From Polytrichum commune (Eukaryota > Streptophyta > Polytrichopsida > Polytrichales > Polytrichaceae), in the NCBI GenBank assembly GCA_950295325.1, contig OX485804.1, positions 40,670,001 to 40,734,000 on the forward strand: a stretch of DNA of 64,000 nucleotides. The letters run 5' to 3'. Position numbers and translations under genes: made by a program. Under the pieces are notes generated by a model. That model was given only the letters and a program-made list of their open reading frames with translations. It made no database searches and was not told the origin of the DNA. Position 1 is the stretch's first letter, and every line of letters begins with the position of its first letter. Shown piece after piece: positions 1 to 64,000 of this stretch.

Positions 1-960
1 GACACCAAATTCATAACCAAAGATATCTATATGACTTAGATAGATTTAATAAATACATTTGGCTCCATAGACCACCCTAGATTACTAGCCATAATGGAAA
101 TCCTTGGATGTCCATTAGAGGCCATCGAACTAGTGGGCAATATCTATGTAGAATCAATCACCTCCTTCTGAAGATTGCACAAACACACGCGTACTCGACA
201 TTAAAGAATTACAAAATAAATACCATACCAAATATAGAAAATTAAAAAGTGTACTTTTACAAGCCACTGCTGTCTTCCCACCAAACACATATTACACACC
301 ACCCCCACCACCCCCACCACCCCCACCACCCCCACCACCTCACACAACCCCAAACTCTACCTCGCACCCAAGACATAACACAACCATGCAACCCCTAGGC
401 ACCCCCAACTCATACATCTCTAGCTTTAAATTCATGCACAAAAAAGACAAATGAGAAGCCAAACAACATACACATAAATTTCATTGCCATTGGCAAATCC
501 CACACACCAATCACTCCAAATGGATCACACAAACACAACTTTTCAGCCATGCACATGCTATCTACTAAGATGTAAATGTTTAGCTCCACTTAGACCCGAT
601 ATATATATTATGCATCTTAGGAGCCCCACCTACATATAGACCACCCTTCACACCCTGCCCAAATCTCAAAGTACAAATAAATGAATTCACAAATTATAAT
701 GATAGAGTCCCCATGGAAGCCACCAACCAAAAATTGATAATTACACCATTCTCAACAAACTCCTATCCCAACTAGGATGGATTATGCTACCACCCATTAT
801 AATCACGGCAATAATAAGGGACGCTATACATACAACAACTGTTAAACTCCTCCAAGACCTACAAATCCCCAACTCCAAAATCCATCAACTAATGGAATCC
901 TTCTCCTAAATTGCTATAAGGTACTTGACACACATAATCCTAAACAAAAAGTAATTAGAA
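1..960 (+). mobile_element. Remnant of dual-endonuclease non-LTR retrotransposon (RT and C-terminal endonuclease pieces)
   Basis: This is a decayed fragment of the LINE family described at 24.3-38.6 kb. Bases about 45-170 translate, with a stop, to a reverse-transcriptase piece containing the words IDHPRLLAIM and VGNIY, which match the minus-strand RT at about 36.4-36.5 kb. Bases about 560-600 give CKCLAPLRPDI, the Cys-knuckle and PD motif of the restriction-like endonuclease. Bases about 690-955 give KYNHLLNKLL, GWIMLPPIII and IRDAIHT, matching the endonuclease C-terminus of the copy at 24.9-25.5 kb. Stops and frame changes are frequent, and the window edge cuts the 5' side. A 9-bp CCACCCCCA minisatellite interrupts it at about 298-340. 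Confidence 0.7.
298..341. repeat. CCACCCCCA minisatellite
   Basis: About four and a half head-to-tail copies of a 9-bp C-rich unit, inside the retrotransposon remnant. No function is visible. Confidence 0.9.
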
Positions 961-1485
961 AATAAATAAGCCCATGTCTCATTTGACTAACCATAGTTAT
1001 TAACTTTGAAACCCAAAACTAACATAAATCACATAGCCCTAACAGTAACCACACGGTCCACTTATGAAAATAAGCACTAAGCCCCCCCCCCCCCCCCCCT
1101 GCAACTCATGCTCATGTGGACACAAGAGGGAGGCATGAACGGACATCACATGTCATCACATGTCAGAGTAAAAGACGATGACGTTCCTTTATCTTTATCT
1201 TTTCTTTCTTGCTTTTTAAAGATTAAATTGAAATAATGAAATGTTTTTGGACATGTTAAGGGGCTCAAGTGCTCAAGATGCTCGTTATAGGTGTTTCCAT
1301 GGTGTTCCCACCTTTAATTTGTGTTACTAAGTTTGAAACTTATTATATATTGATAAACTTAAAGCATCTGACGTAATTGGCATACGGGCATCATATAGGT
1401 TAGGGATGTTAATATTTGTATGTTGCTTACTAACTTACACTTGGCCATCTCAATTGTGCATACTTTACATGTTGCGACCTATTAA
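961..1485. other. Non-coding stretch with a poly(C) tract
   Basis: No gene is seen. A run of about 18 C lies at 1081-1099, shortly downstream of the retrotransposon remnant. Similar G or C runs lie near the other LINE copies (25.65, 25.98, 35.18 kb). Confidence 0.6.
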
Positions 1486-2424
1486 GGGCCGCTTTACACT
1501 ACGGTGGAGAAGTCCACCGGACATGAATTCTAGGGGAATCTGAAATTTGATTGGCCGAGAGTGACACTCTTGTCCGGTGGTGGTTTACACTACGGCCAAG
1601 AGTCTTTTGGTGGAGAACTTTGTACATGGATGAAAAAATGACATGGCTGCCAATGTGGCGACACTTTTTTGAAGGGGAGTTCTCCGAAGGTCAAGTTTCT
1701 TGGGCAACCTCAAACCCTCGGACAAGAAACTTGGCCTTTGGGGAACTCCAACTTGAAGGGAGAGAAATTAAAGAGGATGAATAAGAGTAATGTGTATATT
1801 ATATAGTGGAGAAGAGTAGTGCTTCCTACAATGTATATGAGATTTCCCCTCTTCACTCCTAAAAGACCAAAACTATGTTCTCCAATGACCCCTCAAAATT
1901 TGCCTTACAAGTACAAAGAGCAAAACCGGGGAAAAAAATACATGACATTTAATTTCCAACCGTAGGAACTTGTTTTGGATTCTTGAACACATCTATGGAA
2001 TTCTTTTGGAATTTTTTTACCGCATGGATTAGAAGATTATAACAATTAAAGTGAATACAATTACATTTTTGGACCCTTTTTTACAAGGTCATGAAAGAAG
2101 TTCTAAAACACTGTCATATACATTTTTTTTTCAATACCATTTTTTAAGATTTCAATACAATGGTCCTTTAAGGGATAAGGTTTCTACTATGGCCGGCTAT
2201 GACCATTTTGTGAAGTTATCCGGTGGACTACTTCTCGTGGTGACGTTGTCTAATACACTTCTCCTCTAGGTGGTTACACTACGGCCGGTCAAGACTTCTT
2301 AAAGGATTTTTTTTGTTGTCCTTTCCTCTTCTCCATCATATCATCCCTAGCCTTAAATAACCATGTCTTGGGCTAATATTCTTGACCGACCAGTGCATTT
2401 CTCCACCGTAGTGTAAAGTGGCCC
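1486..2424. mobile_element. Harbinger-like non-autonomous DNA transposon, 939 bp
   Basis: Terminal inverted repeats of about 26 bp start GGGCC and contain CTTTACACTACGGTGGAGAA on both ends (left 1486-1511, right 2399-2424). The 3-bp sequence TAA flanks both sides (1483-1485 and 2425-2427). TIRs starting GGGCC with a TAA/TTA target duplication are typical of the PIF/Harbinger superfamily. The inside repeats the words CACTACGGCC and TCCGGTGG. No transposase was found, so it would have to be mobilised in trans. Confidence 0.8.
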
Positions 2425-2427
2425 TAA

Positions 2428-2936
2428 GATGCAAATGGACATAACCACTATAGAATCCAACTTCCAATACTTTAGTTGAATTCTTAAGAGGTAACATAAT
2501 ACAACAATGATGTCACGAGTGTCACCGGCAAGACTTCAACGTTGGTGAGATGACGTCCAAATCAAGCCTTGAACCATCATATGTTGTCATCATATGTTGT
2601 CATGAAGCACCCAAAGAAGGCCTTTGAATGGAGTGATGTTTTTTTTTCTTCTAATAATGGAACCCGGTTCGTTGGTGACCTTTGCCCACCTGCAATTTTA
2701 AGTGGCTGGAGGATGCGGTTCTAACTTAGCATGCCTACAAAAAAAATCGCCACCAAAGTTGCAAAAGTCAAGAGTGACAACAAAAATGGTGACATGAGGC
2801 ACCTAACTTAAGTAGTTGGACCAACACAAACTCATTCCAAATGGTCTTCACTAGCTTTTTGTACAAATGGGATGCGGAAGTTAAAGTTGAAGTTGTTGAC
2901 AAGTCGACGACAAAATGGTAGAAGTGCACATCAGTC
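2428..2936. other. Non-coding stretch
   Basis: No gene seen. A short direct duplication of CATATGTTGTCAT occurs near 2578-2602. Otherwise featureless. Confidence 0.5.
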
Positions 2937-3165
2937 CACTAGAAGAAGAAAACTTGTCCACGAGAACCATCCATTGCATCTTGGCCATTGCGACTCATGG
3001 TGAGAACATGCTTAAATAAATCATCTTGGTTGTCAGACAAAGATTTTTTGGTCACGGAGTTTGGACCATTGACAATCAAAATGATTTGTTTATGCATTTT
3101 CTTGCTACGAGTTGTAACGGCCGAATCGCAATGGATGGTTGTAATGGACAAGTTTTCTTCTAGTG
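2937..3165. mobile_element. CACTA-type MITE, 229 bp hairpin
   Basis: The element begins CACTAGAAGAAGAAAACTTG and ends with the inverted equivalent. The two arms pair over roughly 75 bp or more, leaving a small centre. It is the same family as 37,922-38,168. CACTA termini followed by an AAGAAAA stretch are typical of the CACTA (En/Spm) superfamily. Two overlapping ORFs across it are chance products of the palindrome, so they are not annotated. Confidence 0.75.
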
Positions 3166-3414
3166 TCTCCGACATTGCTTCTTGTTGTCAAGTTTTCCCC
3201 CCTTTGGATTCCTTTTGCAACCTTTTCATTTCACGTGAACTGGTTATGGTACGTTACGTACAAACATGAGTGCTAAAAACAACTTCCCTCATGTTGTTCC
3301 AATTTCCATTGCAAGTCGTGCTGTATGGATGATGATTGCATCAATTTTCTACATAATATTTGACAATATATATAGCAGAGGAGCCTATTCCTGATCAAGA
3401 CCCCATCGGCAATC

Positions 3415-3860
3415 TATAGGGTACCTCAATTTCGATTAAACTAAGATTCAATCACAATTAGGATGGAACTCAACTTCACCTTAAGTGTCACCTCGTGACA
3501 CTTGGCGATTAAGTGCGCTTACTAATATTTTGGCATGAGTATGTTCAATAAGTGTACACAAATGACACTTGGCATTAGTACGCTCAAAAAAATCTTCCCC
3601 TTGCATACTAAAATGCAAGACAATTATCTAAAGTATCCCAACGTGCTACTCTAAATGTCATAATGTAGATAGTTTGTTACTTTAAAAAGAAGTTACTTAT
3701 GTTGACATATGGAATCATATTGGCAATTAGCGGGCGTGACGCTTTGAGACATCTAGGCATCTAGTTTAGGCCTTTTGCAAATAATGTACGTGACATTAAA
3801 TACCATAAAAGGTGTAGTTCATCCCAATTTGAGAGCTTGTCAAAGACAATTCATACCTTT
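3415..3860 (+). repeat. Dispersed repeat, copy 1 (partner near 61.4-61.9 kb)
   Basis: Bases about 3475-3620 share long near-identical words with 61,400-61,600, for example AAGTGCGCTTACT, TGGCATGAGTATGTTCAATA and CTTCCCCTTGCATACTAAAA. Both copies lie in the same orientation. No coding potential is seen. It is probably part of an uncharacterised non-autonomous transposon. Confidence 0.65.
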
Positions 3861-6220
3861 GACGGTGGATATGTCCTTACAGATGACATCTTTGTACAAT
3901 TAGGATTGTTCACAAAAACGTTTCTCCGGCCATGTATTCCAAATAAGAAGATTATGACGTTAAATGTGCACGCTAGTATGGTTAGTTAGAGGTGGCTACT
4001 CAGACAAAATAATCCTTCTTGACCTTTAGGGGTTAAAAGTTTGAGAGCAAGCCTAACTATGGTTGGCTATCACTACTGAACATTAGAGATCAACGTTATA
4101 TTTTATTGGATTCCTACTGGTCCATTGAGAACGGTGTGCATTGTATTGTTGTCTAAGATAAGTATGTCTCAAACATACACTTTTAGCTCTCTACACATGC
4201 TTCTTGTAAGATACAAACATGCGATTAGTGCACGAGACAATTAGCAAACCCAAATCATGTCCATAGTCATTTCCAAGCGAGAGAGCACATGCGAGACTCT
4301 TAATACCGTTATGTCCTCCATATCTTGAAGCTTTCCTACAAACAAAACAAGTTATCTTATACAGGTTCTCAATTTCTTTCGGCAGACAGAGAAAAATGCC
4401 TCCTAACCCTAGAGTATACCGACTACAAAAACGGTTCACAGCATTGACATCACCTTCCAAAGATATGTGTGTTTTATGTGGTCGGGATATATTCATCATC
4501 CTCTCTAGTCCCTGAAGGCAGCTGGGGTTCAAACTGTGGGAAAAATCTTGTAAAGTCAATGAAGCACGTTAAAGTAACAGTGTTTGGGAGCAGCTTTGTA
4601 CGTTGTCATTCTTTAAAATACACAGCTTCGGACCTGTTTCCCTTTCTTACACGCTAAAGTTTCGTCGACGCGTGTGGGGAAGCTGGATATTTGAAGATGA
4701 TTTTGAAGCACCTTCGTGTCAGGAGTTCACTTCATACTTACATGCAAGTGTGAATTGAATTGGTGGGAGAAGCTGGAAACAATCAGTCAAGATCTGTAAG
4801 GTTTCCAAAGCTACTCGGATTTTTGTACATGTTAGACTTTTGGTTGAATAACATCTAGTTGAGATCTCTCTTCATGCTAATTCTTCAAAATGGTGCACGA
4901 GGATCTGAAACTTGAAATCGTGTTTTCCCCACCATTCAGTTTTGCCTTTGTAGCTACAACTTTTTATTTCAGTTAGTGTGGATTTTCAGTTCCATTTGTG
5001 TAGTCCTAGGAGTGTTTCAAGAACAAGCACACAACACAATAACTAACATGCATTTTATAAAACATCACGAAACTTTGATGGAGAAAAAGGTTATATTGTT
5101 TGTTTGTAAGGAGCTATAGCATTCCGTATTTCAAATGATGTTCCAGCACACTGTTTGAAATCACATGTATAGTAGTAGTCGATTCTTTCCCTATTCTTGC
5201 TCTTGGTTTGACGCATTAAGTGAATGTGCATTTCCAAGTCACTATCCCTAGGTGGTGGGAGATGGTGGAGAGATCTAAAGGCCCACATATCTTAGGATTT
5301 CGGTTCACAACACTTATTAAGGGTGGATGATTAAAACATGCCCCCCCCCCACACAAGTTTGTGGTTGATTCAACCCAACTTCAAGTCATTAGAGTAATTT
5401 AGGATCTAAATAGGAGGAAACCTTAAATTGGATAGAAATAAAAACCCTAGGCTCTATAATATACTAATCTCGGCAAGCGTTGTGAATTTACCCTAGACCT
5501 TGACACAAATTCTATTATCTTGGCCCACCCAATTTTGGAAAGCTTCTAGAACTTGCCTTAAGTTGCAGTGGGGTTATAGTGCATGCCACATGGTAAACCC
5601 CACAAAGATCCAATGTGACCAGCAAATAGGCTAGACACTATGGACATTCCAAACAAACCAAAAGTCAAATAAATGAGTTAGAAATGGTGAAGAAATTATA
5701 CATACTATATGTAAGAATATTGTCCAAATGTCGTATTCTCGGTAATATGACATTTCGGCTCAAAAATTGTACTATCCAAGTTTACAGCATGACATATTTG
5801 TTAACATGTAGCATGACACATGTACTATACAGCATGACATACAACATGACACATGTACTATATTTGTTAATTTGAGACTTTCTCTTGTCTCAAATTAATA
5901 TATGGACCACAACAACATGGTCTAATGTTTGGGTCGTCCTACCTAAACCATCTTGATATGAGTTCTTAATTGGGTTCTTGATATGAACACCCGCTTCAAA
6001 GTATTTGCATCTTACACCATTTTCCAATATTTGTGTGATTTTATCCATGTTCTTATATTTGTAACTGTCTCAAAATGCCGAAAAAGTCCCAAATTAACGA
6101 ATATAGTGTGCGGTGTGCATGTGTTTTACCCCAAGATAAATTTGTATTGCAAATGTTTACTGTCACATTTAGCTATTATTATTATTATTATTATTAATCA
6201 TTTTTTTACTGTTTCAGTCC
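3861..6220. other. Intergenic stretch without a recognised gene
   Basis: A 122-codon open frame on the minus strand (4191-4559) is not recognisable. A poly(C) run lies at 5341-5350, short tandem AGCATGACA-type words at 5788-5850, and an (ATT)n tract at about 6174-6195. I see nothing else. Confidence 0.4.
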
Positions 6221-7921
6221 AGGTCTGCAAGGGCTGCCCGGGCTATGGAAGCCCAGTCCATGTGCCTGGCCCTTTTGGTCTTTGCGCTGTGTGTGGGTGT
6301 GTATGTGTGAAATGATGATGCGTCTGATTGTGTGTAAAATTGTAACAATTGGTTGTTGGAGCAGATTCTCATGTGTTCAATCGGTTCTAGTGGTTGTTTG
6401 TGACTTTTGATTCGAGAAGGATTTGGAGACGTCGGAGAGGGTTTTGAAATGCCTGGGGACTGACTTAGTCTGATGGAGCTCGAAGAACTGATGCATTCGA
6501 TGATCTACATTTGAAGTATGGAGCGGCTGGTGCTTCTTTTAAGGTTATGTTTTGGCAAGTTTAAAGCTGGAGCAATTGAAGCGTGAGTGAGAATTCATGT
6601 AGCTGTATATGTGTAATTCCAGGTTTGTTGAATGTACGCGAACTACATTTAATACTTTTACAGTTCCAAATAATATTGCAGAGGTTGGGTCTTGTGCAGT
6701 CAAGGGACCACAGTCAACGCCGGGGTAGGCAGAGTCTATAATTCGGACTTTTATTCGATCAACTCCCCACTGGTAGCTACTGCAATCAATGGGAGCTAGT
6801 TATATGATCTTAAATCCGTAGACTTTCACAACGCTTGATTGACATTTGTTGAACATCAGATCATGTGCAAGACAACAGCGAATGCCTTGCTTCTAAGTCT
6901 TTTTTGTGAAGTAAGATGTGCAAGTGTAAAAAATATTGCCTTCTCTGAGAGTGCTGAGTCTTGAATCTGTATATCATCAATTTGTGCCGAGCAGCTTCAG
7001 CTCCATCGTGTATAACTCCGGGATAACTTCATCGTGTTCCATTGTTGCAACAGTCGTGCCGTCGGTGCATGACTCTGCATCCGAAACACGGTTCCAGGCA
7101 CTAGACGAAGTTGAGTGTAGGAAATGCTGTTGATGTTCTAGGATTCGCAGCTGTACACAAGCTGCTACGTTGTCAACGGATTTCTACTTCGGGAGCAGCT
7201 CGGATTGCAGAATTGGTAAAGTCGACCCTAAGGTTCTCTGCAAGGGATCACTGCAGCTGCAAGTCTATATTTAGATTTGAATTAGAGCGCAAGAGCTAAA
7301 CAGTCTTGCTACAAAGTAGAAGCCTCGCCGAAGAATGGACACATGCAGTGAACCCTGAAGGATCCTTCCAAGGGTAAGCAAATAAAGAGATCGAGGGGAA
7401 AGGGGCACTCCGCATGGGAAATATGGTAGAGTTGGTAGAGCCGGTGACTTAACCTGAACCTTGAAACAAGGCGCAGTGGAGGTTGAGGACGGCGGTGGAC
7501 TGCTTCTGCAAAGAACTGTAACTGCAAAGAGATTTTTCTTTGAATAAGGCAAGAACCAAACGGTCGTGCTACAAAGAAGCCTTACTGAAGAATCATGGAC
7601 ACAGATAGTGAAACCAAAAAGACACTTGCAAGGGTGGATAAGGAGATTGAGAATCAGATGGAACGGCTCCAGGCATACACGAGGTGAAGTGTGAAGATGT
7701 TGGTTCTAGGATTCGCATTAATACAAATCCTGCTTCACTTGCAAACGGGTTTCTACCTCGGGAGCAGCTCAGCTCGTAGGGTTGGTAGAATCGACCTAAC
7801 CTGAACCTTTCAACAAGGTGCAGCGGAGTTTGCGGACGGTGTTGGACTTTCTCTGCAAGGGACTGTAGCTGCAAGAGATCCAACTTTGAAGAACGCAAGG
7901 TTCAAACAGTCTCGCTGAAGA
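6221..7921 (+). promoter_or_regulatory. Upstream and leader region of the SLAC1/SLAH gene, with a triplicated segment
   Basis: Base composition rises towards that of the gene. From about 7,130 to 7,960 a unit of roughly 260-330 bp occurs three times. Each copy contains a version of GTTCTAGGATTCGCA, GGGAGCAGCTC, AACAGTC..GCT and GAAGAATGGAC. The third copy carries the true start at 7,922. The second opens an upstream frame at 7,602 of about 28 codons that repeats the channel N-terminus (DSETKK.LARVDKEIENQ) and then stops. The first reaches a stop after seven codons. Upstream ORFs like this could lower translation of the main frame if they lie in the mature mRNA. Confidence 0.6.
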
Positions 7922-10900
7922 ATGGACGGAGATAGTGAAACCAAAAGGATGCTTGCCGGGGTGGACAAAGAGATTGAGAACCAGGGGGGATTCGGGCAGG
8001 TGGATGTGAGTAATCCTCATCACCTTCACAGCCGAGTTACAATGCCAGGAGGGGATGACACTACACCTCCCAAGCGCAGGTCCATGTCAGTATCTTCAAA
8101 CATATTCAATGGCTCTAAGGAACACCCAGCCATGTCCACGAGACTGGCCACCCGGTTTAGCAGGTCTGTAGATTTGTCACACAGCAACTCGAAGTCCACA
8201 CCGAGCCAGCCAGGACCGTATGATAAGTTCAAGACAAGGGCTGGATCGTTTTCAGGGCCGCTGGAGCGGCAGTTTTCGAGGGTGAACACACCGCGTGGAC
8301 CGCGGACACCTGATGAGAGTGTCAGCATCGACGAAGAGCAGGGTGGTGTCAAAGAGGGCGAGCAACGACAAGTGGTGGCCGAAGGGGATCGAAATGGAAG
8401 GGGCGATGACGAAATCAATATGGATCGCTACCTCGATGCGTTGGAAGGACCCGAGCTCGAAGCAATTAAGGTAAGATTCTACCATGAGAAATTTACATGC
8501 CTCTTTCTGACCTCGAGTCTTAGCAAGAATTGTAGTGAGGGATCAAACTCAATTATATACGTCGGTGCGAAAGGAATTAGCTGTGATTATGTATGTGACA
8601 AGAGTTGCGAGCTGATAATTGGGATTTGTTGACACAAGTGTGGCGCGTATGAGGGAGAGCATTAGGGTCTCATGAAGATTTCATGCTTTAGCTTCTTCCG
8701 CAACTTGAATCTAACCACGACCTACTTACAGCGACAGAAACTCTTAATATCTTGGTGCGAGAGAAATTGGTAGTGATTATGTATTTGAGGAGAATTGCGA
8801 GCTGATATATTTGGATTGTTGGCATGAGTGGCGCGCGGGCGGGTTTGGTGAAAATTTCATACCGAAGCTTCTTCCTCAACTCGAAGCTTACCACGAACTA
8901 CTCACAGTGACAGAATCTCAAATGTGTTGGGGCGAGAGCAATTAGTATTGATAATGTAATACGAAAAGAATTGCTGGCTGATGATTAACATTTGTTGACA
9001 CGAGTGTGGCGCGCGGGAGAGAGAGAGCATTAGGAATTCATGAAAATTTCGTGCTTATGGTTCTTTCCCAACTGGAACCTTACCACGACCTACTCAACAG
9101 ACACTCAGAATATGTTGGCGCGAAAGACATTAACTCTGATAATATATTGCGAAAATAACTCCTAGATGATGATTGGCATGTGCTGACAAGATCTTTGTAA
9201 CAGGAGGGAGAGATGGACGATCTCATGTTGCCACCGGACGAGAAATGGCCGTTCCTACTGCGCTTCCCCATCGGATGCTTCGGGGTAGCCTTAGGGTTAG
9301 GAAGCCAAACCATCTTATGGAAGAGCCTCTCACAAACACAAGCAATGGTAAACTTCCACATCCCCATCTGGATCAGTTTATGCCTCTGGTGCACGGCGCT
9401 TCTCGCACTCGTGTTCATATTCTTCACATACCTCCTTAAAATCATCTTCTACTTCGAAGCCGTCCGCCGCGAGTACCACCACCCGGTGCGAGTCAACTTC
9501 TTCTTCGCCCCGTGGATCGCAGGCATGTTCCTCGTCATCGGAGTGCCTCCGTTAGTTGCAACAACAATCCACCCCGCTGCTTGGTGCGTGCTCATGGCCC
9601 CAATCTTCATTTTGGAACTCAAAATCTACGGCCAATGGCTCTCCGGAGGCGAGCGGAGGCTATCGCAGGTTGCAAACCCTAGCACTCATCTCTCGGTGGT
9701 CGGGAACTTCATAGGAGCGATCTTAGGTGCCACGGTGGGGTGGAGGGAGCCTGCTCTGTTCTTCTTCGCGGTTGGGCTTGCGCATTACTTGGTGCTCTTC
9801 GTAACTTTGTATCAACGACTGCCTACCAATGAGACGCTGCCGAAGGATTTGCACCCCATTTTCTTCTTGTTTGTCGCAGCACCGAGTGCTGCGAGTGTGG
9901 CGTGGATGCGGATCACCGGGCAATTCGACTACGTCTCCAAAGTCATCTTCTTCATCGCGCTCTTTCTTTACTTGTCGCTCATCGTCCGTGTCAACTTCTT
10001 CCGAGGATTCCGGTAAGTCACCTCCTTCGCTGCACTAAATATTGTATTTAGTGTCACCAATTCTATTGTCTTGCTCAATCCTAATTGTAAACTTGCCTGT
10101 GTAGTGTCACTAACACCAAAGGTAAACATAACATTATTTGTAATTCCTTGAATGTTCATTTGGGTTTTATAGATTTACATTGTTTCATTTTCTGTCACGT
10201 ACTAAACAATTGTTGATCCAAATTTCAATCATCCATGAAAATATTTTATTACAAAAATGTTAGGATGCAGAATACACCATACTTGTAAAGTTGGGACAAG
10301 AAGACTTGTAAATATATTCATAAGAAGTGTCATCAGAAAAGTTATCATGGTGACATAAATCACCATATACGACACTAAATTCAATATTTAGTGTAGTATT
10401 GTCCAAAGCCGTCTTGGCCATTGCACTTGTGCACATGACTTAATGTCATACGATCCAACACCATAGAGATTTCCTTCAATCCAATGGGACTTCTTGTTGG
10501 GAGTTGGACTTCTTGTGATGATTTCCCATTGGTTGTTTTGCATATAATATCAAGGGCTTGGAGGTAGTATTTAAATTGCAATAAAGGACAAGCCTCATTT
10601 GGTTCATTGAGGGCCAAAGGCATTTTAGCACCTCTTGGCATGCTAATATAAGTAGAACGTTCTTTGTCCAAAATTCCACACGACCTCCAATCACGCACTG
10701 AAAACCTACCGGAAATGGAAGGTGTTGTATGCAAAACAACCAATATCCGGTTAAAGGTCATGTTGAAGGATACTTCTATTGTCTTTAAAGTTCTAGATAA
10801 TGTGCATAATTTCTCCCTCATGAAAATCACATGAGGTAATGGCCAAAAGTTGGACCCCCCTAGTACAAGATTATAATGAATCTCTTGAACCTAAACAATA

Positions 10901-11922
10901 AACAAGGAATGTGTTTCCTAAAAAGTCAAATCAAAATCAAAAGCTTTAAGCATGTTGCCAAACCCATATTACAAAGACATATATTTGAGGTGAATGCATG
11001 AGGATTAATAAAGAAACAATTATGTATGTGCGTGTGTGTGTGTGTGGGGGGGGGGGGGGTTTGCAACTATCCACATGCTAGTGGTGCTTCATGCCTATGG
11101 TCCACATGGTTAAATGAACCAACAACCAATAGCGATTGTTACCTTCTCTCTTTTTGGTGCCCCCATTTCAAATGCTCATGTCTTCAATTTGAATGTCTTA
11201 TGTGCATTCATCAAATACCCCCTATAGAGTGCTCTATTTCTTTGTAATTGTAGTTTTTAAAAGGTCAGGATGTATAGTTTTCCATGTTGGTTCTCAATAA
11301 GGACTCAACAAATGTAAGAATGACAAAAGGCAAGAATTGAGGGATTTCTCATTGGATTGTAGAGAGAGAGAGAGAGAGAGAGAGGTGAAGTTCATGATCA
11401 TATGTGCATAATCATGAGCCGACAATATGCAGGTTCTCAATCTCATGGTGGGCGTACACATTTCCGATGACTGCTGCCGCAATTGCTGCCATCCAATATG
11501 CTAATGTGGAATCTTCGTGGTTCACGAGGATCTTGGCCTTCGGCCTTTCTATCATCTCTACAATCATAGTGTTCAGCCTCTTTTGCTTCACCCTTCTCCA
11601 TGCATTCTATTGGCGGAGCCTCTTCCCAAACGACATGGCAATCGCTATCACTGCTCACAAGCCCAAGAACTTCTTGCAGCGAGTTGCCCCCTCATCGCTT
11701 GACGACGGTTGCGGAATCGACGCACTTCAATCCTCCACCTCATTGGTTGAGACCATCATTGCCGCATACAACCAACTGATGGTCGCTCGGGAGGAGCAAG
11801 GGTTGTCAACTGATGATCCACTATCTCGGTCGCTACGAAACTCTTTGCCTACAAATTCTTTGTCAAAGTTGGCCAAGAACAACAAACCTTTACCAAATTG
11901 TTTTTCTACGACTTTCAAGTGA
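7922..11922 (+). CDS. SLAC1: SLAC1/SLAH-family slow anion channel (three exons, 615 aa)
   Basis: This is a plasma-membrane anion channel of the plant S-type family, which releases chloride or nitrate and in SLAC1 drives stomatal closure. Predicted coding exons are 7922-8470, 9204-10012 and 11433-11922. The GTAAGA and GTAAGT donors, CAG acceptors and phases all agree. Residues 1-190 are a hydrophilic, Ser/Arg-rich tail (RRSMSVSS, FKTRAGSFSGPLERQFS) like the kinase-regulated tail of SLAC1/SLAH3. Exon 2 starts EGEMDD and gives the ten-helix core (KWPFLLRFPIGCFGVALG, FFFAPWIAGMF, HPIFFLFVAAPSAASVAW). Exon 3 continues FSISWWAYTFPMTAAAIA and ends in a hydrophilic tail. The length lies between Arabidopsis SLAC1 (about 556) and SLAH3 (about 635). 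Intron 1 is a tandem repeat and intron 2 holds a MITE. SLAC1 versus SLAH3 cannot be settled here. Confidence 0.92.
8555..9185 (+). repeat. Tandem repeat filling SLAC1-like intron 1
   Basis: A unit of about 190 bp occurs three times and a bit more. It has the recurring order GGTGCGA(A/G)AG, ATTAG..(T/A)GTGATTATGTA, GCGAGCTGAT, TTGTTGACA, GTGTGGCGCG, AAAATTTC, ACCACGACCTACT. The last unit runs almost into the 3' splice site at 9,203. Its copies are clearly diverged, so it is an old local amplification. Confidence 0.8.
10033..10393. mobile_element. MITE in SLAC1-like intron 2 (CACTAAAT family), 361 bp
   Basis: The left end is CACTAAATATTGTATTTAGTG, itself a palindrome. The right end is CACTAAATTCAATATTTAGTG, so the element has inverted termini. 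Related hairpins lie at 49,804-50,178 and about 51,057-51,433. All three have the internal order TTTAGTGTC, a GTGACACTT or GTCATCA block, and GGTGACA near the far end. A clear target duplication was not found. It lies in the intron without touching the splice sites. Confidence 0.65.
11026..11059 (+). repeat. (GT)n followed by poly(G) in SLAC1-like intron 2
   Basis: A simple GT repeat runs directly into a run of about 14 G. The same GT-then-G arrangement is seen at 35,157-35,198. A (GA)n tract follows at 11,361-11,384. Confidence 0.9.
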
Positions 11923-13611
11923 ATTTGTATGGGGCAAGTCCCCAGATTTTCATGATTTTATTGGAGCAATATGTGTGACTTGCACTTAGTCGGGTAGAAA
12001 TATATCCTACATCGTTCGACCCGAGAGAATTTCAATCCAGTTTGATATCTTTCACTTCGAAGGTATGTATTGATCTCTTCACTTGTTTGATCGACCTCCA
12101 AGTGAGCGTTCTTGTAAATTATTGCAAAAACAATTCCAAAGTAATAGGCAAGCGTTTCCATGTCGTAATCCCCTCAAGGTAGAAGGTATTCCTTGGGTGG
12201 GACATCTAAAAATATATTTTCCCTTCTTTACAAATGTAAATAACAATGAAGAACACATTGAACAATGGGAATGACAATGGAACCCCAAATTTGAGGATTC
12301 ATTTTCTTATATCATGAGGCTTTCGTCCCAGGGCCTTAGATGTCCCCTATCACATAAATGATGCAATTCTCTTTGAGGATATTGGAGGATATTTAAAAAC
12401 TTCTTGGATCTAATTAAACTTTTGATTTGTTATCTTTTGTTTAGATGAACATGAAACAAGCATTTGCGATATCCTTTGGCACAACGACCATCCTAGGGCT
12501 CGAGCGCTACCTATCACGTAAGTAATGTGAAATTTTTAGCAAAGGTATAGGAAATTTCTTGAATGTGCTCAACATTTTGATCAATTATTCTCTTTTGTTG
12601 ATATGAACAGGACGCAACCCTTTGCAGAATCCTTTGACAAGATGATTTATCTGCCATGACAATGGAACATGCATACCTTCTCATAAGTTATTCAAGCTTT
12701 TAGAGCACACTAGAGAGCATGCCGGCCATGGTTGAGGTTTCACAAACAACAGTTGGTTTATAATAGTTAAGATTGTAGATTTACATGTAGTTAAATGACA
12801 ATCACTTCTCATGGTAATTGACCAAGAGTAACGTTGTGGATGGCACCTTATTTGGCTTCTCAAGGGATTGATTTGATTAATGGGTAGGAAAGTGTGAAAA
12901 CTAGTTGGATTGGACCAACAAAAGGCTTGGTCACGACCCTTTGGGATTAAGTTCTCAAGGCAATAATTTGTTGATTGGATAGATTGCAAATGATTTCTTA
13001 TCACTCATCACTCATCAAGTAAATGAGCATGCATTGAGATAATATTTTGAGATGAATGCAAGCATGGATCTCTAGAATAAAATTGTCTAAGTTAATTACA
13101 TGTCATTTTGAAGATACATTGAGTATTCTAGTGTGTAAACTATAAGTATACTAATTTGTAATCAATCAAATCAACATGTCAAATTGTGGGCATTGTTTAT
13201 GTGAGGTTGCCCAACTTGCAATATTCCAAATTTATGAATAATAAATGATGCATAGATTAAACTTACCAATACAATCTGATAATGCATATGTAAATAGTTT
13301 GGAAAATTTCAAGAATAGGTGACTACACAAAGTTAACAACATTTATATGGTACAAAATGTTCCTCCATAATCATGTTGAAGTGCCAACTTGATATGTACA
13401 TTGTGGCAACCAATTATGATCAAGAGAAAGTTTTAGACAAACTCAAACTATGTAAGCCTACAATGGTTTCCATGTGTCACATGCATTGCCAACTTGACAA
13501 CATGAAATCATTTCAAAGCAGGAACTCATCACCAACCTACTACATGTATCCAAGAAATGGAGTTGTAAAAACTCCAATCGATTTTGCTCTAGAGGTGTGC
13601 TTACAATAATG
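11923..13611. other. 3' flanks of the channel gene and of the convergent coiled-coil gene
   Basis: No further gene is recognised. Short open frames here lack codon structure and matches. The sequence is AT-rich and without obvious repeats. The two flanking genes converge on this gap. Confidence 0.5.
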
Positions 13612-16561
13612 TCAACCTGACAAGTTGGAATCGCTTCCATACGGTGAGGATTCATCCCCAACACTACAATCTGGAATGCCTGGCAAGCAAAGCGAGCCAA
13701 AGCCGTTCAAGGTTTGTGAAAGCAATTGAAAACTTCCACCACTTCTCTTGAATTCGTTAACACGTTTTCCCAAAATATTTTCAAACCTAAGTTGTTCCTG
13801 CTTTTGTACGGTTCGCAATTCCCTAACTATATTTTTATGCCTCTGCAAAAATAAACCAAAGTAGAGTAAGAAACAAGTAGCGTAATCTACTTTTGTGAAA
13901 TTACAATCATCATACTAGAGTACAAAACAAATGTTGGAGAATTCCTTACTTGTTGACATCTTTCAAGATCAAGAGTTCTTGTTTTGCGCAAATCATCACG
14001 TCCTTGTGCTGCACGTTGGAGCAATACTTCCATCTCATTTTGTTGTTTTGTTCGTAATGCTTGCTCTTTGAGTGCAACCTCAGCTGCATATGCAGCTAAA
14101 GTAGCTTGAAGTTCCATGTGCTCCATCCTATCTGCAATACGCTTAACTTCATCCGCTTCTAGATACTTTCCTTGTTTACCAAGAAAGGTCTTCATGGCAT
14201 GCCATAATAGTACATGTTATAAGGATGTCAACAATGACATGTGATTCCAAAAATGATCACCACATTATGCTCATAATAAGACTTCATACACCATGAAAAT
14301 ATTTTTCACAAGATTTCACAAAATTGCATTTGAACATGCTCATAGTGATATGTAGGATACAACATAGCATGTTGTGTACAAAGAGGGGTTATTCTTACTT
14401 GGACTTTCCTATGTTTGAGAAGTTCACGTGACCATTGAGGCTTTGTAGGAGTTTTTGCAGCTGCTCGTTGTCTGAAGGCTTGCAAAACACCTATTTGTTG
14501 GCGTTTCAATTTTGCTGCATGTTCCACGACTCCTTTATGGAATTCATGCAACTTCTCATCCCATAACTGCTCAAAAACGATAAATTGATGGTTAATTTGA
14601 TAAGATCATGATAAAATTCATGCTGGATTGAAAATTTAAGCTCAAATAATATGTATGTGCACGAGTTTAAAAACTTGGGATAGATTCTCCAATAAAATAT
14701 AAGTTGATGTAATCAAAAGCATTCAAATGATATGTAGAGTCTAAAAGATGATTCACAACAAATTCGAGTTTTAGATTGTAAGCACAAACTCTGTTTCTTT
14801 CAACACATTCTGATTTGTAAGATTTTTCGGCCGAATCTCTTTCTTTTTGATGCCTTTGAAGCATGCCGGTTTTTCTTTTGTTATCTTCCAAAACCTACAA
14901 TGTATATCACTTGCAAACTAATCACATTACAAATAAATTTGGCATATTTAATTCTTTTGGGTTTATATATATAAATATATAAATATAAATATTTATATTT
15001 ATATGTACAATTCAATTTATAACTAGTAGCACAAATACTATGATTGAGTTATGAAAATATATTGAATGCCTCAAAGGAATACCTTTACACCATTGAGACG
15101 TTGAGCAGCAGCTCGTGCTTCCATGTAGTTGCCTTCATTTTCACATTTTTTTTTATGCTCTTCAAGGGCTCTTATCACCTCCAACACCTATGACAATTTC
15201 AAGGTAAAATGTAATTGGGTTTTGTGGGGATTATATATTTGATAAGATTTTTATTATTTCATTAAGCCATAGTTAGAGTTGATATATCATTGACATGCCA
15301 ACTTTGAGAAACATATCAATTGTAAGTCATTAATCACATACTTGTGGCGTGAGTGAAGGGTATGTTTCCTCTGTAGCTCTTCTACTTGGACTTCTTTGTA
15401 GTGTCCGAAATGATCCAGTAGAAGTTCCACCCGTCATGCTCACACTACTCCTGTTCTTCTTGTAAACACCACCAATCAAGATGTAAAATACTATTTAGAT
15501 TAATAGTCATACCTTATTCTTACTTTATAATTGGCCAACAAATGCACAAATGTTTAATTTATGTGCCACAATAATGGGAATGTAAAAATTTATATGAACA
15601 AATTGATATAGATGAGGTATCTTACCGGGAACCAAGGAAAGAAGGGTAGCGTGATTCCTTTCGCTCAAGGTGTGCTGCGAGCTACAATGTAAAGCCCAAT
15701 GGACAAGATTCCCAACACTGTAAGCACGGTCAAGGTTCTCTAAAATGTCCAAGAACACTCAACTCATTAAAAGTGCACGAAAATGGACCCATGTATCATT
15801 TTTTACCTCAATTTTTTACATATAAGGTTGTTTGACACATCTCATCTATCTATGGCATTTTTGTGCTTAAGCTCAACACTTATGTTCCCTTATATTGGAG
15901 ACATACAAACTTGCCAATTCAACAAAGTGTACATTGTGATTGGCGCAAAATATCCAAGCAACTTGTTTACCAACTAATCCATCAACCCTAAAGAAAGTGC
16001 AAAATGATGATTTGATCACTTGGAGTGATTGTATGGTTTACCAGTGATACTGGAATGCCGCTCTTTTGACCAGTTGTTTCTTTGAAAGCATAATATGTCA
16101 TCTTCAATGACGATACATGCTCAAACTTATTGGGAGAGGTTGGTGTTGCAACATCATCACCCCAATCTCGGTTCATTCCTGATGGTGAAAGCACATCCTT
16201 TGAAAGTTGGCCAGCCTCACCCGTACCATTACTTGCCATTTCAAAGTTTTTGTTCATGGTTGATGTGAACACATACTCTTCTCTTCCTTCGTGTGCGTCC
16301 AATTCCCTCACAAACTTTGAAATTTCTTGCTCGACGTCTATGTGTTGATTGAGGTCCGGGAATGAAATGACGTCATCTCCGCTATTAGGTGAATGAGGGC
16401 GACTCGGAGATCGAGGAGATGAAATTCGAGACAGGGAAGGAGGCAAACTTGAATGCTCCGAGTTTGCCATTTCTTTGGATTCTATATCTGACTCTAGGAA
16501 TTCCTCTAGCCCGCTACTTCTGAGCAAATTAAACAAAATATCTTCTAGTTCCTCCAGCTTT
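13612..16561 (-). CDS. Coiled-coil protein of unknown function (at least eight exons, N-terminus uncertain)
   Basis: Exons, in reading order: 16042-16561, 15626-15681, 15342-15450, 15083-15187, 14790-14894, 14399-14566, 13950-14189, 13612-13842. All junctions are GT/AG and in phase. The product is about 510 aa. A Ser/Pro-rich N-terminal half (SRISSPRSPSRPHSP) is followed by long charged helices: VIRALEEHKKKCENEGNYMEA, then WSRELLKHRKVQ, GKYLEADEVKRIADRMEHME and GRDDLRKTRTLDLERCQQ. The repeated 'E/N-G-x-Y-x-E-A' steps and the order of blocks recall a conserved eukaryotic coiled-coil family annotated in plants as 'pigmentosa GTPase regulator-like' (recalled from memory). No enzyme motif is seen. 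Translation could start at the Met at 16,470 or in an exon further upstream; the exon start at 16,561 is a CTTAG acceptor. Confidence 0.8.
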
Positions 16562-18478
16562 CTAAGTTGGGGTAATATTACTTTGGATTTAATTAGAAGA
16601 AGTCAAACAACACTTTCACTCTCCTAATCAATTTTGAAAAGATCAACTGGAGACTTCTAACAACAATGGTGGTTATCCTACCCTTTATCCATGGCGATTG
16701 GCATCTTTGATATGATTAAAGCATTTTTGTTTCTCAAGAAAGGGCAACACTGGTCATTGAAATCCATTGTTCCAAATTAGGGTGAGCTTCTCACACATGC
16801 CAAGCGAGACAAACACTTGTCATAATTATCCATCTTGAAACTTTCACACATGTGGCCACACACACCAATTCGCAATGTTTGTCCATTTGACATAACAACT
16901 TAGGAGCACCAACCTCAAAATATTTTTGAAACAAAATCAAATATATTGAGATGATCACATGTTGAATGACAAGGTTTAAATGATTCTCTCATGCACTTGT
17001 GATATGCATGTAGAGGCATTTGACAACATGCGTCTCATTATGTTACATGGTAATGAACATGAAACATAAAATATGGCTTCATTATGATCTACCTCTATGA
17101 CACTTAAACATGTTCCACAAACTTGAAGAATGAGAGAGGTCTAGTTAAGAGATCCCCGCGCATACCTTTCCATACACTAGCACATACAAGCACCATGAAT
17201 ACACCCACTACAATTTTGAACCATCATCATTCACACACCCCGATTTTTAGCAAATAGATCCACTTGTACACTTCAACCAACCATGTTGATTGAAATTTTT
17301 GGTGCACAACAATCTCCATTGCGTATGAAGTAACTATGTCACCAAAAAAATCGAGTGATGGTTGACAACGATCCATAATGGATTTTCTATGTACTCTTCA
17401 AAGACACAAACGATTGCATTGAAGAACCACACTATGTCTCTATGTCCCGTTTTAAAAACATGCGGGATTCCCACGACTTCAAATCAACTAGGGCCGTCGA
17501 ATAAAGCATTCTTTATTTGTTGCAAAGGATTGAGATGGTGCCAATTTGCCCTACAAATTCCTCACGAAATAATGGGGGATGAGCTTGGGCGGCGGTTGGG
17601 CGTTAGCAACTTAGCATCATTCTCTCGATCTTGATGCGTTTTAGCCACGTGGCGTCCACATCATATGTCCAAGTCAAATTCAGAGGTTTCTGCACCGGTC
17701 TGCGCAATAGTTACTCTCAACGTGGCTCTCAGCTTTAGGTTCGTCTGCTTCGCGCAGCATCTGCACTTTCTGAACTTACCGACGCTTGCTTCCCCGGATA
17801 ATCGATCGTCTGCGCATTGTGAAGATCGATCGACGCATTTATAACTGGAGCACGCGGAGTTTGAGAGTTTTTCCTCCTTTTGATTTTGGTAGCTGGGGAA
17901 TTCTGCAGGTACGTAGGTATATATGGATTTGTGATGTTCTCGTTAGTGATTTTGGAAACCTCATGTTGGAAACTCTGAATTGGTCGGGGCGGCTGTTCAC
18001 GGATGCGATGATTCGCAAGGAACTGCATACTCGCCAGCTGACATGTTCGGTTATAGCATCGCGGCTCTTGCGTCTGTTCAGTTTGCAGCTGCGTTATAGA
18101 CGGAGTTAGGGTTTGGTGCTATTAAGAACAGGGGAATGTATTAATGTCCGCAAATGCAGTATAGACTGTTTCAATTCTGGTTTCTCTTCCTTAACAATTT
18201 TTTGTTATGTGAACGCATGAAGGAGTGGAGGCAAGTTCTTTCTCCCTTTTTAGAAACATAGAAAAACAGAGTGTAGGTTCAGTGTAGGTTTGCAGAGCGG
18301 TTCTCTTTTTTTAGTGGAGTAGGTGTTGCCTTTGTGAGGTTTTTAGGTTCACTTTCAGGTTCTAGTAGTCCAATAAATCACTGGCGAGGAGTGAGATGCA
18401 ATTAGAGTGATATTGAAGTTAATGAGGTGACGAGGGAATTGACACAGGGTGGAAAGACGTGATTAAGACTCGGACGAT
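16562..18478. promoter_or_regulatory. Divergent intergenic region between the coiled-coil gene and TRAPPC2
   Basis: The two genes point away from each other across about 1.9 kb. The part from about 17,640 to 18,478 is richer in G+C and in CpG (ATCGATCG, GATCGATCGACG at 17,800-17,836) and is probably promoter plus TRAPPC2 5' leader. Open frames on both strands at 17,735-18,109 are not recognised and overlap one another. Upstream non-coding exons cannot be resolved by eye. Confidence 0.45.
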
Positions 18479-20969
18479 ATGGCGAGCACGGCATGCTTCG
18501 TGATGGTTTCACGCAATGATAGCCCTATTTACGAAACTGAAGTTGGCACTGCTCCAAAGGTAACATTGCTCTGCCTGGATAATTGCGTCAGACTCAAGAG
18601 GTTGAATCAGGGATGGAGTGTATCATTGGCTATGGTTTCGGAAATCTAGCTTGATTCTCATATTAGTTACTAAACTTGGCATCAGAGCATGCGTTTCTGT
18701 TTAGATGTTTGCTTGAAGGAAATTTAGTGCTGAAATCATGTAAGGGCATAAGTTTCATGCTTTGAATCGTTTATGGAGCTTACGTAAAATCGCTGTCTCT
18801 GCCTTCTACTTAGTGTTTCCTTAAAAAGAACGATACGATTTAAAGTCTACTGCCGAAGATTCTACTGCTTGTATCATTTCACGAATAATTCAGCTAGGTA
18901 CAGTGGGAGCGTGGGTTTGTAGATTGTCAGTGTTAGCTGCTCATTCTTTGTAGAGCACATCCTCCCTAGTAATTACTGTCTAGCGGAACAATTAAGCTCC
19001 ATTACTATATATCCCCACATTATTTCTACGGCAGGAATTCGTGGCATGGGCCATCAGTCTTGCATTGATAAACTTAAGGTCCTCGATATCCTTATGGTAA
19101 ATATCGCACTTAATGCCGTTAGGTACCGCACGTACATGGTCCTCAACAAGAGAACTTGAAAAACATTAAGCTCCAGTTCTGTTAGATCCCACTTCGCACC
19201 ATATTTCCAGTCATGGGTCCACCTATGGATAGACAGGCAGTACACCATCCCCCCTTTCCTTGCTTTACGAAAATGATAAGAGGATGGTTAACGGACCATC
19301 TTTATGTCGTACTATAGTCCAATGTTCTTTTTCTTTTTCTTTCTTCTGCAGACACAATTTTAGGAATTTTCAGTGAGAGTAGTGTGATCTAGAATCTTTT
19401 GGTCTGTCTTTGGGCACTTGACAAGAGTTTATTTATCGTGTTCATAACCTGCGCTAAGAGAATGAAAAGCAGTGTTTTTCAGTGAATGCAGGAAAGATGT
19501 TGAAATTTCTGAACTTGTCCTCACCCTTTGTTTGGCATGCAGAAAGATGAGGCAGCGCATCTCCACCAATTTATTTTGCATGCCTCCCTTGACATTGTGC
19601 AAGATGTTGTCTGGACCACCAATGCAATGTATGTCTAACTTGTAATCTATCTAAAGAGGTACTAGGAACACATTTATACTTAGCACAATGCGCAAAATAG
19701 ATCTGACTTGTTAGTGTCAGTGTCTTGAAATTAGTTTATGTAGATATATGAGGTGAAGATCATGAATCTAAACATTACGTCTTAATTCCACAAGTTTCCT
19801 CTAAAGGAAGACTATCAATTATACTCTAGCCAATGTTTTTACTTGGTTTCCTGTGTTTCAAGTGAATGAAGTCATACCCTAAAGTTTCATAATGAAACTG
19901 CTCTGTTAATGCTGGTAAAAATCACATTGAGTTGTAGCAATTTGTCAGGCATGTCGGAGGTGATTCTCAGTCTCAATGATTGAGTTGTGGTCTTAGCTCC
20001 AACATGCACTCAGCTGACTTGCATTTGTTTACCTTCCAGTGTTGTAGTATCAGATCTTTAATTTACATTCAGCTGTGCTTATAGTGTGGCCTCTCCTGTT
20101 ACCCTCAATTGGCTACATTTTGTGGTGTTAAATTCTGTCTTTGGTTGGTGGCAGGTTTTTGAAGTTAGTTGATAAGTTCAATGATTTGTTGGTCTCTGTA
20201 TACGTGACTGCGGGTCATATCCTTTATATGTTTTCTGACTTTCCTTGCTAGTCTGTTTTGTTATTCTGACTTTTTAGTGCATTGAGGAAGAGGACCCAGA
20301 TCATAAACAATAGCAGAATTGTCTGGTACGAACAAGCAATGTTTGCTTATGAATGTAGACTTTCTATAATGCCTGGTCATGATATTAGAATTCAAATTTG
20401 TAAGTTGAGCTTTGACTGGCCACACATACTCGACTGATGCTGCTGCATGACTCTCGTAACGAGGATGGTATCAAAAACTTCTTTCAAGAAGTCCATGAAC
20501 TCTACATCAAGGTGATGAACTCTATGTCATCCTCCTTAAACCGCATACTTCATCTTGTCTGGAACTCCTCTTGCTTTTTCTCAAGTTGCTTGAATTTGAC
20601 TAGTATCTTCACTCTCCTGCAAGACAGGAAAGAAGCACTGGTAAAGAAAGCATGCAAATCTAAGTGAATGGTGCACCGAGAAAGATAACCCTGGATACCT
20701 GCTGTGTTATTTTGCATGCATGCAGTTCTTTGCCATAATGAAGAGGGTTGGAAAGGATTTTGTTCTGAGAGGGGCATGTGTCTACTATTGTGTCCTCACT
20801 TTCATCCCTTTTTTTCTTGCTGTGGCTACTGCAAATGTGGCAGAGTACTAATTTGGAGTTATCACTTTGTCTGCAGATGTTGTTAAACCCTCTCTATGTA
20901 CCTGGGTCACGTATCACTTCTCCCTTTTTTGATACAAGGGTTCGAGCTCTTGCAAGGAAGTATCTTTGA
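18479..20969 (+). CDS. TRAPPC2: TRAPP complex subunit 2 (sedlin homologue), five exons, 135 aa
   Basis: TRAPPC2 is a small longin-fold core subunit of the TRAPP tethering complexes, acting in ER-Golgi and Golgi traffic. Exons are 18479-18559, 19543-19628, 20155-20216, 20426-20511 and 20877-20969, totalling 408 bp. Key runs are [76 protein letters not shown] and the C-terminus [14 protein letters not shown]. This is the normal family length and is colinear with the Arabidopsis protein as I recall it. Exons 1, 2 and 4 have GT donors. The junction after exon 3 only works as an AT-AC intron: it begins ATATCCTT at 20,217 and ends CACAC at 20,425. No lesion is seen, so the gene is probably functional. 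Confidence 0.95.
20217..20425 (+). other. Probable U12-type AT-AC intron of TRAPPC2
   Basis: Exon 3 must end ...ACT GCG GGT C and exon 4 must begin AT ACT CGA to give the invariant TAGHTRL. No GT/AG pair near these points does this. The intron then starts with ATATCCTT, the consensus 5' splice site of AT-AC minor introns, and ends in AC. GCTTTGAC, 17 to 10 bases before the end, is a good match to the U12 branch site (TTCCTTRAY). It is 209 bp long. Confidence 0.85.
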
Positions 20970-21745
20970 AGCAAACAAATGCACCAAGACGACCATATTG
21001 GGGATAGATACTCTTGACTAACATCCTCTAGTCATTTATTGATAGTTGTCTGCAGGCCTAAAATGTCTTTTGGAAAGCATGGCAAAGATCTCAAATGGAT
21101 GGAACAGAGTCTCCTGGGTGGTCTTGAACCGTTGTCCAGGACAGCTTTGAGAACCACTTGAAATACTGTAAGGGCCTGGAGGGTCTCTTTTCAGCAAGGT
21201 TTCTGCAGATTTTACTTAGAATAGGACATTGTTCATTAATATTCTCTTATGTGAAGACAATTCTGTCACTTGTCAATATACAGGTTTCTCCTGTAGATTG
21301 CACCACACTTGCTGCCACATATTATGCTTAGTGAAGTTCGCAAAACTTAAGAGGACCTCTTTCAAACAGTTGCTGAAGAGGAAGGTCTTTGATCTTTGTT
21401 TTATGAGCTCTCCCTTCGTCATGCAACCTCTTCAACTTAAATGGACTATCTTTAGGCCATGACCTCTGGAGGTAATTTAAGGTCACATCCTCCTGCTTAC
21501 TATAATAACTCAACATCAGTAGATTGGTAGTACAGGCAATCGTACAGAGAGAATGAGGATTAGACAAATATGGGAACAAATTGCAAATATACATCACTTT
21601 TTGGTTGTGACTTCCAATGTCAGTGTTCTGACTAGAGTTTCTGAAGGCTCTTAGGTAATGCCTTCTTATCCAATGTTCTGCAACCTGAAATATGCTCTAA
21701 GATGCTGGAGCTGCAGAACATCTGGTGTACATCAGATTAAGTTAA
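20970..21745 (+). other. TRAPPC2 3' flank
   Basis: No gene is recognised. The stretch probably includes the TRAPPC2 3' UTR. The ORFs at 21,229-21,597 lie on opposite strands over the same bases and have no recognisable domains. Confidence 0.4.
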
Positions 21746-22462
21746 GGTAGAGGGTGCTAAAACCAACACCCCATCCAAAACCAGCACCTATAAACGCCTC
21801 CCAATTGCCAACACTCTACAACCTTGAACCGTACCTGGCGGTGTAGGAGTGTCTGGGCCCACGGAGTGACGGTTTAAGGTGCCATTAGTGATGCCACCTC
21901 ATAGCGGCCTTCATGACCTTCATGTAGGGTATGTAACGGGCTCCACTCCATCTTGGGTTGGTTCAAGGTGGGATTAGGGTGGCTTGTCAATGCCTATTCT
22001 AGTCATTCTATTCACAATGCCGAGGAGGTAGGCCCACAAAGCACAAAAGGGTCATTTCCCAGGATGCAAGGGGGTCGGTTCCCGGGATACAAGGTGATGG
22101 TTTTGCAAGCGAACCGGGAGGGATCATGGAGGTAGCTGTGTGGCTTTGCATACCATTACTACTTGGACTTTGATTTAGTTTGGGTCTAGTACCCAGCTAT
22201 GTTGTGTTGGTTCTAGGCAATGAAGGTGGGGGTCCTCATCATATGTGAGGTTGCCATACATGGGGCCTATGGATTGGTATAAGGAAGCTAGTAGTTTTGA
22301 CTTTGAATATTCATCAAATATTCAATTGAGACTAAAAATATTTTTTCTTTCTTGATACCTATGTTTAGCCCAAAGGCTAATATGAATATATATTTTATAT
22401 ATCAACCACATAGCCATATGTATATGCAATAGCTTCAAGTGTTGGTTTAAGCACCCTCTACC
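21746..22462. mobile_element. TIR element, 717 bp
   Basis: Inverted ends read GGTAGAGGGTGCTaAAACCAACAC on the left, with the inverted copy GTGTTGGTTTAAGCACCCTCTACC at 22,439-22,462. The flanks are TTAA on the left and TTAG on the right, so a TTA-type duplication is possible but not clean. The inside has runs of G+C and no transposase. This resembles a Harbinger-type or other short-TSD MITE. Confidence 0.65.
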
Positions 22463-22723
22463 TTAGTGTCAACACAAAAGATGTTTTTTGGACAACTATG
22501 TTCACTGGACCTGCTACTTGTAATCTTAACCCTTCCATTGTATCCCTCACGAGTGCAACATTTAACAAAGGAAGTTGTCTTGGAAGCATTTACAGGAAAT
22601 TATTTATAATGTGAAATTGAAACCTGTGAAGTGCAGTACATGGAGGAATATCCTCTGTAATTAGTAACTGCACTGACAGATTGCATGGTCACCATTGCTC
22701 ACCATGCAGCAAGTTGAGCTTAA

Positions 22724-23291
22724 GGGGCTGTTTACATCATGGACCATGAAGTTGTCCCATGTCACAGGGCATTTTTCCATGGTCACACTTCCATGGTCCA
22801 ATTTTTAGAAAAATGCATTCTTAGGGCCTTTGGGCCCATGACTAGGTTTAAATTGAACGTGGCCAAGAGAATGGACCATGCACAAGAAAGTGGATGTGTC
22901 GATTTATTTAATATATGTCCAAAAAAGGCAGTTTTAGGAATTTTGTTCATGTTTGATCTTCTTCCGGTCTTCTTCCCTTCTTTCCTCGTAACTATGAAAA
23001 AAGTTTGGCAAATTAAAAGGGATCAAAAAGATTAAAAATATATTAGAATGGCATTTCTCTGCCATGGTCCCCTAGCATTTGCAGCAAGAGAATGTCTTTT
23101 GCCTTTCCCATTGCAGAACCTGTTGGCCCATGACAATGGATAGTGTAGGCCTTAAAATAAGCGTTTTGAAAACCTCTTACATTTTTTTCTTGATGTAAAC
23201 CGAAGTGGTGGTGTTGGAACAAGTTCAACGGCCAATCGCATATTTTAGAGGAGCAAGGGACGACTTCATGGTCCATGATGTAAATAACCCC
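22724..23291. mobile_element. Harbinger-like MITE, 568 bp
   Basis: TIRs of about 35 bp start GGGG and include TTCATGGTCCATGATGTAAA (right end). The left end carries the inverted form TTTACATCATGGACCATGAA. TAA flanks both sides (22,721-22,723 and 23,292-23,294). Internal direct and inverted copies of CCATGGTC are frequent. ORFs across the ends read the palindrome (both begin MDHEVVPC) and are not genes. Confidence 0.85.
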
Positions 23292-23294
23292 TAA

Positions 23295-23760
23295 GGTAGA
23301 TGGTTTAAGCTTGTTTACTTAATCAGAGCTTATATTAGATTGGATTGTGGTTAGGTGAGGATCAAAGAGAAAACATCATAAAGACACATGCTTAAAAGAG
23401 ATTGGACTATGTCTTCAAGTATTAATAACTACTCTACACTCAATAATAAACACAATTGGGAGGGCCTATATGTCAAATTAAGAAATCAATCAACATGCAC
23501 TTCCAATAACCATAACTAAATCAGGGGAGCTCCAATTTTCAATCCATTTTTTTTGCAAATGTTCAATCATAGATTTGCTAATGCAACACGAATTTTGTTA
23601 TGTAAATCTAATTGATAGAAGTTGCAAAACATGAAGAATGAGCCAAATAACACCCACATTCCTTTCCAAACAGAGAGATTGTGTAGTAGGCAAGCTTGCT
23701 TCAGTACCAGTGTCATTATACAACAACTATCCTTAAAGGGATAGACTAGATACAATCTAG
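23295..23760 (+). repeat. Dispersed repeat, copy at 23.3 kb (partners at 63.0, 59.8 and 56.8 kb)
   Basis: The order AAACATCATAAAG.CACATG, TTAAAAGAGATTG.ACTA, CTACTCTACA.TCAATA, CACAA.TGGGAGG, CAACATGCACTTCC, TCAGGGGAG.TCCAATTTTCAAT and GTAGAAGTTG is shared with 63,000-63,360 in the same orientation. Shorter, more diverged parts occur at 59,790-59,990 and 56,760-56,880. No coding potential. Confidence 0.7.
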
Positions 23761-24249
23761 CCTCATATTACGACACTCGATTATATGAGACCTCGACTAT
23801 ATGAGACCTCGACTATACAATGCATTTCCTACCGGCCAAACTTTCTTATGTTTATTTACCTCCATGCTACACCTACAACGCTCATTGCACAATGTTTTTT
23901 TGGTCCAATTTGTCATATATTAGAGGTAATTAATGTGCATAAGTGATGGGACCCACATGTATTTCAAGGTTCATTTGTGATTAGTACTTTGGAACATGCA
24001 GGGGAACCTTAGGGAACATTATAAGCATTGGGGAACATAACGATGTGCACATTGGTGAACATTGTGAGCATATTTCTTCAATAGAAATGTTCTTTCACAC
24101 TTAGATATCTTCATTATGTAAACAGAAGAAAGAAAATGAATGTCAATACATTTATGCATTGACATGCGATGTTCATTCACCATCCCTTATCCTTGTCCAC
24201 ATGGACTTGGGCAAAGGTGGTCCAATATCAATACATTAGTAGGTGGACC
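23761..24249. other. Non-coding stretch
   Basis: Two copies of a 16-bp unit ATATGAGACCTCGACT lie at 23,784-23,815. Copies of GGGAACAT occur near 24,020-24,060. No gene seen. Confidence 0.4.
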
Positions 24250-24902
24250 GGTCGTTAATTTGTTAGTATTATTAATTGTTTTCAATTATAAGGCGGTGTT
24301 GTGTATGTTTATGGGAGTGGGATCGGGGCTTGTTTCTTTTCAATTTTCCTTTTGTTAAGGATGATATGATTGAGATATCGAATGGAAACTTGGGAGAAGG
24401 ATTTTAAGGTCTAATAAAATTTTGATGGTGACTTTGTGTATGGTGCCTCTTATACCTACCATAATGATTATTGGGGGTAGGATCATTCATCCTTGTTGAG
24501 TTAGTGACAAATGTAGTATGTCGTATTTTTCTAGTTTTCTTGTGATGGTTGCTTGAAGGAATATGTCATTGCAATATGGGAATTCAAGAGATTGTACTTT
24601 CAAGCTTGGGTTGGGTGTGTAGGGGGGGTTTTATCTATGGGTGTGGTGCTAGGGATGCATAATATGTCCGGCCTAAGTTTCACGGGACACTTGCATCTTG
24701 GGAGGTAGCATGTGCATGGGAGGAGCCATGAGGGTATTGTATTTTTGGGGGTGTGGTCTTTGATTTTGCTAGTGTTCATAAGTGTGAAGCATCTTGTGGT
24801 GGCTAGTGCATATATTGCTTTGTTGTGTCTATTTGTGCAGAGGTTGTTTATGTGTTGGTTTGTGCAACATGATAGGAGATGTAGACAAGACATGACAAGG
24901 CG

Positions 24903-25460
24903 GTGCATCGCATCACCCATACACTCCAAGCAAATAAAAATACCCGTTTCTTCACACTAACTAACGCCGGTAAAATCAACAACCAACCCCCCAACCAAAC
25001 AATCCCAGATTGGCTCCTTAAATGCGCATGCCCACACCCACCTTGTAGTTGCCATGCCAAACTCAGACTAGACGTCCTATGCGTGATCGGAGCCCCAAAC
25101 CAAACCCATACCCCTATTGCACCCTCTCCCACGATCACAATTCAACTCATAGAATTCACATACTGCCACGACCGATTCCCGGAACAAGCCACCACACAAA
25201 AACATGCCAAATACAACCCACTAATTAATACCATGCAAAACAATGGATGGAAAACCAACCCCCTCATTACCATCACGGCAGGAGTAAGAGGGGCTATACA
25301 CGAGCACTCTATCGAGAAACTAACAAACCTCAAAATCCCCAAAACTAGCATAAAAAATTTCATGAATAACCTACACCACAACGCCATTAAATACCTCACC
25401 TGCCTAATCCTAAATAAAAGAAAATTGGACAACAAACAAGCACCTGTCCCACCACCATAA
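24903..25460 (+). pseudogene. Inverted second copy of the LINE C-terminal endonuclease (185 codons open)
   Basis: This is the best preserved piece of the family. It reads TIPDWLLKCACPHPPCSCH, KLRLDVLCVIGAP, IEFTYCHDRFPEQAT, KHAKYNPLI, TITAGVRGAIHEHSIEKL and YLTCLILNKRKL. The spacing D (of L-D), then E-F-T-Y, then K-Y with an R-G loop, fits the PD-(D/E)XK restriction-like endonuclease of early-branching LINEs. The normal P-D has become L-D here; the other copies keep RPDI. It lies head-to-head against the minus-strand copy of the same domain, with the switch at about 24,900-24,930. Confidence 0.75.
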
Positions 25461-25990
25461 TGACATTGGATAAACCACTACACCCCCAGAGCCCACCTCC
25501 TAATGGAGGCATAAACCTTATGTTGCATCCTGGAATACCACGATCAACACTAGACTAACGGGCTCACATTCATGCCGGTATTTTGATACGGGCGTAATTT
25601 TTCTTTCTTTCTTATGTAGGCATGTGTCATTTTCTTGGAGCATGCAAAGCTCGGGGGGGGGGGGGGCAGTGTGTTAAAAAATTAAGGATATAGGTGCGAA
25701 CAACCACTATTTTATAGGGGGGTTATTACTTTCAATTTTTTTTTTCACATGCTATCATTATATAAATTTCTACTTTGGGTTAATATAAAAATAGCTTGCA
25801 TTACTTATAATTCCAAATTACCTATTATTCCATACCCTATAGTACTTTAAAGATGTCCAGTGCCATTTTTGATACCCTATATTACTCTTAAGTCCATTTA
25901 TAATTTTTAGCCCCCATGTTTTTAAAATACCCTATCATTTGTTCGCACGTATATTACTACTCCAACCAATGACTACCCCCCCTCCCCCCC
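25461..25990. mobile_element. LINE 3' tail, poly(G) run and a small TIR element (about 25,692-25,951)
   Basis: A run of about 14 G lies at 25,653-25,667. Then an AT-rich block is bounded by GTGCGAACAA...TATAGGG on the left and CCCTATCATTTGTTCGCAC on the right, a short TIR structure of about 260 bp rich in 'ACCCTAT' words. A C-rich run follows at 25,976-25,991. LINE homology resumes beyond it. Confidence 0.5.
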
Positions 25991-27158
25991 GAGATGTAAA
26001 GGTTGCATAGTGCAGAGATGTCTTGTTTGTGGAGGTTTTTTATATAGTACTTTTCCATGTATGTATTGAAATTTGAGGAGTTGGGTGAGTTGGGCATTTG
26101 TTATCCAAGGTGCATTCCAAAAGAGGTTGGACCACTTTAGGTGTATATCTTAGGGGTGGGGTAGCCACTTTGTTATGTTTGGGATTGTGTTAGTGACATG
26201 TGATGTGAGGGCTCTTGTGTATTCATTTTCTATGTAGCTTTTTTAGTTCCCGACTGAGCCGTTGTGTTGGGTTGAGGTGGGAGGGATATAGGGCTAGTAC
26301 ATTGTTTGATGTCCTATATGATGGAAGGGGGTTTCTAGGATTCAAGGTTTAGTGCTCCTTGTTTGGTGAGTTTGTCGGCTTTGTCATTGCCTTGGATGTT
26401 TGTGTGTGCTTACTATTTTGGTGATGATGTTATGGTTTGAGGATTTGATGGCGTGTATGATGTGAGCAATGAGGAGTTTATCTAGGTGGTTGTTTCGGTT
26501 TAGTAGTAGGTATATGATGTTGAGGGTATATGTAAAGATGAATGTATATGTGGTGAGTGTTTTGTTGTGTTCTATTGCAAGGAGGGCAAATAATTATGCT
26601 CTCAAAATATTTGGGTATTTGGGTAGTTTTTTGGCTATATAAATTTGTAGCGGTCCGTTCAAGACGCCAGAACTTGCGATGTTACCATTTCCTTCCCTAT
26701 CCGGGATGGGAGGTAAATGAACTGCCCATATAATATGATAGGATGGGTGGGTATCTTAGGGGGTAAATGGGGGGGGGGGTGTGGTGAGATGCCATCCTTG
26801 GGGGATTTTGGTGGTTTAGTTGTTAAGATTTGGTTGTGGTGGGTATGTGTACTGGGGTAGTTTGTAGGATGTTTGGTGTGAACAAATGAAGGAAGTTGCT
26901 TATGTTATTTTGACAATATAGGTGTAATATAATTAGTATCAAGGTAAGGAGTGGTTCTTTGGTGTTGTGGTATTGCATAAGTCATGGGGATGGTGTATAT
27001 TGTATTGTGAGGGGGGGTATTAATATAAGTGGAGTTACGTCTATTTAGTGAAGGGGGTTAAAATTGTTATGTGTCTAGTCGTCATGATTGTGGTGGAGTT
27101 AGGATTAGTTTGGGCCCCTAAGCGGGCCCATTTTATGGCTTTCAGGGCTAGTGCTATA

Positions 27159-27168
27159 TTTGTAATGT
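27159..27168. repeat. 10-bp target-site duplication, left copy (TTTGTAATGT)
   Basis: Identical to 34,807-34,816. The two copies abut the ends of the Mutator-like element exactly. Removing the element and one copy joins the LINE reading frame without a break (NELAYIT into NIALALKAIKWA). Confidence 0.92.
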
Positions 27169-27215
27169 GGGGAGTGCTATCTTGTGAGCGGTGAGCAGTG
27201 AGCGGTGAGTGGTGA
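27169..27215 (+). repeat. Left terminal inverted repeat of the Mutator-like element
   Basis: It starts GGGGAGTGCTATCTTGTGAG and continues in tandem GTGAGC(G/A) units. It pairs with 34,760-34,806 with seven mismatches. Confidence 0.93.
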
Positions 27216-27836
27216 AGAAAACAAAATATTTGGTAATAGGACCCCTAGTATCCTATAACCGTGGCCTAAAGAAATAAATTTTTAGGGTTCAATAATAAGA
27301 AGATTGGGGAGGACAAACAATATGAATGCTAGATTGCAAGTAGTGAGCAATGAAAAAGACCAATATGTACACGACTCGGGGTTGCTAGTATGTGAGCATG
27401 CGAGCGTGAACCTGTGAGCCTTCAATTTTTTCCCGGTTATGGTTTGTAAATCGGTTGGGGGCCTATGACTGTGGAATTACATGTAAGGGTCTATAGTCCA
27501 AATGAACAACAAATGAGAATGTTGCTATAACAATTTTGTACTAAAAATGAACTAATATACATTCAACTGTTGAGATAATAATAATGTAATTGGAGACAAT
27601 GTGTAAGCAAACTCATGCTGAAAACAAGTGTAGCATGTTAGAATGTCTCACTATAATACACATCAATGTAAAATTTGAATACATCATAACACCATCATGA
27701 GGGTGACATCTACGAAGTCCAAAACATAAAGAACAACAAAAGTGGATTGTAGATATAAATCGGGTAGTAGGTTTAAATTGTTGAAGTTCTTGGAAATCAA
27801 AAATCAAAAATCAAAAATCAAATCATGAATACAAAC
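27216..27836. other. Sub-terminal, non-coding part of the Mutator-like element
   Basis: It lies downstream of the methyltransferase-like gene stop at 27,837-27,839. It contains further GTGAGC words near 27,345-27,420, and a tandem AATCAAAA tract at 27,796-27,822. No gene. Confidence 0.6.
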
Positions 27837-30800
27837 TTAAATATTGTCATACTCAGATGCACTAAGTTCAAAATAAGCACATACTCTAGTATCGTAATAT
27901 CTACGAGGTGAAGGTGAAATTGAAAGTGAAATAGATGAAGCATTAGCATAAGCTTCAGCTAAAGCCTCAGCATACACAGCGAGGCTATGAGGACTAAGAG
28001 AGGGGCTTCTCAATAATCCACAGTGCCGATAAAATAACGAGGTTTATATCGGCGATGGATTCATCCAACTGCAAACAACAAACCATGTATTAAAATATGT
28101 AACAACAAATTAGAATACAAAATCTAGAATTTGTAGCTGAAGTTGTTGAAAAAAAAACAAGGACAAAACTTACTCACATAAGTTAAGTAATGCGGCGTCT
28201 TCTATTGGAGTATCATCATCAAAGTCCATATCATCGCATGAGATATCAGTTGTAGGTGTTTGAAGAGGCTTTAGTACCTCATCAAAGAGTTCGGCATCAC
28301 TTTCTAATGCTAGAATATGACGATTGGATGAATGACCCGCTCTAATAGAAGAACCTGGATGAAGCAAAATATTAATTAAGAAATTACGAACATTGAAGTA
28401 TGAATTAAAAAATATATGAACTAATAATTGGATACTGTAAAATACAATACATGTAGAAGCAAATCATGTCTGCCACAATACCGCCTACATGACTCAAACC
28501 ATGAACAAATAACTTCATTAAAACTTCAGATTTCTCCTTTGTACCCCTCCATGGCTTGCTATCTTTTTGTCTACATAATTGAGTTTCCGTAGTAATAGAG
28601 TTGAAGAGAACGTCATCTGTGGTTAAATCGACCTTTGGAATTGAAGGATCCATGGTGATCAAAAGTTCTTGAGGTTGCCTCGCAATGGGAAATGAAAATG
28701 ATCGAACCAATAACAAAGCGTTGAACTTCAAAGTCTGAAAGCCAAAATAAAATAAAATATAAAAAATATACACCACATAAAAACAAAATCAAATATGAAC
28801 CAATCCAAATGAAATGCCATAATTGCTACTTACATTTTTGGACGGATTCATAGGATTTGCCAAGTGCAAGCAATTAATGATAGTCCATTCATCCTTGATC
28901 TTGAACTTATAGTTCTTGAAGAATCTTGCCACTTCTCTCTTCACCGCAGAATTGTCAGGATAAAACAAAAAAAATGCTCCATTATCATGAAGATAGGTAA
29001 GAGAAAATGCCATTAATATGTTGAAAAAACTTGGAATGTTGGCATTCCAATGGGGAATTTGAGATGGCGGATCCGAGACACCTGGAACCCGAAGACCATC
29101 TGGGTAATCCGCAATAATGAGGTCCACAACAAGTTTCTTTTGCAATTAGCCATAAAAAAAAATTATCTACCTTCACCAACCTACAAAGATAAAATATAAA
29201 TATTACAATTCATTAATGAAGACGACAATTAAAAACAAAAAATAAAATAACGTGATGAAATATGAATGAAACTTTATAAAACATGAAATAAATTAAAAAC
29301 TATAAAATAAAATGAACTCACCTTTGGTGCACGAAATAAAGCCACAATGTCATCATATGGTGCACAAAATGTACTTGTTTGCTTCTTATCCTCGATAATC
29401 TTCACAAAAGAATCATTCAAGATTAAATCCAAAGCTGTATGATTTGCAGATAAAGAAGGCAAGATAACCATCATACCTCTAAGCTTGGGAGGCATATCGA
29501 AGGTAGGAGAAGGGGTTGTTTTCTACCGCTTTGAAGTATGGAACATTGCCTCTATATTTGAAGAACAAGGTTCAGTAACTACAAGGTTGTTGAGACTGTT
29601 TTATATCGGAACATCGTCATCGTCATCGCTATCCAATTGATCTTCAGAAAGAGGTACAACTTCCATATCTAAAGCACAAAAAATATCACCCATATGAAAG
29701 ACAAAAACAAATTAAAATAAATATATACATATGAACAAAATCACATATGCAAACTAAAATAATATGCAAAAACATTTATGAAAATGAGAGTATACATAAG
29801 GGAAAACTACATATGTCCAAGAATTTGAAATTTCAATAAGGGTGGCCGTTAACGGCCATCCTTGTTAAAAGACAAAATATAAGGAAATGAGTGTATACAT
29901 AAAGAAAGAAACACATATAGAAAATAATATGAAATTTCAATAAGGGTGGCCGTTAACGGCCACCCTTGTTGGAAGATAAATCATTAAGAAAATGAGTGTA
30001 TACATAAAGAAAGAAACAAATACAGAAAATAATATGAAATTTCAATAACGGTGGCCGTTAATGGCTACCCTTGTTGAAGGAAAAAAAATGAAGGAAATGA
30101 GTGTATACATGAAGAAAGATCACATATAAAAAAGAATATGAAATTTCAATAAGGGTGGCAGTTAACGGCTCCCCTTATTTAAGGACAAAAAATGACGGAA
30201 ATGGGTGTATACATGAAACAAGAAACACATATACCAATAAATATGAGATGCAACCAAGGATGGCCGTTAACGGCCACACTTTTAGATGGAACAGACATAA
30301 GAAATATATGTATATATGTGATTTTATTTCAAAGAAATTATGTTATTAAATCAAGACTGAAACCCAAGAAGGGGTGGCCGTTAACGGCTGCCCTAAACTA
30401 GAACAGAGAAGTTAGTATCATACAAAGGGTGGCCGTTGATGGCCGCCCTAAACTAGAACACAGAAGTTGGCATCATAGAAAGGGTGGCCGTTAACGGCTA
30501 CCCATTTGGAAGAAAAATGCACCTTGATTTGAGTCGTTTTCCGGAGTTGCTATAACGTTTTCAAATATTCTAATTTATTTCCACAAAAAATCAAGTGTAT
30601 AGATTATAGCCTTGCCAATTATTCCAATTTGTTTCAAATTTTTTGGGGATAATATCAATTTTACATAAATCGTCAAAGTCTACTGAAATTAATATGGTTA
30701 GATTTCCTGCATAAAATCTTCATTTTTTGAAGATTTTAGAAGAATCTAAGATGCTCTTATTATTTTTTGGCTCTAAAATATGCAAAAAAAAATCATTTTG

Positions 30801-31476
30801 TTCATGCTATATACCGTTGGAATTGTATTCTCGGCGTGCACAATATAGTATACATTACATACCTCTAAATTTATTTTCATTTTAAAGTTAGTCTTTTACC
30901 ATTTCGTTCGTACAACCTACCTTCATCTCCGCCTCTGAAGATTGTTCTTCTTTTTCGTATTGTGTGGCTTGCTCTTCGTTGATGCCTTTGTCATAATCTT
31001 CCTCTTCATAATTTTCCTCTTCTTCATCGTCCTCATTGCATTCAGAGATGATATGTGGTTGAGCTTCACATGTACGAGTTTGATGTTCGAAGACATCTTC
31101 CGTTATCATTTCGCATGCTACAATATCTTCGTAAGTCAAATTTCTTGTTGTACCTAATAGATCCATTCCTGTCATTCGAGGACCACGTCTATTCATTCTA
31201 GTCTTTGACAATTGTCTCTTAATTGAAAAACGAAATCCATTTTTTCGCCTTTTTTTTTTGTACGCTCCACTGGAATGACCACTATTAACATGGATAAATG
31301 ACGTTCTTTTGCATTTAAACGCATTCAACTTTCCTCTATACTACATTGTTCACTCTCAACAACATGCATTTCACGTATGTTAATCATAATTCGGCCTTCA
31401 AATTTATGAACTCCAAACGGAAGCCATGGTCTCAGCATAGATAGGGAGGCTTCGTGGAGGTCATGGACTTGCTACA
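27837..31476 (-). pseudogene. Methyltransferase-like accessory gene of the Mutator-like element (seven exons, three in-frame stops)
   Basis: Predicted exons in reading order: about 31,330-31,476 and 30,917-31,328 (junction unclear), then 29,322-29,668, 28,834-29,136, 28,446-28,734, 28,174-28,354 and 27,837-28,068. The last five join in phase at good GT/AG sites; about 630 aa in all. It has a basic then very acidic N-terminal part (KKKRRKNGFRF; EDDEEEENYEEED). The core shows a class-beta DNA N4/N6-methyltransferase order: VVDLIIADYPDG (motif IV position), LHDNGAFFLFYP, a linker, KPWRGTKEKSEVLMKLFVHG, GGIVADM (motif I strand) and NRHILALESDAELFDEVL. The catalytic DPPY-type motif reads ADYP, and the FxGxG SAM loop is absent. 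In-frame stops lie at 29,601-29,603, 29,523-29,525 and 28,044-28,046. It probably descends from a methyltransferase-fold protein; enzyme activity is unlikely. Confidence 0.7.
29841..30502. repeat. Array of eight palindromes in the largest intron of the methyltransferase-like gene
   Basis: The core is GTGGCCGTTAACGGCCAC, a near-perfect palindrome centred on GTTAAC. Copies start at 29,841, 29,945, 30,050, 30,154, 30,259, 30,373, 30,428 and 30,483. Spacing is 104, 105, 104, 105, 114, 55 and 55 bp. The first units also repeat the surrounding words AATATGAAATTTCAATAAGG and GAGTGTATACAT. Outside the palindrome the units are AT-rich and more variable, so the palindrome is the best kept part. It looks like an array of dimeric protein-binding sites. 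Confidence 0.92.
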
Positions 31477-31610
31477 AGTTTTGGTCCTTAAAAAAAAAAT
31501 CGCCAACGTCACATTGCTAGCACATAATAACATAGATGTATTAATACCCATCATAATCCAACTAAATACATATATAATATAATGCAAGTAAAAATTATAC
31601 AATCAACCAT
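31477..31610. promoter_or_regulatory. Short divergent promoter region between the two genes of the Mutator-like element
   Basis: Only about 134 bp separate the first recognisable coding bases on the two strands. It includes a TATA-like stretch at about 31,567-31,580 (ACATATATAATATAATGC) placed for plus-strand transcription, and an A/T tract at 31,489-31,500. Further upstream exons on either strand cannot be excluded. Confidence 0.4.
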
Positions 31611-33921
31611 ATGAAGCTTTCGAACAAGATAAACAAACAAAAAGGCATGGACAAGATGTGCGATGGGCAACCTTGGTGTACCACCAAAACCACGAATATC
31701 CAAAATGATTTTGGATTATCTTTCCGGCAGTCTACTTGTGCATGTCATCTCCAATGTCGTAATGATTATTGTGATTACATGCATCGTAATGGGGGTCTCC
31801 GGAACAACACTGAATGGGTTGGTTCAACTTCTCTTTCATTTGTTATGGGTAATATTCCCCTTACTAGGTCTACTATTGAATATAAGGCATATCGTTCCAC
31901 ACCTGTGTGCATTGCTTTGTATCATGCTCGAATAATATACATCAACTCCACATTTGTTGGAATGTACATGGCTTGCATTCATCTTGATGTACATGATCAT
32001 CATGTGGCTAATGGTACATGCCGTGAATCATTGGACATGGCATACCAATGCGTTACAAATGAAGTATTCAAAACATCCACAGCAAAAAATTCAGCCATAA
32101 TTATGGCAACGAGCAAACAATTTCTAGCCAATTACTTTCTCAAATCTCCCGCTATTAGCGAAAACCATCATTTAGTTGGTTTATTTTTAGATGTGGTCAT
32201 AGACAAATTCAACACTCTTGCGTCTCCAAATTGTCGTAACTTTGTATCTGGATCAAAGCGTTTTTTATGTAGTGGAATGAGAACTATGGATAATATTATG
32301 GCACTTAAAGACCACTCTGCTTTTAAGTTCATCCATGGTAGTCGGTTCCCAGGGCAATCAACAGATAAAGTATTTGTTTTCAAGATGTCTGTAGACCTTC
32401 CAGGTAGTGGTGTGGAACTTGTGAAGAAGATGCAAATCGGGGGGCATATGGAGAATTCATGGATTATGTTTGACCATGTCAAACGTTTGAAAGACTGGAC
32501 GACAATGACTTGTCATGTGTACGACAGTCGATACTGTAAAGTGTTAACCATTGCGTGTTGTGACATGCAATCTGAAGATGGTGTAGCACAAATTCTCTTT
32601 TGGAAGAATTTGAATTTCGTCATGGCAGAAAATGGTGTACCAAACATAAATTTCAAAGGGTTTATGGCTTATAGTGCTCAAGCTAATTGGAATGCGGTAA
32701 GGACGATTTACGGGGATGGTGACCCAAGTCTACCCATGGTTGTACGTGAGCGTACATGTATTTTCCATTGGTCTGCGAGCTTGGATAAGGTGATCCAAAA
32801 GTATATCAAACCATCCTTGCAGTTTCAATACAAGCAAATATGCGAGGATTACAAAGACGCGAAAACAATGGACGACACCGAGACTAAATATCATGTGATT
32901 CGTTCTTGGTGGTTGTGATCCGGAGCTGCCTTGGAAGAAGACATCCTTGGCCTTTCAGAGTGGTTGGGTTTTTGGCATTTTCGTTACAGACAATGGGGTG
33001 GTCATATGTTATTTGTAAGTACATATCAAAATTTATTATTCAATGTCATTTTTTTTTCTTCCATTGTTATATATATCTTATATTTTGCAAGATTGCCACC
33101 CAACTCAGCCAAACGATGTTGGGCACTGCAAGCCATTACAGGGACTATGTCCAATGCCAAAGTCGGGACTAGGAAACATGACACACCTGCTCTAACATAC
33201 AAAGGGCTCAGGAAGGAATTTCGCTCCTCCAACAATGTGGAGTATGAATTTTGGTTTTGCCCTGACGACATCAAACGTTGTGTGAGTGACAGTAAGAAGA
33301 AATATGTGTTGGATTGGCCTATAGTACCCAACACGTGGCCGGTGAAGATAGGTACCAATCTATCGAGAGAGGAGGTTTTGGCACTTAAAAATGTTGGATT
33401 TCAACTACAGCAGAGGGAGGCATTGTCTCCTCGTCGTAGGCTTTCAACAATCGCAACTCTCTCCATCCCTCGCTCGCATTTTTGTATGCCACCAAACCCG
33501 GACGCCCACCCTACATTCAGGTTTGGGAAGACAGTGCGTCGTAATCCAACAACACCGCTGGCAGATCACAAAAACAAATGGGAGAGCGCCAGACTCATGG
33601 AAAGTTACTATGTGGTTGGGGTCACTGTCATTCCATATCCGGGCTTTGGAGTGATAATCAACATTGTCTCCAAGCAGAATATCACCTATTATGTCACAAT
33701 TGGCGACATCCCACATTGCACATGCCCGGATTTCACAAAAATGTCCTCTCATGCATTGGGAAAGAAAGGGAAATGGATGTATTGTAAACATCTTTATTAT
33801 GTGTTTAGATTTTTTGTGCAAGGTGGATTACGAGAGTGACAAGTTCATTCATGCACCTACATATACCTTTAATGAGGTCATGCGACTACTTGAACTTATT
33901 GGTATTGTAGAATGTGAGTAG
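31611..33921 (+). pseudogene. MULE-type transposase with SWIM zinc finger, broken by a stop and a frameshift
   Basis: This is a DDE-type transposase of the Mutator-like class, the presumed enzyme of the element. The N-terminus has a Cys/His cluster (CACHLQCRNDYCDYMHRN), perhaps a DNA-binding finger. The middle is the MULE core (LKDWTTMTCHVYDSRYCKVL, AQILFWKNLNFVM, FMAYSAQANWNAVR, RTCIFHWSASLDK). After an in-frame TGA at 32,916-32,918 the same frame continues (LGLSEWLGFWHFRYRQWGGH). It ends in a SWIM finger CTCPDF...CKHLYYVFRF at about 33,715-33,810. At the T-run 33,810-33,815 the frame shifts by one, and CKVDYESDKFIHAPTYTF to stop 33,921 is in another frame. An AT-rich stretch at 33,016-33,093 begins GTAAGT and may be an intron. 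Tyr at 32,670-32,672 stands where I expect a catalytic Asp (FMADSAQ). Confidence 0.8.
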
Positions 33922-34620
33922 TATTGCAAGTGTTCTATTAAGCAACATATATTTGAATGTCAATAAATGACATGTTTTGGTTTGAATTATTATAATAAAA
34001 ATTAGCAATGGACTGAAAGTATTTCAAATGATTCAATAACTTCATTTCTATTTAGACTACGACCCAACCGTGAGCGGTTTGATTGATTCACACGGATAAA
34101 TAATAACAAATTTCTAAAAATAAAAAATAATTGAGAAGATTCTACGCACATCCGCGTAGTAACCTCTTCTTCGTATCCGCCTATAGATTATTCTTGCTTT
34201 ATCACTAGCTCAATTTGGGATAGCACCAGTCAATGTAACCAACCGGATTTGAACCCGGGTTGATCCAAACCTAATACCGGTCTCTTATACAACTCGCATC
34301 CACAGGCGGATGTCTCAAAACCTAGTAGCTACCTACATATTGACTATTTCTAATATCTAATTTCCTTGCTTTTGTAGATTGTGGGCCTTAACTCAGCCCG
34401 TGAGCGGTTTGAGTGGCTCACAATTATGGCACCTACATATACATATAATGAGGTTATGCACCTACTTGAACTTCCTGGTGTTGTGGAATGTGAGTAGTTG
34501 TGCAAGTGTTGGTTGTAACTACATGTATAAGGATGTCAATAAATGACATATATTGGTTTGGATTATTATAATAAAAATCAGCAATGGATTGAAAGTGCTT
34601 TAAATGATTCATGGCAATAG
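33850..34620 (+). repeat. Direct duplication of the transposase 3' end
   Basis: Bases about 33,853-34,045 and 34,431-34,620 are two copies of one segment. Both encode the same last 22 codons (APTYT.NEVM.LLEL.G.VECE, stop) and share the following GTCAATAAATGACAT...GATTATTATAATAAAAAT. Between them lie two CGTGAGCGGTTTGA words resembling the TIR unit, and a tRNA T-arm-like stretch near 34,240-34,265. Confidence 0.8.
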
Positions 34621-34759
34621 GGCCCTTTCACGTGTGCTTCATTTAAAATACTGGCAATTTACAATTGAAAATCTGCAATTAATTTGTCAAAATTCTGGTT
34701 GTGTACCCTAAATCCGTGTGTCTTTACTAAATTTGGATTCATTGCTCATGTGTTACTGC

Positions 34760-34806
34760 TCACCGCTCACCGCTCACTGCTCATCGCTCATAAGATAGCT
34801 TCCCTC
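34760..34806 (-). repeat. Right terminal inverted repeat of the Mutator-like element
   Basis: In inverted orientation it starts GAGGGAAGCTATCTTATGAG and matches the left end. It is followed immediately by the target duplication. Confidence 0.93.
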
Positions 34807-34816
34807 TTTGTAATGT
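34807..34816. repeat. 10-bp target-site duplication, right copy (TTTGTAATGT)
   Basis: Perfect copy of 27,159-27,168. LINE sequence continues to the right. Confidence 0.92.
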
Positions 34817-35156
34817 ATGCAAGTTCATTACCCACTTCATTTATGGGAATAGGCTAGGCCATGCAATCCAAAGAGTATATCTCTTAAATTTGGTGAGTAT
34901 TATTGTGTGAATGTTGTGGGGCATGTGAGTGGGTTTAAATAGTAGGAGTGTATGAATGGAAAGGTGTGACATTTGGTGGCGGTTCCAGTAGCATTAGAAG
35001 TATAAAAATGTGTTTTGGGGCTCCTCATTTATGTTTTCTATGTATGAGCATGAAGGCGGATATGATTGTGATTAGGATGCCTAATGGGTCATTGAGGGTG
35101 ATGTGTATTGTTTGTGGGTTAGAAGAGGTGGTTAGGGGTGTTGGTGGTGTATTTTG

Positions 35157-35198
35157 TGTGTGTGTATATGTGTGTGTGTGTCGGGGGGGGGGGGGGGG
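35157..35198 (+). repeat. (GT)n followed by poly(G)
   Basis: GT repeat running into about 16 G, within the LINE (minus-strand C run then AC repeat). Confidence 0.9.
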
Positions 35199-37921
35199 TG
35201 GGGGTGGTCAACAGGTGACGTGTGGGAATATGGTAGTAGCTTGTAGTAGTGCAAGTGCATTTATTATTATTATTATCATTTATTTTTTATGGCATTTTTG
35301 TTGAAATTCTTGGAATGTAAGCATTTTGGTGCTTCTGGGGTCTTGAAGTTGGGGTAGGGTGGTCATGTTAAATCAATGTGGAGGAGTGATTGGTTAATGG
35401 GGAATGTGGTGTTTATAGTGTCAATATGGATCATGAAGTGTTTTTTTTAGCTTAAGGAGAGTTCGTGCAATGGGTAATCTAGCACATGCTTGGTATTTGA
35501 GGAGTATAAGGTGTTTGGTTCCTTAGTATTTGGTGGCAATGAATTTTTTACTAGGCCTTGGTATATTTGTCCAAGTGGTCCTATGTCATTGAGTGTTTGT
35601 GTTATTAGTTCACTGAGTGTTGTGCCGTATCTTGAGAGGAGGGAGTATGGTTCCATTCCGAATGCGTCTCTAGGTAGTTGGGTAAATATATTAGGAGTGC
35701 TCATGGGGAGGTTGCATATGGGTTTTGTTAAGTTGATGAGAAGTTAATTGATTTTTCAGATGTCCAGTATTGAGAAGGGGCGGCATAGAATGCATATTCG
35801 ATGCTTATTTGGATGACCGTGTTGAGTATTTTTATTTTTTGTTGGAGTGAGGCTAGTGAGAGCAAGAGAGAGGCACTTTGTTTTTTGATTTTGTCCATAG
35901 TGATTGTTTTTGGATGTTGGATTTGAGGGAGGGGACTAGTTTAATCCTAGGTAGGTGTAGGGTACGTTTTGTGACATGATAGGGAGTTGTTGGCTTTTGT
36001 AGTTTATGTTGTACGTTGTATGTTGTATGTTGTAGTTGTATGTTGTAAAGGCTAATAGTTGTAGCTTGGATTTGTTAGGGCAAACAGTAACTGTGCTTTT
36101 TTGGTCATTTCTAGGTCCATATGTGCCTAGTCCGGTATTGTCATAGTTTGTCTAGTTGTGGTTGTATATGTGTTATGTTGTCCATGAGTAGTGCTAGATC
36201 ATCGGCGTATGCTACAGAGGTTATTGTATTTGGGGACGTGTTAAAGTGGTAGCCTAGGTGGTCTTTTCTAGCCATCTAAGGAGTGGTTCTAGGAATACAT
36301 TGAAGAGATATGGACTCAAGGTATCTCCTTGTATAGTGCCGTGACTAATTTGGATAGGGGAGTTTGTAGTGAAGTGGGTCCCTCTGAAAGAGATGGATGG
36401 TTTGGAGTACATGTTTCCTATTAGCATTATGGCATCTATAGGGTAGCCTAAGTCCCCCATTATGGCTAGTAGTCTAGGGTTGTCAATGAAGCCAAATGAG
36501 TTTCTGAAGTCTATGTAGGTGAAAAATAAATCTTTGTTTGTGTATTTGGCATCTTCGAGAGTGGCAATAATGGCTTGGATTTGTCGAGCTATGTTTTGCA
36601 TTAGTTGGAAGCCTTCTTGGTTGTGATGCAATATTTTTGTGGTGCTTGCCAAATGTAGTGAGTAGGGAGGTTAATGCGCTTGTGAATAGTTTGTATATGG
36701 TGCATGCAAGGGCTATTGGTTTGTAATTTGTGATTATAATGGGGTTGTCTTTATTTATATAGGAGAATAGTGGTATTATGTTTTCATTCCTTAGGTATGG
36801 GTTTTTGATGGTAGCATTGTAGGAAGAATAAGAGCATCATATCGTGGAAGTTGTTAGGGAGAGCTTTTAGGAGTTCGTTGGGAATTCCGTTAGGTCCTAG
36901 AGTCTTGCCTTTTGATAGATTTTGAAGGCACTTGTCATAGATGATTATGTTGAAGATTGATGCTAGTAGGGCGTTTGGTATGGTGTGTTTCTCAAGGGTG
37001 AATCCTTCTTTTGTGCGCCATTGGGTATTGACAAATGGCATACATACTATCATTGGGGTGGTTTGTGGGGTCTACACATGTTGGGGCTTGTTTGTGGAAT
37101 ACTTCTTTTTGTGTGGTATATATGATGGTAGCGATTGCATCTAGATGTGTAGCTAAGTGGCCTTCCTTGTCTATGAGGTGGTCAAGTGGTGTGATATTTT
37201 GTGGGTTGAACACCCTTTTATGGATTTTTTGGGGTTTATTGTCTAAGATTGGCTTGTAATTTTTATTCTATTTTTTTGCAATTTTGTGTAGTTTGGTGCG
37301 TAATGATTTTCTTGGGTTCACATCGGGCATGTTTTATTTATTTTTGTAATGCCGTTCAATCATTGTTTGGTCTCTTGGGGGTTGTTGGTTTGGGGTGGTG
37401 GGGCGCATGTTTGTATGGCACATTCATTGATGGATTGGAGTATATGATTGTATTGTTCTTATGCTTGAGTCCATTAGTCATGGGGTAGCAGAACGTTTGC
37501 TTTGAGGAAGTTTGTAAGTTGGAGTATATTCATAAGGTTTAGTTTGTTGAACTTAGTTAGGAATGCGTTCATATTTGTCTCTAGTATGGGGTATATGTAT
37601 TGGGTGGGGGGGGGTCTGCTTGTCTTATGGGGGGTTGTCTAATTAAGAAGTTAGGGGGTAGTTTTAGAGTCACTAGGAACTTAGGAAGTGGTATGAGTTT
37701 AGATAGAGTTGGGTGTTTGTGTGGCACTGATATTGATTGTAGTGTGTTTTGGATGTGCAAATTCCATTTATGAGGCTAGTGTGTGTGTATTTGGGACCTC
37801 CTTGTCAACTAAAGTTGGATGCATTGGGTATTGGTATTAGTTGTGTTCTTTCAATGAATGCATCCATTCTTTGTCCTCTTGTGTTTGGGGGTGATGTTTT
37901 GTTAGATTTTTCATCAAGTAA

Positions 37922-38168
37922 CACTACAAGACAACTTGTCCATTGCAACCATCCATGTCGACTTGGCCATTGTGACTCATGGTGAGAAAATGCATTAATA
38001 ATAAATTTTGGTTGTCCACTAGAGGGGTTTTGGTTACCCATTGTCCAAAAATCACAGCTGAGAACCTCTGATTGACAACTAGAATGATTAATTTATGCAT
38101 TTTCTCGCCATGAGTCGCAATGGCCAAGTCGCAACGGATAGTTGCAATGCATAAATATTCTTTTAGTG
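37922..38168. mobile_element. CACTA-type MITE inserted in the LINE AP-endonuclease region, 247 bp
   Basis: It begins CACTACAAGACAACTTGTCC and ends TTTTAGTG. The arms pair over most of their length. TAA flanks both sides (37,919-37,921 and 38,169-38,171), a 3-bp duplication as expected for CACTA elements. It is the same family as 2,937-3,165. The LINE frame can be followed on both sides (GDFNFEISSL, then LDEKSNKTSP). Confidence 0.82.
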
Positions 38169-38573
38169 TAAGGAAGATATTTCGAAGTTGAAGTCGCCTA
38201 CAGGAAGTGGGATGTGCATAGGGTGTGTGTTAATATTTTGTTCTAGTGTTGTTTGTTAGAGGGGTTTGTTAGAGATTATGATGATCTAGAGGTACAAGGT
38301 TAATTCTAATGGGGTTCCGACTTTCGTGGCATTACCTAAGAAAGCTACTGATTTGCATATTGTGGTGATGAGGCCTCCCCTCGTGGGTGCACATTGTAAA
38401 CAAAATGGCATTTCACATTGAAATAGGCCAATTACATACCATACACAGTATAGTGCAAAGGAGGAGTCCCCTTGAAGAAGGTTGCTTTCTTGTATGCGCC
38501 CACACAACCACCTTCCAATTCTCAAGCATCTAGGTTCTGCGATGACTAACCTACTAGGAGTCGTTTTCTCCAC

Positions 38574-39139
38574 TCGTTAAAGATAACTAGCTAGCAATGG
38601 GTGCACGGTGGTCATGGAGGTAACCGAAGTAAGATATTCTAGAATGACGGTGATCCGTGTATGTAAGTTTGTACGAGATGACCACTTGTGAAGCATCCGG
38701 TATGTACATACCTACATGAAACGGTGGGGGGGGGGGAGGATCACCAATCATCAATGTTTTTTGTTTTCCTTTTGCCACAAATTGCACCAAAAAAGAACAA
38801 GGTGGTATTTTTCTCCTTTAAACAAAAACTTGAAGTAACGGGTTTAAAAAACTAACAAAAGAACTTGGTTTGGTGGATACATGTCAACCTTGCATGAAAT
38901 ATCACGTAAGCAACACATATTGTTGCCAACACATCAGCCTTGATAGCTCTCCCTTGTGACCTAACTCCATTTTTTAGAAAAAAATTCACATCCCATCGCC
39001 AACTTTAAACATGGATACAACAAACAAAAAGCCAGATGGCATTCTTCATTTTGCATTGCATAACCAACATGCAGATATAAATATAAATATATTTATATAT
39101 TTATATTTATATATCATGTGCCATTCTGAGGGGGCCTGA
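38574..39139. other. Non-coding stretch
   Basis: A poly(G) run lies at 38,725-38,738, and an AT palindromic stretch (ATATAAATATAAATATATTT) at 39,074-39,115. A very similar AT stretch lies at 14,965-15,005. No gene. Confidence 0.45.
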
Positions 39140-40324
39140 GGGAAGCTCATCCTTCATCATCATGCTCCGCTGCCTGTTGTTCATGTCTTGAGCTAACTCA
39201 AGGACGGTCGCTAGGCTGGCTGGCTGGCTATGGAGATGGGTGTCTCTAAGTATTCTCCGCAGATTGTGCACTTGTCAGATCTTTGGTACCATCATGAATG
39301 TTTGGCCTGTCACGGGGAGCCTCAAGTTATGATTCGACCTGGCTTCATTCACACTGCTTGTGTTGTGCTGTCAGGAAGTGCTTTCTCACTCTGCGCCTGC
39401 AGCCTCTCAGATAAATTAGAAGGTGGGAGCATCAGGTCTTGAGCATCAGATTTTGGAGAGCTTGTGTGGTGGGTTTCTGATCGTAGAATTCTGGTTTGTG
39501 AGACATGAGGTTGTGCCTGCCTCCAAGAAAGAGCTTCACTGTTGAGAGACTGCGTGAGCTCATTTTTGACTCGCGTCATTTTTGTAACAAGTGTTCAATC
39601 TTGTTCACACAGCCGGGATGATGCTTCGCCTCTCGGTTGCAGGTTCATGAAGGAAAGGAAACAGTGAGGGAGGTTAACGTGTCCAGTTGGCAATTGCGAA
39701 TCACGAAGATGGTCATCTCAAGTTTCAGAATCGGAGGAGAGATGCAGAAGTGTAAGCTTGTTCAAAGTGAAGATTCTCCTACACTCTTTGGTTGATCACA
39801 CATACTAGGCCATCCCGATTGTGGTCATCATTGAACTTACTAGAATGGCGTCTGTATATGTATTCTGAGCAGAGTGACATGGCCAGTCTCATCATAACAC
39901 ATCTCTTCTCGATTTTTGTTCATCGCTACATCTGAGCGAGTAGTCATGCAAAAGTCACAAGAATCCAAAGTAAAGACTCTTTCTCTGCATCAACGATTAC
40001 ATAGAACCTCCCTCCCCATTGTGTCTTTCAATATTGAATTTGGAATGATGTCTTTAATTTTGGGCATAGTATAGGCCAGTCTTATTAACGTGTCTTTTTG
40101 GTGTCCGCTCTTAACTAGAAGCCTTGCCATGTACTATTCAAATATAGGTGTCAGATTAAGAAGGGTGACCACATACCTTAGTGCTAGCTAGCAAGGATAA
40201 TTGCAGCGCAATACATGCTAGGGAAAGGAGTCAATGGTTCAAAATATCATTCTTATGTTAAGGATATCACTTTCTAATGTTTCATGTCATCATCACAGGC
40301 CACCTCTCTAGACCCAAGACCGGA

Positions 40325-40550
40325 CTACACTACGTTGATTATCCCAATTAGTGCGTGTTACTATTTGGAGTTCCACAATGCAATAACGTCTTACTCAAGA
40401 GTTCGATTACTGGTGAAAGTTCAATAGGTTGTTTGGACATTATAGAACATAAGTGACTTTGCTTGCTAAGATATTGCATTCTCATGAAATAGTTATAGCA
40501 CTACGTAACTCCGAATAGTAGCACGAATTAATTGGGATAATCAATGTACT
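40325..40550. mobile_element. Hairpin MITE (GATTATCCCAATTAGTGC family), about 226 bp
   Basis: The left arm has GTTGATTATCCCAATTAGTG, CGTGTTACTATTTGGAGTT and GCAATAAC. The right arm is the inverted equivalent. The arms pair over about 65 bp. Family member at 41,209-41,313. Confidence 0.75.
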
Positions 40551-41019
40551 TATAGAGGCAAAGAGGACATCAAATACGTGCGTTGTGCATTTCAAGTTGG
40601 GTGATGTTGTTCGTGATATGCATTACATGTTTATGTTGTACCTTGTCCCAACTAGTAGAATAACATTCATTTCTTTTTTTATGTGACTTTGATATTGAAG
40701 GTTGGTTCACATGGGGTCCCAAGTCCTAAGTCCCAGTTCACTTGAGGTTCATCTGTGCAATCTTAGCATGGAAGTTAGGACTTACCACTTCACATTGAGT
40801 CTCGAGTATGACATGGATGTCTACATGGCAATACTTTTTGGAGAGGCAAGGTGAGGTGAGACTCAGGACTTGTGTTGAGAGTTGGGTCAAGCAAAAAGCC
40901 AGACTCAACTCTCAACCCAAGTCCCAAGAATTCATTTGCACAAAATAACCAAGATCTGACTTCAATGGATTTAAACCATATTTTAATGGTTTCTTGAGGC
41001 TCAAAAGGTGGGACTTTCT

Positions 41020-41095
41020 AAGATGAGTGGGACTTGCTGACATGAGTGGGACTTGCTGACATGAGTGGGACTTGCTAACATAAGTGGGACTTGGA
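41020..41095. repeat. 19-bp tandem repeat, four copies
   Basis: The unit is GTGGGACTTGCTGACATGA, with small changes in the last copies. Confidence 0.9.
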
Positions 41096-41208
41096 ACTTC
41101 GGACCTCATGTTACCAGCCTTCATATGAAATCATTGTTTTGTTTCGAGATGCAATCACTCTAAATCCAAATATTGTGCAGCAATTGTTGGTGAGGTGATA
41201 TTTAGAAA

Positions 41209-41313
41209 TACACTGATTATCACAATTAGTGCATGTTGCTATTCGGAGTTACGGAGTGCAATAACAACTTTGAATAGTAACACGCACTAATTGGGATTAT
41301 CAGTGTAGTGTAT
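41209..41313. mobile_element. Short hairpin MITE of the same family, about 105 bp
   Basis: The arms TACACTGATTATCACAATTA / TACACTGATAATCCCAATTA (inverted) pair almost to the centre. It looks like a deleted version of 40,325-40,550. Confidence 0.75.
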
Positions 41314-42414
41314 CACATTGAGGGACGCAAAGGGCTGGTTAGTAACTTGTCACAAGGAGTATGTGAACTAGTGTAGACCACGAGATGGAGTTAGAAATGC
41401 CTTATGCCTTTACACAAAGTCAAGTTATGCTATCATACAGCACATGTTGCTCACTTTAAACAGAAACATGGTAGTCCACTCTGTATCATATACTCAGTAG
41501 GCCATGTTATATGAAAATGAGAGTGGAGTCCTTGAGATGAGAGATTGTATGCGAATCTGCTCACTTCCGTGTTTTACAGGCAATATGCGGCAATTTTCCT
41601 GTCATTTAAGCAATCATTACACCCACTTGCTTCCAAGCCCTTGCTGCATTGCCAGTATGGAGCTCTCAAGAGGTTCTTGCTGACCCTTCAGTACCTAACA
41701 ATCCACATTGAAATTTGGCCATGAAATGGACTAGATACACATCAGTAAGACTGTTGTCCTGCATCATGTTGGAGAATGCAAGGGCCAAGTGCCCTCTTTT
41801 TTTTTATTGTATACATTGCAGGATATGTATGAGGAGCTTGCAAAGCGAACACCTAGGTATGTGCAACCAGTTCCCTTGACAAGGAAATTGTCCCTCTCCG
41901 GGTACTCAACGCCTGCAACAAGGGCACCCTGACCTCTGCCTGACTAGAGAAACCTAAGAAGTTGCAACCTGGTAAGGTAGCTGATCAGAAGTCCTGAAGC
42001 AAGTGCGGGACTTATTAAATTGAACTGGTGAGTTGGTCTAACTTCCTCTCTAATCTAGATGCTGATCGGAGACAAAATTGAAACTACTTCATGTCAACCC
42101 TGTTGCTCTGCTTAGAAAAACAATATCCACGGCATCTCCGTCATGGATTTCCAACACTAGTCCACTATTTTATAGTGTCCCACACTTCCAGGGCAGGGAT
42201 GCTCCTTCATCCTGTACTTCAAGCCAAATTCAGAGACCAAAGCTGATGATCTTTGGTTGAAAAGAAACTCAAGTACCAAAGTCCTGGTAGTCAAACTAGC
42301 AGCATCTCAATTGGAGCACAACTGTTTTCACCTGTGGTAGGCAGGTGTTGAAATTATATGGTACAGAAATGTAAAGGGGGGGGGTAGATAGTACCACCGC
42401 CGGTCTCTTCAAGT

Positions 42415-48087
<5,673 letters not shown>

Positions 48088-48165
48088 CAGACAAGGAAGG
48101 AGGAGAGAGGCTAGAGAGAGGAGAGAGAATGTAGAGAGAGAGAGAGGGGAGGGGGGGACTCGGGG
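48088..48165 (-). promoter_or_regulatory. GA/CT-rich tract just upstream of the hexokinase start
   Basis: Plus-strand GAGAGAG runs (a CT-rich leader when read with the gene) lie within 80 bp of the start codon. CT-rich stretches are common in plant 5' leaders and core promoters. Which of the two this is cannot be told. Confidence 0.5.
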
Positions 48166-49803
48166 GAGTCTAGGCTCGTGGTGTTAGGGTGCCTAAGTTA
48201 GTGGTGTGAATTTAGTGGCTTTTGTCTTTAGATTCTCTCCTAGGGAGAGGTTTTGTGGTCTATGTGAGCTCCATGGTGGTCCCATGCAATTCTCCAACAT
48301 GTCTCAATTCGGGGACTCTAGTAACTTAGCACTCACGGGGATAAGTTCACTCTCATATATGGATACTCATTAGAACATTGAGGGCACACTAAAAAGGGTG
48401 CGTTTACACTATGTAGCCCCTAAACACTCGAGGATTTCCTAGCAAGTTCCAATTTTTGTTGTAAAAGTTATGTTCTTCTCTATAAAAGAGAACATTTTTT
48501 GAATGTTCGTAAAGGACTGGTGCACAAATCTGTGGATTTGTGTTTTAGAATGAAGTTTACAATGTTAAATTGTATAAAAAAACAAATTATCTTCTGAAAT
48601 TATCTCATATTTGTAGTGTACATTTGCTTTTTTGGTATTGTTTTGTTGTACGTAAGAAGACTGTCATCAAAAGTTGTAAGTATAAAACTATTGCATGTGT
48701 CAATATCCTTCATTGTTGGTTACACTCCCGCTGCACTACAAAAATGTGGTGTGCCTAACACTACCAACTTGGTAGCTTTCAAGCAACTCACACATCCTCG
48801 ATGCACATGCTCACCATGTACAATACTTTATCGATTTTGAATTGCACGAGGTCGTGAAAGCATGGTATGGATTTCTTTTTGGAATTGTCTATCCGCACTC
48901 TTGACTGTTCAAAATGAGGTGTCTAAGTCACCCACGTTTCATAATATAGATTATTTAGCAAAGACTATATGAGCAATTAGTTATGGACCTACATTAAAAG
49001 GGAGTAAAAATGCCTATTACATATACACAAGCCTCATGAGGAAGAAATTATGCCCTCCACTTTGAATTTTTTAAAGGTAAATCACATACTTGAACACATC
49101 GGTCACACTCAAATATTGTCATAAGGTCCAACATATTGCTTGCAAAGTTATTTGACGATGTGCATCCATCTTGCAAGTGTTGCTCAATTGGGTCCACGCA
49201 ATGGCAAATAACTTTAGCACTTGAGTGAGACTCAAGTCAATAACACTTTCAAATCATGCAAGGAAATGTAGTGAATGTTCAAGTGGTTGTACGACATGTA
49301 TTGTGCTACCAACATGGCTCATGGTTCATGACATCCATATTGAAGGGTTTGAAGAAAACATATTCCGTGTATTTTTATGCATGATTCATCATAATTGAAT
49401 CTCACCATACTTTATTTGAGATCTACATTGCCAAGCATAACATTACTAATCTACATAATGGCCTATTTTCAAAGAAAGAGGTTGTGATTAAAAAACTACG
49501 AGAATTTATAATTGTTTGTCGAAAAGTCCATAGTACACAACTTGAGTGCTCCCCATAAATGGGGAATCTTGGAATCAAAAAAGTTATGCTCATGTGATAC
49601 ATGGTCTCACGAAACACAACCAACAAGTTGTGTAATGTTATGAGTTCATAATGTAATAATAAAGAAACATATGCTAAGATTAGTAAAAATTTAACTATCA
49701 TATAGGGCATTCTATTCCGACACAAAATTATTATTTTCCTTACAAATTTTACCACGTATCATGCTCACATTCACCACAACCACTTGTATCCCACACATAA
49801 TCA
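48166..49803. other. Region upstream of hexokinase, no gene recognised
   Basis: The piece GGGTGCGTTTACACTATGTAG at 48,398 resembles Harbinger-type ends elsewhere in the window, but no partner end was found. The remainder is AT-rich without repeats that I can place. Confidence 0.4.
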
Positions 49804-50178
49804 CACTAAACATGATAGTTAGTGTCATATTGTATTTTACGTCGCTATAGTAACTTTTTGGATGACACTTCTTATGAATAAGTGAACAAATATTGTCATG
49901 GATGATAGATGAGTTCTTCCTTTGGCCCAAAACCCTGCCTTCTCTTGTCAGCAACTTGTGATGAAATATTGTCATAGATGATTGAAATCTGGATGAATAA
50001 ACACTTTGTAAATGACAGTAATTGCAACATTGTACATCTATAATCCCCTAAAACATTGATAACGAATGACAAAATAATTGTTGGGTTAACATTTAGTGGT
50101 GGTGACACTATACCACGGTTTACAAGTAGTATCGAGCAAGACAATCATAATTGGTGACACTAGATATCATGTTTAGTG
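49804..50178. mobile_element. MITE of the CACTAAAT family, 375 bp
   Basis: Ends CACTAAACATGAT... and ...ATCATGTTTAGTG are inverted copies. The internal GTCATATTGTATTTTACGTCG and GATGACACTTCTTATGA match the member at 51.1 kb. No clear target duplication. Confidence 0.7.
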
Positions 50179-50570
50179 TACACTATGGGAAAGATGAACT
50201 AGGGAGTCCTCTAAGGTATTTAGTGGTTCCCAACATCTTCCACTTTCACCTTACATGGCCGCCACGAACCCTAGGTCAGAGTTCCACAAAAAGTGAAAGG
50301 GCGAGACCATGACCCTAGGTGTCTTTTTGTGCATCACATAGGTTAGGGTGTTTGTGGTGTGGACTACTTACGGGGCCCTCGAAAGCCCACAAAAGGAGTC
50401 ACGGTGGGGCCCACAAAAGGAGACATGGTGGATCCCACCGTGTTGTATCGACAAGTCCTACTTATGTGACACATTGCCATGTCACCATATCGGCTAATTC
50501 TCCACACGCATTGTAGGGCCATATAGAATGGCAACTAGAATTTCCTCATAACTTCCTCTTCACACTACAG
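50179..50570. other. Non-coding stretch
   Basis: An imperfect CCCACAAAAGGAG duplication occurs at about 50,387-50,425. No gene. Confidence 0.4.
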
Positions 50571-50573
50571 TAA

Positions 50574-51058
50574 GGGCCACTGCACACACGAGACTGAGAG
50601 CCCGTGTGACCATTACACTTCAAGCACTCTCATTGGTGGAAAAGGCGGAGCCGGTTAAAGTTTCCTTCGCACTACAGTTGAGGGACCAACGGAGTATGTG
50701 GATGCAAGATGGATGTAAAGTCTACATGGATTCCAACATGGCATCGAATGGATCATGTTTCGTGGTCATTTGGACTGTTTTCAAAAACCACCTCTTGGAG
50801 TTAGGCCTAACACAAAATTGGGAGACCATGGCACTTCGAATGCTCACAATTGTTGATTTATTCTATTTTATCATGTGCTAGGACCTGCATGAATAGCATT
50901 TGCTTGAGGACTCGGTCACATATGACTTCACACTACACTTGAGGATACGTGACCACACTACATGATTTTGAAGGTGTCTTGGGACGGCCTTTGAACACTT
51001 TCTTTGGGCTCCCACAATTTTCATGGTCACGGCTCTTGGCTCGTGTGTGAAGTGGCCC
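50574..51058. mobile_element. Harbinger-like MITE, 485 bp
   Basis: The left end GGGCCACTGCACACACGAG and the right end CTCGTGTGTGAAGTGGCCC are inverted copies. TAA flanks both sides (50,571-50,573 and 51,059-51,061). Internal copies of TTCGCACTACAGT and TTCACACTACA are seen. The ORF inside has no recognisable domain. Confidence 0.85.
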
Positions 51059-51433
51059 TAAATATTGTATTTAGTGTCGTATGGTATTTTATGTCGCCGT
51101 GGTGACTTCTCTGATGACACTTCTTGTGACTAAGTTTTAAAGCATTGTCATACCAACTTACTTCTTAGTTCAGCCGTTTCATGTATATTTTGTATCTTAA
51201 CATTTTTGCATTGAATTATTGTCATGAATGATTTCGAATTTGGATGATAAATCGCTTAGTAAGTGACAATGATTCCAACATTGGAATTCCTATAATGCCC
51301 AACATTCTTTTACAAGGAATGACAAACAATGTTTAGGTTTACATTTGGTGGTAGTGATACCACATGGGTGGATGACAATACGTATTGGACAAGACACATA
51401 GAAGTGGTGACAATAAATACGGTATTTATCGTG
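51057..51433. mobile_element. MITE of the CACTAAAT family, abutting the Harbinger-like MITE
   Basis: Left TAAATATTGTATTTAGTGTC and right GACAATAAATACGGTATTTA are inverted relatives. The inside closely follows the copies at 10.0 and 49.8 kb. Its left end coincides with the right end of the previous element, so the Harbinger-like element probably inserted at its terminus. Confidence 0.6.
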
Positions 51434-51539
51434 GAGTTGGAGGGCCCGTGTACATGGCCTTTTGAAATATCTAGTGTAAAGTGAAAAACTTCACTTCACA
51501 CTCAAACATTACAGGTTCCATGACACTCCGTCCAAGCAT

Positions 51540-52450
51540 TAATAACAATATATGAATTTTTTTTGTCATGATATGACCCTATATAAACTCAAATGAAATA
51601 CTTTAGGGGTAAAGCGACCATTTAAAAGCATTGAGGTTTCAAGTCAAACCAAGAATGTATTCTAAGATGTAATGTAATTTAAATCCTTGCTTGGATTGAG
51701 CATACAAAAGAAAGTTGCACAAAGTGAATGTTAAATTTACATTCATACAATTGGAACTAGCAACGTTATCCATTGCTTTTCATGGAGTCTTTTTAAGAAA
51801 GAGGGGTACAAATAAAATACGTTGATTGAATTGGCCCTTGACTAGATTCAATGATAGGTATTATTTATTGCCTTGCAAACCCTTGGTATTTTATGTCCCA
51901 AACCATGTGTAGATGTGTAGTTTGTCTCCTCCCCTTTATGCTTTATCTTTACTCTTTCTATCCGTACACCTCCACCTATTGTGCCACAACTATTACAAAT
52001 GTGAAGAACATGTCGAGTTCAACTCTAGTGTTAAAAGTCTAAGATCTAAACGTATGTATGGTGGTTGAAACTTGAATGGTCAAGCCCCACTTTTGAGTTT
52101 GTTGCAAATGTACAAGCCATGTGCAAACGAGAAGTTTATCTCCACCTCTTCACTTTGTTATTCCTCTTTCTAATCATACACCTCCACCTATTCTGCCACA
52201 ATTACTACAAATGTGAAGAACATGTTCAATTCAATCCTAGTGTCAAAATCCAGATATTGAAATGTATGTGTATAGAACATGCTCAAAAACAATGGTTGAA
52301 ACTTAAATGGTTCGGCACTTCGGAGTTCATCACAAAGGACATAGGCCATCTCTACCTTCATGTTAGAAATGGAATTAAGGAGTTGATCGCACAAGGTTTT
52401 ACCTCATGGGCAGAAATAAAGTGGTTGGTGGTAAATTGGTAAATTTTAAT
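51540..52450 (+). repeat. Long repeat unit, plus copy (inverted partner at 55.7-56.4 kb)
   Basis: Shared words in inverse orientation with 55,680-56,405 include AGGGGTAAA.CGACCATTTAA, TAAGATGTA, GGAACTAGCAA and CACCTCCACCTATT.TGCCACAA. Within the unit a segment of about 180 bp (TTTATC..CTCTTTCTA...ACTCTAGTGTTAAA) is itself duplicated (51,930-52,035 and 52,140-52,260). The ORF 52,065-52,442 lies in it and has no known domain. Confidence 0.7.
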
Positions 52451-53908
52451 TATAAAAAATGATGACATTTGGTTTTTGGACATGGGGAACGTGTTTTGGG
52501 ATTGAGGCAAGCAAATGTGGGATATGTCCACTTAAAATTCAAATAGGGCCATAATTGCTTTTCAAACATATCAATTGTTTCTAAATATATGCATCCTCAT
52601 GTTTACCGTTTGGATTCGAGTAATCAAAAATTGTGTTTTCTTTGAAATAAATAGCTTAAAGCAAACTATATCTGACATGTGTCCAAAGCAAGTATAGGGA
52701 GCTACAATAAATAGCTTCAAACATATTTTTATATATAGGCTAAACTCACATGCGACAATGTGGAAGACAAAATGCCACCTTGAAAAAATAAGGCAATTAT
52801 CAAGAAGGCAACACAACTTGAAAATAAGATTTGGGCAGCCCCACGAACTATTCCATCGTGTGGTTGCCACGGTTTGATCTTGACAGTCAAAGCACTCTTG
52901 AATGGTATAAGAAAAAATGGCATTGCCCTCATTACTCTTGTATCCAATACGCGAGGATGATTTGAGAAAAATCTTAATCTAACACCCACTTTAATGTCCC
53001 CAAATAAAATCATGAAAATTGTTATAAAATACACTACTCTACACTTGGCCCTTTCAGTGAGGGGTTAATTGAATGCACCATATCAAATTAACAATTCAAA
53101 TTATTAGTAAACAATATGAAAAAATCTACCCGACCGACACCAAATTTACATTACCAATACTTGGTAAGTATCACAAATGAACAAACCTTTGTATGTGGAG
53201 GTTGTTATTTGGACCGATACCATCATAATGATATTAGCGCGAAGTTACATAAATATGATGGTTCTTGCATTATAAATAAAACATGCACCCTCCTAGTATT
53301 ACACACATCTCTCTCTCTCTCTCTCTCTCTCGTGATACCCATCCACTACTAACCTCCCACTTGCCAAATGGCTTATACCACAGTGGTTATGGGACTTAGT
53401 GTGATTCACACTAATTATGAGGAGATTTTGAATGTTATCATGACGCTCATAACATTATTAAGCAGTCACTATGGGCTAGGTGGGACTATGAATAAGTTAT
53501 ATAGTATTCCGAACTATACCTTGCTTATTCTCCCTTACCAATAAATTCAACCTGATAAACTCAAGTGAATCATTATGACTAATATTATTAGAATGAAATG
53601 GTGGATAGCAACTGAATAATGGTATGCTCTTGTGACATTGAAAACCGATTACGATTCATTGTGAGACCATATATTTCAATCCTCCCAATAGATGCCACAC
53701 AAGCAAGTTTGCAGGATTTCTAAGTCACACTAGTAACCCAACTTAGTTGTAGTTAACTCTTAGAGTTGCCCTTTGTTACACTAAGTGTGGACTCCCCTTT
53801 CGCTCATTCATCTTTCTTCTTATTGGAGTCCATGTTTTTGTAGAGGTTCGAGAGAGGGAAATACTAGCCTTGTTTCATGGGGACAAGTTTATGTTCCCAT
53901 GGTACCGT
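52451..53908. other. Non-coding stretch with a (CT)n microsatellite
   Basis: A CT repeat lies at 53,308-53,331. No gene is recognised. Confidence 0.45.
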
Positions 53909-54949
53909 CAGTGGTAATTTTTGACAAGGGGTCCCATCTATCTTGTGACGGGCTGTAATTTCTTGACCTGTTTTTGTGACGGGTTCATCCAATATAAACC
54001 AGTTTTTTGACGGGCAAAATTCTCATTTGACGGGTTGAATTTATTTAATGCTCATTTACAAAGTAAACTTCAACATGTATTCAAAGAATGAAGTCCCTTT
54101 GCAATACATCATAAATTCTTGTACTAAAATACCAATAAACTTTTATATCAAAAACATTTATATGTAAATGTCCACTATCCACAACCTCAACCCAAAAAAA
54201 TTGGGATCACTCAATCCAATGCTAGAATACGTCTATCTCGCATATTTCTCCATTCTTGCATAACAGCTAACCAATCTATATCTCCCACATCTATGCCACA
54301 TAGAGATACGCGCATTAACGCGTCCAATGTATTCAATCGAAGTCGAGAACGCAATGCACTCTTCACCAAATTTTGCTTTGAAAATCCCCTCTCGCATATT
54401 GCAATACTCGATGGTATTACAAGCACCTTCTGCCATAATCTTGTGAGATTGGGCCAATTGGTCCTCCACTGAGTCTACTGCTCTACGTTAAGTGATGTGC
54501 GAGCTTCTCAAAGAGACAACATTGCAGGACATTATGGCAACCGCAAATACGCTACGAAAAATGCATAAGAACATACCTCAGGTACTCAACAGATCCCAAC
54601 TTGACGAGCTGAGAGAAGCAAACCTCAACAGATAAGGCTGATAAGCTGTTGTCTATGAAACAATGTTTAACTTGTCGTGGCGGCTTCTATCGTGCTTTAC
54701 GGGAGCCCTAGCATGAATGAATGCCTGTTGGGAATTTAAGATGATTAGTAGATGAATGTAGGGAACTTGTAAAGTTAAATCTGTGACAGGTCATCTCAGA
54801 CTGGGTCCTGTCATTTGACGGGCATTTTAAAAGCTTTATGTCTTTTGACAGATTCAGTTTTACATTTTTCTGTCTTGTGACGAGTTGTGGTAAAATTCGA
54901 CGGAAATTTGACATGTGACGGGTTGTGACGGGTGCAAAAATTAACCCTG
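53909..54949. mobile_element. hAT element, internally deleted, 1,041 bp, with 8-bp target duplication
   Basis: The ends are short imperfect inverted repeats, CAGTGGTAATTTTTG on the left and CAGGGTTAATTTTTG (inverted) on the right. The perfect 8-bp duplication GGTACCGT flanks them (53,901-53,908 and 54,950-54,957). Multiple sub-terminal TGACGGG words occur on both sides, a typical hAT arrangement. It contains only the C-terminal piece of a transposase. Confidence 0.9.
54211..54426 (-). pseudogene. hAT transposase C-terminal dimerisation domain fragment
   Basis: LVIPSSIAICERGFSKQNLV followed by KSALRSRLRLNTLDALMRV is the signature of the hAT dimerisation region. The frame lacks a start and the catalytic part. 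The rest was lost by internal deletion. An overlapping frame on the same strand is a shadow. Confidence 0.85.
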
Positions 54950-54970
54950 GGTACCGTGCCTATACTAGGA

Positions 54971-55312
54971 CACAATTACACGGTTATTCATGTCCTCCGT
55001 ACTTTTGTGGACATGCGTGGTGATAAGAATGGATTTAGTGTAGATAAGATAAAGGATATCGTAGTATTGTGTCACTTGTGGAAAGTGACACATTACTATG
55101 ACTAAGTCGCCCAATGATTTTGCCGATGTTGTAGTAATGTGTCACTTGTGAATGCGGCAATATAATTGGGGGACTTACTCGGAGTAATGTGTCACTTTTC
55201 ATAGGTGACACATTACTACGATTTCCGTTATCTTATCTACCTTTCTCTTCATCAAATCCATTCTTATTATCATTTGTATCCACTAAAGTAGAGGACACGA
55301 ATAACAATACGG
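54971..55312. mobile_element. Long hairpin (foldback) element, about 340 bp
   Basis: The arms pair nearly end to end: GGTTATTCATGTCCTC / GTTATTCGTGTCCTC, AAGAATGGATTT, AGATAAGATAA, ATCGTAGTA.TGTGTCAC. The centre has several TAATGTGTCAC words. It lies 14 bp beyond the hAT target duplication. Transcripts would fold into a long dsRNA. Confidence 0.75.
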
Positions 55313-55679
55313 CCAAAGGGATATGACCATGAAACTCATCTAAAGGCCGATATCATGGAAAATGGGGTCTGAATGTTGTGTGGTTCCAAGTCTTCATGGG
55401 TTAGTGTGAGACATACATGATCAAGTTCTCAACTGAATGCTACTTCGTCCTACTTGTGTGGGTATTTCTTTGTAATAAATTAAAACCAAGGATTGTAAAA
55501 TTTTGATGGGTCGTGATTTCATGATAATCTCTTTGAGGTGGACTTGACACAACCTCCAGTAGACCATAAAGCATTATTCAATGTATGTCATGTAGGACTT
55601 CATGTAGGTTTCCCGTCCATTCAATCTTCCTTTATCTTTAAGACCCTTATTTTGTTGACAACCTAATGTCAGAGATGGC

Positions 55680-56405
55680 TTATGCCCTTTGTGATGAACT
55701 TGGAAGTGCTCAATCATTTAAGTTTTAACCATTTATTTTGGGTTTGTTTAATACACATTGGTTGTGGCAGAAAAGGTGGAGGTGTAGGGATAGAAAGAGG
55801 AGAGATAAAGTGCCAAAAAGGAGATAAACTCCTTGTATGCACATGGCTTATACCATTTGAGATGTATTCAAAAGTTCTCAACCATTAAAGTTTCAAATGC
55901 CATTTTTAGACATGTTCTACACATATACATTCAAGTTTTAGATTTCAATACTAGGATTGAACTCATCATGTTCTTCACATTTGTAATAGTTGTGGTGAAG
56001 TAGGTGGAGGCGTATGGATAGAAAGAGGAGAGGTAAAGTGTGAAGAGGAGGAGATCCACTCCTTGTCAACGCATGGGTTGGGATTGAAAATACCAAGGGT
56101 TTGCAAGGAAATAAATATTACCCGTCTTTGAATATAGTCAAAGGCCATATCAATTAGTCTATTTGATTTGTAGTCAGGTTTCGAAAAAGACATGACGAAA
56201 AACAACATTTTGCTAGTTCCAGCTATATGGATGTAGTTTTCAAATCACCTTGTACAACTTCTTCTTTTTATGCTCACTCCAAATCAAGCATTTAAATAAA
56301 AGAAATACATCTTATAATACATATTTGATTTAACTTGGGGCCCCAAGGTTGTTAAATGGTCGTTTTACCCCTACATTCTTTTATTTGAGTTCATATAGTA
56401 TAATA
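55680..56405 (-). repeat. Long repeat unit, minus copy (partner 51.5-52.4 kb)
   Basis: Inverted relative of the plus copy. It also carries its own internal duplication (GTGGCAGAAAAGGTGGAGG and GTGGTGAAGTAGGTGGAGG blocks). Together the two form an inverted pair with about 3.2 kb between them, containing the hAT and foldback elements. Confidence 0.7.
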
Positions 56406-57599
56406 TCATGTGACATGTTATTTTTATCATTGTTATGAAAATGAAGCTTTAAGCTTTGTGAACATGTAGAGAACATTTTTTACTATCCCCATATGGTACA
56501 TGTCAATATTCTGATAAATATGTCTAAATGGTCTCAAAATCCAGCATTTTGATTTAATACATGTTTGACAACAAAATCCATGAACAATAAATAAATATAG
56601 CAAACTACATTTTTGGTTTCCACTACCTAAATCATGTATCGGTGTCAATGGTTAGGAGGAGCGTCGAGGAGCCTTTAATTGTAAGGAATGACTATTTTTA
56701 TCTAATACGGAGTTTTTAGACCTCAATAAACTTTTGTTAAAAATTATATTAAAAAAATCAAATATGGATATGAAAAAACTTGCACTTGAAAAAGATTGAA
56801 CTACGTGCTCAAGATATGATAAGCATCTATGGACTCAATAGTCAACATAATTACCAGGGACACACATGACCACTTAATGAGCATAATAATCGACATTTTG
56901 ATATTGAGTTAGATATTCATGTGAACTCCTAAGATTATGGGGGAAGTGGCTATGGCCTCACTTTGGATTTGCTAACCATCTTGTAGGTACCAATCGCATG
57001 TTTCGTATCCAAGGAGAAGAGGACTAGTTGGAAAAACAACACAATAATTTGAGACCCATCTACATGCCTTAGAGGAAGACAATGCTATTGAATCGAGAGT
57101 TATTTCATGGCAAATCGCGAGTCATCCCATGTAAGATGGAGACTGGGGAGATATCATATACCTCTCATTCATCCAACATAAAAGCCATGAAATATAATGC
57201 AGCCCATAGGTTTCTTTCTTTTGAATTTCACTTGACACCGGAATTAGCTTAAAGACCCCGAATTAGTCTATTCAAGGGCATTTGAGATGAATTGACAACA
57301 AACATATAGAGGCCAATTTTTTTATGTTGCATGGATGACATGTACGTTTGGAGACGGTCATTCCCTCTCTCCACATAAAACATCATGATATTTGTAGAAT
57401 GGATGGGACTAAAATCCTTCACTATGTTTACATGTTAAAAATATGAGTTTATGAATGAGTTAATTTCCAATAGGGTTGTTTTTTAAGCAATGAACCGATT
57501 ATGAAAGTAGGTAGCTCATATACATATTTTTGTGCATGTCAAGGCACAAATAGGGCCGCATAGACACCTAGGGGTTGACAGGGTTATGAGCCCCATGTA
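56406..57599. other. Non-coding stretch with a diverged repeat copy
   Basis: 56,760-56,880 resembles the 23.3/63.0 kb dispersed repeat. No gene is seen. Confidence 0.4.
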
Positions 57600-57639
57600 G
57601 ATTCCGACGATACATGGGGACCAGTGTGTATGTTTGACA

Positions 57640-57905
57640 AATTTCATTTGACGTTCAACTTCAAATCCAGAATGTCATGTGACATTTTCAAAAACAAAAA
57701 TGAATGTCAATTGACATCTACATCTTCTTCTAAAATGTCACCTTAATGGCATATGCCTAGTGGTACATGGCATTTCAATTCTAAAGTGTCAATTGACATG
57801 TGGTTTTTTTCTTCCCAAGTCACACTACATGTCAAATTCTAAATCATGTGTGTCAATTGACGTGCAATTTATTGTTGTGCAACATTCTGCATGTCAAATG
57901 TCATA
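57640..57905. repeat. Cluster of TGTCAATTGACAT-type palindromes
   Basis: The palindrome GTCAATTGAC occurs three times (with CAAATGTCA, TGTCATGTGACAT variants) within about 270 bp, mixed with ATGTCAAA words. It looks like part of a foldback element. No clear outer ends. Confidence 0.5.
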
Positions 57906-59230
57906 AACTTGCAAAATCTTTGTCAAACATACACATTGATGGGGACCTTACATTGCAAGAGGTAGTCCATCCCACAACACATCTTACGTCCGGGAGAAAC
58001 TTTGGCTTGGGGCCAACCACAAGATTACGAGAGGCCAAGGGTTCATGACACCCATGTAAGTCGAGGATAAAAACATTATAGTTCATGTATTTCTTTTTAT
58101 AGTTGATTTGATCTTGGATTGAACATGCAAGACCTCACTCGATCTAAGGTAATGAGGGATTAAAGCAACAGTTTTAGAAATTTTTGCTGTTTCAAGAAGG
58201 TTAAGTAGCTTGGATTTTTTTTAAACTTTCATATGTTACCAAATCTACACAAAGTTTACATGAAGAAAAAAGATTGAAATTAAAAAATTCATATGCAACC
58301 TACAAAACTTCACAAAGTGATCTTCAAGGAAAGAGTTTTTTACTCTTCACTAGGGGGGGTCTATTGATGTTAGATTGCTAAGTGAGAATCACCACAAAAT
58401 CAACCTTATTATGGGCAAGGATCTTCTACTAAATGAAGGTATTGTCCCTTTTGTGGATCACTTCTTACATTGCCTTGTCGAGCAGACATATTCATGATTA
58501 ACCATCATAATTGGCCACAGTTGGTGCTCTATTAAAAATGGATATTGTATCATTCTTACACCACTGTTATGAATGGGCAAAGTGGTGCAATTTTATACTT
58601 AATGCCACATAGGATTAATCGCTTTGAACAATGACTTACTCGATGGCACCGTTGCGCTCACTTGTTGACGGCTTAAAGATTTAAAATATGTGTCACCAAA
58701 AGGAAGGTGTTACTTTAAGGCCTCAACACCTTAGCGAAAGTAAGTTGGGATGAATCAACCACAACCCTATCAAAACTTGTGGACTCCCTATTGAAATTTG
58801 ATTCATTAGCACTACAACCCAACTCCAAGCCAAAAGGATTCAACAAATAGAAAATCGAAAACAAGAAAGCTATGTCATGACTAAAGTGAAGTGTTCCTTG
58901 ATCACATGGCTCAAGTGCAACTTTGTGATTCGACTAGTGCAAATGAGAAGCAGTTTCGGAAGAAAAAAAAGGTTGTTTTCTTATATGTGTGCAAGTGACC
59001 ATTTCCATTTGTCAAGCCTCTATATACTAGAGTGACCAACCATTTTCTTTACCTACTATAGAAAACTATCCATGTGTCAATTCAAGCATACCTACAAGTG
59101 GCGCTTCCTTCACAACAAATTCACATGGTTATACGAACTGAAGACCAATAGAAAATCAATAGTTTCTCCACTTCAAATCTAGTGCCCCCCCCCCCCCCCA
59201 ATTTCCAAACCTACAAATCCTAACTTGTAA
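57906..59230. other. Non-coding stretch with a poly(C) run
   Basis: A run of about 15 C lies at 59,185-59,200. No gene recognised. Confidence 0.4.
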
Positions 59231-59244
59231 AGAGAGGGAATCAT

Positions 59245-59292
<48 letters not shown>
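59245..59292. repeat. (CT)n microsatellite
   Basis: About 23 CT units. The long Arg-Glu ORF across it on the minus strand is a repeat artefact. Confidence 0.95.
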
Positions 59293-59295
<3 letters not shown>

Positions 59296-61379
59296 AGTAG
59301 GCAGCTAAGTCATTCCGGTGATTTGGTGGTATCTTTGTGTTAGTAAAGCAAGAAGTTAGCGTCAACTAAAGGTCACAAAGCAGAGAGGGCCACTCTAACT
59401 ATAAGTTAGCGGGCTTTGTCTAGATTCCCTGCCCGGTTGGTTTGGTGGGAGGACCAGTCGCCAGTGGTGGTACGACCCATTCTCCATGGCAATTTAACTT
59501 ACTAGAAGCAGCTTTCTTCATCGCTTATCAATTGTAACTGGGAAAAAGGATGGGATTGGACTGCAAGCCTTCTCACTGGCAACACTCTGCAACACCTAGC
59601 TTGTGAGTCATAAATAGTCTATTACACTTACTGGTGTGGGTCACCAATGAACTGTTTTTATCATCATTGGTTACATTGAGTGGCTTGCATTGGCCAAATT
59701 GGAGCTAGAAACAACTCATGTTGGTAGGAATTGTTCGTTGATGGCCCGCACCAGTAAGTGTGGGCATGCATTAATCACTCCATAATCAATATGAACATGA
59801 TTGAGATGGCCTATGTATTCAATTAAGAAATCAACAAACATACCCTTCCAAAAATCATAACTCCAATTTTCAAAAATCAAGAAAACTCCAATTTTCAATC
59901 CGATTTTTGTTGTGTGGATCTAATTGTAGAAGTTGGAAAACATTGAAAAATGAACCGCATAATACCCACATATCTTAAGGTATCTTATGATGTTAGATTT
60001 GGACATGAGACCTCAAGTTTTGTCCAAAGGGGACCCGTTCACCCAATCCGAGAGTTTCAAGATTTGGGTAGTTAGAAGTGTGCCACATAGAAGCCAATGC
60101 GATGCCATGTCCTTGTGGAAAGTCGGATATCGAGGAGGGGGGGGGGGGGGGGGGGCTCACGTGTGGCAAAGCGACGGAACAAGGGCAACCAAGACACCGT
60201 CCTCCAATGAGAAGGATTGATCCTCAAAGCTCAATCAAAACCTCCGTAAAGGGCCGGTCAATTTATGATATTGTCTTGTCGGGTGTGACCGTTAGTTCCA
60301 CGCAAAACAAAAGAGGGAAAAAGAGAAGGGAGTAGGAAAAAAAGCAGTGGCAAGGGCGCAATACGAGTCTCCCAATGCATATGCAAGCCCAAGTGGCTTC
60401 ACACATATTTATGTGTGAAGAAGATGCCCTTGAAGAAGATGCCCTTGCTTGTTATTGTGCATAATTACAAAACTTCATTGACATGACATGGTGCCATCCC
60501 CAATCCTCAAAACGGATGACTCGACTCTCTACTTATTCCCACCCAACATGAGGGAAGAAAATTGGTTCTAAGTCCCTTGTTATTGGATAAGTTAGTATAC
60601 AATAATACGCTCAAATACTAAGATGGTTGATCCGTTGGTGATTTGCGGTGTGTTTGTGGTTTTGGAAATCTATGCTCACCATGGTCTCAACATCCAAAGG
60701 CAAAAAAGACATCGATCCCGCCCTCCTCCCACAAAATGGTGCTATGAAGTGGTTTTGAAGCTTGTAGAAGGTCACCGAGACTTGAAGGAAGAAGCATATA
60801 TTTGTTGCACATGAGTGTTGTCCATTGTACAGAGTAACCATCTTTAATAGTGTTGGTAATACCTTGAACCGGGCCCGAAACCAAACATGCTTAAAAAACG
60901 AACTTTTGAGGTCATAGTGAGAGACACTCATTGTGTAGTCAATGAACTTTGCCACACCTCTAGAATAGACATGTGAACTTGATAATTGAAATATCCGACC
61001 CTTGCATATATGTATATAAATAAATATATAGAGGGCCCCCACCCATCCAATCAACCAATTCATTAGCTACCCCAACTCGAGAATTTGAACTTTGCAATTG
61101 TTTGATATTCTCGTAATTTGTTGATTTGAAGACATTTTTTGGTCTCATGTCTTCATGATTAAGTTGCTTTCCACATACACGTGGCTGATCGTAAAGTATG
61201 TTGGTGATAGTTGATTGAATTTCACTTGACATTAAGAAAGAGCGTACTAGGTTCATTGGAATGCACCCAAAGCAATAAAAGGTTATTGTGGGGTCGATGA
61301 TGAATAATGTAAGCCGCAATATATCATGTGTTTAAGTACACCGCTTACGGTGTTTAGATGTTATTGTGAGGCGTATGCT
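59293..61379. other. Non-coding stretch with repeat fragments and a poly(G) run
   Basis: 59,790-59,990 is a diverged copy of the 23.3 kb dispersed repeat. A poly(G) run of about 17 lies at 60,136-60,154. GAAGAAGATGCCCTT is duplicated at 60,416-60,446. No gene recognised. Confidence 0.4.
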
Positions 61380-61870
61380 AGGTTACATTAATGATCAATA
61401 ACTTCACCATTAGTGTCACCTCATGACACTTGGTGGTCAAGTGCGCTTACTCATATCTTGGCATGAGTATGTTCAATAATGTTATGACATGTATACCTAT
61501 GCTACACAATGGTCTACAAGTTCACTAAAAGTGTACACAACTGACACTTGACATTAGTATGCTCAAGAATACCTTCCCCTTGCATACTAAAAATGTAAGC
61601 ATGTGACACTCGCCATTGGTATGCTCAAGAATATCTTCCTCTTACATACTCAAACACAAAACTATCATACACAAAACTATCATACCAAGTGTCTCAACGT
61701 GTTACACTAAATGATATAGTGTAAATAAAAATTCACTTCAAGAAGTTTTTTTTTATGAATAATAATATTATGTTGATAATTGGCAGATGTGACACTTTGA
61801 GACCTCTAGGCATCTACCTTAGGTTTTTTTTTGCCAATACATAAAGGTCTGGGTTGAATTTCCCTTTGTA
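61380..61870 (+). repeat. Dispersed repeat, copy 2 (partner at 3.4-3.9 kb)
   Basis: Same order of blocks as the first copy. It also contains an internal duplication of the TATGCTCAAGAATA.CTTCC segment. Confidence 0.65.
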
Positions 61871-62984
61871 ATTTGAGGTACCCTTACTTTGTATACCGTA
61901 GTTTAATAGCAGGTTCGGCACAAAATAATTCTAAAAATAGATGCCTAAAATTTTGGAATATTATTGGCATTTTTTGCCGAATATAAAATTAATTATTTTT
62001 CAAAATTGCCTAAAAGTAAGAAATTTTTACTTCTCACCAGAGTTTTACTTACAGTGGAAGCATATGTGAATTTTGAAGGAGAGAAGGTGCTCCTTTTGTA
62101 TTCAAGCTCACGTACATTAGTCCACAAAGAATATGGGTTAAGAAGTAGCAAGACTCTAGGCGAGGCTTTTCAAATGTGTTGTACACAAATTTTTGGAGTC
62201 CAATTGAGCATAGAAGATGAAGTTTTATAGAATTTTGTCCAACTAACAAAAGTTGAGAAATCAATCCTTCTTCCACCTCCAACAAGTTTTGTGTCAAAAT
62301 AAGTCTTTATGCAAAAGATATGGACAAAACATTGCAGCCGTGTAAAGATCAAAAAATTAAAATGCGTTCATAACAGTTTTTTGGAGCTCATTTGTGCATA
62401 GAAGATCAACTTTTTTGGAATTTTGTTGGTCTAAGAAAAGTTTAGAAATCAAGTAATATTTCACCTCCAACAAATTTTATGTCATTTGAAGACTCTATGC
62501 AAAAGTTATGCGTGTTATAAAAATGACGTCTAACTAGGTGCTTCACCTCAAAGTTTACATATCCCATATGCATTGTTGAACACAACTCCACTCTACTTGC
62601 ATAAAGCACTGAGCATTCTCAACTCTTCACTCACATCTTACTTGTCATTCAATGCAAGAGAGATGTACAAGATATAAGTTGAAATAGAAAATTAAAAATG
62701 AATGTAAGCCGAATTTTTAAAAATTAAAAGAGAAAATTGCCAAAAATATGAATATACTATTTTTAGGTGCCAAACCTACTTTTTGAACTTTAATTAAATA
62801 TTAGGCAGCAAGTTGCCTAACCTGCTAGTAAACTACGGTAATGCACCCCATTTCTTTCGGAGTGCATTATGGTTTGGGCAGGGCATTACATTTCTCCAAC
62901 CAAATATAGGCGGTTGAAGTCCATCCTTGGGGATCTCATGTTTGGTAATGCACAAGGCAGGAAGTGCATACTGGGGAACACAAA
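61871..62984. other. Non-coding stretch
   Basis: A segment of about 120 bp (TTTTGGAATTTTGT...CACCTCCAACAA..TTTTGTGTCA) is tandemly duplicated at about 62,190-62,310 and 62,370-62,485. TAGTTTA/TAAACTA words with GGTTCGGCA lie at both ends (61,890-61,930 and 62,765-62,835), suggesting a TIR element I could not delimit. Confidence 0.4.
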
Positions 62985-63360
62985 CACGTAAGGTAGATGG
63001 GCTTAAGTGGCTTGTTTTCTTAATCATACCCCTAGATTTGATTGGTACGTGGTTTGGTGAGGATCAAGAGCAAACATCATAAAGCCACATGTTTAAAAGA
63101 GATTGAACTACATCTTCAAATGTTACTCACTACTCTACATTCAATAGTGAACACAAATGGGAGGACCTATGTATATAGTCAAGAAATCAACAACATGCAC
63201 TTCCGATAATAATAACTATATCAGGGGAGGTCCAATTTTCAATATGTTTTTTGCAAATGTTTCATCAATATATTTGTGAATGTAACACGAGTTTGTTGTG
63301 TAAATCTATTCGGTAGAAGTTGAAGAACATGGATTACAAACTGAATAACACCCACATAAC
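62985..63360 (+). repeat. Dispersed repeat, copy at 63.0 kb
   Basis: Closest partner of 23,295-23,720 by shared blocks. Same orientation. No coding potential. Confidence 0.7.
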
Positions 63361-63479
63361 CTTATGCTTGGCTATTACCTTGCATGATGTCCTTATTCCC
63401 CATACGCACTCCCCCTTATGCATTACCCACTACATAATGTGTGTGACAACTAAATACCATAAGCGGTGTAGTGTAATTA

Positions 63480-63550
63480 GGGTTGGTTTCCATGTAGGCC
63501 ATTGGCCCACTATATTTTGGTAGGCCAGCGGCCTATGTGGAAACTAACCC
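63480..63550. mobile_element. Tiny Harbinger-like MITE, 71 bp
   Basis: GGGTTGGTTTCCATGTAGGCC pairs with GGCCTATGTGGAAACTAACCC. TTA flanks both sides (63,477-63,479 and 63,551-63,553). Flanking sequence resembles 3,785-3,830, where no such hairpin is present. Confidence 0.7.
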
Positions 63551-63553
63551 TTA

Positions 63554-64000
63554 CATACTAAACTTCAAATTGAGAGAAGACAAAACGATGGCCCCTTCTC
63601 ACCTGACTTTAGCAAATAACCAAAGTTATTCCTAAAAATTCGGCAAAGCTCTCTCAATTATGGTAGAGGCACCCCAAGTATCCCGGTGCACCTACAAAAA
63701 CTCGCTCTGGAGATTTGCAAGTAGGTTCTAATTGAGTAGCTTTCACACACGTTCGTTGTTTTATCTACCCAACAATGACTATTAGATACGTTTCAAAGCA
63801 AGGCCAAACACCTAAACTTACCACCTCACCTACCTTACTATAAGTTTTTGTTTATGAAGCTCCTCGCGCCCTTATAGCTAAAACTAAAAGCAACCAACCA
63901 CAAGGGTCGGTGCTCAAGGCTTAAACCTCCATTTTCAACATCGGTAGCCAACTAGATTCGGGACTACATAGCAACGTTGGTGTGGACGCCATGTGTTAAG
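63554..64000. other. Non-coding stretch to the window end
   Basis: No gene or repeat recognised. Confidence 0.4.

Follow-up and report, generated by a model that had tools for sequence, protein, structure and literature searches.

The closest described counterparts of the element analyzed here are DNA transposons of algae (Ectocarpus Sola1-1_Ec32 and elements of green and red algae) with ParB-like and N4/N6 methyltransferase accessory genes, in which, as here, a methyltransferase-type gene lies opposite the transposase (PMC12477816). The original prediction knew of no plant MULE with such a cargo; a comparable cargo is, however, on record in these algal transposons. The new features at this locus are the Mutator-like carrier, the altered active site and palindromic arrays. 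The carriers in the algal account are Sola1 and other algal elements, whereas a Mutator-like element with a 10-bp target site duplication (TSD) is found here; the algal proteins join a ParB-like part and an N4/N6-type methyltransferase in one protein, whereas ParB is represented here by a motif; the DPPY tetrad is lost here in the families read; and the available part of that account says nothing of palindromic arrays (PMC12477816).

In Arabidopsis the VANDAL elements, likewise Mutator-like, carry beside the transposase VANA a fast-evolving second gene, VANC, whose target motifs, repeated in tandem, lie in introns and in upstream regions and differ between related families (PMC5735166, PMC10398659). 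Other mobile or acquired DNA-modification genes of eukaryotes, comparable in this respect to the gene studied here, are the captured methyltransferases of retrotransposons (PMC5890265) and the N4CMT of bdelloid rotifers (PMC8885841); according to the available parts of these reports they belong to another fold class (C5 DNMT, Dam) or are host genes, and are active. Prokaryotic ParB-methylase fusions such as Bce_0392 of Bacillus cereus (PMC5512222) place an N-terminal ParB before a C-terminal class-beta methyltransferase, an order to which the gene here, with its ParB-like motif, would correspond. Further fusions are a phage-like protein on the small contig C12 (L033), which matches the ParB profile and has the tetrad DPPY, and H1 of a Desulfofustis phage, with DFPY.

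The window (the whole stretch of 64,000 nucleotides analyzed) contains an element in which, as predicted, a transposase gene (frame 31638-32918 and on) runs rightward and a multi-exon gene of different type, here called the left gene, runs on the minus strand. Its features are as follows.

27159..27168, no strand: left copy of the TSD, 10 bp, TTTGTAATGT
27169..27215, plus strand: left terminal inverted repeat (TIR), 47 bp, 40/47 against the right TIR
27837..28043 (approximate borders), minus strand: final exon region, left gene; its frame contains LAVYAEALAEAYA, in relatives LPVYAEALAEAYA
28188..28354, minus strand: left-gene exon following motif I, SSIRAGHSSNRHILALESDAELFDEVLKPL; 3' border inferred
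28451..28734, minus strand: left-gene exon ending in motif I, with a 1-nt insertion and altered splice donor; L008 reads VADMTASTG
28834..29180, minus strand: motif IV exon of the left gene, VDLIIADYPDG..., frameshifted in the window
29322..29640 (5' border approximate), minus strand: left-gene exon with LILNDSF
29620..29634 (approximate), no strand: place of the ~2.1-kb deletion, by which the ParB-like exon and those after it, kept in L008, L024 and L028, were lost
29782..30281, no strand: tandem array, 105-bp unit, palindrome AAGGGTGGCCGTTAACGGCCACCCTT
30372..30498, no strand: second tandem array, 55-bp unit, same palindrome core, otherwise unlike by eye
30888..31340, minus strand: open frame, likely first coding exon of the left gene, basic/acidic N-terminal region
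31638..32918, plus strand: middle part of the transposase, 446-codon frame ending in TGA, homology from about codon 21
31640..31644, no strand: junction of the ~1.6-kb deletion; transposase N-terminus gone
33084..33088, no strand: junction of the ~0.56-kb deletion; transposase stretch gone, which reads NLAETVHNKW in L029
33090..33836, plus strand: C-terminal part of the transposase, SWIM-like CxCx..CxH; Pfam SWIM under cut-off
34760..34806, minus strand: right TIR, 47 bp, 40/47 against the left TIR
34807..34816, no strand: right copy of the TSD, 10 bp, exact duplicate of the left, TTTGTAATGT

The predicted ends were confirmed. The TIRs (27169-27215 and 34760-34806) are identical without gaps at 40/47 positions, the best of 20,000 shuffles reaching 27, and touch the perfect duplication of TTTGTAATGT; MULEs are recognized by long TIRs and a TSD of 9-11 bp, and the element has a TIR of 47 bp and a TSD of 10 bp. 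Genome searches with the left end (162-bp query) and the right end (207-bp query) gave 704 and 620 first-look candidates, and in each search all 40 scored places matched. Exact flanking repeats of 9-12 bp, with a few bases' slack permitted, were present in 7/8 other copies, the exception being L005. The short copies without methyltransferase exons (L002, L003, L004, L018 and L005) have both ends, and the first four are also flanked by an exact 9-11 bp repeat; these four therefore appear to have moved, possibly with help in trans.

The transposase frames of the window, L029 and L030 gave no match to Pfam MULE (PF10551) at E up to 10, hhalign scores against four PF10551-positive MULEs of the same genome were at shuffle level, and Pfam SWIM stayed below its cut-off (0.076-0.17). 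The motifs FDHVK, GFMAD, TCxFH, NLAE and CxCx..CxH were recognized by eye and set against the DDE triad, CxxH and SWIM, to which they may correspond in role; GFMAD of L029 and L030 reads GFMAY in the window and GFMAN in L027. The TGA at 32916-32918 closes the middle frame in the window.

Two further parts of the original prediction, that the element is complete and that the left gene has seven exons, did not hold. Compared with a longer copy of about 12.4 kb (L027+L028; G000 C6:16355261-16367655), the window copy has lost about 2,089 bp at element positions 2454/2464, with upstream left-gene exons including the ParB-like motif, about 1,613 bp at 4472/4476, taking some 257 codons from the transposase N-terminus, and about 563 bp at 5917/5918, with the transposase stretch bearing the NLAE/NFAE motif. 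The left gene is further damaged by the frameshift in its motif-IV exon and by the insertion and altered splice donor at its motif-I exon. The element in the window is thus a real but broken copy, with both genes damaged, and its left gene is the truncated remnant of a longer gene with ParB-like upstream exons. The frame at 30888..31340, upstream of the arrays, is likely the first coding exon, as frames at the corresponding place in L008 and L032 suggest.

The left gene stood divergent from the transposase within 16 kb in 75 (65+10) of the 95 scored transposase copies, the window's included, and one pair showed any other arrangement. Copies lacking the second gene had been named as contrary evidence, and the counts mostly favor the original prediction; the remaining 20/95 had no left gene among the matches listed, and the short copies (L002-L005, L018) retain only its N-terminal exons. 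The same gene also lies beside a transposase of only 46% identity. The left gene is a standard part of the element rather than stray cargo. dN/dS was 0.12 and 0.13 (109 and 134 codons) for L029-L032, 0.20 and 0.14 for L013-L026, and 0.26, with few changes, for the motif-IV exon of L031-L032; these estimates show purifying selection on left-gene exons in young families. In the window's family the methyltransferase exons gave values scattered between 0.27 and 3.2, and several rows contain stops; the transposase N-terminus of L029-L032 gave 3.09 from very few changes.

Motif IV precedes motif I in the exons of the left gene, which is the order of class-beta DNA methyltransferases; CcrM, DpnA, MboIIA and RsrI share it and are alignable over most of the domain. 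A PDB profile search with alignment A1 found the DpnA-like 5hfj/5hek at 4e-6 and CcrM 6pbd (8-225 to 32-252; whole-sequence E 0.0013), and the smaller alignment A5, free of typed residues, returned the same top proteins at 7e-5 (DpnA-like) and 0.027 (CcrM). Against five phage methylase rows hhalign scored 76.6, compared with a maximum of 18.4 among 50 column shuffles. Pfam N6_N4_Mtase remained below cut-off (0.014-0.059), the single-sequence structure models had mean pLDDT of 40.2 and 31.9, and searches of viral, genome and phage collections yielded no relatives of the left gene. Judged by sequence comparison, the left gene descends from class-beta DNA methyltransferases.

The predicted methyltransferase therefore stands as to motif order and descent, but its catalytic DPPY is lost in the families read. 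In the profile alignment ADPPYN of CcrM pairs with AEYPDG of the left gene, and the catalytic [DNS]PP[YFW] is absent from all 8 rows of A1, which read (D/E)xP(D/E). The tetrad variants are YPDG, FPDG, IPEG or LPEG, with QFPD in L031/L032 and YLDG in one copy, L025. In the families read the left gene, unlike the class-beta enzymes named above, has xP[D/E]G in place of DPPY, and its motif I is partly eroded, as it appears to be in the window's family. Since DPPY is not kept, "methyltransferase" is used here for descent, enzyme activity being putative.

Longer copies possess further exons upstream, in which a ParB-like GxxRxxA motif occurs. hhalign paired VWDGNHRLQA with LLAGGRRYAA, exact at GxxRxxA, with a score of 15.9 that 1/50 shuffles reached; L029 reads DGNYKFFA at this position, without the arginine. 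The ParB_N profile (PF02195) did not match these exons, its 4 matches in G000 all lying on small contigs (C10, C12, C23), and a PDB profile search with the exons found nothing. Kinship with ParB, for which the motif is the evidence, is putative.

Between the divergent genes of the window element long palindromes (GGGTGGCCGTTAACGGCCACCC) are repeated in tandem, and the 105-bp and 55-bp units have little in common except the palindrome. These arrays, like the ParB-like upstream exons, were absent from the earlier reading. They vary by family, even where transposases and ends are nearly identical. GCCGTTAACGGC had 621 exact sites in the genome against 8 for the reversed control; the first 50 sites listed form 12 clusters, 6 with a ParB-like exon, 3 with a left-gene methyltransferase exon and 3 at the element's left end, where the gene was unread. 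CTGTGCGTTAACGCACAG had 502 sites against 0, and 9 of its first 10 clusters lay within 8 kb of a matching gene. For six array types beside the left gene, 0/200 unit shuffles matched the palindrome length (best row of each). Higher conservation of the palindrome arms than of the rest of the unit was a trend only (P 0.06 and 0.13). The arrays of L010, L011, L013, L015 and L026 and the consensus units of L017 and L020 lacked a long palindrome; shuffles did as well, or nearly as well, as other rows of L009, L014 and L016 and as the 55-bp unit, and L012 had no array above threshold. GTTTGGGTCGNNCGACCCAAAC occurred 9231 times, and its clusters L046 and L047 (7.0 and 9.0 kb examined) held neither the left gene nor this transposase, so that this palindrome also occurs outside these elements.

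The palindrome arrays are the best clue to the function of the left gene. Likeness to VANDAL, already proposed, is supported by the Mutator-like carrier, the fast-evolving second gene and family-specific motifs in noncoding tandem repeats, here as arrays whose role as targets is putative. The VANC motifs are short (YAGTATTAY) and non-palindromic, in contrast to the long palindromes here, and anti-silencing is proven for VANC and proposed here (PMC5735166, PMC10398659); the available passages on VANC describe no methyltransferase part such as the left gene has, and the word methyltransferase is missing from the text of PMC5735166. L027 and L029 have close transposases (dS 0.15-0.24), yet their arrays differ and dS of the motif-IV exon is about 1.7.

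We favour, with a probability of roughly 0.4, the explanation that the element encodes a palindrome-binding pseudo-methyltransferase that would counter silencing. The protein would consist of an N-terminal part with the ParB-like motif and a class-beta methyltransferase fold with a changed active site, and would bind DNA sequence-specifically, probably as a dimer on the long palindromes between the two genes. The bound factor would shield copies of its own family from silencing by the host, the role that VANC has in VANDAL; protein and array may be exchanged and diverge together, and each family would then protect mainly itself. More tentatively, the VANC principle could have been invented a second time and independently: MULEs in a host of the green lineage would have taken up a bacterial-type protein resembling ParB-methylases, done away with its catalysis and made it a palindrome reader protecting its own family, protein and array being swapped as one specificity cassette and co-drifting into many self-compatible groups. 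If the protein reads palindromes and lifts silencing, sequence-specific self-protection of transposons would have evolved more than once, from unrelated proteins, and the families would provide naturally occurring pairs of protein and site that differ in specificity.

A somewhat unlikely alternative is that the protein helps transposition or expression, as an autoregulator, a transpososome component or an element-pairing factor, with the arrays as operators and no role in host silencing. Maize MURB is reportedly a parallel. The position of the arrays between the divergent genes and the linkage in 75/95 scored copies agree with a helper, as does the description of a bacterial ParB-methylase as a nonspecific nicking nuclease and not a silencing factor (PMC5512222); the apparent movement of copies without methyltransferase exons argues against it, though these may have been helped in trans. 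We consider it unlikely that the protein is an active enzyme marking its own transposon DNA by N6-adenine or N4-cytosine methylation of its palindromes. The class-beta scaffold is conserved, the DxxxGxG motif I is kept in L009, L010 and L011 (GTG; DLTAGTG, DLSAGTG), and self-modification is proposed for the similar algal proteins (PMC12477816); on the other hand, the families read have an acidic residue where DPPY places its base-stacking aromatic, and S or T replaces the first glycine of the AdoMet motif I (STG or TTG) in L008 of the window's family and in L026, L015, L016 and L031. If the protein still methylates, this would be a transposon that marks itself, in a host of the green lineage; either outcome can be tested, because a single genome contains numerous nearly identical copies of a young family with gene and array. 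That the left gene is passenger DNA, a captured gene or fragment of Pack-MULE type without function, with palindromes arising incidentally from the growth of minisatellites or the formation of hairpins, is very doubtful: many copies are decayed, the window's among them, and arrays of one palindrome occur at loci without the left gene, but the divergent linkage in 75/95 scored copies, the purifying selection in young families, the occurrence of the left gene next to a transposase with just 46% identity and the six array types that exceed unit shuffles all speak against it.

The predicted ends of the Mutator-like element in the window were confirmed. The TIR pair is identical at 40 of 47 positions, the best of 20,000 shuffles reaching 27, and an exact 10-bp duplication adjoins it. 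A search of the host assembly (408 Mb) with the ends gave 704 and 620 first-look candidates, and all of the 40 scored per end matched. Thirty-four stretches of this assembly were used for comparison; an exact flanking repeat of 9-12 bp, with a few bases of slack allowed, was found in seven of eight other copies, the exception being L005. The transposon is real and numerous.

The claim that the element is complete was not sustained, since the window copy is damaged and a reference copy of about 12.4 kb (C6:16355261-16367655, covered by L027 and L028) has three further blocks. Alignment with this copy showed that approximately 2,089, 1,613 and 563 bp are missing from the window element, corresponding respectively to the upstream exons of the divergent second gene (the left gene), to about 257 N-terminal transposase codons, and to a stretch with NLAETVHNKW (NFAE in L027), which we take to be the region of the catalytic glutamate of MULE transposases. 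The methyltransferase exons of the window copy contain a frameshift, and at motif I one base has been inserted and the splice donor is lost; its transposase contains a TGA and has GFMAY at the position of GFMAD in L029 and L030. The C6 copy is also imperfect, with GFMAN. A class of copies of 5.0-6.7 kb (L002-L005, L018 and the partial stretch L019) has neither the methyltransferase exons nor a full transposase but retains the ParB-like exons and palindromes; with breakpoints common to the class, it is a non-autonomous subfamily.

Assignment of the transposase to the MULEs by profile was unsupported, despite comparison with the host genome's own PF10551-positive MULEs (142 matches), and the name Mutator-like rests on the ends, the TSD and the motif layout. 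The C-terminal transposase alignment gave one weak, irrelevant match in the PDB, and single-sequence AlphaFold models of the window motif-IV exon and the middle part of the transposase were uninformative (mean pLDDT 40.2 and 31.9).

The linkage of the left gene to the transposase was determined by placing both in the host genome. For the window motif-IV exon the 150 best places of 1070 candidates were scored (99 to 42% identity), and for the gene version of the young family, a family found via its transposase (L029, L031, L032) with copies at C3:25349629-25361302 and from C1:64526000 onward, the 150 best of 805, many rows being at least 93% identical to each other's query. The count used the young-family list of 150 minus 18 weak rows, 31 of the 150 window-type rows (at least 72% identity) and 95 scored transposase copies of 2251 candidates. 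One row, C3:42798138, was entered with the wrong strand; none of the listed transposases lies close to it. The left gene lay divergent from the transposase, within 16 kb and at a median of about 7.2 kb, in 65 of the 95 copies for the young-family type and in 10 for the window type. A single pair within 16 kb showed another arrangement, and 20 of the 95 copies had no left gene among the matches listed. The same divergent layout was found in a distant family (L009, L025, L030) whose transposase is 46% identical, and in L013 and L026 the same kind of TIR, judged by eye, ends the element after the gene. The left gene is a standard component of these elements. Near the left-gene copy in L009 a DUF7869 frame was detected (5457-6194; Pfam 2.5e-36), perhaps another transposon.

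The methyltransferase fold assigned to the left gene was analyzed using A1, an alignment of the joined exons from eight loci. Against solved structures (PDB) the A1 profile matched a DpnA-type methylase (4e-6) and CcrM (E 0.0013 for the whole sequence), the latter over most of the domain (8-225 to 32-252), with VDLIIA(D/E)YPDG falling on SVDLIFADPPYNL and motif I likewise in register. In the A1 row of L013, which is interrupted at motif I, two residues were supplied by analogy with L026; five clean rows with L013 left out gave the same proteins on top, at 7e-5 and 0.027. When A1, including the L013 row with its two supplied residues, was compared by hhalign with five phage methylase rows, the score was 76.6 (probability 97), the maximum of 50 column shuffles being 18.4. 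Because this profile-profile result stands, the weaker E-values of the clean rows do not alter the assessment. Matches in Pfam, NCBIfam and PHROGs were weak or sub-threshold, those to Pfam N6_N4_Mtase all falling below the cut-off. For the methyltransferase part, relatives in bacteria or viruses were sought through 67 and 55 pattern matches (viral_contigs and genome_contigs), none of which was confirmed by tblastn, and the N-terminal part had no relatives in the phages searched. Since the PDB profile and hhalign both match and the shuffles lie far lower, the fold assignment holds as descent, with DPPY itself lost. This catalytic tetrad of motif IV is replaced by YPDG, FPDG, IPEG or LPEG among the families read (YLDG in the L025 copy), and the replacement is common to domains down to 24% identity. 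Some families show motif I as DLTAGTG or DLSAGTG, other families as DMTASTG, DCTATTG or DCSTTTG. The replacement of the tetrad, being conserved, cannot be put down to simple decay and suggests that the chemistry has changed or been lost.

Ahead of the methyltransferase part, exons carrying a motif like MFMVWDGNHRLQAW, which resembles the GxxRxxA box of ParB, were found in the longer copies L008, L024 and L028 and in other families (L012, L013, L029, L032); in L029 a K replaces the R of the box. hhalign set this exact segment on the ParB box, with a score in the range of the shuffles (1 of 50 as good), and neither the PF02195 profile nor a search of the PDB gave a match to these exons, which can be termed ParB-like by motif only. 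Two small contigs are prokaryotic- or phage-looking, likely contamination or associated microbes: C12 (L033, region C12:29034-29273) carries a phage-type ParB-methylase fusion with DPPY, a picture of the prokaryotic architecture, and C23 (L034) a recombinase-like protein and two ParB proteins.

Between the divergent genes of the window element lie two arrays, with an open frame upstream of them:
29782-30281, array of 105-bp units
30372-30498, array of 55-bp units
30888-31340, minus strand, open frame on the left-gene strand; L008 and L032 have frames at the equivalent place

Because this frame lies upstream on the left-gene strand, the arrays are probably in the first intron of the left gene. 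The two units are otherwise unlike by eye, and AGGGTGGCCGTTAACGGCCACCCT is common to both in the pooled consensus. GCCGTTAACGGC has 621 sites in the genome (reversed control, 8). The first 50 sites listed form 12 clusters, of which six lie with a ParB-like exon and three with a methyltransferase exon of the left-gene family; at the remaining three the element's left end was found and the gene was not read. The L009/L030 family has GGTGCCGTTAACGGCACC within 233-bp units, and the palindromes of the young family are AAACCCTGTGCGTTAACGCACAGGGTTT and GTTTGGGTCGNNCGACCCAAAC. CTGTGCGTTAACGCACAG has 502 sites (control, 0), nine of its first ten clusters lying within 8 kb of a young-family gene; the second young-family palindrome is much commoner (9231 sites). 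Arrays by more distant gene copies, at L014:1687-2456 and L016:5095-5953, have other palindromes (ACCTTGAAGCCGAGGCTTCAAGGT; GTGTCTCGGGACCGAGACAC), and the unit consensus of those at L010, L011, L013, L015, L026, L017 and L020 revealed none. Greater conservation of the palindrome arms than of the rest of the unit was a trend only. Perfect palindromes with a half-length of at least 10 are not confined to the element, which has one such site; three more lie in the window outside it, including two AT repeats, and the rest of the 64-kb window has one other array of comparable size, which lacks a notable palindrome.

The proposal that every such array marks a left gene was dropped, since GTTTGGGTCGNNCGACCCAAAC arrays at L046 (C1:617300-624300) and L047 (C1:1181300-1190300) accompany another gene. 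Both loci carry a gene with MAPK(R/K)(R/Q)PGERWFMLAPD beside the arrays, and in the 7.0 and 9.0 kb examined neither a left gene nor a transposase of the window element type was found. This gene matched no Pfam or PHROGs family, and hhalign, by which it is unrelated to the left gene, gave no support for a ParB+methyltransferase-like nature. The two loci may represent a different element that also uses this palindrome.

Comparison of L029 with L032 gave dN/dS of 0.12 for the ParB-like exon (dS 0.52) and 0.13 for the next exon; L013 and L026 gave 0.20 and 0.14, and the motif-IV exon of L031 and L032 gave 0.26 with few changes. Pointing the other way, the N-terminal transposase of L029 and L032 gives 3.09, with very few changes, and in the window's family values scatter from 0.27 to 3.2 for the methyltransferase exons and from 0.22 to 1.09 for the ParB-like exon, with stops in several rows. 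These results fit constraint in the young family and decay of the window's family.

The transposases of L027 and L029 are close (dS 0.145, 0.178 and 0.236 in three parts), whereas the motif-IV exons that belong to these two elements (L028 and L031) show dS of about 1.7 and dN of 0.86 over 85 codons, and their arrays differ. Between L029 and L032 dS is 0.006 for the transposase N-terminus, 0.52 for the ParB-like exon, 0.23 for the next exon and 0.06 for the motif-IV exon. We read this pattern as recombination that would swap the left gene and array between elements.

VANC proteins of VANDAL elements are reported to bind short motifs in tandem repeats, introns included, and to free their own family of DNA methylation, the divergence of the proteins going along with that of the repeats (PMC5735166, PMC10398659). 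The arrangement found here is like that of VANDAL elements, but the protein is different and palindromes take the place of the VANC motifs. The palindromes suit a dimeric reader. Because of this arrangement and these palindromes we favour a putative sequence-specific factor: the left-gene protein would bind its sites and sustain the activity of its own family, with methyl transfer probably absent. The main rivals are active self-methylation by the left-gene protein and a plain transposition helper.

A gene combining ParB-like and N4/N6-methyltransferase parts opposite a transposase is described in the Ectocarpus Sola1 transposon (PMC12477816). The word methyltransferase is absent from the main text of a MULE survey (PMC6446971) and of a 2026 review on how plant TEs capture genes (PMC13317346), and the literature matches listed, mostly open-access, included none in which a Mutator-like element combines a gene of this type with arrays of palindromes. 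The kind of gene, ParB plus methyltransferase opposite a transposase, has been described before; what is new here is the Mutator-like carrier, the change in the active site and the arrays of palindromes. The host genome is of the green lineage, as 44 chlorophyll a/b-binding matches show, and 14 matches to these proteins with equal scores are packed into 95 kb at C5:1751760-1846160.
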